The notes under the pieces are model-generated. The model worked only from the letters and a program-made list of their open reading frames with translations. It searched no databases and had not been told where the DNA came from. A DNA stretch of 64,000 nt from Verrucomicrobiia bacterium (lineage in GTDB: Bacteria; Verrucomicrobiota; Verrucomicrobiia; Limisphaerales; CAIMTB01): contig JAHCBA010000006.1 of assembly GCA_019634625.1 (NCBI GenBank), positions 1-64,000 of the forward strand, read 5' to 3'. Shown here piece after piece: positions 1 to 64,000 of this stretch. Numbering within the stretch: position 1 is the first letter of the stretch; every line of letters starts with the position of its first letter. Position numbers and translations under genes: made by a program.

Positions 1-546
1 GCGGCGTTCGGGAGGTGGCAGGCGTCGGGAGGGGTCGTCGGGGGAGTAGGAGAGGGGTTCGAGGAAGAGGGGGATTTCCTCGCGGGCACAGTCGGCGGCG
101 ATGGTACGGACGAGGTGTTCGACCTGGGGCGCCTGGGGGGCGTCGGGGTGGTAGTACACGAGGAGTTTCACGCCGGAAGCGCCGGAGCGGGCGATGCGGG
201 CGACGTTCCAGCCTTCGGCGAGGCCGGTCTGGAGGTTGGCGGGATCGCCGGTGGATCCGGTGTCGAGGGCGACGAGGAGGCCGGTGGAGCCGGGCAGGTC
301 GCCGTGGGTGACGCAGGCGTCGAGGCCGAGTTCGGGATCGAGGAGGACGGCGGAGGCGAGGGGGCCGAGGGCGCGAACGATGTCGCGTTTGATGTCGGCG
401 AGGAGTTCGTCGAGGGGGCGGTCGGGGGAGGCGGACGCGAGCTGACGGCGGAGGGGGCCGCGGTGGTCGATGGCGAGAACGGTGAAGGCGCCGTCGGGAC
501 CGGCGGTTTGCTGGAGGCGGCGCCGTTTGCCGAGGGGGAGTGGCAT
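1..546 (-). CDS. LacD-type class I aldolase (tagatose-1,6-bisphosphate aldolase-like), C-terminus outside the window
   Basis: The first 182 codons are present; the gene runs off the left edge. The protein shows the family's DHRG motif near residue 28, a DPELGLDA segment near residue 69, and GVKLLVYY near residue 128, whose lysine is the expected Schiff-base residue. Class I LacD-like aldolases cleave ketose bisphosphates to DHAP plus an aldehyde. It starts 5 bp after the iolG stop, so it is the last visible gene of the inositol operon. There it could do the job of IolJ: splitting 2-deoxy-5-keto-D-gluconate 6-phosphate into DHAP and malonate semialdehyde. Bacillus uses an unrelated class II enzyme for that step, so the assignment rests on context plus family and is inference. 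Confidence 0.75.
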   Translation of the reverse strand, partial: MPLPLGKRRRLQQTAGPDGAFTVLAIDHRGPLRRQLASASPDRPLDELLADIKRDIVRALGPLASAVLLDPELGLDACVTHGDLPGSTGLLVALDTGSTGDPANLQTGLAEGWNVARIARSGASGVKLLVYYHPDAPQAPQVEHLVRTIAADCAREEIPLFLEPLSYSPDDPSRRLPPPERR

Positions 547-551
547 GGGGA

Positions 552-1601
552 TCAGGGGGTGGGGGGATGGGGAATGGTCGGGCGGTCGATTTCGTCGAGG
601 CGGACGGGGCGGTTGAGGGTGTGGGACTGGCGGGCGGCGTGGGCGATGAGGACGGGGATGCGGCCGTCGGGGCCGGGGACGGGGGAGGGGGAACCGGAGC
701 GGATGGCGGCGAGGAAGGCGCGCATTTCCTCGAGGTAACTGTCGAGGTAGCGATCCATGAAGAAGCGGAGGGGGAGGTCGCGCTGGACGCGTTCGGGGCC
801 GCTGAGGAGGGCGGTGTTGGGGTGGTTGTTGTCGATGCGGATGGAGCCGGCGGAGCCGAAGACTTCGACGCGCTGGTCGTAGCCGTACACGGCCTGGCGG
901 CAGTTCTGGATGGTGGCGACGACGCCGTTGCGGAAGGTGAGCAGGACGGTGGCGGTGTCGAGGTCGCCGGCCTCGCCGATGGCGGGGTCCACGCGGACGC
1001 TGCCGGTGGCATAGACCTCGACGATCTCGGAGCCGACCAGGAAGCGGGCCATGTCGAAGTCGTGGATGGTCATGTCGAGGAAGATGCCGCCGGAGCGGCG
1101 GACGTACTCGAGCGGGGGCGGGGCGGGATCGCGGCTGACGATGAGGACCTGGTGGGGGGTGCCGATTTCGCCGCGGACGACGGCTTCGCGGACGCGGCGG
1201 AAGTTGGGGTCGAAGCGTCGATTGAAGCCGATCTGGAGGAGGACGCCGGCGCGATCGACGGCGGCGAGGGCCCGGTCGATGGGGGCGAGTCCGGCATCGA
1301 TGGGTTTTTCGCAGAAGACGTGTTTGCCGGCGGCGGCGGCGGCTTCGATGATCCCGACGTGGGTGTCGGTGGGGGAACAGACGATCACGGCCGCGAGGTC
1401 GGGGCGGGCGAGGAGTTCACGGTAGTCGGAGCCGGACTGCGGGATGCCGAAGCGTTCGGCGCAGGAACGGGCGGCGCCGGGATCGACGTCGGTGACCATG
1501 CGGAGGTCGGCTTCGGGGAGGCGGCAGCGGAGGTGTTCGGCGTGGAGACGGCCGATGCGACCCGCGCCGACGAGGCCGACGGGGATGGGGGACGGGGTCA
1601 T
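552..1601 (-). CDS. iolG: inositol 2-dehydrogenase
   Basis: 349 residues of the Gfo/Idh/MocA family. The N-terminal Rossmann motif GAGRIG lies at about residues 13-18, the EKP motif that positions substrate and cofactor near residue 98, and a D-x-x-x-H-D-x-D segment near residue 176 supplies the catalytic histidine. IolG oxidises myo-inositol to 2-keto-myo-inositol (scyllo-inosose) with NAD+ in the cytoplasm, the first step of the pathway. It starts 3 bp after the iolE stop and is followed 5 bp later by the aldolase gene, so it is inside the operon. The family has many substrates; the operon makes inositol very likely. Confidence 0.9.
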   Translation of the reverse strand: MTPSPIPVGLVGAGRIGRLHAEHLRCRLPEADLRMVTDVDPGAARSCAERFGIPQSGSDYRELLARPDLAAVIVCSPTDTHVGIIEAAAAAGKHVFCEKPIDAGLAPIDRALAAVDRAGVLLQIGFNRRFDPNFRRVREAVVRGEIGTPHQVLIVSRDPAPPPLEYVRRSGGIFLDMTIHDFDMARFLVGSEIVEVYATGSVRVDPAIGEAGDLDTATVLLTFRNGVVATIQNCRQAVYGYDQRVEVFGSAGSIRIDNNHPNTALLSGPERVQRDLPLRFFMDRYLDSYLEEMRAFLAAIRSGSPSPVPGPDGRIPVLIAHAARQSHTLNRPVRLDEIDRPTIPHPPTP

Positions 1602-1604
1602 GGA

Positions 1605-2567
1605 TCAGAGGCCGAGGGTACGGAGGAATTCGCGGTTGCGGCGGGCGCTTTCCTTCGGGGTGCCCATGCCGGGGAGGACATCCTGCTCGACCAGGACCCA
1701 GCCGCGGTATTCGCGGCGGCGGAGCCAGTCGAGGACGGCCCGGAAATCGACGCAGCCGCGGCCGAGTTCGCAGAAGACGCCATGGCGGACGGCGGCGAAG
1801 TAGTCCCAGCCTTCGGCGCGGGCGCGGCGGGCGACGGCGGGTTCGCAATCCTTGAGGTGGAAGTAGGGGATGCGATCGGCGAAGCGGTCGAGGGCCTGGA
1901 GGACGGCGGTGGTGTCGTCGGCTCCGGCGCCGTAGGTGAGGTGGCCGGTATCGAAGACCAGTCCGACGAGTTCGGGGTCGGTGCGGGCGAGGAGGATTTC
2001 GATTTCGTCGGGGGTTTCGAGGAAGCCGGCGCAGTGATGGTGAAAGACGGTGCGGAGGCCGGTGGCGCGATGGACGGCCCGGGCCACGCGGTGGGTGCCG
2101 TCGATGAAGGCGGACCAGCCGGCGTCGGAGAGGGCCATGGCCGTGGTGACGCGGCCGGCGTGGAGGGTGCGGACGGGGTCGGAGCCGTTGTCGTCGGCGA
2201 GGACGAGGAAGGGCGGGGAACCGGCGGAGGATTGCTGGTGGACGGCGGCGAGGAGTTCGGCGACGCGGAGGGCGCGGGCTTCGCCGTCGGCGTGGGCGTC
2301 GGGGTGGCGCAGGGCGACGGGGACGAAGGCGCCGAGGAGCTGGAGGTGACGGGCGGCGAGTTCGCGGTGGAGATCGTGGGGCGAGGTGGGCATGAAGCCC
2401 CAGTCACCGAGTTCGGTGCCGGCGTAGCCGGTGGCGGCCATTTCGTCGAGGACCTGGGCGTAGCCGAGGGGTCTGGCTTCGAGGCCTTCGAATTCGAGGG
2501 AGCCCCAGGAGCAGGGGGCATTGCCGACGCGGATGGGGACGGGGACAGGGACGGGGAGGGGGTTCAT
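1605..2567 (-). CDS. iolE: inosose dehydratase (IolE-like TIM-barrel protein)
   Basis: 320 residues of the AP endonuclease family 2 / sugar phosphate isomerase-epimerase fold. Visible landmarks are [11 protein letters not shown] near residue 48, FHHH near residue 165, DTGH near residue 197 and FHLKD near residue 225, the usual metal-binding strands of this barrel. IolE dehydrates scyllo-inosose to 3D-trihydroxycyclohexane-1,2-dione. The start is fixed by an ATGA overlap with the iolD stop, which implies translational coupling. IolI (inosose isomerase) has the same fold; IolE is preferred because the operon would otherwise lack the dehydratase. Confidence 0.82.
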
Positions 2568-4453
2568 GAGGGGAGGAAGAGGCGTTCCTTGGGGCGTTGG
2601 GATTCCCAGACGGCGCGGGCCTGGCGGACGGATTCGGATTCGCTGACTTCGGCCGGGGGGACATCCCACCAGGATTCGTAGCCGCCGACGCCGGCGTAGC
2701 GGTCGTTGCGGATGGCGATGACGGTGGTGCGGGGCTGGCGGCGGGCTTCGAGGAGGGCGGCGGTGAAGTCGTCGTAGGTGGCGCACTCGATGACATGGGC
2801 GCCGAGGCTGCGGGCGTTGAGGGCGAGGTTGACGGGGAGGGGTTCGAGGTCGGGGCCGGCCTCGTCGCCGGGGAGCTGGCCATCGCGGGGGAAGGCATAG
2901 CGGGTGCCGAAGCCCTGTTGTCCGAGGGAACGGCTGAGGCCGCCGATGCTGTTGAAGCCGGAGTTGTCCATGAGGACGATGGTGAGTTTGAGGTCCTCCT
3001 GGATGGACGTGATGATTTCGTTGCCGAGCATGAGGTAGCTGCCATCGCCGACGAGGACATAGACTTCGCGGCGGGGGTCGGCGAGTTTGATGCCGAGGCC
3101 GCCGGCGATTTCGTAGCCCATGGTGCTGAAGCCGTATTCGAGGTGGAAATTCTTCGTGTTGCGGCAGCGCCAGAGTTTGTGGAGGTCGCCGGGCATGCTG
3201 CCGGCGGCATTGATCATGACGGCGTCGGGGGGGCTGAGTTCGTTGACGGCGCCGATGAGTTCGCCCTGGCTGGGGAGGGGTTGGTGGCGGATGGCGTAGA
3301 TGCGGTCCACCTCGGCTTCCCAGTCGTGGTGGGCCTGTTCGGATTCGGCGCGGTATCCGGGGGGGACGGAATGACCGGCGAGCATGGGGAGGAGTTCGTC
3401 GAGGGTGACGCGGGCATCGCCGACGAGGGGGAGGGCGTGGTGTTTGGCGGCGTCGAATTCGGCGACGTTGAGATTGATGAAGCGGACGCCCGGGGCCTGG
3501 AAGGCGGTTTTGCTGGCGGTGGTGAAGTCGCTGTAACGGGTGCCGATGCCGAGGACGAGGTCGGCGTTGCGGGCGGCGAGGTTGGCGGCGCGGGTGCCGG
3601 TGACGCCGATGGCGCCGAGGTTGAGGGGATGGTCGTACCGGAGGGAGCCTTTGCCGGCCATGGTTTCGCCGACGGGGATGCCGGTGGCCTCGACGAAGCG
3701 GCGGAGGGATTCGGTGGCACCGCTGTAGAGGACGCCTCCGCCGGCGACGATGAGGGGACGCCGGGCGGCGCGGATCCAGTCGGCGGCGCGGAGGATGGCG
3801 GCGGTGTCGGGGCGGTTGCGGGGGACGGACCAGGTGCGGGGGGCGAAGAATTCGGAGGGATAATCGAAGGCCTCGGTCTGGGCGTCCTGGGGGAGGGCGA
3901 GGGTGACGGCGCCGGTTTCGACGGGGCTGGTGAGGACGCGCATGGCCTCGGGCAGGGCGGTGAGGAGCTGGTCGGGCCGGTAGAGGCGGTCCCAGTAGCG
4001 GCTGACGGGTTTGAAGCAGTCGTTGACCGAGATGTCCTGGGTGTGGCTGGACTCGAGTTGCTGGAGGACGGGGGCGACGTTGCGGCGGGCGAAGATGTCG
4101 CCGGGGAGGAGGAGGACGGGGAGGCGGTTGATGGTGGCGACGGCGGCGCCGGTGATCATGTTGGTGGCGCCGGGTCCGATGGAGGAGGTGCAGACGAGGG
4201 ACTGGAGGCGGTTCTGCATTTTGGCGAAGGCGACGGCGGTATGGACCATGGCCTGCTCGTTGCGGCTTTGGTAGTAGCGGAGGGCGGGGTACTGCTGGAG
4301 GGCCTGTCCGATGCCGGCGATGTTGCCGTGGCCGAAGATGCCGAAGCAGCCGGGGAAGAAGCGGTGGCTGACGCCGTCGCGTTCGACGTGCTGGTGAACG
4401 AGGAATTTGACCAGGGCCTGGGCCAGGGTGAGGCGTTCGGTGGGGAGGTTCAT
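2564..4453 (-). CDS. iolD: 3D-(3,5/4)-trihydroxycyclohexane-1,2-dione hydrolase, ThDP-dependent
   Basis: 629 residues, the normal length for IolD. It has the three domains of the acetolactate-synthase-like family: an N-terminal pyrimidine-binding domain with the catalytic glutamate in RNEQAM near residue 66, a central domain, and a C-terminal pyrophosphate domain with the GDGSY...N metal-binding motif near residue 465. IolD opens the ring of the diketone to give 5-deoxy-D-glucuronate. The start is 34 bp downstream of iolC; another in-frame ATG lies 6 bp further upstream (4459) and cannot be excluded. The stop overlaps the iolE start by 4 bp. Confidence 0.93.
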
Positions 4454-4487
4454 AGGCATGGAGAGGCGTGGAGGGGCGTGGAGGGGT

Positions 4488-5519
4488 TCAGTCCAGTCCG
4501 CCGCGGGGGGCGACGAAGGCGAGGACTTCGTCGAGGGTGGGCATGAAGTTGGCGCAGCCGTGGCGGGTGACGACGATGGCGCCGCAGGCGTTGCCGAGGC
4601 GGGCGGCCTTGCGCCAGCCCCAGCCCTGGAGGTGGCCGTAGAGGAACCCGGCGGCGAAGGCATCGCCGGCTCCGAGGATATTGGCGATCTCGACGGGGTA
4701 ACCTGGGGCCTCGATGGATTCGGGTTCGGAGGCGGCGGCACGGACATGGACGCGGGCGCCTTGTTCGCCGCGTTTCTGGACGACGGCGCGGGGGCCCATG
4801 GTGAGGAGGGTGCGGACCGCCTGGTCCACGTTGCCGTGGACGCGGGTGTCGGAGACGGAACGGGTCGCCTCGACGTGGGCGGGGTCGGTGAGCATGGCGG
4901 CGTTGATTTCGTCCTCGGTGCCAAGGACGACATCGGTAAGGCGCAGGGCGGAGCGGATGGCGACGCCGAAGGCGCGGGGGTCGTGCCACTGATCGGGACG
5001 GAAATCGATGTCGAGGACGACTTCGCGGCCGGTCTGGCGGGCGAGTTCGGCGGCGAAGAGGGTGGCGCTGCGGCTGGGTTCCCTGCTGAGATTGGTGCCG
5101 GCGAACTGGAAGATGCGTGCCTGGGCGATGGGGGCGGCGAGGACATCCTCGATGGTCAGCCCGATGTCGGCGCAGTTTTCGCGGTAGAAGACCAGCGGGA
5201 AGCGGTCGGGGGGTTCGATGCCGAGGACGACGGCGCTGCTGCGGCGGTCGGGTTTGCGGGGGATGTAGCGGGTGACGACTCCTTCCTGGTCGAGGAACTG
5301 GAGGATGAAATCGCCAACCGGGTCGGTACCGACGGCGGTGAGGAGGGCGGTGCGGAGGCCGAGGCGGCGACCGCCGACGCTGATGTTGGTGGGCGAACCT
5401 CCGACGTAGGCGGCGAAGCTGCGGATTTCGGGGAAGGGCCGGCCGACGTCGTTGCTGTAGAGGTCGATCGAGGACCGGCCCATGTGGAAGGTGTCGAAGA
5501 GGATCTCCGGTTGGTCCAT
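4488..5519 (-). CDS. iolC: 5-dehydro-2-deoxygluconokinase (PfkB family)
   Basis: 343 residues from the chosen ATG; an in-frame ATG 18 codons upstream adds only a proline-rich tail and was not used. The PfkB signature is clear: the GGSPTNIS motif near residue 40 and the C-terminal NILGAGDAFAAGF motif near residue 295, with the catalytic Asp in GAGD. IolC phosphorylates 2-deoxy-5-keto-D-gluconate with ATP. It lies between iolB (60 bp upstream) and iolD (34 bp downstream). It is the short form, without the C-terminal DUF2090 aldolase-like domain that some bacteria fuse to IolC; the separate LacD-type aldolase at the operon end may replace that domain. Confidence 0.92.
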   Translation of the reverse strand: MDQPEILFDTFHMGRSSIDLYSNDVGRPFPEIRSFAAYVGGSPTNISVGGRRLGLRTALLTAVGTDPVGDFILQFLDQEGVVTRYIPRKPDRRSSAVVLGIEPPDRFPLVFYRENCADIGLTIEDVLAAPIAQARIFQFAGTNLSREPSRSATLFAAELARQTGREVVLDIDFRPDQWHDPRAFGVAIRSALRLTDVVLGTEDEINAAMLTDPAHVEATRSVSDTRVHGNVDQAVRTLLTMGPRAVVQKRGEQGARVHVRAAASEPESIEAPGYPVEIANILGAGDAFAAGFLYGHLQGWGWRKAARLGNACGAIVVTRHGCANFMPTLDEVLAFVAPRGGLD

Positions 5520-5579
5520 GGGCAGAGGCGGGGGGATTTTGGGGAGGCGGTTGGGCGGAATGCGGGCTGGCATTCCGGA

Positions 5580-6467
5580 TCAGTAGAGGGGCAGGCGGGG
5601 ATCGCGGGTGCGGTAGGTGTCCTTGACCCAGGCGTAGCGGGGGTCTTCGCGGTTGGCGAGGCTTTGGGCGCTGCCGGCGAGAACGTTGAGGTAGTAGGTG
5701 GTGTAGCCGGGGGCGCTGACCACGGGATGGTAACCTTCGGGGACAAGGACGACATCGCCGTGGCTGGCGCGGACGAGGGCGTCGATGGGACGACCGGCGG
5801 CGTGGCCGGGGGAGTCGGCATCGGTGTAGATGCGCTGGCAGGCGTATCCTTCGGGGCGGTCGATCTGGTAGTAGTAGATTTCCTCGAGGTCGGCTTCGAG
5901 GAGGCGGCCCTGGTCATCGACGACGTGGCGGTCGTGTTTGTGGGGCGGGTAACTGCTCCAGTTGCCGCCGGGGGTATAAACCTCGACGAGGACCAGTCGA
6001 TGGACGGGCGAGCCGGGGGGAAGGAGGTCGTTGATCTGGCGGCTGACGTTGTCGCCGCCGCGGATGGAGCGGGCGACCTGGTCGGGGCGGATCAGCCAGG
6101 GGGCATGATCCTGGTCGGTGGGGACCCAGGTGACGGCGAAGGTGGCTTCGGATTCGGCGACAACCTGGAAGCGGGTGCGGCGGGGGAGGTAGAGGGCGTG
6201 GGCGGCGTCCTCGAACACGGTGGCGCGACCGCCGATGCCGGTCCAGTGACCGCGGTCGGAGGCAACGGCAAAGCGGCCGGTGAGATTGACCAGGGCCAGC
6301 TCGTTTTCGGCGGTGTCGAAGGCCCATTCGGCACCCGGCGCAAGGCGGCGGATCTCGAAGGAGATCAGGTCCCAACCGGCGGTGGCCGGGGTGACGCGGA
6401 GGACACGTCCGGGGTCGGCCGGGTCCGGTTGAGGACGGACGAGGAGGGAATCCGGCGTGGCGTTCAT
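5580..6467 (-). CDS. iolB: 5-deoxy-glucuronate isomerase
   Basis: 295 residues of the IolB bicupin family. The metal-binding cupin is seen as SSYPPHKHD near residue 177 with downstream EEIYYY and a later GYHPVV segment. IolB isomerises 5-deoxy-D-glucuronate to 2-deoxy-5-keto-D-gluconate, linking IolD to IolC. The ATG overlaps the iolA stop by 4 bp (ATGA), which fixes the start and suggests translational coupling to iolA. No signal peptide; cytoplasmic. Confidence 0.93.
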   Translation of the reverse strand: MNATPDSLLVRPQPDPADPGRVLRVTPATAGWDLISFEIRRLAPGAEWAFDTAENELALVNLTGRFAVASDRGHWTGIGGRATVFEDAAHALYLPRRTRFQVVAESEATFAVTWVPTDQDHAPWLIRPDQVARSIRGGDNVSRQINDLLPPGSPVHRLVLVEVYTPGGNWSSYPPHKHDRHVVDDQGRLLEADLEEIYYYQIDRPEGYACQRIYTDADSPGHAAGRPIDALVRASHGDVVLVPEGYHPVVSAPGYTTYYLNVLAGSAQSLANREDPRYAWVKDTYRTRDPRLPLY

Positions 6468-7951
6468 TCCGTCTCGGGCCAGAAGCGTTCGGTGACGATC
6501 CTGGGTTCGGTATAGAAGTCGATGACGGCGCGGCCCTGGGCCTTGATATCGGAGAATTGGGAGCCGCGCATGCCGCCGAAGGGGAGGTGGGCGACGGGGG
6601 CGGGGATGCCGACGTTGACACCGATCATGCCGCATTCGACTTCGAGTTTGAAGCGGCGGGCCCAGTAACCGCTCCGGGTGTAGATCGAGGCGCCGTTGCC
6701 GTACTCGTGCTGGTTGATGATGGCGACGGCCTCCTCGAAGGAGGCGGCTTCGAGGACGACCACGACGGGGCCGAAGATTTCGGTGCGATGAATGGCCATG
6801 CCGGGCCGGACGCCGCGGAAGACAGTGGGGCCGATGAAGTGGCCCTGTTCGGCGCCGGGCACGCGGACATGGCGGCCATCGGCGAGCAGTTCGGCGCCTT
6901 CCCGGACACCGGTCTCGATCATTTCGAGGACGAACTGGCGGGCTTTGGCGGAAATGACGGGGCCGATCACCATGGGGTCATTGGCGACGGCGGGGTCGAG
7001 GGGATTGGCGACGGTGACGTGGGTGCAGGCCTGGACGAGCTGGCGGCAGACCTGATCATGGACTTCGCGGCCGACGGCAACGATGGCGGAGGCGGCCATG
7101 CAGCGCTGGCCGGCACAGCCGAAGCAGGAGGAGATCATGTTGCGGACCGCCTCGTCCACGCGGGCATCGGGCATGACGACGAGGTGGTTCTTGGCGCCGC
7201 CCATGGCCTGGAACCGCTTGCCGGCGGCGGCGCAGCGGGTGGCGACGGCCCGGGCGGTGCGGCTGGAGCCGACGAGGGAAAGCCCGCGGACACGGGGATG
7301 ATCGATGAGCGTCTCGACCACGGTCCGGTCGCCGTGGATGACATTGACGACGCCGGCCGGAAGGCCCACGGCGTGGAAGTGACCGGCGATGCGCTGGAGG
7401 GTGAGGGGGGTCTGTTCGGAGGGTTTGACCACGAAGGTATTGCCGGCGGCGATGGCGTAGGGGAGGAACCAGAACGGCACCATGCCTGGGAAGTTGAAGG
7501 GGCCGGCCATGGCAAAGACGCCGATGGGCAGGCGGAGGACTTCGCCGTCGATGCCTTCGGCGGCCCCGATGAGCTTGTCGCCCTGTTGAAGGACGGGGAG
7601 GCCGCAGGCGACCTCGCAGTTCTCGATCAGGCGCTTCATTTCGGCGCGGGCGTCGGGGAGGGACTTGCCGTTCTCCCCGGTGATCGAGCGGGCGAGGGAT
7701 TCCTCGTCGGCGCGGAGGCGTTCGAGCAGCCGGAAGAGGTACTCGGCGCGGCGGGAACCCGGGGTGCGGCTCCAGGTGGGGAAGGCGGTGTCAGCGGCCG
7801 CGACGGCACGGGCCACCTCGGCGGGGGTGGAAAGGGGGACCACTCCGAGGAGGGCGCCGGTTGAGGGATTCTCGATGGGGAGGGTTCCGGAGCACTCGGC
7901 GTCGGACCACTGGCCGCCGATGTAGTTTTTCAGAGGCGTGAATTCAGCCAT
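6464..7951 (-). CDS. iolA: CoA-acylating methylmalonate/malonate-semialdehyde dehydrogenase
   Basis: 495 residues of the aldehyde dehydrogenase superfamily, MmsA/IolA branch. FNFPGMVP near residue 152 and GGAKNH near residue 251 are typical of this branch, and the nucleophile is Cys284 in the FGCAGQRCM segment. It converts malonate semialdehyde to acetyl-CoA and CO2, the last step of inositol breakdown, and can also act in valine degradation. The chosen ATG gives MAEFTPLKNYIGG, the usual MmsA beginning; an upstream in-frame start adds ten non-conserved residues. It is the first gene of the operon. The 194 bp before it should hold the operon promoter, but I see no convincing -35/-10 pair and no regulator gene nearby. 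Confidence 0.93.
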   Translation of the reverse strand: MAEFTPLKNYIGGQWSDAECSGTLPIENPSTGALLGVVPLSTPAEVARAVAAADTAFPTWSRTPGSRRAEYLFRLLERLRADEESLARSITGENGKSLPDARAEMKRLIENCEVACGLPVLQQGDKLIGAAEGIDGEVLRLPIGVFAMAGPFNFPGMVPFWFLPYAIAAGNTFVVKPSEQTPLTLQRIAGHFHAVGLPAGVVNVIHGDRTVVETLIDHPRVRGLSLVGSSRTARAVATRCAAAGKRFQAMGGAKNHLVVMPDARVDEAVRNMISSCFGCAGQRCMAASAIVAVGREVHDQVCRQLVQACTHVTVANPLDPAVANDPMVIGPVISAKARQFVLEMIETGVREGAELLADGRHVRVPGAEQGHFIGPTVFRGVRPGMAIHRTEIFGPVVVVLEAASFEEAVAIINQHEYGNGASIYTRSGYWARRFKLEVECGMIGVNVGIPAPVAHLPFGGMRGSQFSDIKAQGRAVIDFYTEPRIVTERFWPETE

Positions 7952-8145
7952 AGGTGCGGGCGTGCAGGGTACGGACAACAACCGACCGGGCGGCGGGGCC
8001 AGCGTCCGGGCGGCTGAAGCGGCGCCACGCTAGGCGGAGGCTGCGTGGGGTGGGAAGTCCAAAGCAAGCCGTGCTTCGCTGGGAAACGAGCTGCGCCGAT
8101 GGAGCGGGCAAGTACCACGGTCAACGGGGCATCACGAGCGTTCGT

Positions 8146-11100
8146 TCAGCGGATCCAGCGCCAGCGGGTGGCGGCCTGGTGATAGAGGACGGGCAGGAGC
8201 ACCAGGGACAGGCCGATGGCGCCCAGGAGGCCGAAGATGTGGACGGCCGTGAGGGGACGCCACAATTCGCCGCCGGTGAGGGCGAGCGGGATCAGGCCGC
8301 CCACGGTGGCCAGGCTGGTCACGAGGACCGCCCGCATCCGGACGAGACCGGCATGGATCAGGGCGGGTGCGGTTTCCATGCCGGCGGCGCGGGCCTCCTC
8401 GATGAGGTCGGAGATGACGATGATGTGGCTGACGATGACGCCGGCGAGGCTGACGATGCCGAGGAGTGCCATGAAGCCGAGCGAGGTGCCGACGACGGTC
8501 ATGCCGAGGAAGGCGCCGATCAGGCCGACGGGCACGACGGCGAGGACGATCGACGCCTTGACCACCGAATTGAACTGAAGGACGAGGGCGAGGGCGATGA
8601 GGGCGATGGACACGGCCATGACCGTGGCCATTTCCGACCGGCTCTGGGCCAGTTCGCGGGCTTCGCCATCGAATTCCATGCGATAACCGGGGGGCAGGTG
8701 GATGCGATCCAGCGCCGGTCGGGCGCGGGCGAGGACCTGGGAAGGCAGTTCGCCGGTCCGGGAGAAGGCGCGGACGGTGACGCTGCGCAGGAGGTTGTGG
8801 CGGGGCACGGTGGCGAATTCGGGCTGGATGCCGACCTCGGCGAAACTGCTGAGGGGAACCGGGCGGGTGGTGAGGGATTCGACGTAGAGGGAGCGGATAC
8901 GGGCAGCCTCGTTGCGTTCCTCGACGGCCAGTCGAATCACCACGGGAACCAGCCGGTCGCCCTCCCGGAGTTCGGTGATCTGAAGGCCGCCGAAGGCGGA
9001 TTGCATGACGCGACCGATGAGGGTGTTGACGACGCCGAGGCTGTTGGCGCGGGCCTGATCGATGGCGACGCGCAGGGTTGGGATCCGCCAGCCGAGGTCA
9101 TCGTTGACCTTGTAGCCCCCGGCCTCGCGCAGGACGGATGCCGCCTGGTCCGCGAGCGAACGGAGGATGTCGAGATCTCCGCCGGCGAAGCGGATCTGGA
9201 TGGGGTAATCGACGGGGACACCCTGTTCGAGTTCCCGCACCAGGACGCGGGCGCCAGCGATTTCGCGGTCGAACCGGTCACGCAGGGCGGCGACCAGGGG
9301 AGGGACCTCGGAGGCGAGGCGGGTGTTGACGAGGATCTGGGCGAGGTTGGGCGCGGGTTCGCGGGGCGTGACGTTGTAGTAGAAGCGCGGTGCGGAGCCG
9401 CCCAGGAACAGGCCGGCAAGCGTCACCTCGGGATGTTCCCGCAGGCGCTGGACGATGTCGTCCATGACCTCGCGGGTTCGGAAGATGGAGGCCGAGGGCG
9501 GGAGTTCCACATCGATGAGGAACTGGTTGCGTTCCGCCGGCGGGAAGAACTGGCTTCCGAGGAAGGGCACGGCGAGGAAGCTCAGGGCGAGCGTGCCGTA
9601 GGCCAGTCCGATGGGAAGCCCCGGGCGGCGGAAGGACCTTTCCAGCAGGCTGCCGTAACGGGGAGCGACCCAGCCGAGCGCGGCATCCACCGCCCGGAAT
9701 ACGGGGAAGCGGCGCATCTCGCCCCCTTCGTCGAGGCTGCGTTGACCCCGCAAGAGGTGGAATCCGAGCAGCGGGACGAAGGTCACCGACACCAGGCGCG
9801 ACGCCACCAGCGCGAGGGTGACCACGAGCGGGAGGGCGAGGATGAAGGCGCCCTTGTCGCCGGGCAGCAGGGCGAGCGGGAGGAAGGCGAGGATGTTGAT
9901 GGTGGTGGCGAACACAATGGCCCGCCGCAGGCGCCATGGCCCCAGCCAGGCCGCCACTTCGCGGGGCCGGCCTCCGGCCAGTTCGCGGTTGATGGCGTCG
10001 GACGCCACCACCGGATCGTCCACCAGCATACCCAGCGCGATGATCAGCGCGGCGATGGAGATCTGGTGCAGGGGGATGCCGAGGGCGTGCATGCCGATGA
10101 AGGTCAGCGCGACGGTGACGGGAATGGCCAGTGCCACCACCAGGGCCGAGCGCCATTCCATGAGCAGCAGGGCCACCAGGATCACGATGATCACGGCGTC
10201 CAGAAAACAGGCGAGGAACCGGTGGACGCGCTGCCCAACCGCCGCGGGTTGATCGCTGAGCACCCACAGGCGCATGCCTTCGGGAAGCCGCGCCTCGACC
10301 ACGGACGCCACGGAGGCGACTTCCCGGGCGAATTCCCGGATGATGCGACCTTCCTTCATCTCGACCGCCACCATGGCCGAGCGGAGCACGCCGTTGCCCG
10401 GGGCGGCGACATCCTGCGCGCCCGCTCCTGGAAGGATTCCGACCTCGAACTCGACGGGATTCCGATAACCGCGGCGCACCTCGAAAGTGTCCCGCAGATA
10501 GATCGGATCGCCGCCCGGGGTCCGTCCGATCACCGCCCCGAGAAGGTCGGCGTCGGTGCGGAATTCGCCGGTGAGCTGGACCGGGAAGTTCTGGCCTTCG
10601 GTCGCCAGGATGCCCCCGGGAATGAGGGCGTTGCGCGCGGCGATGAAGTCCATCACCCGCTGGGAATCGAGGCCCCGCCCCTCGACGCCGCGCAGGGAGT
10701 ACATGAGATAGAGGGCCTCGGGAACAACCCCCACCGCGCGGACACGACCGACGGAGCCGATCTGCTTGAGTTCGTCCTCGAACACCCGTGCGGCGAGTTC
10801 CAGATCGCGATGGCTGTATCGCGGCAACGCCCGGGCGCGGATCACCGGCAACGGGTCCTCGGCGCCCATCAGGATCGCCACCGGACCGAAATCCGGGTGC
10901 AGTTCCGAGTCGGACCCGGCCAGTTCCCGGATGAAGTCGGCGAGGAACGCCTCGAGGCCGTCCCGGGTCGAGCCGGTGGCGAATTCGGCGAGGATGAAGG
11001 ATTCCCCCGCAAACCGGTTGACATCCCAGCCATGGCGTCCGGCTTCGAGACGACGGACGAACATCTCGCTGGTGCGGGCCCGGTACGCCTTCGACACAGC

Positions 11101-11679
11101 GGCCGGATAGAACGCGAACACCGCCGCCCGGCCGTCCGCGTTGGCATCCGCCCGCCAGCCTGCCAGGTGGTCGCGGATCAGATTCGCCCGGGCCACGCAC
11201 TCCGCCTCGGAGGCGGGCGGGCTCGCCACACCGTACAGCAATGTCACGGTGCTCCCGAAGTCCATGTCCAGATGCGGCGCCTGCGCCCCTTCCGGGAGGG
11301 TGACCTCGGACACCTTCGCCCGCAGCCGGTCCCAGTCCTGATCGATGCGCGCCCGGGGCGCCGGGCGGAGGTGAACAGTGATCACCGACACGCCGAGCCG
11401 GCTTTGGCTGCTCAACTCCTCGACCGTGTCGAGTTCCGAGATCTTCTTTTCGATCCGTTCGGTGACGAGCTGTTCCACCTGCACGGCGGTGGCCCCGGGA
11501 AACAAGGTCACCACCCGGGCGACCCGGTCCGGGATCTTCGGATCCTCCTGCTGGGCGAGCCGGGTCAGGGAAAGGGCACCCCATCCCAGGATGGCCACCA
11601 GCGCCAGCCAGCCAACTTCCCGGTGCCCGACGAAGTACCGCGCCAGACCGCCTTCCCTGCGTGGAGGCGGATCCGCCAT
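8146..11679 (-). CDS. RND-family efflux transporter, inner-membrane pump subunit
   Basis: 1177 residues, longer than AcrB (about 1050). It has the AcrB/CusA layout: a first transmembrane helix near residues 24-42, two large periplasmic domains, and two clusters of membrane helices. The proton-relay segment of the fourth helix is kept as GMLVDDPVV. The C-terminal half repeats the pattern with a VIVSHIIVISD segment. RND pumps use the proton gradient to export toxic compounds through a fusion protein and an outer-membrane channel. Its ATG shares one base with the stop codon of the upstream fusion-protein gene, so the two are co-translated. No TolC-like gene follows, so the channel must be encoded elsewhere. 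Substrate unknown. Confidence 0.9.
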   Translation of the reverse strand: MADPPPRREGGLARYFVGHREVGWLALVAILGWGALSLTRLAQQEDPKIPDRVARVVTLFPGATAVQVEQLVTERIEKKISELDTVEELSSQSRLGVSVITVHLRPAPRARIDQDWDRLRAKVSEVTLPEGAQAPHLDMDFGSTVTLLYGVASPPASEAECVARANLIRDHLAGWRADANADGRAAVFAFYPAAVSKAYRARTSEMFVRRLEAGRHGWDVNRFAGESFILAEFATGSTRDGLEAFLADFIRELAGSDSELHPDFGPVAILMGAEDPLPVIRARALPRYSHRDLELAARVFEDELKQIGSVGRVRAVGVVPEALYLMYSLRGVEGRGLDSQRVMDFIAARNALIPGGILATEGQNFPVQLTGEFRTDADLLGAVIGRTPGGDPIYLRDTFEVRRGYRNPVEFEVGILPGAGAQDVAAPGNGVLRSAMVAVEMKEGRIIREFAREVASVASVVEARLPEGMRLWVLSDQPAAVGQRVHRFLACFLDAVIIVILVALLLMEWRSALVVALAIPVTVALTFIGMHALGIPLHQISIAALIIALGMLVDDPVVASDAINRELAGGRPREVAAWLGPWRLRRAIVFATTINILAFLPLALLPGDKGAFILALPLVVTLALVASRLVSVTFVPLLGFHLLRGQRSLDEGGEMRRFPVFRAVDAALGWVAPRYGSLLERSFRRPGLPIGLAYGTLALSFLAVPFLGSQFFPPAERNQFLIDVELPPSASIFRTREVMDDIVQRLREHPEVTLAGLFLGGSAPRFYYNVTPREPAPNLAQILVNTRLASEVPPLVAALRDRFDREIAGARVLVRELEQGVPVDYPIQIRFAGGDLDILRSLADQAASVLREAGGYKVNDDLGWRIPTLRVAIDQARANSLGVVNTLIGRVMQSAFGGLQITELREGDRLVPVVIRLAVEERNEAARIRSLYVESLTTRPVPLSSFAEVGIQPEFATVPRHNLLRSVTVRAFSRTGELPSQVLARARPALDRIHLPPGYRMEFDGEARELAQSRSEMATVMAVSIALIALALVLQFNSVVKASIVLAVVPVGLIGAFLGMTVVGTSLGFMALLGIVSLAGVIVSHIIVISDLIEEARAAGMETAPALIHAGLVRMRAVLVTSLATVGGLIPLALTGGELWRPLTAVHIFGLLGAIGLSLVLLPVLYHQAATRWRWIR

Positions 11680-12776
11680 CAGCGCCGCTCCAGGCTGCGA
11701 TTCGACGCGACGCCGTCCGAAGCGATCCGAATGGGCGCGCCGTCATGGAGCAGGCTCGCTCCCGTGGCGACCACCCATTCGCCTGCGGCCAATCCCTGGG
11801 TCACCACGATGGAACTCTCGAGGATGTCGCCAGTCCGAACCCGTCGCTGGCGGGCATGCCCCTCGTCGGCCACGAACACCGCCAGATCGCGTTCGCCCCG
11901 GGCGACGAGGGCTGAAAGCGGCACCAACACGCCCGGGGTCACTCGCAGGGCGTCATCGAGATAGACCGAGGCCGCCATGCCGGGTCTCAGGCGTCCGTCG
12001 GGATTGGCGACGCGCACGACAGCCCGGAAAAGGCGGCTTCCCTCCCGCGCGGCCACCCCCACTTCCTGCACCACGCCGGCGAAATCCTGCTCCCGCAGGG
12101 CGGGGACGCTCACCCGCACCTCGGTTCCGGGACGGAGTCCGTCGAGGAGCCGGTCGGGCACGCCCACTTCGATCTCGACTTCCGACAGGTCGGCCAGGGT
12201 CAGGACCGGCTGGCCGGCCCCAACGGTTTCCCCGGCCCGCACTTCGCGCTGAAGCAAGGTTCCCCGGAAGGGGGCGACGATCCGCGAATCCAGCAGATCC
12301 TGGCGTCGCAGCTCGAAGTTCGCCTCGGAGGCCCGCCGTGCCGCCAGGGCGCGCTCGTATTCCTGCTGGGAGGCCGCCCCGTCCCGCAGCAGTCGCACCA
12401 CCCGCTCGTACTGGGTTCCGTCCATCTCGGCCTGGGCAGCCGCCGAATTGGATGCCGCCAGGAAATCCGTCGGCTTCAGCCGGGCCAGCAGTTGACCGCG
12501 GTCCACCACGGATCCCTCCTGCCAGTCGCCGGCGTCCTCGCCCGGCCCGATGAGATCCACAATGCCCGGCACCTTGAAGCTGAGGGTCAACTGGTTCCGC
12601 CCCTTGACCGTGGCAAGGTACGCGGCGCCGCGATGCCCGCCCTGCTCGGCGGCCTCTCGCACCTCGATGGCTCCCACCACGAAGGCGTCCGGAGGCGGAG
12701 GGTGCTTCACGTCACAACCGGCACCGACCCACGCCAGGGCAGCGATTGCGGACATGACCTGAGCGAACCGATCCAT
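11679..12776 (-). CDS. RND efflux membrane-fusion (periplasmic adaptor) lipoprotein
   Basis: 365 residues. A hydrophobic N-terminus ends in WVGAGC, so Cys21 is a likely lipoprotein anchor. Behind it come a lipoyl half near residue 60, an alpha-hairpin rich in alanine and charged residues around 100-165, the second lipoyl half with IVAPFRGTLL near residue 167, and a beta-barrel (VRVANPDGRLRPGM near residue 265). This is the order of AcrA/MexA-type adaptors that connect the inner-membrane pump to the outer membrane. The pump gene follows with a one-base overlap. The 410 bp in front hold palindromes that may be the operator. Confidence 0.9.
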   Translation of the reverse strand: MDRFAQVMSAIAALAWVGAGCDVKHPPPPDAFVVGAIEVREAAEQGGHRGAAYLATVKGRNQLTLSFKVPGIVDLIGPGEDAGDWQEGSVVDRGQLLARLKPTDFLAASNSAAAQAEMDGTQYERVVRLLRDGAASQQEYERALAARRASEANFELRRQDLLDSRIVAPFRGTLLQREVRAGETVGAGQPVLTLADLSEVEIEVGVPDRLLDGLRPGTEVRVSVPALREQDFAGVVQEVGVAAREGSRLFRAVVRVANPDGRLRPGMAASVYLDDALRVTPGVLVPLSALVARGERDLAVFVADEGHARQRRVRTGDILESSIVVTQGLAAGEWVVATGASLLHDGAPIRIASDGVASNRSLERR

Positions 12777-12864
12777 CTGGCAGGGAGCCTGCCAGACACC
12801 CCTCGGAACACGGAAGACTTTCGGGGCGATCTTTGTCTCTTGAGCGAAAGGTCAGGCTGAAAAC

Positions 12865-12913
12865 AATGAGCCAGACTCATTAACATTGACGAAAGCAATG
12901 AGCCAGACTTAAT
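12865..12913. promoter_or_regulatory. paired palindromes, candidate operator between the efflux operon and the serine hydrolase gene
   Basis: AATGAG-CCAGA-CTCATT at 12865-12881 is a perfect 6-5-6 inverted repeat. A second, imperfect copy, AATGAG-CCAGA-CTTAAT, lies at 12897-12913. The two are 32 bp apart, close to three helical turns, so a dimeric regulator could bind both on one face. They straddle a good plus-strand promoter (12886-12915) in an unusually AT-rich patch between divergently transcribed genes. No regulator gene is adjacent. Operator function is inference. Confidence 0.45.
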
Positions 12914-12915
12914 AC
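12886..12915 (+). promoter_or_regulatory. candidate sigma-70-type promoter reading toward the serine hydrolase gene
   Basis: TTGACG at 12886-12891 and TAATAC at 12910-12915 are separated by 18 bp, the best consensus pair in the window. The -10 box lies inside the second palindrome. Transcripts from here would have a leader of about 265 nt before the hydrolase ATG at 13187, and that leader contains the hairpin at 12983-13013. Confidence 0.5.
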
Positions 12916-12982
12916 CTTTGACTGGCTTCATATATGGAGCCCGACACAATGCAATTGACGCTTGGATCGATGGAGAACTCCA

Positions 12983-13013
12983 CCTGGCAAGCATCTCCCT
13001 GATGCTTGCCAGG
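12983..13013. other. perfect 13-bp hairpin in the leader upstream of the serine hydrolase
   Basis: CCTGGCAAGCATC and its exact reverse complement are separated by five bases (TCCCT). No T-run follows, so it is not a classical terminator. It lies in the 410-bp gap between the efflux operon and the hydrolase gene. Beyond the palindromes, promoter and this stem I see nothing else in that gap. Confidence 0.5.
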
Positions 13014-13186
13014 AACTCGGACCGGGAGGGCCGGGACCGCACCCGACATCCGGTCCGTGGCTTCGTCCGAGATGACGGATCGCCACGGGCGCCTTCGCGC
13101 ACTTGGCGCGAGACTCGATGCGGGCCGATCGCTACCGTGTGCGCGTGCACATGGCCGAAGTCCGCTCCCGCGGCTGCCGCAATTCC

Positions 13187-14887
13187 ATGCGGCGGAAGAT
13201 CTTGTGCGGTGCCTTGTTCCTCCTGGCGGTCGCATCCCGCCCTGGGGCGGCACCCCTTTCCGAAGCGGAAGCGATCCGGCGCTTCGAGACGAAGGCGCAG
13301 GCCGAGATCGATTCCGGCCGCCTGAGCGGCGTCTCGGTGGCCTGGATCGACGACCAACGGGTGGTCATGACCGCGGCCTTCGGTTGGGCGGACAAGACCC
13401 GTCGGATCCCCGCCTCCCCCGCCACGGTGTATCGCGTCGGCTCCATCTCGAAGCTCTTCACGGCCGTCGCCGCCATGCAACTGGCCCAGGCCGGGGAACT
13501 CGACATCGACGCGCCAGCCCGGGACTACGTGCCGGAGTTCCGGATCGTCGATCCGTTCCCCGACGCCGCTGCCCCGACCCTTCGCCAGCTCATGACGCAC
13601 CGCGCCGGACTGGTTCGAGAATCGCCCGTGGGAGGCTACTTCGATCCCACCGAGCCCACCGCCGAGGCCACCGTGGCCAGCCTCGCCGACAGCGTCCTCG
13701 TGCATCCGCCGGGCACCGTGACCAAGTACTCGAACAGCGGCATCACGGTGGTTGGCCGCGCGGTTGAAACCCTCACGCAGCTCCCCTTCGACCGCTACCA
13801 GGCCGAACGGATCCTGGGTCCGCTGCGCATGGACAGCTCGGGATTCCTCCTGAACCGGGATCTCAAGGGCCGACTGGCAACAGGTTATCTCCCGGTGGCC
13901 CTGGTTGAAGGTGGCTTTCAGGAACGCCGGGCCCCGCATTTTGAATTCGGGATCCTCCCGGCGGGCAATCTCTACTCCACGGTCGAGGACCTCGGTCGCT
14001 TTCTCGCCTGCCTGTTCGCCGAGGGTCGCGGGCCCGAAGGCGACCTCATCCGGCCCGAAACGCTTCGGGAGATGTGGCGGGTCCAGGCGCCAGGAGCCAC
14101 CCGCGGCTTCGGACTCGGCTTCGCCATGGGCCAGCACCAGGGACGCAACACGTTCGGGCACATGGGCGCGGTGTACGGCTTCACTTCGCAACTGGTCGGC
14201 CTTCCCGGCGAACGCCTGGGAGTGGTGGTCCTCGCCAACGATGACCTGGCCATCGGACCTGTCCGGCGTCTGACCCGGCACAGCCTCGATCTTCTGCTGG
14301 CGACCAAGTTCGGCCCACCGCCTCCCGCGGAACCCGACGCCACGCCCATGGACCCGCCGTCCCCGGCCGACATCGCAGCCCTGTCCGGCGAGTATGAATC
14401 GCGAAGTTACTGGGCCAGGATCGAGTACCATGCCGGCGCCGGCTGGCGGGCGACCTTCTCGCGGCAACGCTTCGATCTGGTCCGTTCGGGTCCCGACACC
14501 TTCCGCGCGCATGGCCGGCTCGGAGACGATCTGGAGGTGCGGTTCGAACGGGCTCCCGAGGGTCCTGCCGAACGTCTTCACGCCCTTGGCCAGACGTTTC
14601 GCCGGATCGATCCCAAAGCCCTTCCCGAACCGCCCCTGGCCTGGCGGGCGCTGGTCGGCTCCTACGGGCCCGCGTTCATCCCGCTGATCGTTTCGATCCG
14701 CAACGGCAATCTCTACGCCATGACCGAGAACGAGTACGATTACCGCCTGACCCCGCTGAACCGCACCGTCTTCCACATGCCGCCCGGAATGTACGAGTCG
14801 GAACAGATCGTCTTCCAACTCGATCGCACGGGCCGCGCCCATACCGCCGTCCTCGCCAACATGCCCCTCGCCCGCCGCCGTCGGTAG
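13187..14887 (+). CDS. secreted serine hydrolase, class C beta-lactamase / penicillin-binding-protein-like
   Basis: 566 residues from the ATG at 13187, chosen because it opens a signal peptide (MRRKILCGALFLLAVASRPGAA); upstream in-frame ATGs add an unlikely tail. The catalytic SxxK is Ser86-Ile-Ser-Lys89 and the YxN motif is Tyr181-Ser-Asn183; the third motif may be the HMG near residue 325. After the roughly 350-residue hydrolase domain there is a C-terminal beta-rich domain of about 190 residues. Family members are DD-peptidases, esterases or beta-lactamases acting outside the cytoplasm. The DUF819 membrane gene starts 19 bp downstream, suggesting an operon. I would not call it a resistance gene from sequence alone. 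Confidence 0.88.
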   Translation: MRRKILCGALFLLAVASRPGAAPLSEAEAIRRFETKAQAEIDSGRLSGVSVAWIDDQRVVMTAAFGWADKTRRIPASPATVYRVGSISKLFTAVAAMQLAQAGELDIDAPARDYVPEFRIVDPFPDAAAPTLRQLMTHRAGLVRESPVGGYFDPTEPTAEATVASLADSVLVHPPGTVTKYSNSGITVVGRAVETLTQLPFDRYQAERILGPLRMDSSGFLLNRDLKGRLATGYLPVALVEGGFQERRAPHFEFGILPAGNLYSTVEDLGRFLACLFAEGRGPEGDLIRPETLREMWRVQAPGATRGFGLGFAMGQHQGRNTFGHMGAVYGFTSQLVGLPGERLGVVVLANDDLAIGPVRRLTRHSLDLLLATKFGPPPPAEPDATPMDPPSPADIAALSGEYESRSYWARIEYHAGAGWRATFSRQRFDLVRSGPDTFRAHGRLGDDLEVRFERAPEGPAERLHALGQTFRRIDPKALPEPPLAWRALVGSYGPAFIPLIVSIRNGNLYAMTENEYDYRLTPLNRTVFHMPPGMYESEQIVFQLDRTGRAHTAVLANMPLARRRR

Positions 14888-14906
14888 CCCGTCCGTTCGT
14901 CAAGCC

Positions 14907-16094
14907 ATGACCTCGCTGCTGGGCCCCGACGCCACCTGGCCGCTGCTCGCCGCCGTGGTGGCCGGTGGGGCCGCCAGCATCTGGCTCGAACAACGCTTCC
15001 GCTGGGCAGCCCGCCTGGGCGGTCCCGTCCTCGCCCTCGGATTGGCGATGATCCTGTCCAATCTGCGCCTGCTGCCCTGGGAGGCTCCGGCCTACGGGGT
15101 GGTGGACGACTACTTCGTCCCGATTGCAATCCCGCTGCTGTTGCTGGGCACGCATCTCCGCCGGATCTGGCGCGAGGCGGGATCCACCTTTGCGGCCTAC
15201 CACGTCGCCGCGTTCGGGTCGCTGGTGGGCGCCGTCCTGGCCGCCGCGCTCTTCCACGCAGCCATTCCCCGGATGCCGGAAGTGGCCGGCATCATGACCG
15301 GGAGCTACATCGGCGGAGGCCTCAATTTCATGGCCCTCCGCACGACCTACCAGGTCGAACCGGAACTCGGCAACCCGCTGATCGTGGCCGACAACTTCAT
15401 CATGGCGCTGATGTTCGCTGTGCTCGTCGTGATCTCCGGCGCCCGCTGGTTCCTCCGGCGTTATCCCCACCCGCATTCCGGCGACGCCGACCGGGTGGAC
15501 AGCCGCGAACTCACCGCGCAGCACTGGCGCCGCAAGGACATCTCCCTGCTCGACATCGCCCAGGCCGTGGGCTTCGCGGTGGTCGTGACCGCCGCCGGCT
15601 TCACCCTGTCCGGCTTCCTCAAGGCCATCCTCGGTTCCGGCACCGTGGTGGCGGTGATCGCCAATCCCTACGTCCTGATCACCTTTCTCACGGTGGCCCT
15701 CAATGGGCTGGCACCGGCCTGGACGGCTTCCATCCGCGGCGGCGAAGAACTCGGCATGTTCCTCCTCTACCTGTTCTTCTTCGTCCTCGGCGTCCGTGCC
15801 GACCTCCTCGAAGTCCTCCGCAACGTCCCCCTGCTCTTCGCCTTCTGCCTGGTCATGGCCCTGACCAACCTGGTGGTGACCCTCGTCCTGGGCCGCTGCT
15901 TCCGCATGAACCTCGAGGAACTGCTCCTTTCCGTGAATGCCACCCTCGGCGGGCCGCCGTCCGCCGCCGCCATGGCCATTTCCCGCGGCTGGTCCCGCCT
16001 GGTTTTGCCCGGGCTGCTGGTCGGCATCTGGGGCTATGTCATCGGCACCCCCCTGGGCATCCTGGTCGCCGAACTGCTGCGACGCTGGTACTGA
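14907..16094 (+). CDS. DUF819 family integral membrane protein
   Basis: 395 residues with about ten predicted membrane helices. A glycine-rich segment YIGGGLNFMAL lies near residue 140 and a second, related one (LGGPPSAAAMAIS) near residue 355, consistent with the inverted-repeat fold of transporter-like DUF819/YjcL proteins. No substrate is established. Co-location with a secreted peptidase-like serine hydrolase (19 bp upstream) suggests uptake of a peptide or cell-wall fragment, which is only inference. No terminator is seen after it; the first copy of the dispersed repeat follows 53 bp later. Confidence 0.85.
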   Translation: MTSLLGPDATWPLLAAVVAGGAASIWLEQRFRWAARLGGPVLALGLAMILSNLRLLPWEAPAYGVVDDYFVPIAIPLLLLGTHLRRIWREAGSTFAAYHVAAFGSLVGAVLAAALFHAAIPRMPEVAGIMTGSYIGGGLNFMALRTTYQVEPELGNPLIVADNFIMALMFAVLVVISGARWFLRRYPHPHSGDADRVDSRELTAQHWRRKDISLLDIAQAVGFAVVVTAAGFTLSGFLKAILGSGTVVAVIANPYVLITFLTVALNGLAPAWTASIRGGEELGMFLLYLFFFVLGVRADLLEVLRNVPLLFAFCLVMALTNLVVTLVLGRCFRMNLEELLLSVNATLGGPPSAAAMAISRGWSRLVLPGLLVGIWGYVIGTPLGILVAELLRRWY

Positions 16095-16147
16095 CCCGTC
16101 GGTTGATCCGTGGGACTGTGGTCGGGCTCCGAGGCTCCCATGGACTG

Positions 16148-16308
16148 GTGCATCCCCAAATTGTCGGTGAGGAGGCAGCAAATCGGAGGGACGAGCTCCG
16201 CGAGTCCTCATCCCAACGCTGCACACCGTTGCGGCCTCGTGGAACTCGGCCCTCCGAGGCGATGCTTCGCGAAGTTCGTGCCTCGACCCACGACTCCGGG
16301 ATGTACGG
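16148..16308 (+). repeat. dispersed intergenic palindromic element, copy A
   Basis: About 160 bp with inverted ends (GTGCATCCC at the left, GGGATGTAC at the right). It has the family core GGAGGGACGAGCTCCGCGAG at 16186-16205 and the opposing CCCTCCGA near 16252. It sits between DUF819 and the TMEM14 gene, and its right end is only about 20 bp before the TMEM14 promoter. Confidence 0.85.
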
Positions 16309-16328
16309 CCCATGGATGCGTCGTGCGA

Positions 16329-16356
16329 TTGATCCGCGCCAGATCCCTCGTAGGGT
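16329..16356 (+). promoter_or_regulatory. candidate promoter of the TMEM14 gene
   Basis: TTGATC (16329-16334), 16-bp spacer, TAGGGT (16351-16356), then only 10 bp to the ATG at 16367. The same TAGGGT-to-ATG distance recurs at 17812, which supports a real promoter with a very short or absent leader. Confidence 0.5.
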
Positions 16357-16366
16357 CGCCGCCGTC

Positions 16367-16762
16367 ATGAAACGATCCGCTTCCGCAAAATGGATCCTCG
16401 CCTACGGCGGGTTCCTCATTCTGGCCGGCCTGGCCGGCTACCTCTCCAATCCCGAGAAGGCGAAAACCGCCCTCATGTCCGGCGGCACGGCCGGCACCCT
16501 GTCGATCCTCTGGGGATGGTTCGCCACGCAGGAGCGGCGCTGGGCGTGGATGGGCGCCCTGGTGACCACGGGGCTGCTCACCCTGGTGTTTGCGTGGCGC
16601 ACCCTCGCCAGTTGGCAGGCGGTGGCGGCTGGCGAAGACGGCAAGCTGTTCGCGGCCTGCCTCATCTCCAGCATGCTTGCCGCCTCCCTGTGCCTGCTGC
16701 CGGTGCTGGTTCGCGGTGCCGGTATTCGCACCCCTGTGGCCGCAGAGACCCCCCACGTGTAA
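16367..16762 (+). CDS. TMEM14-like small membrane protein
   Basis: 131 residues with four predicted membrane helices (about 8-25, 33-50, 58-75 and 92-110) and the family-like glycine-rich stretch SGGTAGTLSILWGW near residue 38. TMEM14/UPF0136 proteins are small and hydrophobic, and their role in bacteria is unknown. The start was chosen at the ATG after a TTGATC/TAGGGT promoter and copy A; longer frames upstream run through the repeat and are not credible. A second family member lies at 33383-33682. Confidence 0.7.
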   Translation: MKRSASAKWILAYGGFLILAGLAGYLSNPEKAKTALMSGGTAGTLSILWGWFATQERRWAWMGALVTTGLLTLVFAWRTLASWQAVAAGEDGKLFAACLISSMLAASLCLLPVLVRGAGIRTPVAAETPHV

Positions 16763-16856
16763 CCCGGCGGATGACCGGCGTGCCCGACCTTAGAGCCTGT
16801 CTGAGAACTGGAAGGGGCCCTGCGACGAGGGGTCTTGGCCTGGGCCCCTCGCCGGA

Positions 16857-17507
16857 TCAGCGGAGACTCTTCGATGCCGGCTTGCCGGAGTTCTTTTCCG
16901 AGGCGGCTCTCCGGCCCTTTGCGGCGGGCGCCGGGGTGGGGTCTGCCTTCAAGGACGCCTTGGTCTCCTCCATCAACCCGGCCAGGGTTTCCTTCAACTC
17001 GGCCTTGGTCTCCCGGCTCATCCGATCGATGAAAAGCACGCCGTTGAGATGATCCACCTCATGCTGGATCGCCCGGGCCAGCAGTCCGCCGCACCGGAAT
17101 GCAACCGGTCGCCCGTCGGCCCCCAGGGCGTGCACATCAATCCTCGCGGCGCGCGGAATGTCCGCGTAGATTTCCGGGAAGCTCAGGCAGCCCTCCGGCC
17201 CATTCACCGTGTCGCCCACCAGCGTCAACTCCGGGTTGATCAGCACCATCGGCATCCGCTCCTCAATGTCTGCCGCCCTCCCGTCGATCTCCAGCGTCGA
17301 TGGCCGGTCCTTCAGCCCGCGCACGTCGAGAACCGTCAGGCGCACCGCGTGCCCCACCTGATGCGCCGCCAACCCGATTCCATGGGCGTCATACATCGTG
17401 TCGAGCATGTCGGTGACCAGTTGGCGCACCTCCGGAGTGATCCGCTCGATCGACTCGCCCTTCTGCCGCAACGCCGGGTGCCCGTACTGAACAATCGGTA
17501 GAATCAT
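16857..17507 (-). CDS. def: peptide deformylase
   Basis: 216 residues. All three metalloenzyme motifs are present: GIGLAAHQ (43-50), EGCLS (105-109, metal ligand Cys107) and HEVDH (149-153). It removes the N-terminal formyl group from new proteins in the cytoplasm using a bound metal ion. The C-terminal 35 residues are a lysine/alanine/proline-rich tail not needed for catalysis. The start MILPIVQYGHPALR is the usual beginning of the family; the longer upstream frame runs into repeat copy B. No fmt gene is adjacent. Confidence 0.95.
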   Translation of the reverse strand: MILPIVQYGHPALRQKGESIERITPEVRQLVTDMLDTMYDAHGIGLAAHQVGHAVRLTVLDVRGLKDRPSTLEIDGRAADIEERMPMVLINPELTLVGDTVNGPEGCLSFPEIYADIPRAARIDVHALGADGRPVAFRCGGLLARAIQHEVDHLNGVLFIDRMSRETKAELKETLAGLMEETKASLKADPTPAPAAKGRRAASEKNSGKPASKSLR

Positions 17508-17603
17508 GCCTGCCCGAGGGACGTTTCCCGTTCCCTCCAGCCCAATCTCTCCCCGCCGGCACCCCGGAGGCAAGCGCCCGTTGTGGTGTCCCGCATCGAG
17601 GGC

Positions 17604-17780
17604 GGTGCCTCCCGGAGTTGCAGGTGAGGAGGCAGCAAATCGGAGGGACGAGCTCTGCGAGTCCTCAACCCCATGCTCCACACCGTTGCGGCCTCGTGGA
17701 ACCCGGCCCTCCGAATTCACCCCTCAGCCTAAATTCGGAGGGACGAGCTCTGCGAGTCCACAACCCATCGCTCCCCATCG
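17604..17780 (+). repeat. dispersed intergenic palindromic element, copy B (variant with a duplicated core)
   Basis: The left end GGTGCCTCCCGGAGTTG and the core at 17641 match the other copies. The usual right arm is replaced by a linker and a second core (GGAGGGACGAGCTCTGCGAG) at 17737-17756. Copy E has the same arrangement, so this is a subclass rather than random decay. It lies between divergent def and esterase genes. Confidence 0.8.
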
Positions 17781-17789
17781 TTTTGGCGC

Positions 17790-17817
17790 TTGTTGGCCCC
17801 GACGCCGCCCGTAGGGT
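17790..17817 (+). promoter_or_regulatory. candidate promoter of the esterase gene
   Basis: TTGTTG (17790-17795), 16-bp spacer, TAGGGT (17812-17817), 10 bp before the ATG at 17828. Same architecture as the promoter at 16329. Confidence 0.45.
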
Positions 17818-17827
17818 TTCCCTCCTC

Positions 17828-18703
17828 ATGCGCATGAAGCTTCTGCCGTGGTTGGCCGCCTGCCTCCTGGGCCTCGGAACGGACGCCGCCCTGGCCGCCC
17901 CTGCCAAGGCCGTTGTCCTCTGGCCCGGCGCCGCCCCCGGGGCCCTGGGAACGAACGAGACCGACCGTCCCACCCTCACCCACTACCCCGCCCGGCCCCC
18001 GGCCGCCACCGGCGCCGCTGTCGTGGTCTGTCCCGGTGGCGGCTACGGCGGGCTGGCCTCCCACGAAGGTCATGACTACGCCCTGTGGCTCAACGAACGG
18101 GGCATCGCGGCCTTTGTGCTGAAGTACCGCCTCGGCTCCCACGGGTATCGCCACCCGGTGATGCTCCAGGATGCCGGCCGCGCAGTCCGCTGGGTGCGGG
18201 CTCATGCCGCCACCTTGGGGCTGGATCCGGCGCGGGTCGGCATCATGGGTTCCTCCGCCGGCGGGCACCTCGCCTCCACGCTTCTGACCCGCTTCGACAA
18301 CGGCCGACCCGACGATCCGGACCCGGTCGAGCGCCAAAGTTCCCGGCCGGACCTGGGCATCCTCTGCTACCCGGTCATTACCATGGGCCAGTTCACGCAT
18401 GCCGGTTCGCGCCGCAATCTGCTCGGTGAGAATCCCGGTCCTGACCTCATCGACGCCCTCTCGAATGAACGTCAGGTGACACCCCACACCCCGCCCACCT
18501 TCCTCTGGCATACCGTCGAGGACCAACCGGTGCCTCTGGAGAACAGCCTTGTGTTCGCCCAGGCGCTGCGCGCCGCTGGCGTGCCCTTCGAACTGCACCT
18601 CTTCGAAAAGGGACGCCACGGCATCGGCCTGGCCGGAGGCCACCCCTGGACCGTCGCGCTCGCCGCCTGGCTCGCGGAACGCGGATTCGCCGCCCGCCCC
18701 TGA
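17828..18703 (+). CDS. secreted alpha/beta hydrolase (esterase, acetyl-xylan-esterase-like)
   Basis: 291 residues with a signal peptide cleaved around AALAA (residues 20-25). The alpha/beta fold shows the oxyanion-hole motif CPGGGYGGLA near residue 70, the nucleophile elbow GSSAGG near residue 140, an Asp in HTVEDQPVP and the catalytic His in GRHGIGLA near the C-terminus. The family contains carbohydrate esterases and carboxylesterases of the periplasm or outside; the substrate is not predictable here. It stands alone, 38 bp before the Lol-type transporter genes. Confidence 0.85.
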   Translation: MRMKLLPWLAACLLGLGTDAALAAPAKAVVLWPGAAPGALGTNETDRPTLTHYPARPPAATGAAVVVCPGGGYGGLASHEGHDYALWLNERGIAAFVLKYRLGSHGYRHPVMLQDAGRAVRWVRAHAATLGLDPARVGIMGSSAGGHLASTLLTRFDNGRPDDPDPVERQSSRPDLGILCYPVITMGQFTHAGSRRNLLGENPGPDLIDALSNERQVTPHTPPTFLWHTVEDQPVPLENSLVFAQALRAAGVPFELHLFEKGRHGIGLAGGHPWTVALAAWLAERGFAARP

Positions 18704-18741
18704 TTCCCACTCCGCTCCAAAACTTCACCCCATCTCCTCGC

Positions 18742-20022
18742 GTGCTGCGCCTCCCGTTCGAACTGATGCTGGCGCTGCGGTACCTCCGCCCCAAGCGCAC
18801 CTTCGTTTCGGTCATCACCCTCATCGCCATCATCGGCGTCACGCTCGGTGTCACCGTGCTGATCGTGGTCATCGCCGTCATGACCGGATTCGGCGAGCAA
18901 CTGCGCGAGCGTCTGCTCGGCTTCAACCCCCACCTGACCGTCCGCCGCGCCGGTGCCAACCTCAACAACTACGAGGCCGTCCTCGATGTCGTCGCCGCCC
19001 ATCCCGCCGTGGTCCGTGCGGCACCCTGGGTCGAAGGCCCCGTCCTGCTCGAGCGGCCGGCCGAAGGCGGCTCGATTGTCCTCACCCCGATCGTCCGCGG
19101 CGTCGATCCCAGGCTGGGTCGCGACGCCAACCCGCTCCTCGACAACATCCGGTTCGGCACCAACGACCTCAGGGGCAATGGCATTCTCCTCGGCTACGAA
19201 CTCGCCCGCCAGCTCGACGCCTTCCCGGGCGACCGCGTCAACATCCTCCCCCCCAGCGTCGCCCAACGCATGTGGTCCCAGGCCCGCCGCAGCCCGGACG
19301 GCCAGAGTGACGAGATCTTCGCACCTCTCGAATTCGTGGTCCGGGGCGTCTTCGACGCCGGCTACTACGAGTACAACATCGCGTACGTCATTGCTTCCCT
19401 CTGGGATGCCCAGGACCTCTACAACCTCGAGGACTCCGTCCACGGGGTTACGGCCATGTTGCGGGACCCCCTGACTGCCGATGTTGTCCGCCGCGACCTC
19501 GCCGCCACCCTGGGGCAGGCCTACCACGTGACCACCTGGATGGAGGAGAAGGGCGAAATCCTCGAGGCGGTTGCCGTCGAGAAGAAGGTGATGTTCATCG
19601 TCCTCTTCTTCGTGATGATCGTCGCCGCCTTCGGCATCACCAGCACCCTCATCACCTTCGTCGTCCAGAAAACCCGCGAGATCGGCGTCCTCAAGGCCCT
19701 CGGCTGCACCCGCGCCCAGGTCTCCTGGCTCTTCCTGAGCCAGAGCCTGTTCGTCGGCGTCATCGGCGTCGCCTCCGGCTGCACCCTCGGCCTCCTCGCG
19801 GTCCGGTACCGCAACGAATTCCTCGAGTTGATGCGCCGCTCGACCGGCCTCGAACTGTTCCCGGCCAGCATCTACGGCTTCGGCGCCCTGCCCGCCCGTC
19901 TCGTGTCCTCCGATCTCCTGCTGATCTGCGGCAGCGCCCTCGTCATCTGTGTGCTCGCCGGCGTGCTCCCCGCCTGGAATGCCGGCCGTCTCCAACCGGT
20001 CGAAGCCCTTCGCCATGAGTAG
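18742..20022 (+). CDS. lipoprotein-releasing ABC transporter permease, LolC/LolE family
   Basis: 426 residues. One membrane helix near residues 25-48 is followed by a large periplasmic MacB-like domain (about 50-280) and three C-terminal helices in an FtsX-type domain. This is the LolC/LolE pattern. With LolD it extracts outer-membrane lipoproteins from the inner membrane. Only one permease gene is present, so the complex may be a homodimer (LolF-like). The start is a GTG giving MLRLPFELMLALRYLRPKR; an ATG eight codons later is possible. It overlaps the ATPase gene by 8 bp. Confidence 0.88.
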   Translation: MLRLPFELMLALRYLRPKRTFVSVITLIAIIGVTLGVTVLIVVIAVMTGFGEQLRERLLGFNPHLTVRRAGANLNNYEAVLDVVAAHPAVVRAAPWVEGPVLLERPAEGGSIVLTPIVRGVDPRLGRDANPLLDNIRFGTNDLRGNGILLGYELARQLDAFPGDRVNILPPSVAQRMWSQARRSPDGQSDEIFAPLEFVVRGVFDAGYYEYNIAYVIASLWDAQDLYNLEDSVHGVTAMLRDPLTADVVRRDLAATLGQAYHVTTWMEEKGEILEAVAVEKKVMFIVLFFVMIVAAFGITSTLITFVVQKTREIGVLKALGCTRAQVSWLFLSQSLFVGVIGVASGCTLGLLAVRYRNEFLELMRRSTGLELFPASIYGFGALPARLVSSDLLLICGSALVICVLAGVLPAWNAGRLQPVEALRHE

Positions 20023-20710
20023 CCCGCCCTGCGCCCCCCTGCTTGCCGCCCGGGACATCCGAAAGTCCTACCGCATGGGCCGTCGCCACGTCGATGTCCT
20101 CCGCGGCGTCTCCCTCGAAGTGCAGTCCGGCGAGTTCCTGGCCCTCCGCGGGGCGTCCGGTTCCGGCAAGAGCACCCTGCTCCATCTCCTCGGTGGACTC
20201 GACCGCCCCGACGCCGGCACGATCCTGTTCCGGAACGAGGCGGTCGATCGATGGCCACCCGCCCGTCTCGCCGCCTTCCGCAATGCCCAGGTCGGCTTCG
20301 TCTTTCAAGCCTACCATCTCCTGCCCGAACTCGATGCCCTCGAGAACGTCAGCCTCCCGGCCCGCATGGCCCGTCAGCCTGCCGCGGAAACCCTGCACCG
20401 CGCCCGCAAGATGCTTTCGCGTGTCGGTCTCGAACATCGTCTCGACCATCGACCCGCCGAACTGTCCGGCGGCGAACAGCAACGCGTCGCCATCGCCCGC
20501 GCCCTCATCAACCGCCCCCAACTGGTCCTCGCCGACGAACCCACCGGCAATCTCGACTCCCGTAGCGGATCGGAAATCCTGCACCTCCTGGAATCCCTCC
20601 AGTCCGAGTACGGAATGACCCTGGTCCTGGTCACCCACGATCCCGGCGTCGCCGCCCGCGCCCCCCGTGTCCTCGAACTCACCGACGGCACCCTCGCCCC
20701 TCCCCCCTGA
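20015..20710 (+). CDS. lolD: lipoprotein-releasing ABC transporter ATPase
   Basis: 231 residues with Walker A GASGSGKST near residue 49, the Q-loop in FVFQAYHLLPELDALENV, the signature LSGGEQQRVAIARAL, Walker B LVLADEPTGNLD and the switch His in VTHD. The residues after the Q-loop and the TGNLD sequence are typical of the LolD/MacB/FtsE group. It powers the preceding permease. The start ATG lies inside the last codons of the permease gene. Confidence 0.9.
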   Translation: MSSPPCAPLLAARDIRKSYRMGRRHVDVLRGVSLEVQSGEFLALRGASGSGKSTLLHLLGGLDRPDAGTILFRNEAVDRWPPARLAAFRNAQVGFVFQAYHLLPELDALENVSLPARMARQPAAETLHRARKMLSRVGLEHRLDHRPAELSGGEQQRVAIARALINRPQLVLADEPTGNLDSRSGSEILHLLESLQSEYGMTLVLVTHDPGVAARAPRVLELTDGTLAPPP

Positions 20711-20740
20711 CCTCCCCTTCCTCCGTCCACCTCCCCGTCC

Positions 20741-20770
20741 TTGCCTTGGCTCCAAACGGTGCCCTAGCGT
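20741..20770 (+). promoter_or_regulatory. candidate promoter of ilvE
   Basis: TTGCCT (20741-20746), 18-bp spacer and TAGCGT (20765-20770), 12 bp before the ATG at 20783. It lies in the only gap between lolD and ilvE. Confidence 0.4.
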
Positions 20771-20782
20771 GACGGGGCACGG

Positions 20783-21655
20783 ATGAAGATCTACATCGAC
20801 GGCCGGTACTACGATGAAAAGAGCGCGAAGATCTCGGTCTTCGATCACGGGCTGCTCTACGGGGATGGCGTGTTCGAAGGGATTCGCGTGTACAGCGGCC
20901 GGGTCTTCAAGCTGAAGGAGCACATCGAACGGCTCGCCTACTCGGCCAAGGCCATCCTTCTCAACCTGCCCCTCTCCCATGCCGACCTGTGCCGGGCCAC
21001 CGTCGAGACCTGCCGCCGCAACCGACTCCGCAATGGTTACATCCGCCTGCTGGTGACCCGTGGCCGCGGCACCCTGGGCCTCAATCCCAACACGTGCTCC
21101 GCCCCTTCCGTGATCATCATCGCGGGCAAGATCCAGCTCTACCCCGCCGAATACTACGAGCGCGGCCTCGAAATCGTCACCGTCCCCACCGTCCGCAACC
21201 TTCACAGCGCCCTCAACCCGGCCATCAAGTCGCTCAATTACCTCAATAACATCCTCGCCAAGATCGAGGCCAACCAGGCCGGCTGCGAGGAGGCCATCAT
21301 GCTCAATGCCGAGGGCTACGTGGCCGAATGCACCGGGGACAACCTGTTCCTCGTCAAGGGTCGCCACCTCATGACCCCGCCCCTGTCCGCCGGCGCCCTC
21401 TACGGCATCACCCGCGCCACCGTCATGGACCTCGCCCAGGCCGCCGGACTCACGGTCTCCGAACCCAACCTGACCCGGTACGACGTGTACAATGCCGACG
21501 AATGCTTCCTCACCGGCACCGGCGCCGAGGTGGTGCCGGTGATCAAGGTGGACGGACGTTCCATCGGCGAAGGCCGGCCCGGCCCGGTCACCCGGGACCT
21601 CGTCCGTGCCTACCACTCCTTGACGAACTCCACCGGGGAACCGATATACGGCTAG
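20783..21655 (+). CDS. ilvE: branched-chain amino acid aminotransferase (class IV, PLP-dependent)
   Basis: 290 residues. The PLP lysine is Lys149 in AIKSLNYLNN, with SVFDHGLLYGDGVFEG near residue 18 and EGYVAECTGDNLF near residue 180 as further landmarks. It transfers the amino group between glutamate and leucine, isoleucine or valine in the cytoplasm. Sequence and length fit IlvE; D-amino-acid transaminase and aminodeoxychorismate lyase share the fold but are less likely. No other ilv genes are nearby. Confidence 0.85.
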   Translation: MKIYIDGRYYDEKSAKISVFDHGLLYGDGVFEGIRVYSGRVFKLKEHIERLAYSAKAILLNLPLSHADLCRATVETCRRNRLRNGYIRLLVTRGRGTLGLNPNTCSAPSVIIIAGKIQLYPAEYYERGLEIVTVPTVRNLHSALNPAIKSLNYLNNILAKIEANQAGCEEAIMLNAEGYVAECTGDNLFLVKGRHLMTPPLSAGALYGITRATVMDLAQAAGLTVSEPNLTRYDVYNADECFLTGTGAEVVPVIKVDGRSIGEGRPGPVTRDLVRAYHSLTNSTGEPIYG

Positions 21656-21802
21656 AGGACATGTCCGACCCGACGGGCCTTCCTTCCGCGCGCGCCGTCC
21701 CTGCCGGTCTCGCGGAATGGATGTTGCCGATTCGCGATCCGGGCGGGAATCTCCTCCCGGCGGGCGGGGACCCTCGATCGTGTCCTTCCCGCCCACCCAT
21801 CC

Positions 21803-22315
21803 ATGCTCTGCAGCATCTGCCAGAAGAACGAAGCGAAGGTGCATCTGACACAGATTGTCGATGACAAGATGCAGAAGGTGGATCTGTGCGAGGCCTGCTC
21901 CAAGGCCAAGGGCGTCACCGATCCAGCCGGTTTTTCCCTCGCCGATCTCCTGCTCGGCCTCGGGGCGGCCCAGGACGGCGGCGAAAACCGCCCCACCCCC
22001 AAGGCCGGCGAACTCTCCTGTCCCGGGTGCGGCCTTTCCCAGGCGGATTTCAAGAAGTCCGGCCGCTTCGGCTGCCCGCAGTGCTACACCACGTTCGCCG
22101 AAGGACTGCCCGGCATGCTCAAGACGATGCACAAGGGCCTCCGCCACATCGGCAAAGTTCCCCAAACCCACCGGCCCAAGCGCGATCCCGCCGACCTCCT
22201 CCGGCAACTCAACCGGCGCCTCGAAAAAGCGATCCAAATGGAAAATTTCGAGGAGGCCGCCCAGTTGCGCGATCAGATCCGCGCCCTCAAGCAGCCCGCC
22301 GCCCAGGCGCCGTGA
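21803..22315 (+). CDS. mcsA: McsA-like zinc-finger activator of the arginine kinase McsB
   Basis: 170 residues with four CxxC pairs (Cys3/6, 29/32, 73/76 and 91/94), enough for two zinc-binding knuckles, and a C-terminal UVR motif near residues 128-163 (NRRLEKAIQMENFEEAAQLRD). In Bacillus, McsA binds and activates McsB and helps deliver substrates to ClpC. The next gene starts 3 bp downstream, completing an mcsA-mcsB-clpC operon. Confidence 0.88.
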   Translation: MLCSICQKNEAKVHLTQIVDDKMQKVDLCEACSKAKGVTDPAGFSLADLLLGLGAAQDGGENRPTPKAGELSCPGCGLSQADFKKSGRFGCPQCYTTFAEGLPGMLKTMHKGLRHIGKVPQTHRPKRDPADLLRQLNRRLEKAIQMENFEEAAQLRDQIRALKQPAAQAP

Positions 22316-22318
22316 TCC

Positions 22319-23460
22319 ATGTCCAACGACCTCCATTCCTTCCTCAGCCTCCCGGCCGATACCGTCCGCAAGACCGGGCCGATGGACCAGATTGTCCTCT
22401 CGTCCCGGGTCCGGCTCGCCCGCAATATCCAGGGCTTCGCCTTCCCCGGTTGGGCCAAGAAATCCGAACGCGTCCGCTCCCTCGACATTATCCGCAGCGC
22501 CGTCGAGCAGGTGCCGGTGATGACCAGCGGCTTCGCCGATTCCATGGACAGCCTGTCCTCCATGGACAAGCAGATCCTCGTCGAACGCCACCTCATCAGC
22601 CGCGAACACGCCGCCAAGAGCGGTGGCAGCGGTCTCGTCCTCGACCGCCTCGAGTCCCTCAGCGTCATGATCAATGAGGAGGACCACCTGCGGATGCAGT
22701 CGCTCCGCCCCGGCCTCCAGCTCCGCGAGGCCTGGCAGGCGGTCGATGAAATGGACAGTGCCCTCGAGGCCCGCCTCCCCTACGCCTTCTCCCCCGATCT
22801 TGGCTTCCTCACCGCCTGCCCCACCAACGTCGGCACAGGCATCCGCGTCAGTGCCATGCTGCACCTGCCCGGATTGGTCCTGACCGAACTCATCAATTCC
22901 ATCGTCCAGTCCGTCAACAAGCTGGGGCTCGCGGTCCGCGGCCTCTACGGCGAAGGCACCGAGGCCCTCGGCAACATCTTCCAGGTCTCCAACCAGATGA
23001 CCCTCGGCGAATCCGAACTCGAGATCGTCGAACGCCTCAGCAAGGTCGTCCACCAGATGATCGAGCACGAGCTCAATGCCCGGCAGAAGCTCCTCGAGGA
23101 GAAACCCAAGGTCCTCTTCAACCATGTCGGCCGCGCCTTCGGCATCCTTGCCAATGCCCATAGCATCTCGTCCAAGGAGGCCATGAACCTCCTGTCCCTG
23201 GTGCGCCTGGCCCACGACTTCAAGATGTTCCCCACGGTCCCCAGGGCCCTCTTCGACGAACTCCTCCTGGTCACCCAGCCGGCCCACCTCCAGCGGGCCC
23301 AGGCCGGCAAGCTCGCCGCCGACGAACGCGATATCCGGCGGGCCGATCTCCTCCGCGACCGGCTGGCCGAGACGCCACGCCCGGTGACCGCCCAGTTGAC
23401 GCCGCCGGAAGCCGGTGACATTACACCCCCTCCGGAACCCCCCCCGGCAAACGATGCTTT

Positions 23461-23464
<4 letters not shown>
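22319..23464 (+). CDS. mcsB: protein arginine kinase
   Basis: 381 residues of the phosphagen-kinase fold. SSRVRLARNI near residue 28 and the active-site TACPTNVGTG with Cys167 are present; the cysteine falls at the position known for B. subtilis McsB. McsB phosphorylates arginines of damaged proteins, marking them for ClpC-ClpP. The last ~35 residues are proline-rich and less typical. The stop overlaps the clpC start by 4 bp. The ctsR repressor gene that heads the Firmicutes operon is absent. Confidence 0.92.
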
Positions 23465-25977
<2,513 letters not shown>

Positions 25978-26043
25978 TCCACCCCACCCCTCACCCGGCC
26001 GCGGTCCCCGGGCCCGGCGCGGAAATCCCCGCCCGTCACACCC

Positions 26044-27204
26044 ATGCCCGGGTCGATCAAAGCCTTCGCCCAGGCTCTCCTTCCTCACCTTCAATCGGTC
26101 CCGGCAAGCCTCGACTTCGAGGCCATGGCCCTCGGCCTGTTCCGGCTTCAGTTCGATCGCAACCCCGCCTACCGCCGCCTTTGCCTCGCCGACGGTGTCC
26201 AGCCCGATCATGTCCCGTCCTGGGACGCCATCCCCGCCGTCCCCACGGTGGCCTTCAAGGAGATGGCCATGACGTCTCTTCCGGAAGCCGACCGCACACA
26301 CTGGTTCCTCTCCAGCGGCACCACCCGCCAGGAATCCAGCCGCCATTATCATCACGCGGACTCGCTCTCCCTCTACGAAGCCGCCGCAACAGCCTGGTTC
26401 ACACCCCATCTGATGGGCGGGCTGGCGGCACCTCTCCCCTCCCGTCAGCGCTTCCATTTCCTTTCCCTCACGCCGTCTCCGGATCAGGCGCCCCATTCGT
26501 CGCTCGTGCACATGATCGCCCGCGTGGCGCCTGAGCATCGCGCTGGTCCCACCCGTTTTCTCGGGACGCTGGCCTCCGATGGGTCGTGGGAACTGGACCC
26601 CTCCCGCTGTCACGACGCCCTCCGGGAGTACGACGCCTCTGCCAACCCGGTCCTGGTCCTGGGAACCGCATTCCACTTCGTCCATTGGCTTGAAGCCGGT
26701 CCGCCCCGCGGCGTCCCGCCCTCGTTGCCGCCCGGCTCGCGCGTCATGGAGACGGGCGGGTACAAGGGCCGCTCGCGGGTTCTGGACAAGGCAGCTCTTC
26801 ACCAGGCCATTTCAGAACTTACCGGGATCCCACCCAGCCACATCGTCAGCGAGTACGGCATGAGCGAACTCAGCTCCCAGGCCTACGACCACGCGGTTCC
26901 GGAACCAGGCCAACCCGATCCCGGTCCTCCCCCCAACCAACGGTCGCTGCGCTTTCCTCCCTGGGTCCGGATTCGCGTCATCTCCCCCGAGCACGGCCGG
27001 GAAGTCGCGCCCGGCGAAATCGGCCGCCTGCGCATCTGGGACCTCGCCAACGTCTGGTCGGTCATGGCCATCCAGACCGACGACCTTGCCGTCCGAACCG
27101 CGGACGGCTTCCGCCTGGCGGGCCGCGCCCCGGCGGCACCCCCTCGAGGCTGCTCCCTCATGGTCCAACCCGCTCCCGTTCCGCCCCCCCGCGGGAATCG
27201 GTAG
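26044..27204 (+). CDS. LuxE-like acyl-protein synthetase (adenylate-forming)
   Basis: 386 residues of the acyl-protein synthetase family. The adenylation signature is SSGTTRQESSR (90-100), followed by a METGGYKGRSR segment near residue 238 and an EYGMSELSSQ segment near residue 277, which is the A5-like motif of adenylating enzymes. LuxE activates a fatty acid as acyl-AMP and transfers the acyl group via its own cysteine to LuxC. The LuxC-like gene follows after 273 bp that hold repeat copy C. No luxD or luciferase genes are present, so the product is probably an aldehyde or alcohol for another purpose. The final ~20 residues are proline-rich. Confidence 0.82.
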   Translation: MPGSIKAFAQALLPHLQSVPASLDFEAMALGLFRLQFDRNPAYRRLCLADGVQPDHVPSWDAIPAVPTVAFKEMAMTSLPEADRTHWFLSSGTTRQESSRHYHHADSLSLYEAAATAWFTPHLMGGLAAPLPSRQRFHFLSLTPSPDQAPHSSLVHMIARVAPEHRAGPTRFLGTLASDGSWELDPSRCHDALREYDASANPVLVLGTAFHFVHWLEAGPPRGVPPSLPPGSRVMETGGYKGRSRVLDKAALHQAISELTGIPPSHIVSEYGMSELSSQAYDHAVPEPGQPDPGPPPNQRSLRFPPWVRIRVISPEHGREVAPGEIGRLRIWDLANVWSVMAIQTDDLAVRTADGFRLAGRAPAAPPRGCSLMVQPAPVPPPRGNR

Positions 27205-27260
27205 CGCAGACGGAGCATGCCCGATTCGGCCTCCGCCCGTCGCCTCGGCTCGGCTGCGGC

Positions 27261-27422
27261 GGTGCATGCCGGAGTTGTGGGTGGGGAGGCAGCGGATCGG
27301 AGGGACGAGCTCCGCGAGTCCTCCATCCATGGCACCACTCCGCTGCGGCCTCGTGGAACTCGGCCCTCCGAGACGACGCTTCGCGAAATTCGCACCTCTC
27401 CCCACAACTTCGGGATGCACGA
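27261..27422 (+). repeat. dispersed intergenic palindromic element, copy C
   Basis: Inverted ends GGTGCATGCCGGAGTTGTGG and CCACAACTTCGGGATGCAC, core at 27299 and opposing CCCTCCGA near 27364. It fills most of the 273-bp space between the LuxE-like and LuxC-like genes, ending 55 bp before the latter. Confidence 0.85.
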
Positions 27423-27477
27423 CGGCCACGGGAGCACGCCGGTTGCCCGGCCGAACCCTGTCCGACAGGATGGGCCC

Positions 27478-28854
27478 GTGCAGTTGCCCAATTATTTCCT
27501 GGCCGATCTGCCACCCGAGCATCCGCTTGCCACCGGCCTCGTCACCGAGGCCTGCCAGACGCTCAAGCGCAATCGGGAACGCTTTCTCCTGCCCCGGAGC
27601 ACCGACGCCATCATCCAGGCCCTGGTCGAAGTCGGCCGTCTGTGGACGGCCCCGCATTCGCCATGGATGGCCCTGGCCCTGGAGCAGGGCCCGGCCGCCA
27701 CCGGGTTTTCCCGCGAACTCCTGGCGGATGGACTCCAGCGGTACTTCCGCCGCTGGACCCCCCGCGCTCTCCAGAACCTCGTACTGCAGGAGTTCGCTCA
27801 TCCCCAGCGCCTCGATCGGCTGGTCGCCAACGACGCCGAGCACATCGCCGCCATTTCCGCCCGCGTCCGCGGACCCGAACTCCTCCTGCACATCACCGCG
27901 GGCATCCTGCCCACCCCCGTCTTCACCGCCATCCTTCATGGACTTCTCGTGCGCTCCGCCCAGTTCGTGAAGTGCGCCTCCCGCTCCTCCCTGCTCCCAC
28001 GCCTCTTCGCCCATTCCCTCCGCGAACTGGAACCCAAGCTCGCCGCCTGCCTCGAGATCGCCGAATGGCCGGGGGGACGCGGACTTCCCGCGGAATCCGA
28101 ACTCCTCCAGGAAATTGATTGCGCCGTCGCCTCGGGCTCGGACGAGACGATCGAGGCCATCCGGCACGCCCTCCCGTCCCGGGTCCGTTTCCTTGCCCAC
28201 GGGCACCGCGTCAGCGCCGGCTACATCGCCCGGGAATCCCTGAACCCTGCCGAACTCCCCGCCACCCTCGAATCCGCGGCCCGCGATGTGGCGGCCTGGG
28301 ACCAGCTCGGCTGCCTGTCCCCCCAGGTGCTCTATGTCGAAACCGGCGGCCTGATCCCTCCCGAGGATTTCGCCGCCGAACTGGCCGGAGCGCTGGACCG
28401 CCTGGAACAGCGTTTGCCCCGCGGCCCCCTCGATCCGGCCACTTCCGCCGCCATTGCCCAGCGACGCGACTATTACCGCATCCGCGCCGCCTCCGGAGAC
28501 CACACCCGCTGCTGGAGCAGCAAGGATTCCACGGCCTGGACGGTGATCTACGAAGCCGATGCCCGGTTTCAACCCTCCTGCCTGCACAGGTTCATCCTCG
28601 TCAAGGCCGTCGACACCCTTGAAGAATGCCTGCACCAGGCCGAAATGATCCGCGGTCAGTGGTCCACCGTCGGTCTTGCCGCCAACGGCGTCCGCATCGA
28701 GGAACTTGCCCGGAGCTTCGCCGACTGGGGCATCACCCGGATCTGTCCGCTTGGGACCATGCAGGACCCGCCCCTGACCTGGCGTCACGATGGTCGCCCG
28801 GTCCTGGGCGATCTCGTCACCTGGACCACCCATGAACGGCCCCTCGACCCCTGA
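27478..28854 (+). CDS. LuxC-like acyl-CoA/acyl-protein reductase (fatty aldehyde forming)
   Basis: 458 residues from a GTG start ([17 protein letters not shown]). An in-frame ATG 63 bp upstream lies in the repeat and was rejected. The LuxC family is seen in [23 protein letters not shown] near residue 135 (given in parts), in the nucleophile Cys279 of DQLGCLSPQ, and in the C-terminal [16 protein letters not shown]. It reduces a thioester-bound acyl group to an aldehyde with NADPH. The partner synthetase is directly upstream, so the two form a fatty-acid reductase couple without luciferase. Confidence 0.87.
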
Positions 28855-28916
28855 ACCCGCCCCGCCCCGGACACTCCCTGGCGTCCCGGCATCCCGTCCC
28901 GTACCGCTCCGCTCGC

Positions 28917-29279
28917 ATGACCATTGAACTCCGCAAGTCCTTCCAGTTCGAGGCAGCCCACCTCCTCCCCCACCTGCCTGCCGATCACAAATGCCGCCGC
29001 CTCCACGGGCACAGCTTTGTCTGCGAAGTCGCCGTCAGCGGCCCCTGTCATCCCCACCTCGGCTGGGTGATGGACTACGCCGACATCAAGGCCGCCTTCC
29101 GTCCCCTCTGGGAACGCCTCGATCACCGCTACCTCAACGAGATCCCCGGCCTCGAAAACCCCACCAGCGAGAACATCGCCATCTGGATCTGGCGGGAATT
29201 GAAGCCGCACCTCCCGGCCCTCGTCGAAGTCGCCGTTGCTGAAACCTGCACCGCCCGCTGCATCTACCGGGGACCTTGA
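28917..29279 (+). CDS. queD: 6-carboxy-5,6,7,8-tetrahydropterin synthase (6-pyruvoyltetrahydropterin synthase family)
   Basis: 120 residues. Zinc ligands His15, His30 and His32 and the catalytic Cys26 form the family's CxxxHGH pattern; the second half has DHRYLNEI near residue 70, ENPTSENIA near residue 79 and the [10 protein letters not shown] end. QueD makes carboxytetrahydropterin from dihydroneopterin triphosphate in the queuosine pathway. No queC, queE or folE is adjacent, so a tetrahydrobiopterin-type role is a weaker alternative. Confidence 0.9.
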
Positions 29280-29350
29280 ACCTGCCACCTGTTCGGCTCA
29301 TAACTCTCCTCGTTGTCCACGGGTCCGTGCGGACCAAACCGCCTATTGCC

Positions 29351-29872
29351 ATGACTCTGCGCCTATCCACCCTCGCCCTGGGCTTCCTCCTCCTCTCCCT
29401 GACCGCCGGCGCCGCGCCCAAAGTGGGCGATCCGGCCCCGGACTTCACGCTGCAGGCCAGCGATGGCAAGTCCTATCGCCTCAGCGACTTCCGAGGCAAG
29501 CAAGGGGTCGTCATTGCCTGGTTCCCCAAGGCCTTCACCGGCGGATGCACCGCCGAATGCCGTTCCCTCCGGGAGGTCAGCGCTGAGATCACCCGCGGTT
29601 CCGTCGCCCTGTTCGCCGCGTCCACCGACGACGTCGCCACCAACCGCAAGTTTGCCGAGTCGCTCGACCTCGACTACCCGATCCTGAGCGATCCCACCAA
29701 GACCGCCGCCACCGCCTACGGGGTGCTCAACGCCGCCAGCGGCCTCGCCTCCCGCTGGACCTTCTACATCGGCAAAGATGGGCGGATCGCCCACATCGAT
29801 CAGTCCGTGCAGCCCTCCAGCCATGGCAAAGCCGTGGCCGCGCAGGTCCAGAAACTCGGACTCGGTCGCTGA
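29351..29872 (+). CDS. exported thiol peroxidase of the BCP/PrxQ peroxiredoxin family
   Basis: 173 residues with a signal peptide (hydrophobic 4-20, cleavage near GAAP). The thioredoxin fold has [11 protein letters not shown] near residue 25 and the peroxidatic Cys66 in [13 protein letters not shown] second cysteine, Cys70, is four positions on, one closer than the usual +5 resolving cysteine of PrxQ. The ATG was chosen because it starts the signal peptide; a TTG start within the queD stop is possible but adds 25 unlikely residues. It reduces peroxides in the periplasm. Confidence 0.85.
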
Positions 29873-29925
29873 CCTCCCAGCCGACGCGAGCGCAACTTGA
29901 CCGCCTCAGCCTTGTTCATACTCCC

Positions 29926-30816
29926 GTGCGAACGCCCACAATAGCGACCACTCTCGCCGGCCTGGTCTGCCTCGCCTTGATCCCCCAGCCCGCCCCGGCG
30001 CAGGATTTCCCGGACAGCCCCACTCCCGGCACCGACAACAACCCTTATCGCGCCATCGTCGCCCGCAACGCGTTCCGACTCAGGGAACCGGTCCCGCCAC
30101 CCCCACCCCCCGAGCCTCCGCCACCCGTCCCCGAAGTCCCCAAGATCGACGTGAAGATCGCCGGACTCGCCGAGATCGGGGGCGTCCGCTACGCCTACCT
30201 GGTCGTTCCGGATACCGACCGCCCCGGCCAGTTCGAGTATCCCGCCCTGAGTGACGATCCGTTGCGCGGGCGCAGCGTCCGCCATCGCAGCGGCCTCGAA
30301 GTCCGGGAAATCGACCTGAAGCAGCAGACCGTTCGAGTCCTCAATGGCGGCATCGAAACCACCCTCAATCTCAAGGAGAACGGTGTCACTTCCGCCCCCA
30401 CCCCGGCCGCCCGACCCGCCGCCCAGGCCGCCCGGCAAGCCGTGACCTCAGCCCGCCCCGCAAATCCCCCCGGCACCGCCGCCAGCTCCGGCGTCTCGTC
30501 CGAGCCCCTCATCTTCTCCCGCAACCCCAATCGGGCCAGCGGACCCGATGCCATGACCGCCGGCACCGACTACAACACGCAGGCCGGCGGTGCAAACTTC
30601 AGCGGCGGCACCGCCAACCTCCCCGCCCGGCCGGTGCGCACCGATCCGAATGCCCCGGTCGTCAATGCCCCCGCCGGTCCCGCCATCCCCGTCGAGCAGC
30701 AATACGATGTGCTGATCCGCCAGCGACAGGTCGCCGATTCCCTGGGAATTCCTCTTCCCCCGATCCCCGGACTCCCGGTCCCGTCTCCGCAGGGCGAACC
30801 TCCGCCGACCCCGTAG
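29926..30816 (+). CDS. periplasmic GspC/PilP-like protein, proline-rich
   Basis: 296 residues from a GTG start with a signal peptide ending near PAPAQ (residue 25). Residues 40-52 read YRAIVARNAFRL, like the short helix before the homology region of GspC-type proteins. A proline-rich linker (55-70) and a compact beta-rich domain (70-150) with IKIAGLAEIGG-like spacing follow. The rest is low-complexity Ala/Pro/Gly, probably disordered. A role as a secretion or pilus coupling protein is inference; the window has prepilin-like and PilT genes but not next to it. I do not recognise it with certainty. Confidence 0.5.
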   Translation: MRTPTIATTLAGLVCLALIPQPAPAQDFPDSPTPGTDNNPYRAIVARNAFRLREPVPPPPPPEPPPPVPEVPKIDVKIAGLAEIGGVRYAYLVVPDTDRPGQFEYPALSDDPLRGRSVRHRSGLEVREIDLKQQTVRVLNGGIETTLNLKENGVTSAPTPAARPAAQAARQAVTSARPANPPGTAASSGVSSEPLIFSRNPNRASGPDAMTAGTDYNTQAGGANFSGGTANLPARPVRTDPNAPVVNAPAGPAIPVEQQYDVLIRQRQVADSLGIPLPPIPGLPVPSPQGEPPPTP

Positions 30817-30834
30817 CCCGGGGATCGCTCCCGA

Positions 30835-31944
30835 TCAATCCCCGCCCGGAACGGACCCGATCTCCGACAAGGAGATCGCCCGGTGCTCCCGGGCACTCCG
30901 GTACGCCGCCTCCACCAACGCCATCGTCCGAAGATTGTCGCGGCCTCCAATCTCCGGTTCCTCCCCGCGCTCCAACGCCACCAGCAGTTGAGCCATGGTG
31001 CCAAGAAAGGCGTCCGGGAACCACGATGTCTTCCACTTCGGCTCGTTGAAGGCAGCATCCCCGCGGACCGCCCAGCGCATCCGGCTTGGCGTCGTGTACG
31101 GATCCCGGCACCACCCGATGTCCCCGATCGCCAGCCCTTCCGTCCCTTCCACCCGCCATTCGATCCGCAGGTCCGCCGGGCACCCCTCCCGGGCCGGCCC
31201 GGTCCAGGTGTCGTCAATGCCGATGCAGCGAAGCCCGGACGCATACTCGAGGATGTAGGTCGCGATGCCGTCCGTGTGCGGAAACGACGTCCGGGGATCC
31301 GTCCGCACACTGCAGTAGATCCGTTCCGGATCCCCGAACCAGTACCGGAAACAGTCGAGGTGATGGATCGACATGATCCGCAGCGTCACCCAGCCCAGAT
31401 CCTTCTGCCACGGCATCCAGTGGGGAATCGCCCGCATGTCGATGCTGGCCAGGATTGGCTCACCGAGATGCCCGTTTCGGATCAACGTCGCCGCCGCCCG
31501 GACGCTCGGGTCGTAGCGCATGTTCTGATTCACCCCCAGAACGATGCCCGCCTCCTCGCAGGCCCGGACCGCTTCCACCGCCTGCGCGTAATCCACCCCG
31601 AGCGGTTTCTGCGCCAGGATCCCTCGTACCGTCCGGCGACGGCACGCCTCCAGGATCAACGGCACCTGCGCCGCGGGGGGCACCGCCAGGTCGAGCACTT
31701 CGATCCCTCCATCCTCCAGCAGTTCCGCCACCGACGAACAGATCCGCGGTATCCCGTGCCTTTGGGCCACCTCCGCGGCTCTCGTGGCGTCGCGGGCGGC
31801 CAGCGCCACCGGACGCAGTCCCGCCTTCCCGTACGCCACAAGATGGCATTCCGAGGCGATGAAACCCGCCCCCACCATCCCGATCCTCCAATCCGTCCGC
31901 CCCGGCAATTCCGGTGCAATCCGCCATTCCATGACCCCATTCAA
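30835..31944 (-). CDS. Gfo/Idh/MocA family NAD(P)-dependent oxidoreductase
   Basis: 369 residues. Rossmann motif GMVGAGFIASECH near residue 22, QKPLG in place of the usual EKP near residue 112, and the substrate-side IHHLDCFRYW near residue 193. Such enzymes oxidise or reduce sugars and cyclitols; the substrate is unknown. It is divergent from an OPA-type transporter 171 bp away, which could be its uptake partner. An ATG four codons in (31932) is an equally good start. It is not closely similar to IolG at 552-1601. Confidence 0.8.
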   Translation of the reverse strand: MNGVMEWRIAPELPGRTDWRIGMVGAGFIASECHLVAYGKAGLRPVALAARDATRAAEVAQRHGIPRICSSVAELLEDGGIEVLDLAVPPAAQVPLILEACRRRTVRGILAQKPLGVDYAQAVEAVRACEEAGIVLGVNQNMRYDPSVRAAATLIRNGHLGEPILASIDMRAIPHWMPWQKDLGWVTLRIMSIHHLDCFRYWFGDPERIYCSVRTDPRTSFPHTDGIATYILEYASGLRCIGIDDTWTGPAREGCPADLRIEWRVEGTEGLAIGDIGWCRDPYTTPSRMRWAVRGDAAFNEPKWKTSWFPDAFLGTMAQLLVALERGEEPEIGGRDNLRTMALVEAAYRSAREHRAISLSEIGSVPGGD

Positions 31945-32115
31945 CCTCCGCCCCGCCCCCCTTGACCAGCCCCACCCCAGCCTTCCGTCCTGGGATCTTC
32001 ACGCATCCGACACCTTGCCGCCTTGCTCTCGAGACGTGACTGGCCAACGATCCCGCGGCCCGTGCGGAAACCGGGTGGCCGGGCGCCACACCCCCAGGGG
32101 TCGCCGATCCGCCCC

Positions 32116-33393
32116 ATGTCCAACCCAACCGCCCAGCCTCCCCCCGGCCCGGGAATCGTCCCGGCCTCCCGCCGCAGCGCCGTCTATCTCGCCGTACTGG
32201 TCATCGGGTACATCGGGGTGTACCTGTGCCGGAAGAACTTCTCCGTGGCCATCCCCATGCTCGGGGAGGCCTTCAACGCTTCCAAGGAGCAGATCGGTCA
32301 GATCGCCAGCCTCAGCACCATCGCCTATGTCATCGGTAAATTCGGCTTCGGCGTGGTCATCGACCGCTGGGGCGGCCGGGTCTGTTTTCTCGCCAGCCTG
32401 CTCTTCGTCGCCCTCTTTGGTGCGGCCGGCGGCCTCGCCCCGTCGCTCGGCATGCTGACCCTTTTCTACAGCCTCAACCGGCTGGCCGGTTCGGCGGGCT
32501 GGGGGGCCATGGTGAAGCTGGTTCCCGACTGGTTCCCGCCCCGCTGGCACGCCTTCGCCATGGCCGTGCTGTCCCTCGGCTTCGTCTTCGGGGGCGTCTG
32601 CGCCACCCTGCTCGCCGGCTGGATCGCCGGCGTCTCCGGCAACGACTGGCGCTGGGTGATGGGCGGGCCCTCGATCGTCCTCTTCGCCATCCTCGTCGCC
32701 TGCTGGCTCGCCCTCCCCCGTCCCCGTGCCAGGACCGATCCCGCCACCCCCACCCGCGAGGACGGACCCGGCTTCCAATGGAGTCAGGTGACCGAACTCT
32801 TCCGCATCCGGCGCTTCTGGGTGGTCTGCGCCCTCAGCTTCACGCTCACCCTGCTGCGCGAGACGTTCAACACCTGGACCGTGGACTTCTTCCGGACCGA
32901 AGGGGGGCCCGAAGTCTCGAATCGGATCGCGGCCTTTCTCTCGACCCCGTTCGATGCCTGCGGGGCGGTCGGCATCCTCCTCCTCGGCTGGGTCTTCGGG
33001 CGCACCACCTGGGGGCAGCGGAAGGCCCTGCTGTTCGTCATCCTCACCCTGCTGGCCGTCCTGCTCTGGGCCCTTCCCGCCCTGGCCCGCGAGGGGCTTG
33101 TCGCCGCCACCGTGGCCGTCGGCCTGGTCGGTTTCCTGACCTACGGACCCTACAGCCTGCTCGCCGGAGTTCTCGCCCTGGAAATCCGCGGCCGTGGCTA
33201 CGTTGCCACCGTGGCCGGGCTCGTGGATGGCGCGGGGTATCTTGCCGCAGTCATGGCCGGCGCCCAGTTCGGGCGGTTGCTGGACATCGGCGGCTATTCC
33301 CTCGCCTTCCCCTGCCTCGCCGTCCTCGCCCAGATCTCCGCCTTCCTCTGCCTCCTCCTCGATCCGCGGCGGTCCGGGCGCCCTAACCCATGA
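32116..33393 (+). CDS. OPA-type MFS transporter (organophosphate or sugar-phosphate/phosphate antiporter family)
   Basis: 425 residues with twelve predicted membrane helices. The first-helix sequence GYIGVYLCRKNFSVAIP near residue 35 matches the YxxRxNFS pattern of GlpT/UhpT relatives, and the DRWGGR loop is the MFS motif between helices 2 and 3. GlpT/UhpT swap organic phosphates for phosphate. The divergent oxidoreductase suggests a linked substrate. The 3' end overlaps the convergent TMEM14 gene by 11 bp. The chosen ATG gives MSNPTAQPP; longer upstream frames are unlikely. Confidence 0.83.
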   Translation: MSNPTAQPPPGPGIVPASRRSAVYLAVLVIGYIGVYLCRKNFSVAIPMLGEAFNASKEQIGQIASLSTIAYVIGKFGFGVVIDRWGGRVCFLASLLFVALFGAAGGLAPSLGMLTLFYSLNRLAGSAGWGAMVKLVPDWFPPRWHAFAMAVLSLGFVFGGVCATLLAGWIAGVSGNDWRWVMGGPSIVLFAILVACWLALPRPRARTDPATPTREDGPGFQWSQVTELFRIRRFWVVCALSFTLTLLRETFNTWTVDFFRTEGGPEVSNRIAAFLSTPFDACGAVGILLLGWVFGRTTWGQRKALLFVILTLLAVLLWALPALAREGLVAATVAVGLVGFLTYGPYSLLAGVLALEIRGRGYVATVAGLVDGAGYLAAVMAGAQFGRLLDIGGYSLAFPCLAVLAQISAFLCLLLDPRRSGRPNP

Positions 33394-33682
33394 ACATCAT
33401 GACCCTCAGGACCAGCGCGGCGATGGTCAGCAGGGTCAGCATCCCCGCCGGCATGAACTTGCGGGTCTTCTGGTAACGGATCGCGAAAACCACCACCAGG
33501 ATCGCCAGAATCAGATCGCCCGCGTGCGCCCAGCCCAGCAAGCCCAACGCCGCCGCGGCCAGCAGTGCCCCTGACACCAGCGAGGTGACCAGCGACACCA
33601 TGCTCCTGGCCTTCACATATCCGTACACGCCCCCGGCAACAAGGACGACCAGGTAGATCCAGAGGATGACTTCGGGTTTCAT
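33383..33682 (-). CDS. TMEM14-like small membrane protein
   Basis: 99 residues with four predicted membrane helices and the family motif YGYVKARSMVSLVTSLVSGALL (given across residues 20-41). The start MKPEVILWIYL begins the first helix directly. It is the second TMEM14 family member here (the other at 16367) but the proteins are not close copies. It converges on the OPA transporter gene with an 11-bp overlap. Role unknown. Confidence 0.78.
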   Translation of the reverse strand: MKPEVILWIYLVVLVAGGVYGYVKARSMVSLVTSLVSGALLAAAALGLLGWAHAGDLILAILVVVFAIRYQKTRKFMPAGMLTLLTIAALVLRVMMFMG

Positions 33683-33796
33683 GAGTCGTTTTTGGGTCGG
33701 CGCCAACCCGCCTCCCATCCCTTCAGGGCGGCACGTCGGCGAGCCGCTAGGCTGATTCACCGGGAAACATCCTCCAAGTCCGGAATTTCCAGCCCC

Positions 33797-33948
33797 GATG
33801 GGGTCGGTAACGGGCCAGCGAATTGGAGGGACGAGCTCCGCGAGTCCTCAACCCAACGCTCCACACCGTTGCGGCCTCGTGGAACCCGGCCCTCCGAAGC
33901 GCCGCTTGGCGGAATTCGCGCCTTTACCCACAACTCCGGGATGCACGG
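33797..33948 (+). repeat. dispersed intergenic palindromic element, copy D (left end decayed)
   Basis: The core is at 33824, the opposing CCCTCCGA near 33890, and the right end CCACAACTCCGGGATGCAC is intact. The left inverted end is not recognisable. It lies between the TMEM14 gene and the 3' end of oxyR. Confidence 0.8.
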
Positions 33949-33970
33949 CGGACCGTCCCGCCCATCGGAT

Positions 33971-34894
33971 TCAACCCCGCCCGGGGACGGTCGCCCGTGC
34001 GGCGGAACGGGACGGCCGCTCCCGCAGATGCTCCATCAGCGCCTTCACCGCCTGGCTCTGGAATCGCTGCCCATTCCAGACCATCGCCACCGTCCGGTTC
34101 GGCTTCTCACCCCGGAACGATCGATACACGCGCTGGTCACTCGCATCGAGGCCCCGCGCCATTTCCGGGACGATCGAGACTCCGTGGCCCAGGGCGACCA
34201 GTTCCTGGATCGTGGCCAGCTGGCTCGTGCGCTCCACGGTCACGGGCTGCACGGACTCCCTCCGGCAAAAGGACGCGATGTTCTCCGACAGGCAATGCAC
34301 CTCGTTGAGGGTCACGAAGGGGAGGCCCTCCAACGCACCAATCGCCACGGTCTTCGTCGCGGACAACGGATGCCCGGCCGGCAGGACCAGGAGCAGTTCT
34401 TCCTCAAACACCGGCTCGACCTCCAATCCCCCGGCCGCCACAGGCAACGCCAGGATGGCCATGTCGATTTCGCCACGAACGCACCGCTTGACCAGGTTGT
34501 CCGTCGTGTCCTCCTGGACCACCGTCAGGACGTCCGGGTGCTTCCCGGCAAAGCTCCTCAACAGCCGCGGCAGGAAATAGGGAGCGATGGTCGGAATCGC
34601 CCCAAGCCGGATCCGGGCCCGGTGGCCCGCCTCCGACAGCTCGGCGAAGGTGTCCTCCATGAACTGCAGGATCTCCCTCGCGCGATCCAGCAGCCTTTCC
34701 CCCAGTTCCGTGAGCACCACTTCCCTCGGCTTCCGCTCAAACAACGGCTGACCCAGTTGCTCCTCCATCTTCTGAATGGCACGGCTCAACGCCGGCTGGG
34801 AGAGATGCAGCTCCTCCGCCGCACGCGTGAAGTTCCTCGTCCGCGCCAGGGCCACGAACTGCTCGAGCAGATGAAGACTCAGGTCGTTCCTCAC
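33971..34894 (-). CDS. oxyR: LysR-family peroxide sensor OxyR
   Basis: 307 residues from a GTG start; an ATG 13 codons upstream (34933) is possible but adds a tail overlapping the operator. The N-terminal winged helix (LEQFVALARTRNFTRAAEELHLSQ in residues 10-33) and a LysR effector domain are clear. Cys201 and Cys210 sit in VHCLSENIASFC, nine residues apart, as in the E. coli redox pair Cys199/Cys208, so it should form a disulfide on peroxide. It is divergent from katG across a 53-bp dyad, the classic arrangement for self-regulation and katG activation. Confidence 0.92.
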   Translation of the reverse strand: MRNDLSLHLLEQFVALARTRNFTRAAEELHLSQPALSRAIQKMEEQLGQPLFERKPREVVLTELGERLLDRAREILQFMEDTFAELSEAGHRARIRLGAIPTIAPYFLPRLLRSFAGKHPDVLTVVQEDTTDNLVKRCVRGEIDMAILALPVAAGGLEVEPVFEEELLLVLPAGHPLSATKTVAIGALEGLPFVTLNEVHCLSENIASFCRRESVQPVTVERTSQLATIQELVALGHGVSIVPEMARGLDASDQRVYRSFRGEKPNRTVAMVWNGQRFQSQAVKALMEHLRERPSRSAARATVPGRG

Positions 34895-34921
34895 GACCTC
34901 AGCCTGGCTATGCGGTCCGTG

Positions 34922-34974
34922 TATCGCAAGCATACCTCGAATGCATTGGATGCATCGTCCGGTTTTCTGCGATA
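34922..34974. promoter_or_regulatory. candidate OxyR operator and katG promoter
   Basis: Two nested inverted repeats share one centre at 34948. The outer pair is TATCGCA (34922-34928) and TGCGATA (34968-34974). The inner pair is ATGCAT-TGG-ATGCAT (34941-34955). Four half-sites over 53 bp fit an OxyR tetramer. A possible katG promoter, TTGGAT (34946-34951), 17 bp, GCGATA (34969-34974), lies inside it. The half-sites do not match the E. coli ATAG consensus exactly. Confidence 0.65.
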
Positions 34975-34981
34975 ACCGTAG

Positions 34982-37315
<2,334 letters not shown>

Positions 37316-37358
37316 ACCCGTTCCCAAGGGTGGCTGGCAGTCACCCCGCCCATCGACC

Positions 37359-37397
37359 GGCCCTCCCGGCGCCCAAACGCCGGGAGGGCCTTTGTGT
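37359..37397 (+). terminator. rho-independent terminator of katG
   Basis: A perfect 13-bp GC-rich stem (GGCCCTCCCGGCG at 37359-37371 and its complement at 37378-37390) with a six-base loop, followed by TTTGTGT. It lies 44 bp after the katG stop. Confidence 0.85.
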
Positions 37398-37509
37398 CTG
37401 GCCATTCTCGGGAGCAGCGTGCGTCCCCTTGGGCGCGCACTCCGTCGGCTTGATTCTCCGATCGGGGTCGGGGTCGGTATCGCTTTCGGAATCGAACCGG
37501 AACGAGCCG

Positions 37510-38208
37510 TCACCCCGTCACCGGACCGCTCTCCACCAACCGGTATCCCGCGCCGTGCACGGTCAGCAGGTGACGCGGCCGCGCGGGGTTGGGCTCGATC
37601 TTCGCGCGGATTGCCGCGACGTGCGTGTCCACCGTGCGCGTGGTCGGGAACGAACCGTAGCCCCAGATCAGATCCAGGAATTGTTCCCGCGAGACCACCC
37701 CGCCCCGGGCCTCGGCCAGCAGCCGCAGCATCTCGAACTCCTTCGTCGTGAAGTGCGCCGCCTTCCTTCCCCGCCGCGCCGTGCGACGCCGGAAATCCAC
37801 TTCGAGTTCCCCCAGCCGCAAGTGGTCCACCGGCACCTCGGACCGTCCCGCCCGCCGCAACAGCGCCCGCACCCGCGCCAGCAGTTCCTCCGTGCTGAAC
37901 GGCTTCGCCAGGTAATCGTCCGCCCCGGCGTCCAGTCCGGTGACCCGGTCCCGCACCCCGCCCTTCGCCGTCAGCAGCAACACCGGAATCCTCTGTCCCA
38001 CCCGACGCAGTTCCTTCACCAGCGCGAATCCGTCGATCCCGGGCAGCATGACATCCAGCACGATCAGGTCGGGCTGCTCGGACCGTGCCCCATTGAGGCC
38101 GGACACGCCGTCCGCCGCCGTCAGCACCCGGTGCCCCTCCGCCGACAGCAGATCCTCCAGCGCGCGGCGCATGGGGTACTCGTCCTCGATCACCAGGATG
38201 CGGCTCAT
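37510..38208 (-). CDS. OmpR/PhoB-family response regulator
   Basis: 232 residues. Receiver domain with acidic pair Glu8-Asp9, phosphoacceptor Asp52 (LIVLDVMLPG) and the KPF lysine near residue 103. The C-terminal winged-helix domain (about 130-225) ends in THVAAIRAKIE and HLLTVHGAGYRL. It is activated by the histidine kinase whose gene starts upstream; the two overlap by 4 bp. Targets unknown. Confidence 0.93.
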   Translation of the reverse strand: MSRILVIEDEYPMRRALEDLLSAEGHRVLTAADGVSGLNGARSEQPDLIVLDVMLPGIDGFALVKELRRVGQRIPVLLLTAKGGVRDRVTGLDAGADDYLAKPFSTEELLARVRALLRRAGRSEVPVDHLRLGELEVDFRRRTARRGRKAAHFTTKEFEMLRLLAEARGGVVSREQFLDLIWGYGSFPTTRTVDTHVAAIRAKIEPNPARPRHLLTVHGAGYRLVESGPVTG

Positions 38209-40370
38209 GACGTCGCGGGAGGCGTGGGGCGCGATGGCCCGTCCGGTTCCAGTGGCAATTCCATCACACAGCACGTTCCGCGGCCGGTCGAAGGCGCCTC
38301 CTCGATCCACACACGACCCCCGTGCGCCTCGACCAGGTGCCGGACGATCGTCAGTCCGATGCCGATTCCCGGCGTCTCGCGGCGCAGTTCCCCCCCGAGC
38401 CGTTGGAACGGTTCGAACACCCGGGCGCGGTCCGCCGGCGGAATCCCGGGCCCATCGTCCTCGACCCCGAGTCGGAACCGGTCCCCGCCCGGTGTCCGTT
38501 CGAGCCGGATCCGGATCTCCCCGCCGGCGGGCGCGTGCTTCAAGGCATTGTCCAGCACGTTGGCCAGTGCCTGACGCACGGCCCGCCCGTCCACCGTCGC
38601 CGTCAAGGACTCCACCCCGGGCGCCCGGAGCACCTGCACCCGCACGCCGCGCTCCTCACCCGCCATCGATGCGAACTCCGCACTGTCCTCGACCAGTGCC
38701 GCCACATCCGTCGGCTCCGGTTCCAACCGCCGCCGGCCCCGGTCGATCCGCGACAGATCGAGCACGTTGTCCACCAGGACGCCCAACCGCCGGCACTCGC
38801 GCCCGATCAACCGGAGGCATTCCCGACGCCGGTCCGGTTCGGGAATCCGGTCGTGTTCGAGGTTGTCCACCAGGAGCCGCACGCTGGCCAGCGGCGCGCG
38901 CAGTTCGTGGGACACGGCGGCGACGAAGTTCGACTTCCGCACGCCCAACCGGTGCTGCCGCACCAGCGAACGCCACAACGTCCACGCCGCCGCCGCGGTC
39001 AGACCGCACGCCGCAATGACCACCGCCGTCAGCAACCGTCCCCGGCGCCGCATCCCGGCGTGGTACGACGCCGGGTCCACCAACGCCATGGCCACGGTCA
39101 CCGTCGCGCCCCCCTGCAGTCGTCGCTCCGCCAGACCGCGTCCGCCCCCGGCTTCGGCCGCCGAAAGGACCGCCTCCATCAGCCCACCGCGCGCCGCCGC
39201 TTCCGCGAATCGCGCCGCCTCGTCCGTGAACCAGCCCGCCGGTTCCTCATGCGTCCATCGCAGCCCTGTCTCCGTCCCCACCCGCAGTGCCCACTTGAAA
39301 TGGCCCGCCGGATCCAGCAGCCGGATCATCCCCCGCGCGCCCTCCACCAACCCCTCCCATCGATGCAATCCGTACTCACGGACCTCCCTGTCGTTCCCGT
39401 CCCGGTCCGTGGAACGTGCCACGGCCAGCCACGGCACGTCGTCGAGTTCAAACCGCAGCACCTCCGGCCACTCGCGACCCGACCCTCGCCCCGAAGTCCC
39501 CATCTCCCCGACCGCCGCCCGCCATGCCGCGTGGGCCTGGCGGGCCAGATCCCGGCGTCGCAGGGAAACCTCGAGTCGCGCCGCCGCGGTCCGGCTGGTT
39601 CCACCCGCCGCCAATCCCGGCAGCAACGCACGCACCCGGTCCAGCGCGGCCTCCGTCAACGGCGTGGAAGGCTGCCCTGCCAGGGCCTCGATCCAGCCCG
39701 TCTCCCCGATCTCGCGCCACGCGGCCGGCCACCGGTCCGCCTGCCCTGCCACCCCATCCAGAATGCCGTGCAACGCCAGATCCCGGATGGCCACCCCGGC
39801 GGACGTGGTCATCCCGGGAGTCGCCCACTGGAACGCGGTCCGCCACGCCTCGACTGCCCGGGCCGCCTCGCCGGCCGCACCCAACGCCTGCCCCCGCAAC
39901 ACCGCCAACCGGGCCTGCGCCCCGAGGTCTGCCTGTAACTCCTCCACCTCCGACCGTTCCTCGATCAACGCATCGAGCAGCGCCACCGCCGTCAGCGCGT
40001 CGCCGCCCTCCAACGCCCTCCGCGCCCGATCCCAATCTTCCCTCCAGGCCCCGGACATCGTCGCCTCCGCCGGGTCCGGTTGCGGCGGCCAGGGTCCCCG
40101 GGCCGGCCAGAGCAGGGTTCCATCGAGCTTCATCGCCAACCGCAACGGCCCTCCTCCCTCTTCCGCGTCCTCGCCCAGCCCCTGCATCACCGCGCCCACG
40201 GCCGCCTCGGAAAAGTTGCGGGCGAACATCGTCGTCTCCGCCATCGACGCCTTCCGATCCAGCGCTGTCGTCCACGCGGTCATCGCCGCCAGCGCCAGGG
40301 CCGGCAGCATCAACGCCGCTGCCAGAACCGCGTAATGACGGGGAGGTTGGGCTGCCGGGTCAGGGATCAT
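38205..40370 (-). CDS. membrane sensor histidine kinase
   Basis: 721 residues. First membrane helix at about 14-36, a large periplasmic region of about 400 residues, second helix near residue 450, then the dimerisation domain with phospho-accepting His488 in AVSHELRAPL and the ATPase domain with Asn608 in the N-box (LDNALKHAP), DDGPGIP and GIGIGL motifs. The periplasmic part is long and alanine-rich with TPR-like helices and resembles no sensor domain I can name. It pairs with the response regulator (ATGA overlap). A palindrome sits at 40375-40411, directly before the start codon. Confidence 0.9.
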   Translation of the reverse strand: MIPDPAAQPPRHYAVLAAALMLPALALAAMTAWTTALDRKASMAETTMFARNFSEAAVGAVMQGLGEDAEEGGGPLRLAMKLDGTLLWPARGPWPPQPDPAEATMSGAWREDWDRARRALEGGDALTAVALLDALIEERSEVEELQADLGAQARLAVLRGQALGAAGEAARAVEAWRTAFQWATPGMTTSAGVAIRDLALHGILDGVAGQADRWPAAWREIGETGWIEALAGQPSTPLTEAALDRVRALLPGLAAGGTSRTAAARLEVSLRRRDLARQAHAAWRAAVGEMGTSGRGSGREWPEVLRFELDDVPWLAVARSTDRDGNDREVREYGLHRWEGLVEGARGMIRLLDPAGHFKWALRVGTETGLRWTHEEPAGWFTDEAARFAEAAARGGLMEAVLSAAEAGGGRGLAERRLQGGATVTVAMALVDPASYHAGMRRRGRLLTAVVIAACGLTAAAAWTLWRSLVRQHRLGVRKSNFVAAVSHELRAPLASVRLLVDNLEHDRIPEPDRRRECLRLIGRECRRLGVLVDNVLDLSRIDRGRRRLEPEPTDVAALVEDSAEFASMAGEERGVRVQVLRAPGVESLTATVDGRAVRQALANVLDNALKHAPAGGEIRIRLERTPGGDRFRLGVEDDGPGIPPADRARVFEPFQRLGGELRRETPGIGIGLTIVRHLVEAHGGRVWIEEAPSTGRGTCCVMELPLEPDGPSRPTPPATS

Positions 40371-40374
40371 GGCA

Positions 40375-40411
40375 AGGGGGTCAAATCACGACATTTTCCA
40401 AAGACCCCCCT
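40375..40411. repeat. short palindrome related to the REP-like element at 51909
   Basis: AGGGGGTC and GACCCCCCT face each other across about 20 bp. The 13-base string GGGGTCAAATCAC is identical to that in the element at 51909-51973. It is immediately upstream of the histidine kinase start. Confidence 0.5.
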
Positions 40412-40498
40412 GTAGGCGCCGACGTGAGGCGGTGCGCGGAAGAGGGGTGCATGGGATTGCGGACTCGCCGAGTTCGTCACTCCGGAAGGGGATCGGAT

Positions 40499-43084
40499 TC
40501 AAGGGATCTTCGTCGGCACTTCGATCCGGTCGCCGTCAACGAGCCAGAACTCGCCCTCGGCCGGGTCGTCCTCGAGATCAAGGGTCCATGCCTCCCCGGT
40601 GGAGGGACGTTCCACCCGGACCCGGGTGAGATCCGAGGAAGCCAGGAGATGTCCGGAGTGTCGAACGGCTGCGTAGAGGTGATTGGACCACAACTCTCCA
40701 CGTGCGGGAAACTTGCGAACGACAGGTCGAGGAACGCCACCATGTCGGGTGGAGATCACAGTTCCGTCTGGATCGAATCGAGCACCGCCCGCATAGACAG
40801 GAGCCATACCGAGCAAGACCTCGTGGGAGCCGCTCCCGGTCTGAAGCGTTACCCGGCGTTGGGTGCAACGCTGAAGCGCGTCCTCACACGTCAACGGCAA
40901 TCCTCCCCAACGGGCGTCCGCCGGTCGGGTCAGCATTTCGGGTATCTCGATCCCGTCGCCCCATTCGAGCGCCAGATTCCATGAGCAAGCCTCCTGCTCG
41001 AACCAGTCGGGTGCCACGGGAACGACGGTCAGACCGGACCCATCCGCGTTCAGGCGGTGGATGCGGATTCGGTCGAGTGCGGGCCAGCCAAGCAGATCGA
41101 GCGGAAATCGGCCTTCCACGATGCGATAAGCCATGGCCAGCAGGTCGCCCAGGGTCGGGGCCTGCTGGTCCTCGCGCGTGCGGAAGAAACGACGCTCCAA
41201 CCGTTCACCCCGGCCCACGGCGATGAACTGCCGGCGCCACACGTCCTCCCGCGCCCCCGCGGCCCGAAGGAGATCTTCGAGGGCAACCAGATGAGTCGCT
41301 GACGGATCGGTTCGCTGACTTGGTTGACGCGCTTCCAAGATCAGACCCAGGGCGGTCTGCCGACTCATGTCGAACCCATTCGGATCCGCCCCAGCATCAA
41401 GCAGCATGCGGACAGGGTCGATTCTGCCAGCGTGCATGGCATGGCTCACCGCAAGGTGAAGGACGGGACGGAGCTCCCATTCGGCCGTGTTCTTCCGGAC
41501 GTTCGCAGTCGGGGACGCCCCGGCTCGAACCAGAATCGGGATAAGTTCCGGCACCGATTTGAAATTGTTCTCTGACACAACCCTCCCGAGCATCGGTTCC
41601 AGAAGCTCCGGAGTCAGAACCTCTCGGGGCGTGGCATTCAGGAGTTCCTCGAACCAGGCCGGATCCACGGCGACTGCTGGCCGAGACATGCCCCTTGCCA
41701 CCTCCGACGGAAACAACGCGAAAGCAAGGTCTTCGCCGCTTGGCGTCACCCCCATCCGCACCAGGGTCCGCACCGACTCCTTGCTGTTCGCTTCCAGTGC
41801 AACCCGAACAAGGCCGGCTGCTGCGGAAGCGTCCGGCGGCATTTCATCCGCCCCGGATTCCGGTCGCAGCAGACGTTCGATCCAGTTCGTCGCTCCGTTC
41901 TGCACGGCCACGCGCAGGGAGATCCTGTCCGGTTCACGTCCCGGATCGGCGCCCCGGGCCAGCAGGGTTTCGGCCACCGCGTGGTATTGCTTCCGGATCG
42001 CCAGCGCCAGCGGGGTCAGGCCACCGCTACCGCGGGCATTGGGATCCGCCCCCGCATCCAGCAGGACCTCCACAATGGCCTTGTGACCCTCTCGGGCCGC
42101 CGCATGCAGTGCCGTTTCTGTCTCTCGCGGTTCTCCCAGAAGGACAACGCCTGGAATCGGCCCGGCCGCATTCACCCGGGCGCCCCACTCCAGCAGGGCC
42201 CGGACCACGGCGAGCTGCCCTGCCGCCGCGGCGGCGACCAATGGCAGGCGCCCGTTGGCATCGGGCGTGTTCAGGCGATCCGGACTGCGATCAAACAACG
42301 CCCGCAACCGCGCAATCTCGGCCCGCTCCTCTTGGGATGGCCCAGTACCCGCCGTGGCGACCCCGACGGTTCCCCCATCCCCCGCCGCCGCCTGCAGGAT
42401 CTCCAGATGCGCCCGCTGGGCCCGGATCAAACCCTCCACCCGTTCGGCCATCTGCGCCTCGATGCGGCGCCAGGTGGCGTCGGCACGGACGCGATCGGGA
42501 TGCTGGGGAGCCAACTGCACTTCGAGGTCGGCAAGCCGGCGCGCCAGGGCGGACCGTTCGGATTCCAGTTGTTCCAGCAGGCTGTCGGGAAACCAGTCGC
42601 GGATCAGGATCAGGAGCTCGGGACTATTGGAAGGCAGCGTGTCCAGCCGCGCCAGACGACGTTCGAGCAGGCGGATGGCACGGGCATCGACACTGGCGTC
42701 GGGGATGCCGGTGACCGGGTCCCTGGCCACAGGTTGCCCCAGGGCCGCCAGGTTTTCGGTACTCAACTGGACCAGCACCGTCTCGCCCGCGTAATCGCGC
42801 AGCAGGCGCTGATACTGGATCACCGCGTCGTTGGTTCGGCCCAGCTTCCGGTAGCATTCCCCCAACCGGAACACCGCCGTCGCCGCCAGCGCCCGCTGCG
42901 TATCGACCTGCGCCACCACCGATTCGTACCCGCGAATCGCCCCGGTCAGATCGCGCCGCCCCTCCTCCGCCAGCAGCGCGGCTTCGAAGGCCCGTTCGAT
43001 GGACTCGGCGGCGCGGACGGTCCACCACGGCGCACTCAGGGACCCGACCAGGACCAGCAGGGGAACAAGGGATGGCGTCTTCAC
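40499..43084 (-). CDS. exported ankyrin-repeat protein with N-terminal TPR-like region
   Basis: 861 residues from a GTG start that opens a signal peptide (VKTPSLVPLLVLVGSLSA, cleavage near VRAAES). Residues 30-110 form TPR-like helices (FRLGECYRKLGRTNDAVIQYQRLL), followed by a coiled segment and ankyrin repeats from about 270 to 620, several ending in the classic LLDAGADPN pattern. The C-terminal 200 residues form a separate domain with no repeat, perhaps beta-rich. Ankyrin repeats mediate protein contacts; an exported one of this size is unusual. Specific function not recognised. Confidence 0.8.
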   Translation of the reverse strand: MKTPSLVPLLVLVGSLSAPWWTVRAAESIERAFEAALLAEEGRRDLTGAIRGYESVVAQVDTQRALAATAVFRLGECYRKLGRTNDAVIQYQRLLRDYAGETVLVQLSTENLAALGQPVARDPVTGIPDASVDARAIRLLERRLARLDTLPSNSPELLILIRDWFPDSLLEQLESERSALARRLADLEVQLAPQHPDRVRADATWRRIEAQMAERVEGLIRAQRAHLEILQAAAGDGGTVGVATAGTGPSQEERAEIARLRALFDRSPDRLNTPDANGRLPLVAAAAAGQLAVVRALLEWGARVNAAGPIPGVVLLGEPRETETALHAAAREGHKAIVEVLLDAGADPNARGSGGLTPLALAIRKQYHAVAETLLARGADPGREPDRISLRVAVQNGATNWIERLLRPESGADEMPPDASAAAGLVRVALEANSKESVRTLVRMGVTPSGEDLAFALFPSEVARGMSRPAVAVDPAWFEELLNATPREVLTPELLEPMLGRVVSENNFKSVPELIPILVRAGASPTANVRKNTAEWELRPVLHLAVSHAMHAGRIDPVRMLLDAGADPNGFDMSRQTALGLILEARQPSQRTDPSATHLVALEDLLRAAGAREDVWRRQFIAVGRGERLERRFFRTREDQQAPTLGDLLAMAYRIVEGRFPLDLLGWPALDRIRIHRLNADGSGLTVVPVAPDWFEQEACSWNLALEWGDGIEIPEMLTRPADARWGGLPLTCEDALQRCTQRRVTLQTGSGSHEVLLGMAPVYAGGARFDPDGTVISTRHGGVPRPVVRKFPARGELWSNHLYAAVRHSGHLLASSDLTRVRVERPSTGEAWTLDLEDDPAEGEFWLVDGDRIEVPTKIP

Positions 43085-43144
43085 GCACCCTCTGTATCGC
43101 CCGCCGCCCCGCCAATTGTCAGGGAATTGTAAAATCGCACTGCG

Positions 43145-43384
43145 AACCCCTTGAGACCTCAGCCTCGCCCGCCCGCGACGGGACGGCACTGTAGGGGTCG
43201 CTCACCGTGACCGGAATCCGCAGGCGGCTTCCTGAAGGCGGGCGTTGATCGAATGGGGATGCGCTTCCACCTCGAACCCCGCGGCCCGCATGGCCGCCTC
43301 GACGCCCGGGGGCGCCTGCGACCGCGAGATCGGCATCGAGCGTGACCACGGGTTCCGCATACCGGTCTTCGCGGCGGGTCAGGA
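43145..43384 (-). pseudogene. remnant of a nucleotidyltransferase-like gene, frameshifted
   Basis: Conceptual translation gives DRYAEPVVTLDADLAV in one frame, then VEAAMRAAGFEVEAHPHSIN in the next, then SGSRLRIPVTVSDPYSAVPS back in the first. Together these read like the middle of a small nucleotidyltransferase of the AbiEii/antitoxin-like type (a TxDxDxxV strand, an AAGFEV helix and a GSxLRIQ strand). There is no start and no intact C-terminus. The family name is from memory and uncertain; decay is clear from the two frame changes. This is all I see in the 294-bp gap. Confidence 0.4.
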
Positions 43385-44443
43385 GCCGCGATGGCGGGAA
43401 AGGCTTTCGGGATGCCGGGCCCGGGTGGAGGCGACGTCGTAGGTGATGAGGCACTTCAGGTAGAGATCGTGAAGGCAGTTGTCCATCAGCACCATGCCGT
43501 CCTTGCGGCTCATCTGGATGACATTGTCGAGCTGGTGAAGGTGGCTTTCGCGGATGAGATTGCGGACGGCGCCGTTGGCGAGGAGGAGTTCGTAGGCCAG
43601 GACGCGGCGGTTGCGGTCAACGGCGGGAAGCAGATCCTGGGCGATGATCCCCTGGAGGGAGTTGGCAAGCTGGAGGATGATCTGTTTCTGCATGGAGCCC
43701 TCGAAGACGCCGATGATGCGTTCGAGGGCGTGGGCGACGCTGGGGGAGTGGAGGGTGGCAAGGACGAGGTGTCCGGTCTCGGCCGCGGTGAGGGCGGTCG
43801 CGACAGCTTCGTGGTCGCGGATCTCACCGACGACGATGACGTCAGGGTCCTGGCGCAGGACGTGGAGGAAGGCGCGATTGAATGATCGGACATCGGTGAG
43901 GACCTCCTGCTGGACGACGATGGCTTTCTTGTTGGGGTGAACGAATTCGACGGGGTCCTCGATGGTGACGATTTTGCAGCGGCGCTCGGTGTTGATGAGA
44001 TCGACGAGGTAATTGAGCGTTGTGGTCTTGCCGGCACCGGTGGCGCCGGTGATGAGGATGAGGCCGTTGGGTTTGAGGGCGAGTTCGTCGAGTTTGGCCG
44101 GTAATCCGAGGAACTCGCGGGAAGGGATGTGTTCCCCGCAGAAGCGCAGGCTCATTTCGGGCAGGCCGTTGTGGCGGTAGAACGTGGCCCGGATGCGGCC
44201 TGCGATCTCGTGGCGGATGGAGACGCAAAGTTCCCAGTCGTGATCGAATTTCCTGCGTTGGTGCTCGTTGAGGAGACTGTCCGTCATCTCGGTCAGGTCC
44301 CCGCCGGTGAGAGCGTCGGCGTCGGCCAGGATGATCTCGCCATTGACGCGGTAGGCGGGGGGAACTCCGACGACGAGGTGGAGATCCGAGGCTTCGCAGT
44401 CGGCGGCGCCCTGGAGGAGTCGATCGAGCTTGGGATGGGTCAT
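43379..44443 (-). CDS. pilT: PilT-family type IV pilus retraction ATPase
   Basis: 354 residues. N-terminal PAS-like domain with SDLHL near residue 19, Walker A GATGAGKT (133-140), Asp box TIEDPVEF near residue 163, Walker B DPDVIVVGEIRD near residue 205 and His box ETGHLVLATLHS near residue 222. PilT powers pilus retraction and twitching. It is the last gene of the Ycf46/Ycf35 cluster, its ATG overlapping the TPR gene stop by 4 bp. One of several PilT paralogues is likely, as no pilus assembly genes are adjacent. Confidence 0.85.
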   Translation of the reverse strand: MTHPKLDRLLQGAADCEASDLHLVVGVPPAYRVNGEIILADADALTGGDLTEMTDSLLNEHQRRKFDHDWELCVSIRHEIAGRIRATFYRHNGLPEMSLRFCGEHIPSREFLGLPAKLDELALKPNGLILITGATGAGKTTTLNYLVDLINTERRCKIVTIEDPVEFVHPNKKAIVVQQEVLTDVRSFNRAFLHVLRQDPDVIVVGEIRDHEAVATALTAAETGHLVLATLHSPSVAHALERIIGVFEGSMQKQIILQLANSLQGIIAQDLLPAVDRNRRVLAYELLLANGAVRNLIRESHLHQLDNVIQMSRKDGMVLMDNCLHDLYLKCLITYDVASTRARHPESLSRHRGS

Positions 44444-45216
44444 CGGGAAAAGAGCCGGCGCCACCAGCCGGCGAAGCGTCGGCCGAGGCCGGTGGATTGT
44501 GCCTTGTGTCGGCCGTTGTGAGCCTGGCTGCACAGCGGATTGATCTGGAGAGCCTGCTCGAAGGAGCGGCGTGCGCTGTCGGCGTAGCCGAGGGCCAGTT
44601 CGCATTCGCCCCGTTGGAGCCAGAGGATGAACCGGGTGGAATCCCATTCGAGGGACTGCCGCAGGAGCTGGAGGGCCTGGGCGAACTGGGCGTGGAAGAT
44701 GCGGACCCGGGCCGCGAGCCAGGTGACGAACCAGTCACGCGGAGCCAGGCCGATGGCCTGGTCCAGACAGTATTCCGCCCGATGTTCCCTGCGGGCGAGG
44801 AGCACGTCGGCCCGGGCGAGCCAGACGAACGGGGAATGACCGCGTTCCTCGAAGGCGGCATCGGAGAGGGCGAGCGCCTCATCGAGGTCCCCGAGGCGGC
44901 CGAGGGCCACGGCCTTGGCGGCGAGGAGTTCAGCGTGGTTGGGGTGGACCTCGAGGGCTTTGTCGGCCCAGGCCTTCGCCTCCCGGAATTCCCCCAGTTC
45001 GATGAGCATACGGACCTGCCCGGTCCAGGCGGCGGGGCTCCTGGGGTTTTCCTCGAGAGCACGGGCGTAGAGGCGGAGGCCCAGCTCGAAATCGGCCGTC
45101 TCGAAGGCGCGCCGGGCTTCCTCCAGATAGTACGCCTCGTCCTTGACGGTCTCCTGAGGCGTGAGGGAAGCGTCGTCGTCCTGGCCTTCAAACTCGAGGT
45201 TGCGGAAGCGGCTCAT
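44440..45216 (-). CDS. TPR-repeat protein
   Basis: 258 residues. Charged N-terminus, then about six tetratricopeptide repeats (for example FELGLRLYARALEENPRSPAAW near residue 43 and ADSARRSFEQALQINPLCSQAH near residue 212), and a basic tail. No signal peptide. TPR proteins are scaffolds. It overlaps the signal-peptidase-like gene upstream and pilT downstream by 4 bp each, so it is translationally tied to both. Confidence 0.85.
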   Translation of the reverse strand: MSRFRNLEFEGQDDDASLTPQETVKDEAYYLEEARRAFETADFELGLRLYARALEENPRSPAAWTGQVRMLIELGEFREAKAWADKALEVHPNHAELLAAKAVALGRLGDLDEALALSDAAFEERGHSPFVWLARADVLLARREHRAEYCLDQAIGLAPRDWFVTWLAARVRIFHAQFAQALQLLRQSLEWDSTRFILWLQRGECELALGYADSARRSFEQALQINPLCSQAHNGRHKAQSTGLGRRFAGWWRRLFSR

Positions 45217-46091
45217 GGTGTCGTGAGGATCTGCGGCCGGTGAAACCAGCGGTGGAAGGCCACGCCGCGGAGGTTCTCATGCGGAATCAACGCGTGACGG
45301 AGTGCGATCTCCCGAATCGTCGTGTCGTCGATGCCGGCGGTGTTCACGGTCACTTGAAGACGCGGCCAGACGAACCAGTGATCCGGGGGAACCGTCCATG
45401 AGCCTTCGGTGGGCATGCCGTCCTGGCGGGGGTGGGCGACGGTGCCGACCCGGACCGCGGACGCCGAGAAGGTGATGGTATCTCCAGGGAGGGCGAGCGC
45501 GGGAGCGATGCTGGTGCCGGCACGCACGATCACCCCCCCGCCGGCGTGGGTGGTGGTCTGGTGGACGATCCAGGTGCCCCGCAGGACGGCGCCCGGATTG
45601 CGGGTCGGGCGCACGACGACGAATCCCTGATCGGTGACAATGGGGGCGAAGAGGGTGCGATGCGTCAGTTCCTGGACGGGCAGCCAGATGAACACGAGGA
45701 GCCCGAGGACCACCGCCAGGGCCCCGAGAATCCGGTAGTGAATGGGGAGTTCACGGAGCCAGGGACTCAGGAGATGCACCACGCTGATGGGATGAAGCGA
45801 GATGGCGAGTCCGAGAATGACATTTCCTGCGGTCCCGCCGAGGAAGGCCAGACCCAATAGCAACAGGGCCGGGAATGCGGCGGTGAGGGTCCAGCCGATC
45901 GCGGGGCGGCCGTGGACGACAAAGGCGTACCCGGGCACCCCGAGACCGAGGAGCAACCGGCCCGCGCCCATCTGTCCGGGGGTGGGAATGCGGCGGACGC
46001 GCGTGGCGCTGAGGACGGCGTGTCCGGCTTCCCGGGCGGGCGCGTACCAGGGTGCGCGGGGCGGGTAGAAGCGGGAATGGGAGTCGCGCAT
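45213..46091 (-). CDS. membrane protein with a signal-peptidase-like (S26) soluble domain
   Basis: 292 residues. Basic N-terminus, then three to four membrane helices (about 42-62, 68-88, 90-110, 122-142), then a soluble beta-rich domain. That domain has PGDTITF near residue 200 and MPTEGSWTVPPDHWFVWP near residue 225, the order of the S26 signal-peptidase core (a GD box followed by a G-x-Y/W-x-VP-x-x-x-x-F box). I cannot find the catalytic Ser and Lys of S26, so it may be inactive. It lies 33 bp after another membrane protein gene with a similar Tyr-Pro-Pro-Arg-Ala N-terminus and overlaps the TPR gene. Confidence 0.6.
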   Translation of the reverse strand: MRDSHSRFYPPRAPWYAPAREAGHAVLSATRVRRIPTPGQMGAGRLLLGLGVPGYAFVVHGRPAIGWTLTAAFPALLLLGLAFLGGTAGNVILGLAISLHPISVVHLLSPWLRELPIHYRILGALAVVLGLLVFIWLPVQELTHRTLFAPIVTDQGFVVVRPTRNPGAVLRGTWIVHQTTTHAGGGVIVRAGTSIAPALALPGDTITFSASAVRVGTVAHPRQDGMPTEGSWTVPPDHWFVWPRLQVTVNTAGIDDTTIREIALRHALIPHENLRGVAFHRWFHRPQILTTP

Positions 46092-46124
46092 GCGCCGGAT
46101 GACGTGGGTGAAGGGGTCCCTCGA

Positions 46125-46634
46125 TCAAAGGATCCACGGCGCGTAGAGGACGAGGTAGAGGACCAGGCCGACGCCCAGTCCGACGCCCGCCGTGGCGATC
46201 AGGCGGGTTCGGGGTTGGGCATCCCGGAGCTTGCGTTGCGCCACGGGGCGCAGGAATTCGGAGGCACTGAGGATGTGCAGGCCGGCCGCGAGGCCGAACC
46301 AGAGATAGGAGGAATCGAACTGCACGGCATCGAACCCTGAAAAGGGAATGCGAATGCGAAGCACCGTCGCCTCGCCACCGCCCTGGTCTCGAAGGATCAG
46401 GAACCGGTGCAGGGCAAGCATCCAGATGGCGAGGCAGGCGAGTCCCGGAAGGCGCTGGCCGCGGACCCAGAAGGGCAGGCCCGGGACGAGGACCACGAGG
46501 AGTCCGCGCAGCCCTGCCAGGGCCGCCAGGGCGGTGCGTTCCGCACGCACTGCGACCCTGGCGCGCCGTCCCACCCAGACCTTTCCCGCGCGCGGCGGGT
46601 AGTACGGTGCGTCGGGTGGGGTCATTCGCGGCAT
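46125..46634 (-). CDS. small integral membrane protein, unknown function
   Basis: 169 residues with about four predicted helices (41-57, 62-80, 108-126, 145-165). The N-terminal YYPPRAGKVWVGRRARVAVRAER resembles in style that of the next gene product (FYPPRAPWYAPAREAGHAV), hinting at a shared targeting or ancestral segment. An ATG three codons in is an alternative start. It is 22 bp downstream of the DUF2997 gene and 33 bp upstream of the signal-peptidase-like gene. Confidence 0.65.
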   Translation of the reverse strand: MPRMTPPDAPYYPPRAGKVWVGRRARVAVRAERTALAALAGLRGLLVVLVPGLPFWVRGQRLPGLACLAIWMLALHRFLILRDQGGGEATVLRIRIPFSGFDAVQFDSSYLWFGLAAGLHILSASEFLRPVAQRKLRDAQPRTRLIATAGVGLGVGLVLYLVLYAPWIL

Positions 46635-46656
46635 GGCGCGGGTGGAATCGGCGGGG

Positions 46657-46857
46657 TCAGTGGTGCTGGTCGAGGTTGTAGCGGACCTGTCCTCCGGGTT
46701 CGTAGAATTCGCTGGTGAGACGCTGCTCCTTCAATTCGCCGACAATCTCCTGGAAGACCTTGATGGCGTCGAGGCAGCTCCTGCCTTTGTGCCCCTGGAC
46801 ATGGATCTCGACGGAACCGTCCGGGCCGATGGTGATGTCGTATTCGCGCTGGGGCAT
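46657..46857 (-). CDS. DUF2997 family protein
   Basis: 66 residues: a beta hairpin (YDITIGPDGSVEIHVQGHKG) followed by a helix with a conserved Cys (SCLDAIKVFQEIVG) and an acidic tail. This matches the DUF2997 pattern, small proteins commonly found next to DUF1257 (Ycf35) genes, as here (48 bp after it). Function unknown. Confidence 0.8.
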   Translation of the reverse strand: MPQREYDITIGPDGSVEIHVQGHKGRSCLDAIKVFQEIVGELKEQRLTSEFYEPGGQVRYNLDQHH

Positions 46858-46905
46858 GGGGAGGTGGGGAGGTGGGGATGGGAGGAACCCGGGACACGCG
46901 ACGGC

Positions 46906-47376
46906 TCAATTGCCTTCCCAGTGACGGACCTTGAGGCGGATGGCCTGGTTCTCATCGACCTGTTCCTCGACGACGTTGTAGCCGCGGGAGCGCATTTCAT
47001 CCATCAAACGCTGGTAAACGTACTGCTGGACGACGCGCTGGGACAGTTCCTCGCCCAGGGCGCGGAGTTCGGCGTCGGTGTGGCCCTCGCCGGTGACGCA
47101 GACCGAGGCGCGGCCGCGGGAATCGCGCGAGAAGACGACCGTGACGTCGTCGCGGGTGAGGCGGAGGCGCTGGTCACGGCCGAGGGAACCGGTGACGATC
47201 TCGCTTTGGGCGATTTCGAGTTCGACACGCCGGGTGGCTTCGACGCCTTGCGAGACGAGGGCACGCGCCTCCGCCGTGACCTGGTAGCCGAGGGAGACAC
47301 CGGCGGCGGTGACGGCGGCGCTGAAGGCGGGCCAGGCGGCGATGACGACGGGGGCGAGGATGCAGACGGCGCTCAT
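46906..47376 (-). CDS. DUF1257 / Ycf35-like protein
   Basis: 156 residues; the ATG at 47376 gives MSAVCILAPVVIAAW, while the longer frame upstream is non-conserved. A hydrophobic N-terminal helix is followed by a domain with alternating charged beta strands (VTVVFSRDSRGRASVCVTGEG near residue 76) and a C-terminal helix (LSQRVVQQYVYQRLMDEMRSRGYNVVEEQV). This fits the DUF1257 family, called Ycf35 in algal plastids and cyanobacteria. It lies 155 bp after the Ycf46 gene. Function unknown. Confidence 0.78.
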   Translation of the reverse strand: MSAVCILAPVVIAAWPAFSAAVTAAGVSLGYQVTAEARALVSQGVEATRRVELEIAQSEIVTGSLGRDQRLRLTRDDVTVVFSRDSRGRASVCVTGEGHTDAELRALGEELSQRVVQQYVYQRLMDEMRSRGYNVVEEQVDENQAIRLKVRHWEGN

Positions 47377-47531
47377 GGCGTGGGAGGGAGGGGGTTGTGG
47401 AAGGCGTGGGATGAGGCGGGGTTCACGGGCCGGCCATGCCGGGATGGGCGGAGGGCGAAGGGACCGGGCATGGCGACGGGAAGCAGCACGTTGAATTGGA
47501 CAGGACACACGGGGGAGACTCACGCCCCGGG

Positions 47532-49085
47532 TTAGAACTCCATTTTGCGGCTGGGGCTGGCGGGGTCCTCGCCGCGGGGGACACTGGCATTGCGGGCGCG
47601 GCCTTCGGCCCAGGTGCGGAGACGGAGGAGTTGCTCGGACATGGTCTTGGACAGGGGCACCGTCTGCCGGAGTTCGTTGAGGAGGTGGTCCGTGGAGAGT
47701 TCGACCTTTCGGTAGAACGCTTCGAAGAGCGCGCTGATGACCGCCTGTTCGATTTCGGCGCCGCTGAAGTCCTTGCTGGCTTTTACCAGGGCGTCGAGAT
47801 CGAAGCCTGCATCGTCGCGACCCCGTTTCGCCAGGTGGATGCGGAAGATATCCGCGCGCTCGGACTCGGACGGGAGGTCCACGAAAAAGATCTCGTCGAG
47901 GCGCCCCTTGCGAAGGAGTTCGGGGGGCAGTTCGGAGATGTCGTTGGCGGTGGCGACGACAAAGACGGGGGCGGATTTCTCGGAGAGCCAGGTCAGGAAG
48001 GTGCCGAAGACGCGGGCCGTGGTGCCTCCGTCGGTGGAACCGGAGCCGCGGGAACCGGCGAAGGCCTTATCGATTTCATCGACCCAGAGGATGGTGGGGG
48101 CGACGGATTCGGCGACGGCGATGGCGCGGCGGACATTCTCTTCGGAGGAACCCACCAGCGATCCGAACATGCGGCCCATATCGAAGCGGAGGAGCGGAAG
48201 GCGCCACTGGCGGGCAACGGCCTTGGCGCAGAGGCTCTTGCCGCAGCCCTGGACGCCGAGCATGAGAATCCCCTTGGGGGCGGGCAGGCCGAAGGTGTGG
48301 GCCTCGGCGGTGAAGGCGACGGCGCGCTTGGTGAGCCAGTCCTTCAGGATGGGCATGCCACCGACGTTCGCGAAGGATTCCTGGGACTGGTAGTACTCCA
48401 GGAGACCGCTCTTGCGGATGATCTGCTGCTTCTCGGCGAAGACTTCATCGACGCTTTCCCCGGAGAGGCCTCCATCCTTGATCAGGATCTTGGCGAAGAC
48501 GTTTTCCGCTTCGCTCATGGTGAGACCCAGGGCGGCCTGGAGGAGGCGGTCGCGGCCCTCGGTTTGAAGGTCGATCTGAAGCTGCTTGTGCTCCCGGACA
48601 TCGGCGACGATGCGGTCGAGTTGTTCGCCGAGATCTTCCCGCGCGGGGAGGGGGAAGTTGAGGACGGTGATTTCCTTGTCCAGTTCCGCGGGGATCTCGA
48701 GGACCGGCGAGACCAGGAGGATGGTCTTGTAGGAGTTCTTCAGGTGGAGGGCGATTTCCTTGAGGCGCCGGATGATGGCGAAGTTGTTCCGGGTGAGGAA
48801 CGGGTGGAAATCCTTGAAGACGAAGATGGCGGGTTCGACGAGATCAATGACCTGATCCAGCGCGTTGAGGGGATCCTTGGTCGGGGCGTTGCGGGATTTC
48901 TGGGATTGAATCGAGGTGCCGGCCGTGACGACGCCGGTGCTGTAGCTCCATTCGAGAACCTTCTTCTGGCGCTTCCTGGCGATGTCATGGACGAGTTCCA
49001 GAACGCGTGCCTCCTCGCTGGTGACGAGATAGAGGACGGGGTAGCGGGCGCGGATGAGAATTTCGAGGTCGGTGGCGAAGCTCAT
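47532..49085 (-). CDS. Ycf46-like AAA+ ATPase
   Basis: 517 residues. An N-terminal domain (1-235) with an ancient degenerate P-loop-like fold precedes a classical AAA module: Walker A GVQGCGKS (277-284), Walker [10 protein letters not shown] (332-340), sensor-1 [23 protein letters not shown] and second-region helices. This is the Ycf46 layout known from cyanobacteria and plastids, also found in non-photosynthetic bacteria. The ATG overlaps the stop of the 81-residue gene by 4 bp. It probably remodels a protein or complex, perhaps the product matured by the radical SAM partner (inference). Confidence 0.88.
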
Positions 49086-49327
49086 GGGACATCGGGTCGG
49101 GTGGAAAGGGCGGAGCGCGCCCGCAGTGCCATGGCGGGGTCGCCAGGGTTGAGTCCGGCAAGGATGCAGGCGAGTTCCGGGGTCAGATTGCGGGCATAGA
49201 CGGTGCCGTCGGGAAGGATCAAGAAAACGGTGGAGGAACCTTCCGGGCGGACGGAATCCGGGTGCGGGCGACGGGGCGTTGTTGGGTCCCCTGGCGGAAC
49301 GGGTGGAGCCGGGGCGCTTTCGTTCAT
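49082..49327 (-). CDS. 81-residue conserved-context protein of unknown function
   Basis: 81 residues. The proline-rich first third is probably flexible. The core STVFLILPDGTVYARNLTPE followed by LACILAGLNPGD looks like a small beta-beta-alpha unit. It overlaps the radical SAM gene upstream and the AAA gene downstream by 4 bp each, so it is clearly translated with them. It could be a substrate or adaptor. I do not recognise a family. Confidence 0.7.
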   Translation of the reverse strand: MNESAPAPPVPPGDPTTPRRPHPDSVRPEGSSTVFLILPDGTVYARNLTPELACILAGLNPGDPAMALRARSALSTRPDVP

Positions 49328-50211
49328 GGGACAAGACGGAGCTGGTGTTGATGGGCGATGGCGAGGGCCTCGTTCCATTCGTCCGGAGGCACTGGTTGTC
49401 TGAGCTCGGCGTGCCGATGGGCCTGCCAGGCGGGCCAGAAACCGGAGCGAAGACTGACCTTGGTGTGGGGGAGATGCGAGGCGAGCCACCGGGCGATGGG
49501 CTGCCAGCAGCAGGTGAGATGACCGGGCATCAGGAGATGGCGCACGATCAAGTCCCGGGCCGCTGCGTCGGACGCCATCCAGAGGAGATTCGAGGTGACG
49601 ACGGACCAGGCGTCGGCCGCGATGGGAATGGCGGCGAGGCGTTGGGCGCAATCGGGGTTGCCGAATTTGAAGTCGGGAAGCCAGACATCGACGAGGCCCG
49701 CAAGCAGGGGACGGACCGGGTCGGTGAAGCCCGCATTGGTTTTCAGGACGAGCGGGGCGTCCTCAGGGAGGGCGGCGATGAGTTCAAGGAGGGCGGGAAG
49801 ATGGATTGTGGGTTCGCCGCCAAGGATCATGAGCGTGCGGGCCCCGCGGGCCAGGGCCTGGCGGGCGAGGCGGGTGAGACGGGGCAGTGGGAGGGGCGAT
49901 CCGGCCCGGGGGTTCCAACTGGGACCGCCGGTGATGCAGAAATCGCAGCGGAGATTGCATCCGCTGAGGGAGACCGCGAAGGAGGGGAGAAGTTCCAGTT
50001 CGTCGGAAACGTCGGTTTGGGCGGCAAAGAACCGGGCGTCGGGACCGGCATGACAACGGCCGCCGGGTCCGTCGAGGCGCGGGGCACCGCATCGGTGGAG
50101 ACAGAGGGAGCAGGCGGAGAGGAGTGAGAAGGCGAGGGGAACCCGCTGGCGGGCGAGCGCGGCCCGGGAGGCGCGATGGCGAGGGAGCGGCGGTGCGGAA
50201 CGCGCGTTCAT
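49324..50211 (-). CDS. radical SAM protein, COG1313 (PflA-like) type
   Basis: 295 residues. The [4Fe-4S] motif is Cys85-x3-Cys89-x2-Cys92 (SGCNLRCDFC), followed by the GGEPT strand near residue 128. Four further cysteines, 34, 37, 41 and 53 (CSLCLHRCG...GRC), form the N-terminal cluster typical of COG1313 proteins, often annotated as pyruvate formate-lyase activase-like. No glycyl-radical enzyme gene is adjacent. Its substrate may be one of the cluster proteins. The ATG was chosen at the first Met after a long non-conserved frame. Confidence 0.85.
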   Translation of the reverse strand: MNARSAPPLPRHRASRAALARQRVPLAFSLLSACSLCLHRCGAPRLDGPGGRCHAGPDARFFAAQTDVSDELELLPSFAVSLSGCNLRCDFCITGGPSWNPRAGSPLPLPRLTRLARQALARGARTLMILGGEPTIHLPALLELIAALPEDAPLVLKTNAGFTDPVRPLLAGLVDVWLPDFKFGNPDCAQRLAAIPIAADAWSVVTSNLLWMASDAAARDLIVRHLLMPGHLTCCWQPIARWLASHLPHTKVSLRSGFWPAWQAHRHAELRQPVPPDEWNEALAIAHQHQLRLVP

Positions 50212-50309
50212 CACCCGGTCTCCCGTGGCGTCGGGATGCTCTTGCGACCCGGGTTGGGCATCGCGGGCTGCCCGGAGGGAGCGTGGGGAAGGATGGGCGG
50301 CAAACACGG

Positions 50310-50957
50310 TTAGAGTTCGAGCCGGCCCATGCGAGGACGTTGAGCGGCAGTCCGGGTGCGGCGGTCGTGGAGGGTGGTCTGGACAAGGAGGATCAGCCAG
50401 CTCGCGGGGGCGGCGGCGGCAATTCCGGGTGTGAGCTGCCATCCGCAACTCAAGGCGAAGGGCGCGACGATGCAGGCGGCGGCGATCAGGGCTCCGGTGG
50501 CCGCGGAAACCTCGGCACTGCCGAAGAAGAGGTGGAAACGCTGGAACCGGTTGAGGAGGAACCACGGGACCAGAAGTCCGAGCAGGGCGCCCGCATTCGT
50601 GAGGATGCCGCCGGGGCCGTGGCGAAGGATCCAGGCCAGGATCACCCCGGACGCCACACCGCAGGCCAGATAATGAATGATCATGCGGGCGGGGGACCAG
50701 GCGCGCTCGACGCCGGGTCCGAGGAAGAGGATGAACAGCGAGCCGAAGAAGGCGTTGAGCGGGTCGCCGGACACGAGGCAATAGGTGACGAGACGCCACA
50801 CCTGGAAGCCGGACAGCGCGGAAGCATCGAGCGCCAGGGCGGTGCCGAGGTCCAGGCCGGTGAGGGCGCGCAGCAGGGCCAGGGCGACGAACCCCAGGGC
50901 GTGGAGGCTGGCGAGGAGTCGGGTGCCCGGCGGGAGGGATTGCCAGAATGCCTTCAC
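50310..50957 (-). CDS. rhomboid-like membrane protein lacking the catalytic serine
   Basis: 215 residues with six predicted helices. WRLVTYCLVSGDPLNAFFGSLFILFLGPGVER (near residues 54-84) is the typical rhomboid L1 region, but the active-site GxSG position reads TNAG (ILTNAGALLG near residue 120). The serine is missing, so it is probably an inactive, derlin/iRhom-like pseudoprotease. It is 98 bp upstream of the radical SAM gene and may belong to the same operon. Confidence 0.7.
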   Translation of the reverse strand: MKAFWQSLPPGTRLLASLHALGFVALALLRALTGLDLGTALALDASALSGFQVWRLVTYCLVSGDPLNAFFGSLFILFLGPGVERAWSPARMIIHYLACGVASGVILAWILRHGPGGILTNAGALLGLLVPWFLLNRFQRFHLFFGSAEVSAATGALIAAACIVAPFALSCGWQLTPGIAAAAPASWLILLVQTTLHDRRTRTAAQRPRMGRLEL

Positions 50958-51032
50958 GGGAGGGGGGGATGGGTTACGTGGCGAGGGGCAGGTGTCTTGC
51001 GACTCTCCGGGCGGGCCATGGAGGGCGGTGAA

Positions 51033-51263
51033 TCAGGGCGCGTGGCCGAGGAGGCGCCGCCACCACGAGGCCGGCTTGGGCGGAGGTTCTGCGGTGAGCG
51101 AAGCGGCCAGGCGTCGGGCGAGTTCCGGAGGGGGCGGTGTGACGCTGCGATCGGCGCGGAGAGCGTCCTCCGCCGTGGGGAAGATGCGGTCGTCGGAGTG
51201 GGTTTGGGCCGACGCGGCGAGGTCTTCCTCGTGAGAGGGATTGAGGCGGGATTCGTGCTTCAT
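51033..51263 (-). CDS. 76-residue protein downstream of an ECF sigma factor
   Basis: 76 residues, polar and acidic in the first half (HEEDLAASAQTHSDD), ending in RRLAASLTAEPPPKPASWWRRLLGHAP. It starts 17 bp after the sigma-factor stop. It could be a degenerate anti-sigma factor lacking its membrane anchor, but nothing in it proves that. Frame use agrees with a genuine gene. Confidence 0.55.
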   Translation of the reverse strand: MKHESRLNPSHEEDLAASAQTHSDDRIFPTAEDALRADRSVTPPPPELARRLAASLTAEPPPKPASWWRRLLGHAP

Positions 51264-51280
51264 AAGGCCGGCGGGCGGGG

Positions 51281-51856
51281 CTAGGCGGTGGCGGCGAAGG
51301 CGATGGCGAAGGCTTTTCGGGCCCGATGCAGCTTTCCACGGACCGCGTCCGTGGATTGGTGGGTCAAGGCCGCGATCTGATCGTAGGCGAGGCGTTCGTC
51401 CGCAATGAGGAGGAGCAGGAGCCGGTACTCCTCGGGGAGACGGGCCATGGCCCGGGAAATCCGTTCGCCGAGTTCCTTGACTTCGAGGATTCGGAGCGGG
51501 GAATCCCCCGGGTCGGGGGCGTCGTTCCAGAGGGTTTCATCCGAGGAGGGAACCAGGTTCCGGGCGGCCCAACTGGCGGCGAGATTGCGACAATGATTGA
51601 TGGCGATGCGATAGAGCCAGGTGCGCCAGGCGGCTTCGTGGCGAAACTGGCCGAGGTGACGCCACGCCTTGAGAAAGACGTCATGGGTGACGTCCTGGGC
51701 GCGGGCGGGGTCGCCGAGGTAGCGGAGGGCCAGGTAGTGGATGGCTTGGGAGTGAGCCCGGTACAACGCGGCGAAAGCGTCGGAGCCGGGGGTGGCCGGT
51801 TCCACGGGCGGGGCCGGTGGGGGGGAGGGCGGGCTCACGCTCGCAAGGGCGGACAT
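51281..51856 (-). CDS. ECF RNA polymerase sigma factor
   Basis: 191 residues. Region 2 is at about 26-92 (LYRAHSQAIHYLALRYLGDPARAQDVTHDVFLKAWRHL) and region 4 at about 135-185 with LPEEYRLLLLLIADERLAYDQIAALTHQSTDAVRGKLHRARKAF. A proline-rich N-terminal extension precedes it. ECF factors direct polymerase to stress or envelope promoters. The small gene 17 bp downstream may regulate it. Confidence 0.9.
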   Translation of the reverse strand: MSALASVSPPSPPPAPPVEPATPGSDAFAALYRAHSQAIHYLALRYLGDPARAQDVTHDVFLKAWRHLGQFRHEAAWRTWLYRIAINHCRNLAASWAARNLVPSSDETLWNDAPDPGDSPLRILEVKELGERISRAMARLPEEYRLLLLLIADERLAYDQIAALTHQSTDAVRGKLHRARKAFAIAFAATA

Positions 51857-51908
51857 CAGGAATTGGACAGGGCCGGGCCGAGGGTGTCACGCGAGGCGAT
51901 GCGAAGCA

Positions 51909-51973
51909 ATGGGGTCAAATCACTACTTTTACAATCTCACCGGGAAGGGTTGCTTGTACGGATCTGACCCCAT
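51909..51973. repeat. REP-like palindromic element
   Basis: A 65-bp unit bounded by ATGGGGTCA and TGACCCCAT, 9 bp perfect and matching at 12 of the first 13 or so bases. The interior includes CACTACTTTTAC. Similar sequences flank REP-associated transposases in other genomes (recollection, not a search). It sits in the 129-bp gap between phnE and the sigma-factor gene. Confidence 0.55.
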
Positions 51974-51985
51974 GGCCACGGGGGA

Positions 51986-52852
51986 TCAGGCGGCGGCGGG
52001 GGCGGGGGCGGGGGCGGCGGAGGGATTGTTGCCGGGGGAGGAGGCGAAGCGGCGGGTGAGTTCGTGGCGGAGCCGTTCGCCGGCGAAGTCGAGGAGGATG
52101 ACGATGAGAAGGATCCAGCAGAGGACGGCCGCGAATTTGTCCCATTGCTGGAATTCCTGGTAGGCGTGGAGGTGGAGTCCGATGCCGCCGGCGCCGACGT
52201 ACCCGATGATGGCGGCGGAGCGGATGTTGTATTCGATCATCCAGAGGATGTGGCTGAGGATGAGGGGCCGGGCCTCGGGCCAGAGTCCGTACTGGAAGGC
52301 CTGAATGGGATGGGCGCCGGCACAGCGGAGGGCTTCGGGGACGCCGCGGTCCACGGACTCGAAGGCGTCGCTGAAGAACTTGCCGAGGTAGCCCAGGCTG
52401 TAGGCGGTGAGGGCGATGACGCCGGCGAGGGAATTGGCGCCGACGACGGCGACGGCAAGGAGGGCCCAGACCAGGCTGGGGAGGGACCGGACTCCGTTGA
52501 GCAGGAGCCGGGTCAGGCGGACCAGCCAGCGGGGGGCGACGTTGCGGGCGGCGGCGGCACCGAGGGGGACGGCGATGAGGGTGGCCCAGAAGGTGGCCAT
52601 GACCGCGATGCGGGCGGTTTCGAGCAGGGCGGCGAGGGCGACGCCGCTGACGGAGAAGTCGGGCGGCAGGAACTGGGAGAGGAAGCGCCGGAGGTTGGCG
52701 AGGTGATCGAGATCGCGTCCCGAACCCTGCATGGCCGGCCAGGAGAAAATGACGGCGAGGGCGAAGAGCGTGAGGGTGACACGCCAGGCGGTGAGTCGGG
52801 GTGGAGAGGCGGCGGACGACCGGTCGCCGGGCGGTTGGGTGGGGGCCGTCAT
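51986..52852 (-). CDS. phnE: phosphonate/phosphite ABC transporter permease
   Basis: 288 residues with six predicted helices. The binding-protein-dependent EAA-like loop is near residue 190 (FESVDRGVPEALRCAGAHP). An Ala/Pro tail ends the protein. PhnE forms the channel for phosphonates, phosphite or related phosphorus compounds. Its ATG overlaps the ATPase gene stop by 4 bp. Confidence 0.85.
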   Translation of the reverse strand: MTAPTQPPGDRSSAASPPRLTAWRVTLTLFALAVIFSWPAMQGSGRDLDHLANLRRFLSQFLPPDFSVSGVALAALLETARIAVMATFWATLIAVPLGAAAARNVAPRWLVRLTRLLLNGVRSLPSLVWALLAVAVVGANSLAGVIALTAYSLGYLGKFFSDAFESVDRGVPEALRCAGAHPIQAFQYGLWPEARPLILSHILWMIEYNIRSAAIIGYVGAGGIGLHLHAYQEFQQWDKFAAVLCWILLIVILLDFAGERLRHELTRRFASSPGNNPSAAPAPAPAAA

Positions 52853-53553
52853 CGGGCCTCCCAGCGCCAGCCGTCGGGACGCGCGGGGTCCAGGGTGAGC
52901 AACCCGTCCGCGGCGCGTTCGGCCCGGGCGCGGTCGTGCAGCACACACACCACGGTTCGCTGGGCGACCGCGACCTCCTGGCGGAGGAGTCCGAGGACAT
53001 CATCCGCCAGGCGGCCATCGAGATTGGAGACCGGTTCGTCCGCCAGGATCAGTTCGGGCTCCTGCAGGAGGGCCCGGGCGAGGGCGACGCGCTGTTGCTC
53101 CCCGCCGGAGATTTCGCCGGCACAGGCGTGGCGCAGGTGGTTCAGGCCAAGACGATCGAGGAGGGGGCCGACGCGGGCGTATTCCCGGGCGGGGAAACCG
53201 GCGAGGGTGCGCCACCAGGGGAGGCGGCCGAGGGCTCCGCAGAGGACGTTGCGCTCGACCGTGGCGGTGGGCGTGAGGCGCCAGTCCTGGAACACCATCC
53301 CGGTGCGATGCCGGTAGGTGCGGGGGGAATGTTCGCAGTTGAACCGGCAGCGCAGGGTGATCCGCCCGCGGCAGGGTGTGAGCAGGCCGAGAAGGCAGGC
53401 GAGGAGGCTCGATTTGCCAATCCCCGAGGGACCGAGGACTGCAATGAACCGCCCGCGGGGAACGTTCAGGCTGAGACCGTCGAACAGGCGCCGTCCGCCC
53501 CGGCCGCAGCCGAGTTCCTCGACCAGGATGTGGGGGACGACGGACGCGGTCAT
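52849..53553 (-). CDS. phnC: phosphonate/phosphite ABC transporter ATPase
   Basis: 234 residues. Walker A GPSGIGKSS near residue 41, Q-loop MVFQDWRL, signature ISGGEQQRVALARALL, Walker B LILADEPVSNLD and switch His in VLHD. VFQDWRLTPTATVERNVLCG resembles PhnC. It follows the binding-protein gene by 14 bp and overlaps phnE. Confidence 0.85.
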   Translation of the reverse strand: MTASVVPHILVEELGCGRGGRRLFDGLSLNVPRGRFIAVLGPSGIGKSSLLACLLGLLTPCRGRITLRCRFNCEHSPRTYRHRTGMVFQDWRLTPTATVERNVLCGALGRLPWWRTLAGFPAREYARVGPLLDRLGLNHLRHACAGEISGGEQQRVALARALLQEPELILADEPVSNLDGRLADDVLGLLRQEVAVAQRTVVCVLHDRARAERAADGLLTLDPARPDGWRWEAR

Positions 53554-53567
53554 GAGCGGGACAGATT

Positions 53568-54554
53568 CTATTCGCCGCGGGCCAATCTCAAGGCCGCATC
53601 GAGGCTGGCGACGTGGGCCTCCTCGTCCACCTCGACCAGGCGGGCGACGAAGAGGCGGTCGCGGAGGGCGGTGCCGGCGGGCTCGTTGAAGCGCAGAAAG
53701 GCCCGCTTGAGGGCCTGCCGGTCCGGTTCGGAGACGCGGTGGCTCACGGCGAGGACATGGGTGGGGACGGGGCCCTGGGAGCAGACCTTTTTCAGGCGCT
53801 GCCGCTGGTCGGCGGTGAGGTGTTTGTCTTCATCGAGGACGTAGTAGCTCACGGCGGCGGCTTCGGCCTCGCCGCGGAGGACACGTTCGATGGCCGAGAC
53901 GTAACCGGTGCCGAAGGAGACGTTGCCGGCGCCGAAGAACTCCTCCGGTCGGCCGCGGGCGGAAACGAGGCCGCGCTGGTACAGATCGTACAGGGGCACG
54001 ACGAACCCGGAGGTGCTGGTGCGGGAGGCGAAGGCGACCGGTCGTCCCCGGAGATCTTCGACCGACTGGTAGGGCTTTTCCCGGAGGGAGACCCAGTAAC
54101 TTTCGTAGGTCGTCCTGCCCGCGATCTCGACCGCGAGGAGGAGGTTGCCCGACCGGCTGCGGCGGGCGTTGACCAGGTCGGTGGCGCTGACGAAGGCCAC
54201 GTCGATGGTTCCGTTGGCCAGGCCTTCATTGATGACGGCGCCGGAGAGGGGGACGACGACGTCCACGGGCTTTCCCAGGGCCGTGGCGAGGAAGGTGGCG
54301 GTTGCGCGCCGTTCCTCGATCATGGCGTCGGGGTCCTTGTCGGGTTTCAGGGCCACGATGGCCCGGGCCTTGGAGAAGGTTTCAGCGGCATGGGTGTCGG
54401 GGGTGGCCGGGCTGAAGGCGGCGACGGCGCAGGCGGAGGCAAGGGCCAGCGAAAGCGGGAGGGCGGGCCCGGGGAGACTGGGGCGGCCGGGGTGGCGGGA
54501 GGCCGGCAAATGGCCTTCCACCGTTGCGAGGCGGGCCAACGAACGACGCATCAT
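53568..54554 (-). CDS. phnD: phosphate/phosphite/phosphonate ABC transporter substrate-binding protein
   Basis: 328 residues from the first of two adjacent ATGs, with a signal peptide (hydrophobic LPLSLALASACAVAAF, residues about 32-47). Family motifs: LFLATALG-type start, FVSATDLVNARR near residue 125, SYWVSLREKP near residue 150 and ASRTSTSGFVVPLY near residue 175. It captures the ligand in the periplasm. The genes phnD-phnC-phnE form an uptake operon without phn catabolic genes. The 196 bp upstream must hold the promoter; I see no clear one. Confidence 0.85.
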   Translation of the reverse strand: MMRRSLARLATVEGHLPASRHPGRPSLPGPALPLSLALASACAVAAFSPATPDTHAAETFSKARAIVALKPDKDPDAMIEERRATATFLATALGKPVDVVVPLSGAVINEGLANGTIDVAFVSATDLVNARRSRSGNLLLAVEIAGRTTYESYWVSLREKPYQSVEDLRGRPVAFASRTSTSGFVVPLYDLYQRGLVSARGRPEEFFGAGNVSFGTGYVSAIERVLRGEAEAAAVSYYVLDEDKHLTADQRQRLKKVCSQGPVPTHVLAVSHRVSEPDRQALKRAFLRFNEPAGTALRDRLFVARLVEVDEEAHVASLDAALRLARGE

Positions 54555-54750
54555 GGCGGAAAGGCTTGGCGGACGACCTGGGAAAGCGCTGCCGGTGCGT
54601 TGCGAAATCCTGCCGCTGGATTGCCACCGTGACGGGATGGCGCGAGGCAACGGTTCGTCGTGCACGGGGCCATGCCACCCCACGAATGGAGGGTGCCGGG
54701 TGCCTGCCCCGGCCCGGTCCCGCGTCGCCCGGGCCGGGCTTGAACCACGG

Positions 54751-55191
54751 TCACGCCCGGAGGGAATCGGGGCTGCGGAGGACGGTCTGGAGAGCGACGA
54801 GGGTGCCGGCGAAATAGACGAACTGCTGAAAAGCCCCGTTGAATTCGCCGGTCAGCCATTGTCCGAAGCCGAGCTGGACGAAGACGAAGAGGCTCCAGGC
54901 GAGGGCTGCGGATAGGAAGCGGGGTGTGCGGCTGGCGAGGAACTCGCCGGTGACGAGGGCGGCCAGGGCGAGTCCGAGGGCAAGGAGTTCGCCGGCGACG
55001 AGGAGCCAGAACAGGGCGGGCAGGCCTGGGAACGAGGCAAGAAAGGTGCCGCCGAATTTCTCCGGGAACCATGCAGGCATGCCGCCCAGGAGCTTGCCGA
55101 TGCCGGCGAAGCCCCAGACCATGAGGAACAGGAGATTGATGGCGAGCAGGGTGGCGCGCCGGATCAGTGCAGGACTGAGGGGATGGGTCAT
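54751..55191 (-). CDS. DoxX-like membrane protein
   Basis: 146 residues with four predicted helices (10-30, 55-80, 85-105, 118-138). The first helix has WGFAGIGKLLGGMPAWFPEKF, typical of DoxX/MauE-like proteins, a family linked to redox or quinone chemistry in membranes. The start is within the typA stop (4-bp overlap), so it is co-translated with typA. Specific role unknown. Confidence 0.75.
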   Translation of the reverse strand: MTHPLSPALIRRATLLAINLLFLMVWGFAGIGKLLGGMPAWFPEKFGGTFLASFPGLPALFWLLVAGELLALGLALAALVTGEFLASRTPRFLSAALAWSLFVFVQLGFGQWLTGEFNGAFQQFVYFAGTLVALQTVLRSPDSLRA

Positions 55192-57023
55192 GCTTGTACG
55201 AACTTCACCAGGCGTTCCTTCTCGGCCTTCCTGCGCTGGTTCTCGTCGAGGACCTTCTTGCGAAGGCGGAGGTGGTGGGGGGTGGCCTCGACGTATTCAT
55301 CCACGTCGATGTATTCGAGGGCGCGTTCGAGGCTGAGCTTGAAGGGGGCGTTGAGCTGGATGCCCTTGCCGTCGCCCTGGGAGCGCATGTTGGTGAGCTT
55401 CTTCTCCTTCACCGGATTGACCGGGATGTCGTTCTCGCGGGCGTTTTCGCCCACGATCATCCCGACGTACACGGCCTCGCCGGGCTCGACCATCAGGCGT
55501 CCGCGTTCCTGGATCATGTTGAGGGCGTAGGCGGTGGCCTCGCCGGAATCCATCGAGACCAGGGATCCGTTCTTGCGGGCGGCAATCTCGCCGCGGTCGG
55601 AGCCGTATTCGTGGAAGAGATGACTCATCACGCCGTGGCCGCGGGTCAGATTGACCAGGTCCGTCTCGAAGCCGATCAGGCCGCGCATGGGGATGAGGGC
55701 CTCGATGGACACGTGATTCGACACGTGGGTCATGTTGGTGATCTGGGCCTTGCGGAAGGAGAGGTTCTCCATGATGGCGCCCAGGCTTTCGTTGGGGACC
55801 TCGACGAAGAGTTTCTCGATGGGTTCGAGCGGTTCCCCGCTCGGGCCCTTCTGCCAGAGGACCTCGGGACGCGACACCAGCACTTCGTAGCCTTCGCGGC
55901 GCATCTGCTCGACGAGGATGGCGATCTGCATCTCGCCGCGGCCGGAGACGGCGAAGATCTTGGGATCATCGGTCTGGGCGATGCGCAGGGCGACGTTGGT
56001 GCGGGTCTCCTTGACCAGGCGCTCCCAGATGTGGCGGGCGGTGACGAGTTTGCCGTCGGTGCCGGCGAGGGGGCCGTCATTGACGGCGAACTCCATCTGG
56101 ATGGTGGGGGGATCGATGGGGATGTAGGGAAGGGCGCCGCGTTCCGGTTTGTCGGCGAGGGTTTCACCGATGAAGACGTCCTCGAACCCGGCGATGCCGA
56201 CGATGTCGCCGGCGTGGGCCTCCTGGATCTCGATGCGTTTCAGGCCCTCGAAATGGTAGATCATGGTGACCTTGCCCGGGGTCACGCGGCCGTCGCCGTG
56301 GAGGCAGCTTGCCGGCATGCCGACGTGCACCTTGCCTTCGACAATCTTTCCGAAGGCGATACGGCCGAGATAATCGGAGTAGTCGAGATTGGCGACGAGG
56401 ATCTGGAAACCGTCGCCGGCCCGGGCCCGGGGCGGGGGGATGTGGCGGGTGATGGACTCGAACAGCGGTTCCATGGTGCCGCTCACATGGTCGAGTTCGG
56501 CCTTGGCGTAGCCGTTCTTGGCGGAGCAGTACACGAAGGGGAAATCGAGCTGCTCGTCGGTGGCGTTGAGGGAGATGAACAGCTCGAAGACCTGGTCGAG
56601 CACCTTCTTCGGGTTGGCGTTGTCGCGGTCGATCTTGTTGATGACCACGATGGGTTTGGCGCCGGCCTCGAGGGCCTTGCGAAGGACGAAGCGGGTCTGG
56701 GCCTGGGGTCCCTCGGCGGCGTCCACGACCAGCAGGACGCCATCGATCATGTTCATGATGCGCTCGACCTCGCCGCCGAAGTCGGCGTGGCCCGGGGTGT
56801 CCACGATGTTGATGTGGAAATTCTTGTATTTGAAGGCCGCGTTCTTGGCCCGGATGGTGATGCCCTTCTCCCGTTCGAGGTCCATCGAATCCATGATGCG
56901 TTCCTCGGTCGCCTTGGCCTCGTTGGCCCGGAAGGTGCCGGACTGCTTCAGGAGACAGTCCACCAGGGTGGTCTTGCCGTGATCGACGTGGGCGATGATC
57001 GCGATGTTGCGGATGTGTTGCAT
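55188..57023 (-). CDS. typA: ribosome-associated GTPase BipA/TypA
   Basis: 611 residues. G1 AHVDHGKTT (10-18), G3 DTPGHADF near residue 72, G4 NKID near residue 127, followed by EF-G-like domains II, III and V and the family's own C-terminal domain. BipA assists late ribosome assembly at low temperature or stress. The start MQHIRNIAIIAHVDHGKTT is the family start; longer frames pass through repeat copy E. DoxX-like follows by overlap. Confidence 0.95.
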   Translation of the reverse strand: MQHIRNIAIIAHVDHGKTTLVDCLLKQSGTFRANEAKATEERIMDSMDLEREKGITIRAKNAAFKYKNFHINIVDTPGHADFGGEVERIMNMIDGVLLVVDAAEGPQAQTRFVLRKALEAGAKPIVVINKIDRDNANPKKVLDQVFELFISLNATDEQLDFPFVYCSAKNGYAKAELDHVSGTMEPLFESITRHIPPPRARAGDGFQILVANLDYSDYLGRIAFGKIVEGKVHVGMPASCLHGDGRVTPGKVTMIYHFEGLKRIEIQEAHAGDIVGIAGFEDVFIGETLADKPERGALPYIPIDPPTIQMEFAVNDGPLAGTDGKLVTARHIWERLVKETRTNVALRIAQTDDPKIFAVSGRGEMQIAILVEQMRREGYEVLVSRPEVLWQKGPSGEPLEPIEKLFVEVPNESLGAIMENLSFRKAQITNMTHVSNHVSIEALIPMRGLIGFETDLVNLTRGHGVMSHLFHEYGSDRGEIAARKNGSLVSMDSGEATAYALNMIQERGRLMVEPGEAVYVGMIVGENARENDIPVNPVKEKKLTNMRSQGDGKGIQLNAPFKLSLERALEYIDVDEYVEATPHHLRLRKKVLDENQRRKAEKERLVKFVQA

Positions 57024-57209
57024 GCGGAAACGGGATGTGCGGCCGGGCGTACCGGCTGTCCCCGGGGAAACGTGGCTCCTTCGGAGATCGGGACGGCAAT
57101 GGCCATCCCTGGCGCTCCAGGAAGGAATGACCTCGGCCTCCACCGGGCCGCGGACCCTATCAGGACCCGCGCGCCCCGCAAGTGCCGCTTCGAGGGAGCT
57201 GTCGTGTCC

Positions 57210-57388
57210 GGTGCATCTCCGAGTTCTGGTTGAGGAGGCCGTGAATCGGAGGGACGAGCTCTGCGAGTCCGCAGTCCATGGCACCCCTCCCTTGCGGCGT
57301 CGTGGAACTCGGCCCTCCGAGTTCACACCCCCGCTTCACCTTTCGGAGGGACGAGCTCCGCGGGTCCACAATCCATTTTCGGCAGCAT
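57210..57388 (+). repeat. dispersed intergenic palindromic element, copy E (variant with a duplicated core)
   Basis: Left end GGTGCATCTCCGAGTTCTGG, first core at 57247 and second core at 57343, as in copy B, with a similar linker (GTTCACACC...CACC). The right end is not recognisable. It occupies the middle of the 473-bp divergent gap between typA and the sigma-factor gene. The rest of that gap shows nothing I can name. Confidence 0.8.
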
Positions 57389-57496
57389 CGACGACTCCGG
57401 GCTGGCGGCGAGGGCGGAGGCCGCGTACCCAGTGGGTGCGGAAAGGCGGACGGCGTCCGGGTCCCGCCGGCCCCCAATCCGTCGCGTGCCCGAACC

Positions 57497-58060
57497 ATGA
57501 ACGATGTCACCCGCATGCTGGAGGCGATCCGTCACGGGGAGGAAGGGGCGGAAGGCCGGTTGCTCCCGCTGGTGTACGAGGAACTCCGCCGGCTGGCGGC
57601 GCATCGGATGGCCGGGGAACTGCCCGGTCACACCTTGCAGGCCACGGCGCTCGTGCATGAGGCCTGGCTGCGCCTGGCCGGAGGGCCGGCTGAGGGTTGG
57701 TCCAATCGGGCTCACTTCTTCACCGCGGCCGCCGAAGCCATGCGCCGGATCCTCGTGGACCATGCACGGCGGAAACTGGCGCGGAAGCGGGGTGCTGGTG
57801 CCGAGAAGGTCGAGTTCGAGGAATCCCGGTTCGCACTGAACGTCGCGCCCGATGAACTTCTCGCCGTTCACGAGGCCCTCGACCGTCTCCAGGAGGAGGA
57901 TTCCCAGGCCGCCGAACTGGTGAAGCTCCGATACTTCGTGGGCATGACCATGCAGGAGGCGGCCGATTCCCTGGCGTTGCCGCTGCGGTCCGCCGAACGG
58001 TTGTGGACCTATGCGCGCCTTTGGCTGCGGACCGAGTTGGGGACCCGTTCGGGCGCCTGA
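57497..58060 (+). CDS. ECF sigma factor of the Planctomycetes/Verrucomicrobia/Acidobacteria type
   Basis: 187 residues. Region 2 shows LLPLVYEELRRLAAHRMAGE and HTLQATALVHEAWLRL near residues 21-58, and ANRAHFFTAAAEAMRRILVDHARRK-like spacing (NRAHFFTAAAEAMRRILVDH near residue 75); region 4 is near 125-180. This is the Sig-70_X6-like subfamily usually paired with a Ser/Thr kinase gene, which is absent here. The start ATG follows repeat copy E by about 110 bp. Confidence 0.9.
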   Translation: MNDVTRMLEAIRHGEEGAEGRLLPLVYEELRRLAAHRMAGELPGHTLQATALVHEAWLRLAGGPAEGWSNRAHFFTAAAEAMRRILVDHARRKLARKRGAGAEKVEFEESRFALNVAPDELLAVHEALDRLQEEDSQAAELVKLRYFVGMTMQEAADSLALPLRSAERLWTYARLWLRTELGTRSGA

Positions 58061-58249
58061 CCCCGCCCGCTTCCGGATCTGAATGCTCCACCTGGCACCT
58101 CCACCACCGGAGGATGCGCCGCCCAGGATTCCGAAATCCCGGCGGCCACGCGGGATTTGACCCCGGCACCCGGCATCCGCACAGTCGCCGCCCGTCGGTG
58201 CCATGGCGCACCCGCTCCCCTTCGCCCTTTTTTATCGCGTCGCGTCCCC

Positions 58250-59512
58250 ATGTATTCCTCCCGCGTCAAGACCGGTGCATTCGTTCTCGAGGGGCTGAAC
58301 TCGATCTCGACCACCTACTATTTTTTTTATGTCTTCTTCTTCCTGAAGGAGCACTTCGGGTTCGGAAGCCGGGAGAACCTGACCTGGGCGATCGCGCACG
58401 GAGCGGTGTACGTGGTGGCGTCGTGGCAGGGCGGGCGGTTCGGACAACGCCGGGGCTACCTGAAGGCGATGCAGCTCGGGTTCGCCGGGATGTCCCTGTG
58501 CTTTTTCACCGGCTGGCTGGTGAACCTGGCAGAGCCCGGACGGACCCTGGAGATCGTCCTTCAGGCGGCGCTGATGCTGGGGGCCACGGTGGCCATCTGT
58601 TTCACCTGGCCCAATCTCGAGGCCATCGTGAGCGAGGGCGAACCGGGTCATCGCCTCCAACGCCTGATCGGGATCTACAACCTGGTGTGGTCCGGGGCGG
58701 GCGCGCTCGCCTATTTCACCGGCGGGGCGCTGATGGAACTTCTGGGGGGCCGCAACCAGATCTTCCTGGTGCCGGCGCTGATGATCGCGGCGCAGTGGGG
58801 TCTGGCGACCTGGCTGGCATCGCAACCAGGGGCGAAGGGAGGGCACGGTCCGGCCATCCACGGGTCGGTGGCCTCCCCCGAGGAACGTCGGCGCAGTGCG
58901 GTGCCGCCGAAGGCGTTCCTGCTGATGTCGTGGCTGGCCAACCCGTGCGCCTACATCGCCATCGCCACGGCCATTCCATTGATTCCCACCCTGGCCGGGA
59001 GTCTGGAACTGACACCGCGGACGGCCGGGTTCTTCTGCTCGATCTGGCTGTTCAGCCGCACGCTGACCTTTGTGGGGCTGTGGATGTGGAACGGGTGGCA
59101 CTACCGGTTCCGCTGGCTCTTTCTCGCCTTCGTGGGCTTGATCGGCGGCTTCCTCTTCATCTTTCTGGGGGCGGGCTGGACGGGACTGACCCGCGGCCAG
59201 GCGCTCCTCGTGGTGGGGATCGCCCAGACGGTGTTCGGCGTCGCGCTGGGTCTCATCTACTACTCGTCGCTCTTCTATTCGATGGATGTGGGGGACACCA
59301 AAGGCGACCACGGCGGCATCCATGAGGCGGCGATCGGCGCCGGGATCCTCGGGGGCCCGCTGGTGGGCGCCATGGCGCAGTGGCTTCGACCGGGAAGCCC
59401 CACGGCCGCCGCCTGGGCGGTGAGCGGCGTCCTCGGACTCGGCTTTCTCGCCATCCTCTGGATGCGATCCCGTGCCGCACGACCGGGTTCCGGTGGGTCC
59501 GCATCCCATTGA
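58250..59512 (+). CDS. MFS transporter
   Basis: 420 residues with about twelve predicted helices. The A-loop motif is GGRFGQRRGYLKAMQLG near residue 62. The sequence is typical of sugar or unknown-solute MFS members, not of the OPA group at 32116. The ATG was selected because MYSSRVKTGAFVLEGLNSISTTYYFFYVFFFLK starts the first helix; the upstream frame is low complexity. No linked metabolic gene. Confidence 0.85.
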   Translation: MYSSRVKTGAFVLEGLNSISTTYYFFYVFFFLKEHFGFGSRENLTWAIAHGAVYVVASWQGGRFGQRRGYLKAMQLGFAGMSLCFFTGWLVNLAEPGRTLEIVLQAALMLGATVAICFTWPNLEAIVSEGEPGHRLQRLIGIYNLVWSGAGALAYFTGGALMELLGGRNQIFLVPALMIAAQWGLATWLASQPGAKGGHGPAIHGSVASPEERRRSAVPPKAFLLMSWLANPCAYIAIATAIPLIPTLAGSLELTPRTAGFFCSIWLFSRTLTFVGLWMWNGWHYRFRWLFLAFVGLIGGFLFIFLGAGWTGLTRGQALLVVGIAQTVFGVALGLIYYSSLFYSMDVGDTKGDHGGIHEAAIGAGILGGPLVGAMAQWLRPGSPTAAAWAVSGVLGLGFLAILWMRSRAARPGSGGSASH

Positions 59513-59650
59513 GAACCGATTGAGACCGTGCATCTCGAAGCCCATCCCCGGACATGCCGGCCCGGGAGAAGCCGGATCCGCCGCAACGAGAAATGCCCGG
59601 CTGTTGATCAGTCCCACTGGATGTGAGACTCATGCCGGCCCGCGCCGCGT

Positions 59651-60523
59651 TCACCAGACGAAGCTTCTCCAGAGATCGCCGTGCGGTTGGTGATCCACGT
59701 TCCAGCGCCTCAGCTGGTCATCGGTGCCACGGAATGGGCGGTTGAGGTCCTCGGTCTCCAGGTGGCCGTCGCTGAACCACCGGTTGAATCGGCCGCGGTG
59801 ATTTCGAAAGGAGACCTGCTCCTTGTAGGGGACTGTGGAGATCAAAGCACCGTGGTTCATGACCTTGGGTCCAAAGGTTTCGCCGATGCTGGCGGCGCCG
59901 TCGGATCTCGGGTCCGGCGACCGGTTGAAGGCATCGCCGAAGCCTATCATGTCGCTCGGCGCAAGAACGGCCGACTCACGGGTCGGTTCGACCGTGATGA
60001 GCGGAGCCATCGGGAATCCGGCAACCGCGACGTTGGTCATGTAACCGCCAAGGCCAAGGCGGTGATACCACATCCCCACGCCCCACACGTTGTAGGCATA
60101 CTGCGCGAGATACACCCGCGCCGTCGGGTCCTGGGCCTGCACCCCTCGATAGAACGGGCACCGGAATACGCTGTTGCGCTGGCCGGGAGGATGGCCGCCG
60201 TAGGGTTCGGCGAGATCGAGAAGCCGGGACCACGGCAGCACCGGTTGATCTCCCGTCCCCAGGCTGGTCATTGGAGGATAGGCCTCGTGGGTGGTGACAT
60301 AGACCTGGGCGGCCAGTCCGATCTGGCGCAGGTTGTTCCGGCAGGTCATCAGGTTCGCCTGGAACTTGACCTTGGATATGACCGGCAGGAGCAGACTGAC
60401 CAGAATGGCGACAATGGCCATCACGACAAGCAACTCGACCAGTGTAAAGCCAGACCAAACGCCTGCACCGCGGGTCACATCTTTGAATCTGGCAAATGGG
60501 CCCTTTGCAGGAGGAGGCGTCAT
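59651..60523 (-). CDS. prepilin-like protein with N-terminal methylation motif and H-x9-D-G motif
   Basis: 290 residues. A type IV prepilin leader is seen at about residue 27 (GFTLVELLVVMAIVAIL), cleavable after Gly with Phe methylated. The globular part has CRNNLRQIG near residue 60 and the C-terminal FRNHRGRFNRWFSDGHLE (H-x9-D-G). Such proteins are abundant in Verrucomicrobia and Planctomycetes and are exported by a type II secretion or pilus-like system. A broken relative lies upstream at 60781-61350. Confidence 0.85.
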   Translation of the reverse strand: MTPPPAKGPFARFKDVTRGAGVWSGFTLVELLVVMAIVAILVSLLLPVISKVKFQANLMTCRNNLRQIGLAAQVYVTTHEAYPPMTSLGTGDQPVLPWSRLLDLAEPYGGHPPGQRNSVFRCPFYRGVQAQDPTARVYLAQYAYNVWGVGMWYHRLGLGGYMTNVAVAGFPMAPLITVEPTRESAVLAPSDMIGFGDAFNRSPDPRSDGAASIGETFGPKVMNHGALISTVPYKEQVSFRNHRGRFNRWFSDGHLETEDLNRPFRGTDDQLRRWNVDHQPHGDLWRSFVW

Positions 60524-60563
60524 GGCAATTGTCAAAGTCAACGATGTGACCCCAAATGCTTCC

Positions 60564-60723
60564 GGTGCATCCCGGAGTTGTGGGTGAGGAGGCAGCGAAT
60601 CGGAGGGACGAGCTCCGCGACTCCACAACCCAGCGCTCCACACCCTTGGGGCCTCGTGGAACCCGGCCCTCCGAAGCGCCGCTTCGCGGAGTTCGCACCT
60701 TCCCCACAAGTCCGGGATGCACG
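60564..60723 (+). repeat. dispersed intergenic palindromic element, copy F (best-preserved ends)
   Basis: GTGCATCCCGGAGTTGTGG begins at 60566, and its near-perfect complement CCACAAGTCCGGGATGCAC ends at 60722. The core is at 60601 and the opposing CCCTCCGA at 60667, with an additional small hairpin GAAGCG-CC-GCTTC near 60674. It separates the intact and broken prepilin genes. Confidence 0.88.
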
Positions 60724-60780
60724 GAAATTCTTCTTCGCGTCGGGTTCAGCGCCGCTTGAACGGGTCAAACGCCCGGATCC

Positions 60781-61350
60781 TCATGGCGGCAGGCCGGGCT
60801 TTCGGGTCCTGAGTTCGCGGTGGGGCTGATTGTCAGCCAGCCAGCGGCGCCGATTTCGATCCGAGTCGCTCTCGAAATCCTGTCGCTTGCGAAATTCCAC
60901 GTGGCCGTCGCCAAAGACCTGGTTGAGCCCGGTGCGATGCGCGTACATGGCGTCGCCAAACCGGCTGTTTCCCGAGTTCTGGAGATCGAACTGCCGGTCC
61001 CTCACCGGACGCGGGTAATCGATGACCCAACTGCTGTTGTCCGACGACGTCATGCGCCACGCCACGATTTCGGTGAAGGCGATCATGTCGGCGGGGGAGG
61101 CTACCGCGTTCTCCGCCTTCGGCTGCACGTGAAGCTGCGGAGAAGGGGATGCAGGGACGAACTCGCATCAAGTTCTGTGTCGGCGAGAACATACGGCGCT
61201 GGAAAGGTGCCGCGTTCCGCGTGCCACCAGAGCTGTGTCCACCAGGCTGGCAGGATGCCGGCAACTTTCGAACTGGAGTCGAAGATCGCTGCCTCTGTAT
61301 TGAACCTCGGTCCAGCTGTCAAACGAAAAGCCCATCCGAAAAGCCCATCC
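60781..61350 (-). pseudogene. broken prepilin-like gene
   Basis: The last ~115 codons in one frame read MYAHRTGLNQVFGDGHVEFRKR (H-x9-D-G) and RRRWLADNQPHRE, closely like the end of the intact gene next door (RRWNVDHQPHGD). Upstream, APYVLADTEL is in another frame and joins EFVPASPSPQ only by a frame change near 61170. No prepilin leader is found. So it is a frameshifted, 5'-truncated relative. The stretch 61350-61528 shows nothing I recognise. Confidence 0.6.
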
Positions 61351-61528
61351 ATGCATCCATGCTGGCGAGCGGGCGCATCTCAGTTCATGGGAGACGGGTG
61401 AGGAGACCCGGGATGGGCGAGTTCCGTTGTTGGCGAACCAAGGAGGCCGGGCATGGAGAAAGCGGGGCGGACTGCCTATCGGAGAGAGCGATGACGGCGA
61501 CACGCAAACGTGGCAGGGGCCATGCACC

Positions 61529-61732
61529 CTACCAGAGTCGTGGGTTGCTCTGTGCCAGGCGCCACCGTTCGTATTCCTCGCGGCTCCTGGCCTTGAAAAC
61601 AAAGCCGCGGGGACGCGGATAAGGATTCAGCAGTTCGGCCTGCGCCTGCAGAATCAGCGCACGGCGGAACGCCTCCTGCGGTGTCACTGGCGCAAGCTCC
61701 TCGCTGATCCGGCGTCGGCCCACAATCATCAC
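61529..61732 (-). CDS. 67-residue hypothetical protein
   Basis: 67 residues, strongly basic and aromatic at the end: LLNPYPRPRGFVFKARSREEYERWRLAQSNPRLW. Codon use is like a coding gene and the frame is in contrast to the degenerate sequence around. I have the impression that similar short proteins occur in Verrucomicrobia, but cannot check. No function suggested. Confidence 0.5.
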   Translation of the reverse strand: MMIVGRRRISEELAPVTPQEAFRRALILQAQAELLNPYPRPRGFVFKARSREEYERWRLAQSNPRLW

Positions 61733-61789
61733 CCGATGACTGTCGCAAATCGAAGGGGACGGTCAATCCGTGCGGAAGCAGGCCCTCCG

Positions 61790-61950
61790 CGCATCCCGAA
61801 GCTGTGGGGAGAGGTGCGACTTTCGCGAAGCGCCGTTTCGGAGGGCCGGGTTCCACGGGGCCGCAGCGGAGTGGTGCCATGGATTGAGGACTCGCAGAGC
61901 TCGTCCCTCCGATTTGCTGCCTCCTCACCGACAACTTGGGGATGCACCGG
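61790..61950 (-). repeat. dispersed intergenic palindromic element, copy G (inverted relative to the others)
   Basis: Read on the minus strand it begins GGTGCATCCCCAAGTTGTCG and ends CCACAGCTTCGGGATGC, with core and opposing arms as in copies A and C. It is the only copy in reverse orientation. It lies between the divergent 67-residue gene and the ROK kinase gene. Confidence 0.85.
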
Positions 61951-62103
61951 GAGGCCCTGATCCCTGGATGAGAGCGTGTCTGACCGGATGGAAATCCCCC
62001 GCCAACCCCCGGTTCGGCGGGCCCGCCCAGGATTCGGGGCGGGGGAGCAGTTCACCCCGGAAATGCTGTTGTTCGGCGGATTCCGAGGCAGCCTTGCGGG
62101 CGG

Positions 62104-62128
62104 TTGACGCATCGGCTTGAGTCGATGC
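62104..62128 (+). promoter_or_regulatory. possible promoter/operator of the ROK kinase gene
   Basis: TTGACG (62104-62109) abuts an inverted repeat GCATCG-8 bp-CGATGC (62109-62128), 28 bp before the ATG. No good -10 hexamer is seen. The rest of this 423-bp gap is repeat copy G and unassigned sequence. Confidence 0.3.
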
Positions 62129-62155
62129 CTGGACCCTGTGAACCCGTCCCAACCC

Positions 62156-63109
62156 ATGACCGTGCTGGCTGCGGATCTGGGCGGCACCCGCATCAAGCTG
62201 GGTGTCGTCCGGGACGGCGTGCTGCTCGCCCAGGGCAGTTGCCCGGCACGGGCCAGGAAGGGGTTGGCGCGCCAGTTGCCGGTTCTCCGATCGGCCTGGC
62301 TGGACCTTCTGACCCAGGCCGGGGTCGGGATCGGGGATTGCGCCGGGATGGCACTGGCCTTTCCCAGTGTTGTCGAGCGCGGCACCGGCAGGATCCTCGA
62401 TGCCTACGGCAAGTACCGCGATGCCCCGGGTCTCGATCTGGCGGGATGGGCGAAGGATGCCTTTGGGCTGCCGCTGGCGATCGAGAACGACGCCCGGATG
62501 GCGCTGCTCGGCGAGTGGCGTCACGGTGCCGGTCGCGGCTGCGACAACGTGGTGATGGTCACCCTGGGGACGGGCATTGGAACCGCCGCCGTGTTGGAAG
62601 GGCGCCTGATTCAAGGGTGCCATGGACAGGGGGGCATTCTTGGCGGGCACATGACGGTGCGGCATTACGGGGAGCGGTGCGTGTGCGGCAACCTGGGATG
62701 CGCCGAAGCCGAGGCTTCGACCGTCGCCTTGTCGGGTCTGGCCGCGCGTTTGCCGTCGTTTGACTTCAGTCCGCTGCGGAAGGCGGCGACCTTGAACTAT
62801 GCGATCGTGTTCAAGCTCGCCGCGGCCGGGGACCCGTGCGCTGTCGCCCTGCGCGACCACAGCCTTTGGGTCTGGGGTGCCATGGCAGTCAGTCTCATCC
62901 ATGCCTACGACCCCGAACGGCTGATCCTGGGAGGGGGCATCATGGCGTCCGCGGACGTTGTGCTACCGGCGGTGTCGGACTTCGTGCGGCGCCATGCCCA
63001 CACGCCCTGGGGTCAGGTCCAGGTGATGCAGGGGCAGCTTGGAGACCGGGCAGCCCTCCTGGCTGCGGAGCCACTCGTGCGGGAACGGATTCGTCAAGGC
63101 GTCCCGTGA
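62156..63109 (+). CDS. ROK-family sugar kinase (glucokinase-like)
   Basis: 317 residues. ATP-binding DLGGTRIKLG (7-16), catalytic Asp112 in IENDARM, GTGIGTAAV near residue 138, and the ROK zinc site with His165 and Cys175, Cys177 and Cys182 (CVCGNLGC). It phosphorylates a hexose with ATP. It overlaps the phosphomannose-isomerase-like gene by 4 bp (GTGA), pointing to mannose, fructose or glucose entry into glycolysis. ROK regulators have an N-terminal helix-turn-helix, absent here, so an enzyme is preferred. Confidence 0.88.
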   Translation: MTVLAADLGGTRIKLGVVRDGVLLAQGSCPARARKGLARQLPVLRSAWLDLLTQAGVGIGDCAGMALAFPSVVERGTGRILDAYGKYRDAPGLDLAGWAKDAFGLPLAIENDARMALLGEWRHGAGRGCDNVVMVTLGTGIGTAAVLEGRLIQGCHGQGGILGGHMTVRHYGERCVCGNLGCAEAEASTVALSGLAARLPSFDFSPLRKAATLNYAIVFKLAAAGDPCAVALRDHSLWVWGAMAVSLIHAYDPERLILGGGIMASADVVLPAVSDFVRRHAHTPWGQVQVMQGQLGDRAALLAAEPLVRERIRQGVP

Positions 63110-64000
63110 ACCCATTCGCGTATGACCTTCAACCAAGCCTGGCGGTGCCGGGCTCGGAAGGATCGTGCGTGACGGGCTGGGATGCCATTGCGGACCGGCT
63201 GGCCGTGGCGTTGGCCGGGAGGAGACGCGCTGCGGGAGGGCCGCGGGTGCTGGTGGTCGAAACCTACCCCGGGATCGAGGTCGAGGCCGTCGAGCGGGCG
63301 CTGGTCGGGCGGTTGCGTCCGGCGCGGGTGCTGCGGGCGGCGGAGGCAATGTGGCCTCCGGACCGGATCGATGCCCTGGTGGCGCCGTTCCTGGGCGGTG
63401 ACGATCCGGTGTTCGGGTTCATGAACGGCCTCCAACTGCCGGACTTCTTCGATCCGGAACGGCTCGCCCTCAGCCGGGACGCGATGCGCCGGGCTGGGAG
63501 CGGTATCATCCTTGCGATCGGGGTCGGGGCGTCGTGGCTCGCGGGCGGGGCGGGGGATCTGCTGGTGTACGCGGATCTGTCGCGGTGGGAGGCGCAGCGG
63601 CGGTTCCGTCGGGACGCCGCCAGCAATCTCGGGGTGGAGAACCGCACGGCGCCGGCCTCGCTCCAGTACAAGCGGGCCTTCTTCGTGGACTGGCGCGTCG
63701 CCGACCGTTGGAAGCGGCCGCTGCTGGCGGGCTGGGACTACGTCCTGGACACCCATGATCCCGCGGTGCCGAAGCTGGCGGACGGGGAGGCGGTCCGGGC
63801 GGGGCTGCGTTGGGCGGTGACACGACCGTTCCGGGTGGTGCCCTACTTCGATGCGGCGCCCTGGGGGGGGCAATGGATGCGGGAACGGTTCGGTCTCGAT
63901 CCGGCGGCGCCGAACTACGGCTGGGGTTTCGACGGGGTGCCGGAGGAGAACAGCCTGTACCTGGACCTTGGCGGAACGCGCATCGAGATCCCGGCACTGG
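63106..64000 (+). CDS. phosphomannose-isomerase-like protein, N-terminal part
   Basis: 298 codons, then the window ends. It starts at a GTG overlapping the ROK stop. The first ~210 residues are a nucleotide-kinase-like or unknown domain (RVLVVETYPGIEVEAVERAL near residue 47). Then VVPYFDAAPWGGQWMRERFGLD near residue 245 begins the type I mannose-6-phosphate isomerase domain, seen also as ENSLYLDLGG. Long two-domain proteins of this kind occur in Verrucomicrobia and Bacteroidetes. It likely converts fructose-6-phosphate and mannose-6-phosphate; the zinc site is beyond the edge. Confidence 0.7.
   Translation, partial: MNPFAYDLQPSLAVPGSEGSCVTGWDAIADRLAVALAGRRRAAGGPRVLVVETYPGIEVEAVERALVGRLRPARVLRAAEAMWPPDRIDALVAPFLGGDDPVFGFMNGLQLPDFFDPERLALSRDAMRRAGSGIILAIGVGASWLAGGAGDLLVYADLSRWEAQRRFRRDAASNLGVENRTAPASLQYKRAFFVDWRVADRWKRPLLAGWDYVLDTHDPAVPKLADGEAVRAGLRWAVTRPFRVVPYFDAAPWGGQWMRERFGLDPAAPNYGWGFDGVPEENSLYLDLGGTRIEIPAL

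Follow-up and report, generated by a model that had tools for sequence, protein, structure and literature searches.

Three described systems frame the locus considered here. The Lux fatty acid reductase is represented by the LuxC-LuxE complex of Photobacterium phosphoreum (PDB 7xc6). In the ArgB-ArgC-ArgD and LysZ-LysY-LysJ pathways, acid activation, reduction and transamination make up the sequence of reactions. Canonical synthesis of preQ1, the precursor of the tRNA modification queuosine, proceeds through FolE, QueD, QueE, QueC and QueF, and passages of a 2019 paper (PMC6593275) and of a 2024 paper (PMC11130926) place QueC and QueF among the genes required for a bacterium to be scored as a maker or salvager of queuosine. 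Our literature searches found no description of a queuosine route through LuxE, LuxC and the aminotransferase termed AT3 below. The window, by which we mean the whole 64,000-nucleotide stretch of Verrucomicrobiia DNA analysed here, carries a LuxE-LuxC gene pair directly followed by queD, and the features that matter for its interpretation are the following:

26044-27204, + strand: LuxE-like acyl-protein synthetase (adenylating ligase), 386 aa, family PF04443
27151-27153, + strand: codon of LuxE Cys370 (GCS motif), the predicted acyl-carrying cysteine
about 27260-27452, no strand assigned: copy of a repeat family of about 160-190 nt, between luxE and luxC
27478-28854, + strand: LuxC-like acyl-thioester reductase, GTG start, family PF05893
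28312-28314, + strand: codon of the LuxC catalytic Cys279 (DQLGCLSP), counted from the GTG at 27478
28917-29279, + strand: QueD, 6-carboxytetrahydropterin synthase (TIGR03367, 104.8 bits, cut-off 89.25)
8137-9504 on another contig of the same genome (G000:C39): AT3, class-III PLP aminotransferase, next to queE

An earlier note on this DNA had described an adjacent and intact LuxE-LuxC pair without luciferase, and in this respect it holds. LuxE scores 35.5 bits against PF04443 (gathering cut-off 24.9, E 6.8e-9) and has the SSGTT motif at residues 90-94. The profile of its family aligns with 7xc6_E over positions 26-355 of 357 (E 4.1e-31), and the GCS motif containing Cys370 falls on KGCSL of that protein; this cysteine, which we take to be the acyl acceptor, is invariant in 21 of 21 aligned LuxE rows. 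The structure model of LuxE is of modest quality (pLDDT 69), and its nearest folds, phenylacetate-CoA ligases, give a hint at most. LuxC scores 216.7 bits against PF05893 (cut-off 21, E 6.5e-64); its open frame extends from 27217, and homologous proteins start near the GTG at 27478. With that start the catalytic cysteine is residue 279, the number given in the earlier note. In the comparison with the LuxC of 7xc6 it falls on the motif DQQACFST, and it is kept in 23 of the 25 LuxC rows of alignment A5, the two losses (L086 and L153) belonging to genomes G139 and G137, both of which have QueC and QueF. The AlphaFold model of LuxC (pLDDT 81.9) is nearest to 7xc6_A, with a TM score of 0.75 and 18% identity. 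The genome holds a single LuxE match and one clear LuxC, besides two weak LuxC-family matches, one of them barely above the Pfam cut-off, and a search for LuxC in phages gave no match. At E 0.001 nothing in the assembly, which is 97% complete, matches the luciferase family PF00296, against hits in 10 of 14 control genomes; this agrees with the claimed absence of luxAB, and no luxD was found among the nine window proteins scanned. Taken together with the two intact catalytic cysteines, the comparison supports the view that LuxE-LuxC would make an aldehyde.

The repeat copy reported between the two genes, close to the start of LuxC, is likewise present, as one of seven copies in the window (six direct and one inverted), and the stretch 27215-27440 across this region has an RNA fold z-score of -4.96. 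The copy was probably inserted between luxE and luxC, since the two genes are 273 bp apart here and 18 bp apart in a relative of the same genus (L047) without it. Promoter and terminator scans near luxE and luxC returned nothing, and in the window and 26 loci the search at Rfam gathering scores found tRNAs only and no preQ1 riboswitch.

The key to the function of the pair is queD, overlooked in the earlier note, which starts 62 bp downstream of LuxC and encodes the sole PTPS-family match in the genome (PF01242 once, E 1e-8). In loci of the order, queD lies downstream of LuxC in 41 of 41 cases and LuxE upstream of LuxC in 40 of 41, and the LuxC-queD adjacency is kept across 21 families of the order despite shuffled flanks. 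After QueD, aminotransferases are the next commonest flanking family (10 of 73 loci). Queuosine genes recur around the pair in other arrangements: queE, AT3, luxE and luxC stand together in five of eight fetched loci of family f27 and in f31, a row of family f25 reads queE-AT3-luxE-luxC-queD, and AT3 is the gene after queE in 15 of the 20 loci fetched from the order. In the window's own genome queE overlaps AT3 by 4 bases, on another contig than luxE-luxC-queD. Oligoflexus has a LuxE-LuxC fusion with queA as the second frame downstream (L045), and by clustering a second such fusion (L046) has queA at the same place. Outside the order, 7 of 38 LuxC loci (L097, L098, L099, L101, L149, L152 and L153) gave no LuxE close to LuxC, and a second-round LuxE profile, run on these and on L086, still detected none nearby. 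The neighbourhoods place queuosine genes beside the pair and lead away from fatty aldehydes.

Gene content points in the same direction. QueD, QueE, TGT and QueA are all present in the window's genome, where neither QueC nor QueF has a match at E 0.001. Co-occurrence was scored in 236 genomes of the class, with thresholds of E 1.4e-41 for QueC and E 1e-100 for AT3, and the Fisher values from this sample ignore phylogeny. Of the 236 genomes, 101 have both LuxC and AT3, none combines these two with QueF or a strong QueC, and AT3 and QueF are never found together (both 0, AT3 only 105, QueF only 111, neither 20). LuxC overlaps with QueF in three genomes: in G139 and G137, which carry QueC as well as QueF, LuxC is without the catalytic cysteine and has neither LuxE nor AT3 nearby; the match in G169 is a different, 857-aa fusion. 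Families f23, f24, f33, f36, f37, f44 and f50 contain both LuxC and QueF types, and when LuxC was shuffled within families the mean overlap with QueF was 10.0 against the 3 observed, with 0 of 20,000 shuffles as low. Nine genomes have LuxC without AT3, namely the three overlap exceptions, three that are 53-80% complete, and G007, G131 and G196; four have AT3 without a LuxC match, including G030 and G182, each at least 95% complete. By the Pfam cut-off of 22 bits, QueC is matched in 162 of 236 genomes, and a divergent QueC-like protein (E 1e-20 to 1e-33) is encoded in nine genomes with LuxC and without QueF, six of them from f27. Four proteins checked among the weak QueC matches are QueC-like and score under the NCBIfam QueC cut-off. 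Weak QueF matches in two Oligoflexus genomes, one barely above the Pfam cut-off, proved to be FolE (PF01227), as did those checked in two genomes of the class.

By its family match (PF00202, E 1.4e-88) AT3 is a class-III aminotransferase, and the lysine of its G-K-A motif, presumably the PLP lysine, is invariant in 12 of 12 aligned rows. Its best scores are to aminotransferases of the acetylornithine/GABA type, whose substrates are terminal aldehyde or amine groups. Against the AT3 profile, the class-III aminotransferases near LuxE in L076 and L077 score no more than 141 and 127 bits, and the one scanned, from L076, is BioA; neither was therefore counted as evidence for AT3.

Gene content, linkage, exclusion and catalytic residues make it very likely that LuxE and LuxC act in queuosine synthesis by a route that avoids preQ0, of which we infer the substrate, the intermediates and each enzymatic step. 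Because the pair is linked to queD, queE, AT3 and queA and excluded by queC and queF, these data point to a 7-deazaguanine carboxylate as its substrate. QueD would make 6-carboxytetrahydropterin, which QueE would convert to 7-carboxy-7-deazaguanine (CDG). LuxE would then adenylate the CDG carboxylate with ATP and bind it through a thioester to Cys370; transfer of the acyl group to Cys279 of LuxC and reduction with NAD(P)H would give 7-formyl-7-deazaguanine, a predicted substrate of AT3 for the formation of 7-aminomethyl-7-deazaguanine (preQ1). TGT would put preQ1 into tRNA and QueA would act next, so that LuxE, LuxC and AT3 would stand in for the acid-to-nitrile step of QueC and the nitrile-to-amine step of QueF. 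Several points count against the route: CDG is electron-rich and, for an acid to be reduced, poorly electrophilic; some LuxC loci have no LuxE nearby, and some genomes have LuxC without AT3 or AT3 without LuxC; the genes of the window's genome are divided between two contigs; no preQ1 riboswitch was found in the loci scanned; and weaker QueC matches are widespread. The fuller account, in which the CDG thioester passes through a LuxE-LuxC complex or fusion and the freed aldehyde is transaminated to preQ1, the route being standard in more than 40% of the sampled genomes of the class, recurring in Oligoflexus, and having been repeatedly exchanged with QueC/QueF so as to leave dead LuxC relics in some genomes with the canonical genes, is in our opinion probable.

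It is quite unlikely that CDG or a related deazaguanine instead ends up in something other than preQ1 (a DNA base, a metabolite or another tRNA modification) and that TGT depends on imported preQ1. The same linkage would be expected in that case, and in 9 of 73 loci an MFS transporter gene does separate luxE from luxC. However, among the 107 genomes with LuxC and without QueF, QueA is found in 103 and TGT in 102, and preQ1-tRNA is therefore expected in them; reciprocal exclusion with QueC and QueF also fits a replacement and would be unexpected for an additional product.

The fatty-acid role given to the pair in the earlier note, namely long-chain aldehydes or alcohols for membrane lipids, signals or a polyene or similar natural product, fares worse and is very unlikely. 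Membership in PF04443 and PF05893 agrees with it, as does the Photobacterium complex being the nearest solved structure, by sequence and also for the LuxC model. Yet LuxE reaches 45.6 of the 550 bits of the long-chain-fatty-acid protein ligase equivalog (NCBIfam NF052244) and LuxC 64.6 of the 750 bits of the long-chain-fatty-acyl reductase equivalog (NF052251), both far under the cut-offs, and a lipid role predicts neither the linkage to queD, queE, AT3 and queA nor the exclusion with QueC and QueF. Acyl activation and thioester reduction to an aldehyde, with intact cysteines and no luciferase, are supported, and the proposed lipid, signalling or polyene product is not; most likely, to judge from sequence, LuxE-LuxC are here not fatty-acid enzymes and help to build queuosine.

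We give very little credence to a role of the pair in pterin or folate metabolism, with 6-carboxytetrahydropterin from QueD being reduced in place of CDG: queD adjoins LuxC in the order, but QueE, the consumer of that product, is present in 103 of the 107 genomes, the neighbours in f27 and f31 are queE and AT3, not queD, and the gap from CDG to preQ1 would stay unfilled. Co-inheritance of an old operon by descent in one lineage, without functional coupling, would suit related genomes of a single class and phylogeny-naive Fisher values, but is scarcely credible given the LuxC-queD adjacency that persists amid shuffled flanks, the several different arrangements of the same genes, the mixed families and within-family shuffles, which favour function, the Oligoflexus fusion near queA, and the loss of the catalytic cysteine in two QueC/QueF genomes.

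Should the preQ0-free route be true, genomes scored as unable to make preQ1 by QueC and QueF, as in the passages cited above, can make it; LuxE-LuxC proteins acquire a function in RNA modification, their occurrence in bacteria that do not glow is partly explained, and a different way from a heteroaromatic acid to a primary amine is added. Compared with the Lux complex, the locus has in common the two protein families, the gene pairing, the aligned cysteines and the fold of the LuxC model, whereas LuxC is only 18% identical in the structural alignment, equivalog scores are far lower, luciferase is absent, queuosine genes are linked, and an aminotransferase is the proposed user of the aldehyde. 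With canonical preQ1 synthesis it shares the QueD/QueE start and the TGT/QueA end, but QueC and QueF are absent and the proposed path would run without preQ0, from carboxylate to aldehyde to amine and not via a nitrile. The likeness to the arginine and lysine pathways is one of chemical logic, AT3 belonging to the class-III aminotransferases as do ArgD and LysJ, while the activated form would be an adenylate and protein thioester instead of an acyl phosphate, and the substrate a purine-like aromatic.

The window carries a LuxE-family gene and a LuxC-family gene, followed directly by queD:

26044-27204, LuxE-family gene (PF04443, 35.5 bits, cut-off 24.9)
27217-28854, LuxC-family gene, its frame open from 27217 and its homologues starting at about the GTG at 27478 (PF05893, 216.7 bits)
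28917-29279, queD, the next gene after LuxC (TIGR03367, 104.8 bits, cut-off 89.25)

An earlier note had proposed a fatty-acid reductase pair lacking a luciferase. The absence of luciferase was borne out, PF00296 having no match in the window's own genome assembly, and the catalytic cysteine of LuxC is indeed residue 279, counted from the GTG at 27478; queD falls beyond the coordinates which that note had covered. Genes resembling mcsA, mcsB and clpC (named by eye) occupy 21803-25977, immediately upstream of luxE, and a clpC cluster near LuxE is found, among the other clustered loci, only in a same-genus relative (L047) and two Oligoflexus loci (L045, L046). The stretch of the LuxC frame ahead of the GTG at 27478 is mostly a copy of a repeat of about 160-190 nt, the copies being 66-88% alike:

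16147-16307, repeat copy
17604-17764, repeat copy
27260-27452, repeat copy, between luxE and luxC
33787-33954, repeat copy
57210-57370, repeat copy
60564-60724, repeat copy
61757-61949, minus strand, repeat copy

The copy between luxE and luxC has a strong predicted RNA fold (z -4.96), and since the same-genus relative has no copy at this gap, the repeats may be mobile.

QueD, QueE, TGT and QueA are all present in the window's own genome, and QueC and QueF have no match there at E 0.001. In the canonical route QueE forms 7-carboxy-7-deazaguanine (CDG), QueC produces preQ0 and QueF produces preQ1 (PMC11130926; PMC5372724). With no QueC or QueF, the steps missing from this genome are those from CDG to preQ1. 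An enzyme that activates the carboxylate, acting with a thioester reductase and an aminotransferase, would take the CDG acid to an aldehyde and then to an aminomethyl group, filling this gap, and the LuxE-LuxC pair very probably serves preQ1 synthesis from CDG. Among the matches listed from the open-licence literature on queuosine and preQ1, none sets out this route in its title or the opening of its abstract.

Relatives were sought in 236 genomes of the class, taken evenly from a larger group. The window LuxC protein, used as query, has matches in 111 of the 236, among them 41 of the 42 genomes of the order Limisphaerales, own genome included. Presence was scored at E 1e-5 or better for LuxC, E 1.4e-41 or better for strong QueC and E 1e-100, fixed beforehand, for the class-III aminotransferase (AT3), giving 110 genomes with LuxC, 111 with QueF, 107 with strong QueC and 105 with AT3.

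Co-occurrence of gene pairs in the 236 genomes
LuxC and QueF: both 3, LuxC only 107, QueF only 108, neither 18
AT3 and QueF: both 0, AT3 only 105, QueF only 111, neither 20
LuxC and AT3: both 101, LuxC only 9, AT3 only 4, neither 122

LuxC meets strong QueC in the same three genomes in which it meets QueF, and the combination of LuxC and AT3 occurs with QueF or strong QueC in none of the 236. TGT, QueD, QueE and QueA are all found in 90 of the 101 genomes with LuxC and AT3 and without QueF or strong QueC, and in 97 of the 102 with QueC and QueF and without LuxC or AT3. The 107 genomes with LuxC and without QueF have TGT in 102 and QueD, QueE and QueA in 103 each. Genomes of both kinds coexist inside seven families (f23, f24, f33, f36, f37, f44, f50). 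When LuxC labels were shuffled within families, the mean LuxC-QueF overlap was 10.0 versus 3 observed and the mean LuxC-AT3 overlap 93.3 versus 101 observed, neither observed value being reached in 20,000 shuffles; the Fisher value for LuxC against QueF (1.6e-43) is blind to relatedness and not to be taken as a probability. The QueC count depends on the threshold, Pfam's own cut-off giving 162 of 236, many of these being short hits within frames of 500-700 aa. Nine genomes with LuxC and without QueF (G005, G012, G021, G055, G066, G072, G161, G185, G227) encode a QueC-like protein that is divergent and of full length (E 1e-20 to 1e-33); the divergent QueC-like PP-loop proteins of L167 (4739-5398), L168, L169 and L170, from such genomes, are under the NCBIfam QueC cut-off.

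LuxC neighbourhoods were first fetched from the order (40 more genomes) and from elsewhere in the class (20 genomes), with more added later, and open reading frames were clustered over 73 loci, a few stretches being present twice from two collections. queD occurs in 44 of the 73, followed among flanking families by aminotransferases (10) and an MFS transporter (9). In nine loci (L035, L044, L048, L051, L052, L053, L066, L077, L079) the MFS gene separates luxE from luxC, and its product could carry a queuosine precursor into or out of the cell. Counted by profile labels with one locus per genome, all 41 loci of the order have queD downstream of LuxC in the same orientation and 40 have LuxE upstream, the exception being L086; negative gap values overstate overlap, because gaps were computed from longest-frame starts. 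Outside the order, queD adjoins LuxC in 10 of 38 loci (f25, f26, f37, f38, f44), and queE and AT3 precede the luxE-luxC pair in five of eight fetched f27 loci and in the single f31 locus; the queE of L091 scores 306.7 bits (TIGR04349, cut-off 300). Family f25 has the order queE-AT3-luxE-luxC-queD, compact in L138 (6905-11651) and L139; L106 and L137 have about 3 kb ahead of luxE, and the three remaining f25 genomes carry AT3 on a separate contig. queA adjoins LuxE in L038 and is about 1.4 kb away in L143. The window's own genome carries queE and AT3 together on another contig (C39, locus L117), where they overlap by four bases when the first start codon is used:

9501-10325, queE
8137-9504, AT3

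AT3 directly follows queE in 15 of 20 fetched loci of the order; among the remaining five, AT3 is on the opposite strand in L122, and the other four lack it in the fetched stretch and carry it elsewhere in the genome.

Named relatives of LuxE comprise ten uncultured Verrucomicrobiota records (one a Pedosphaera sp.) together with two genomes of Oligoflexus, from a second phylum; they point to Verrucomicrobiota for the window's genome. Of the ten, two are labelled Akkermansia (contigs L035 and L043, Akkermansia muciniphila), which is doubtful because their LuxE is only 48-50% identical to that of the window and the gene arrangement is that of the window's order; they are possibly mislabelled bins. 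In Oligoflexus LuxE and LuxC form a single protein of 693-699 aa; two class genomes also have such a fusion, the four together spanning about 693-725 aa, and a more distant type of 856-857 aa has its catalytic cysteine intact:

L096, 8528-10705, fusion, class genome
L105, 8216-10303, fusion, class genome
L045, 7794-9875, fusion, Oligoflexus
L046, 7788-9887, fusion, Oligoflexus
L162, 460-3033, distant fusion, genome G169
L163, 1919-4489, distant fusion, second copy in genome G116

The second frame downstream of the Oligoflexus fusion is queA (366.9 bits in L045, cut-off 324; by ORF clustering in L046). QueF-family matches in the two Oligoflexus genomes are all weak, one barely above the Pfam cut-off, and were rejected as QueF, both being GTP cyclohydrolase I.

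Several observations count against a role of the pair in preQ1 synthesis: LuxC without AT3 in nine genomes (G007, G066, G072, G078, G131, G137, G139, G169, G196), AT3 without LuxC in four (G030, G045, G168, G182), and LuxE not adjoining LuxC in 7 of 38 loci outside the order. Several of these assemblies are incomplete, but completeness reaches 95% or more in G007, G030 and G182. In G030 queE adjoins AT3 (L165, 7470-9498) with no LuxE or LuxC within the 9.5 kb examined, perhaps owing to an assembly gap or another reductase. The three genomes with both LuxC and QueF (G139, G137, G169) all lack AT3. The LuxC match of G169 is the 857-aa fusion of L162, of the other type and with its cysteine retained; the other two, both with QueC and QueF, have LuxC homologues without the catalytic cysteine and with no LuxE nearby:

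L086, 6487-7890, genome G139
L153, 891-2021, genome G137

These are possibly relics or repurposed proteins, and in L086 queD still adjoins the homologue. The cysteine is kept in the other 23 of 25 aligned LuxC proteins.

Gene content, linkage, mutual exclusion and conserved residues are direct observations; from them we infer that CDG would be the substrate, with an aldehyde intermediate and a transamination. AT3 belongs to PF00202, its nearest solved relatives by sequence being an amino-acid racemase and GABA transaminases. The predicted LuxE model (pLDDT 69) is nearest to phenylacetate-CoA ligases, which is a hint only, and the predicted LuxC model (pLDDT 81.9) is nearest to LuxC in the solved LuxC-LuxE complex (7xc6_A, TM 0.75, 18% identity). 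Cys370 of LuxE, in a GCS motif, is invariant in all 21 aligned rows and aligns with the cysteine in the KGCSL end of LuxE in that complex, which in bioluminescence systems carries the acyl group.
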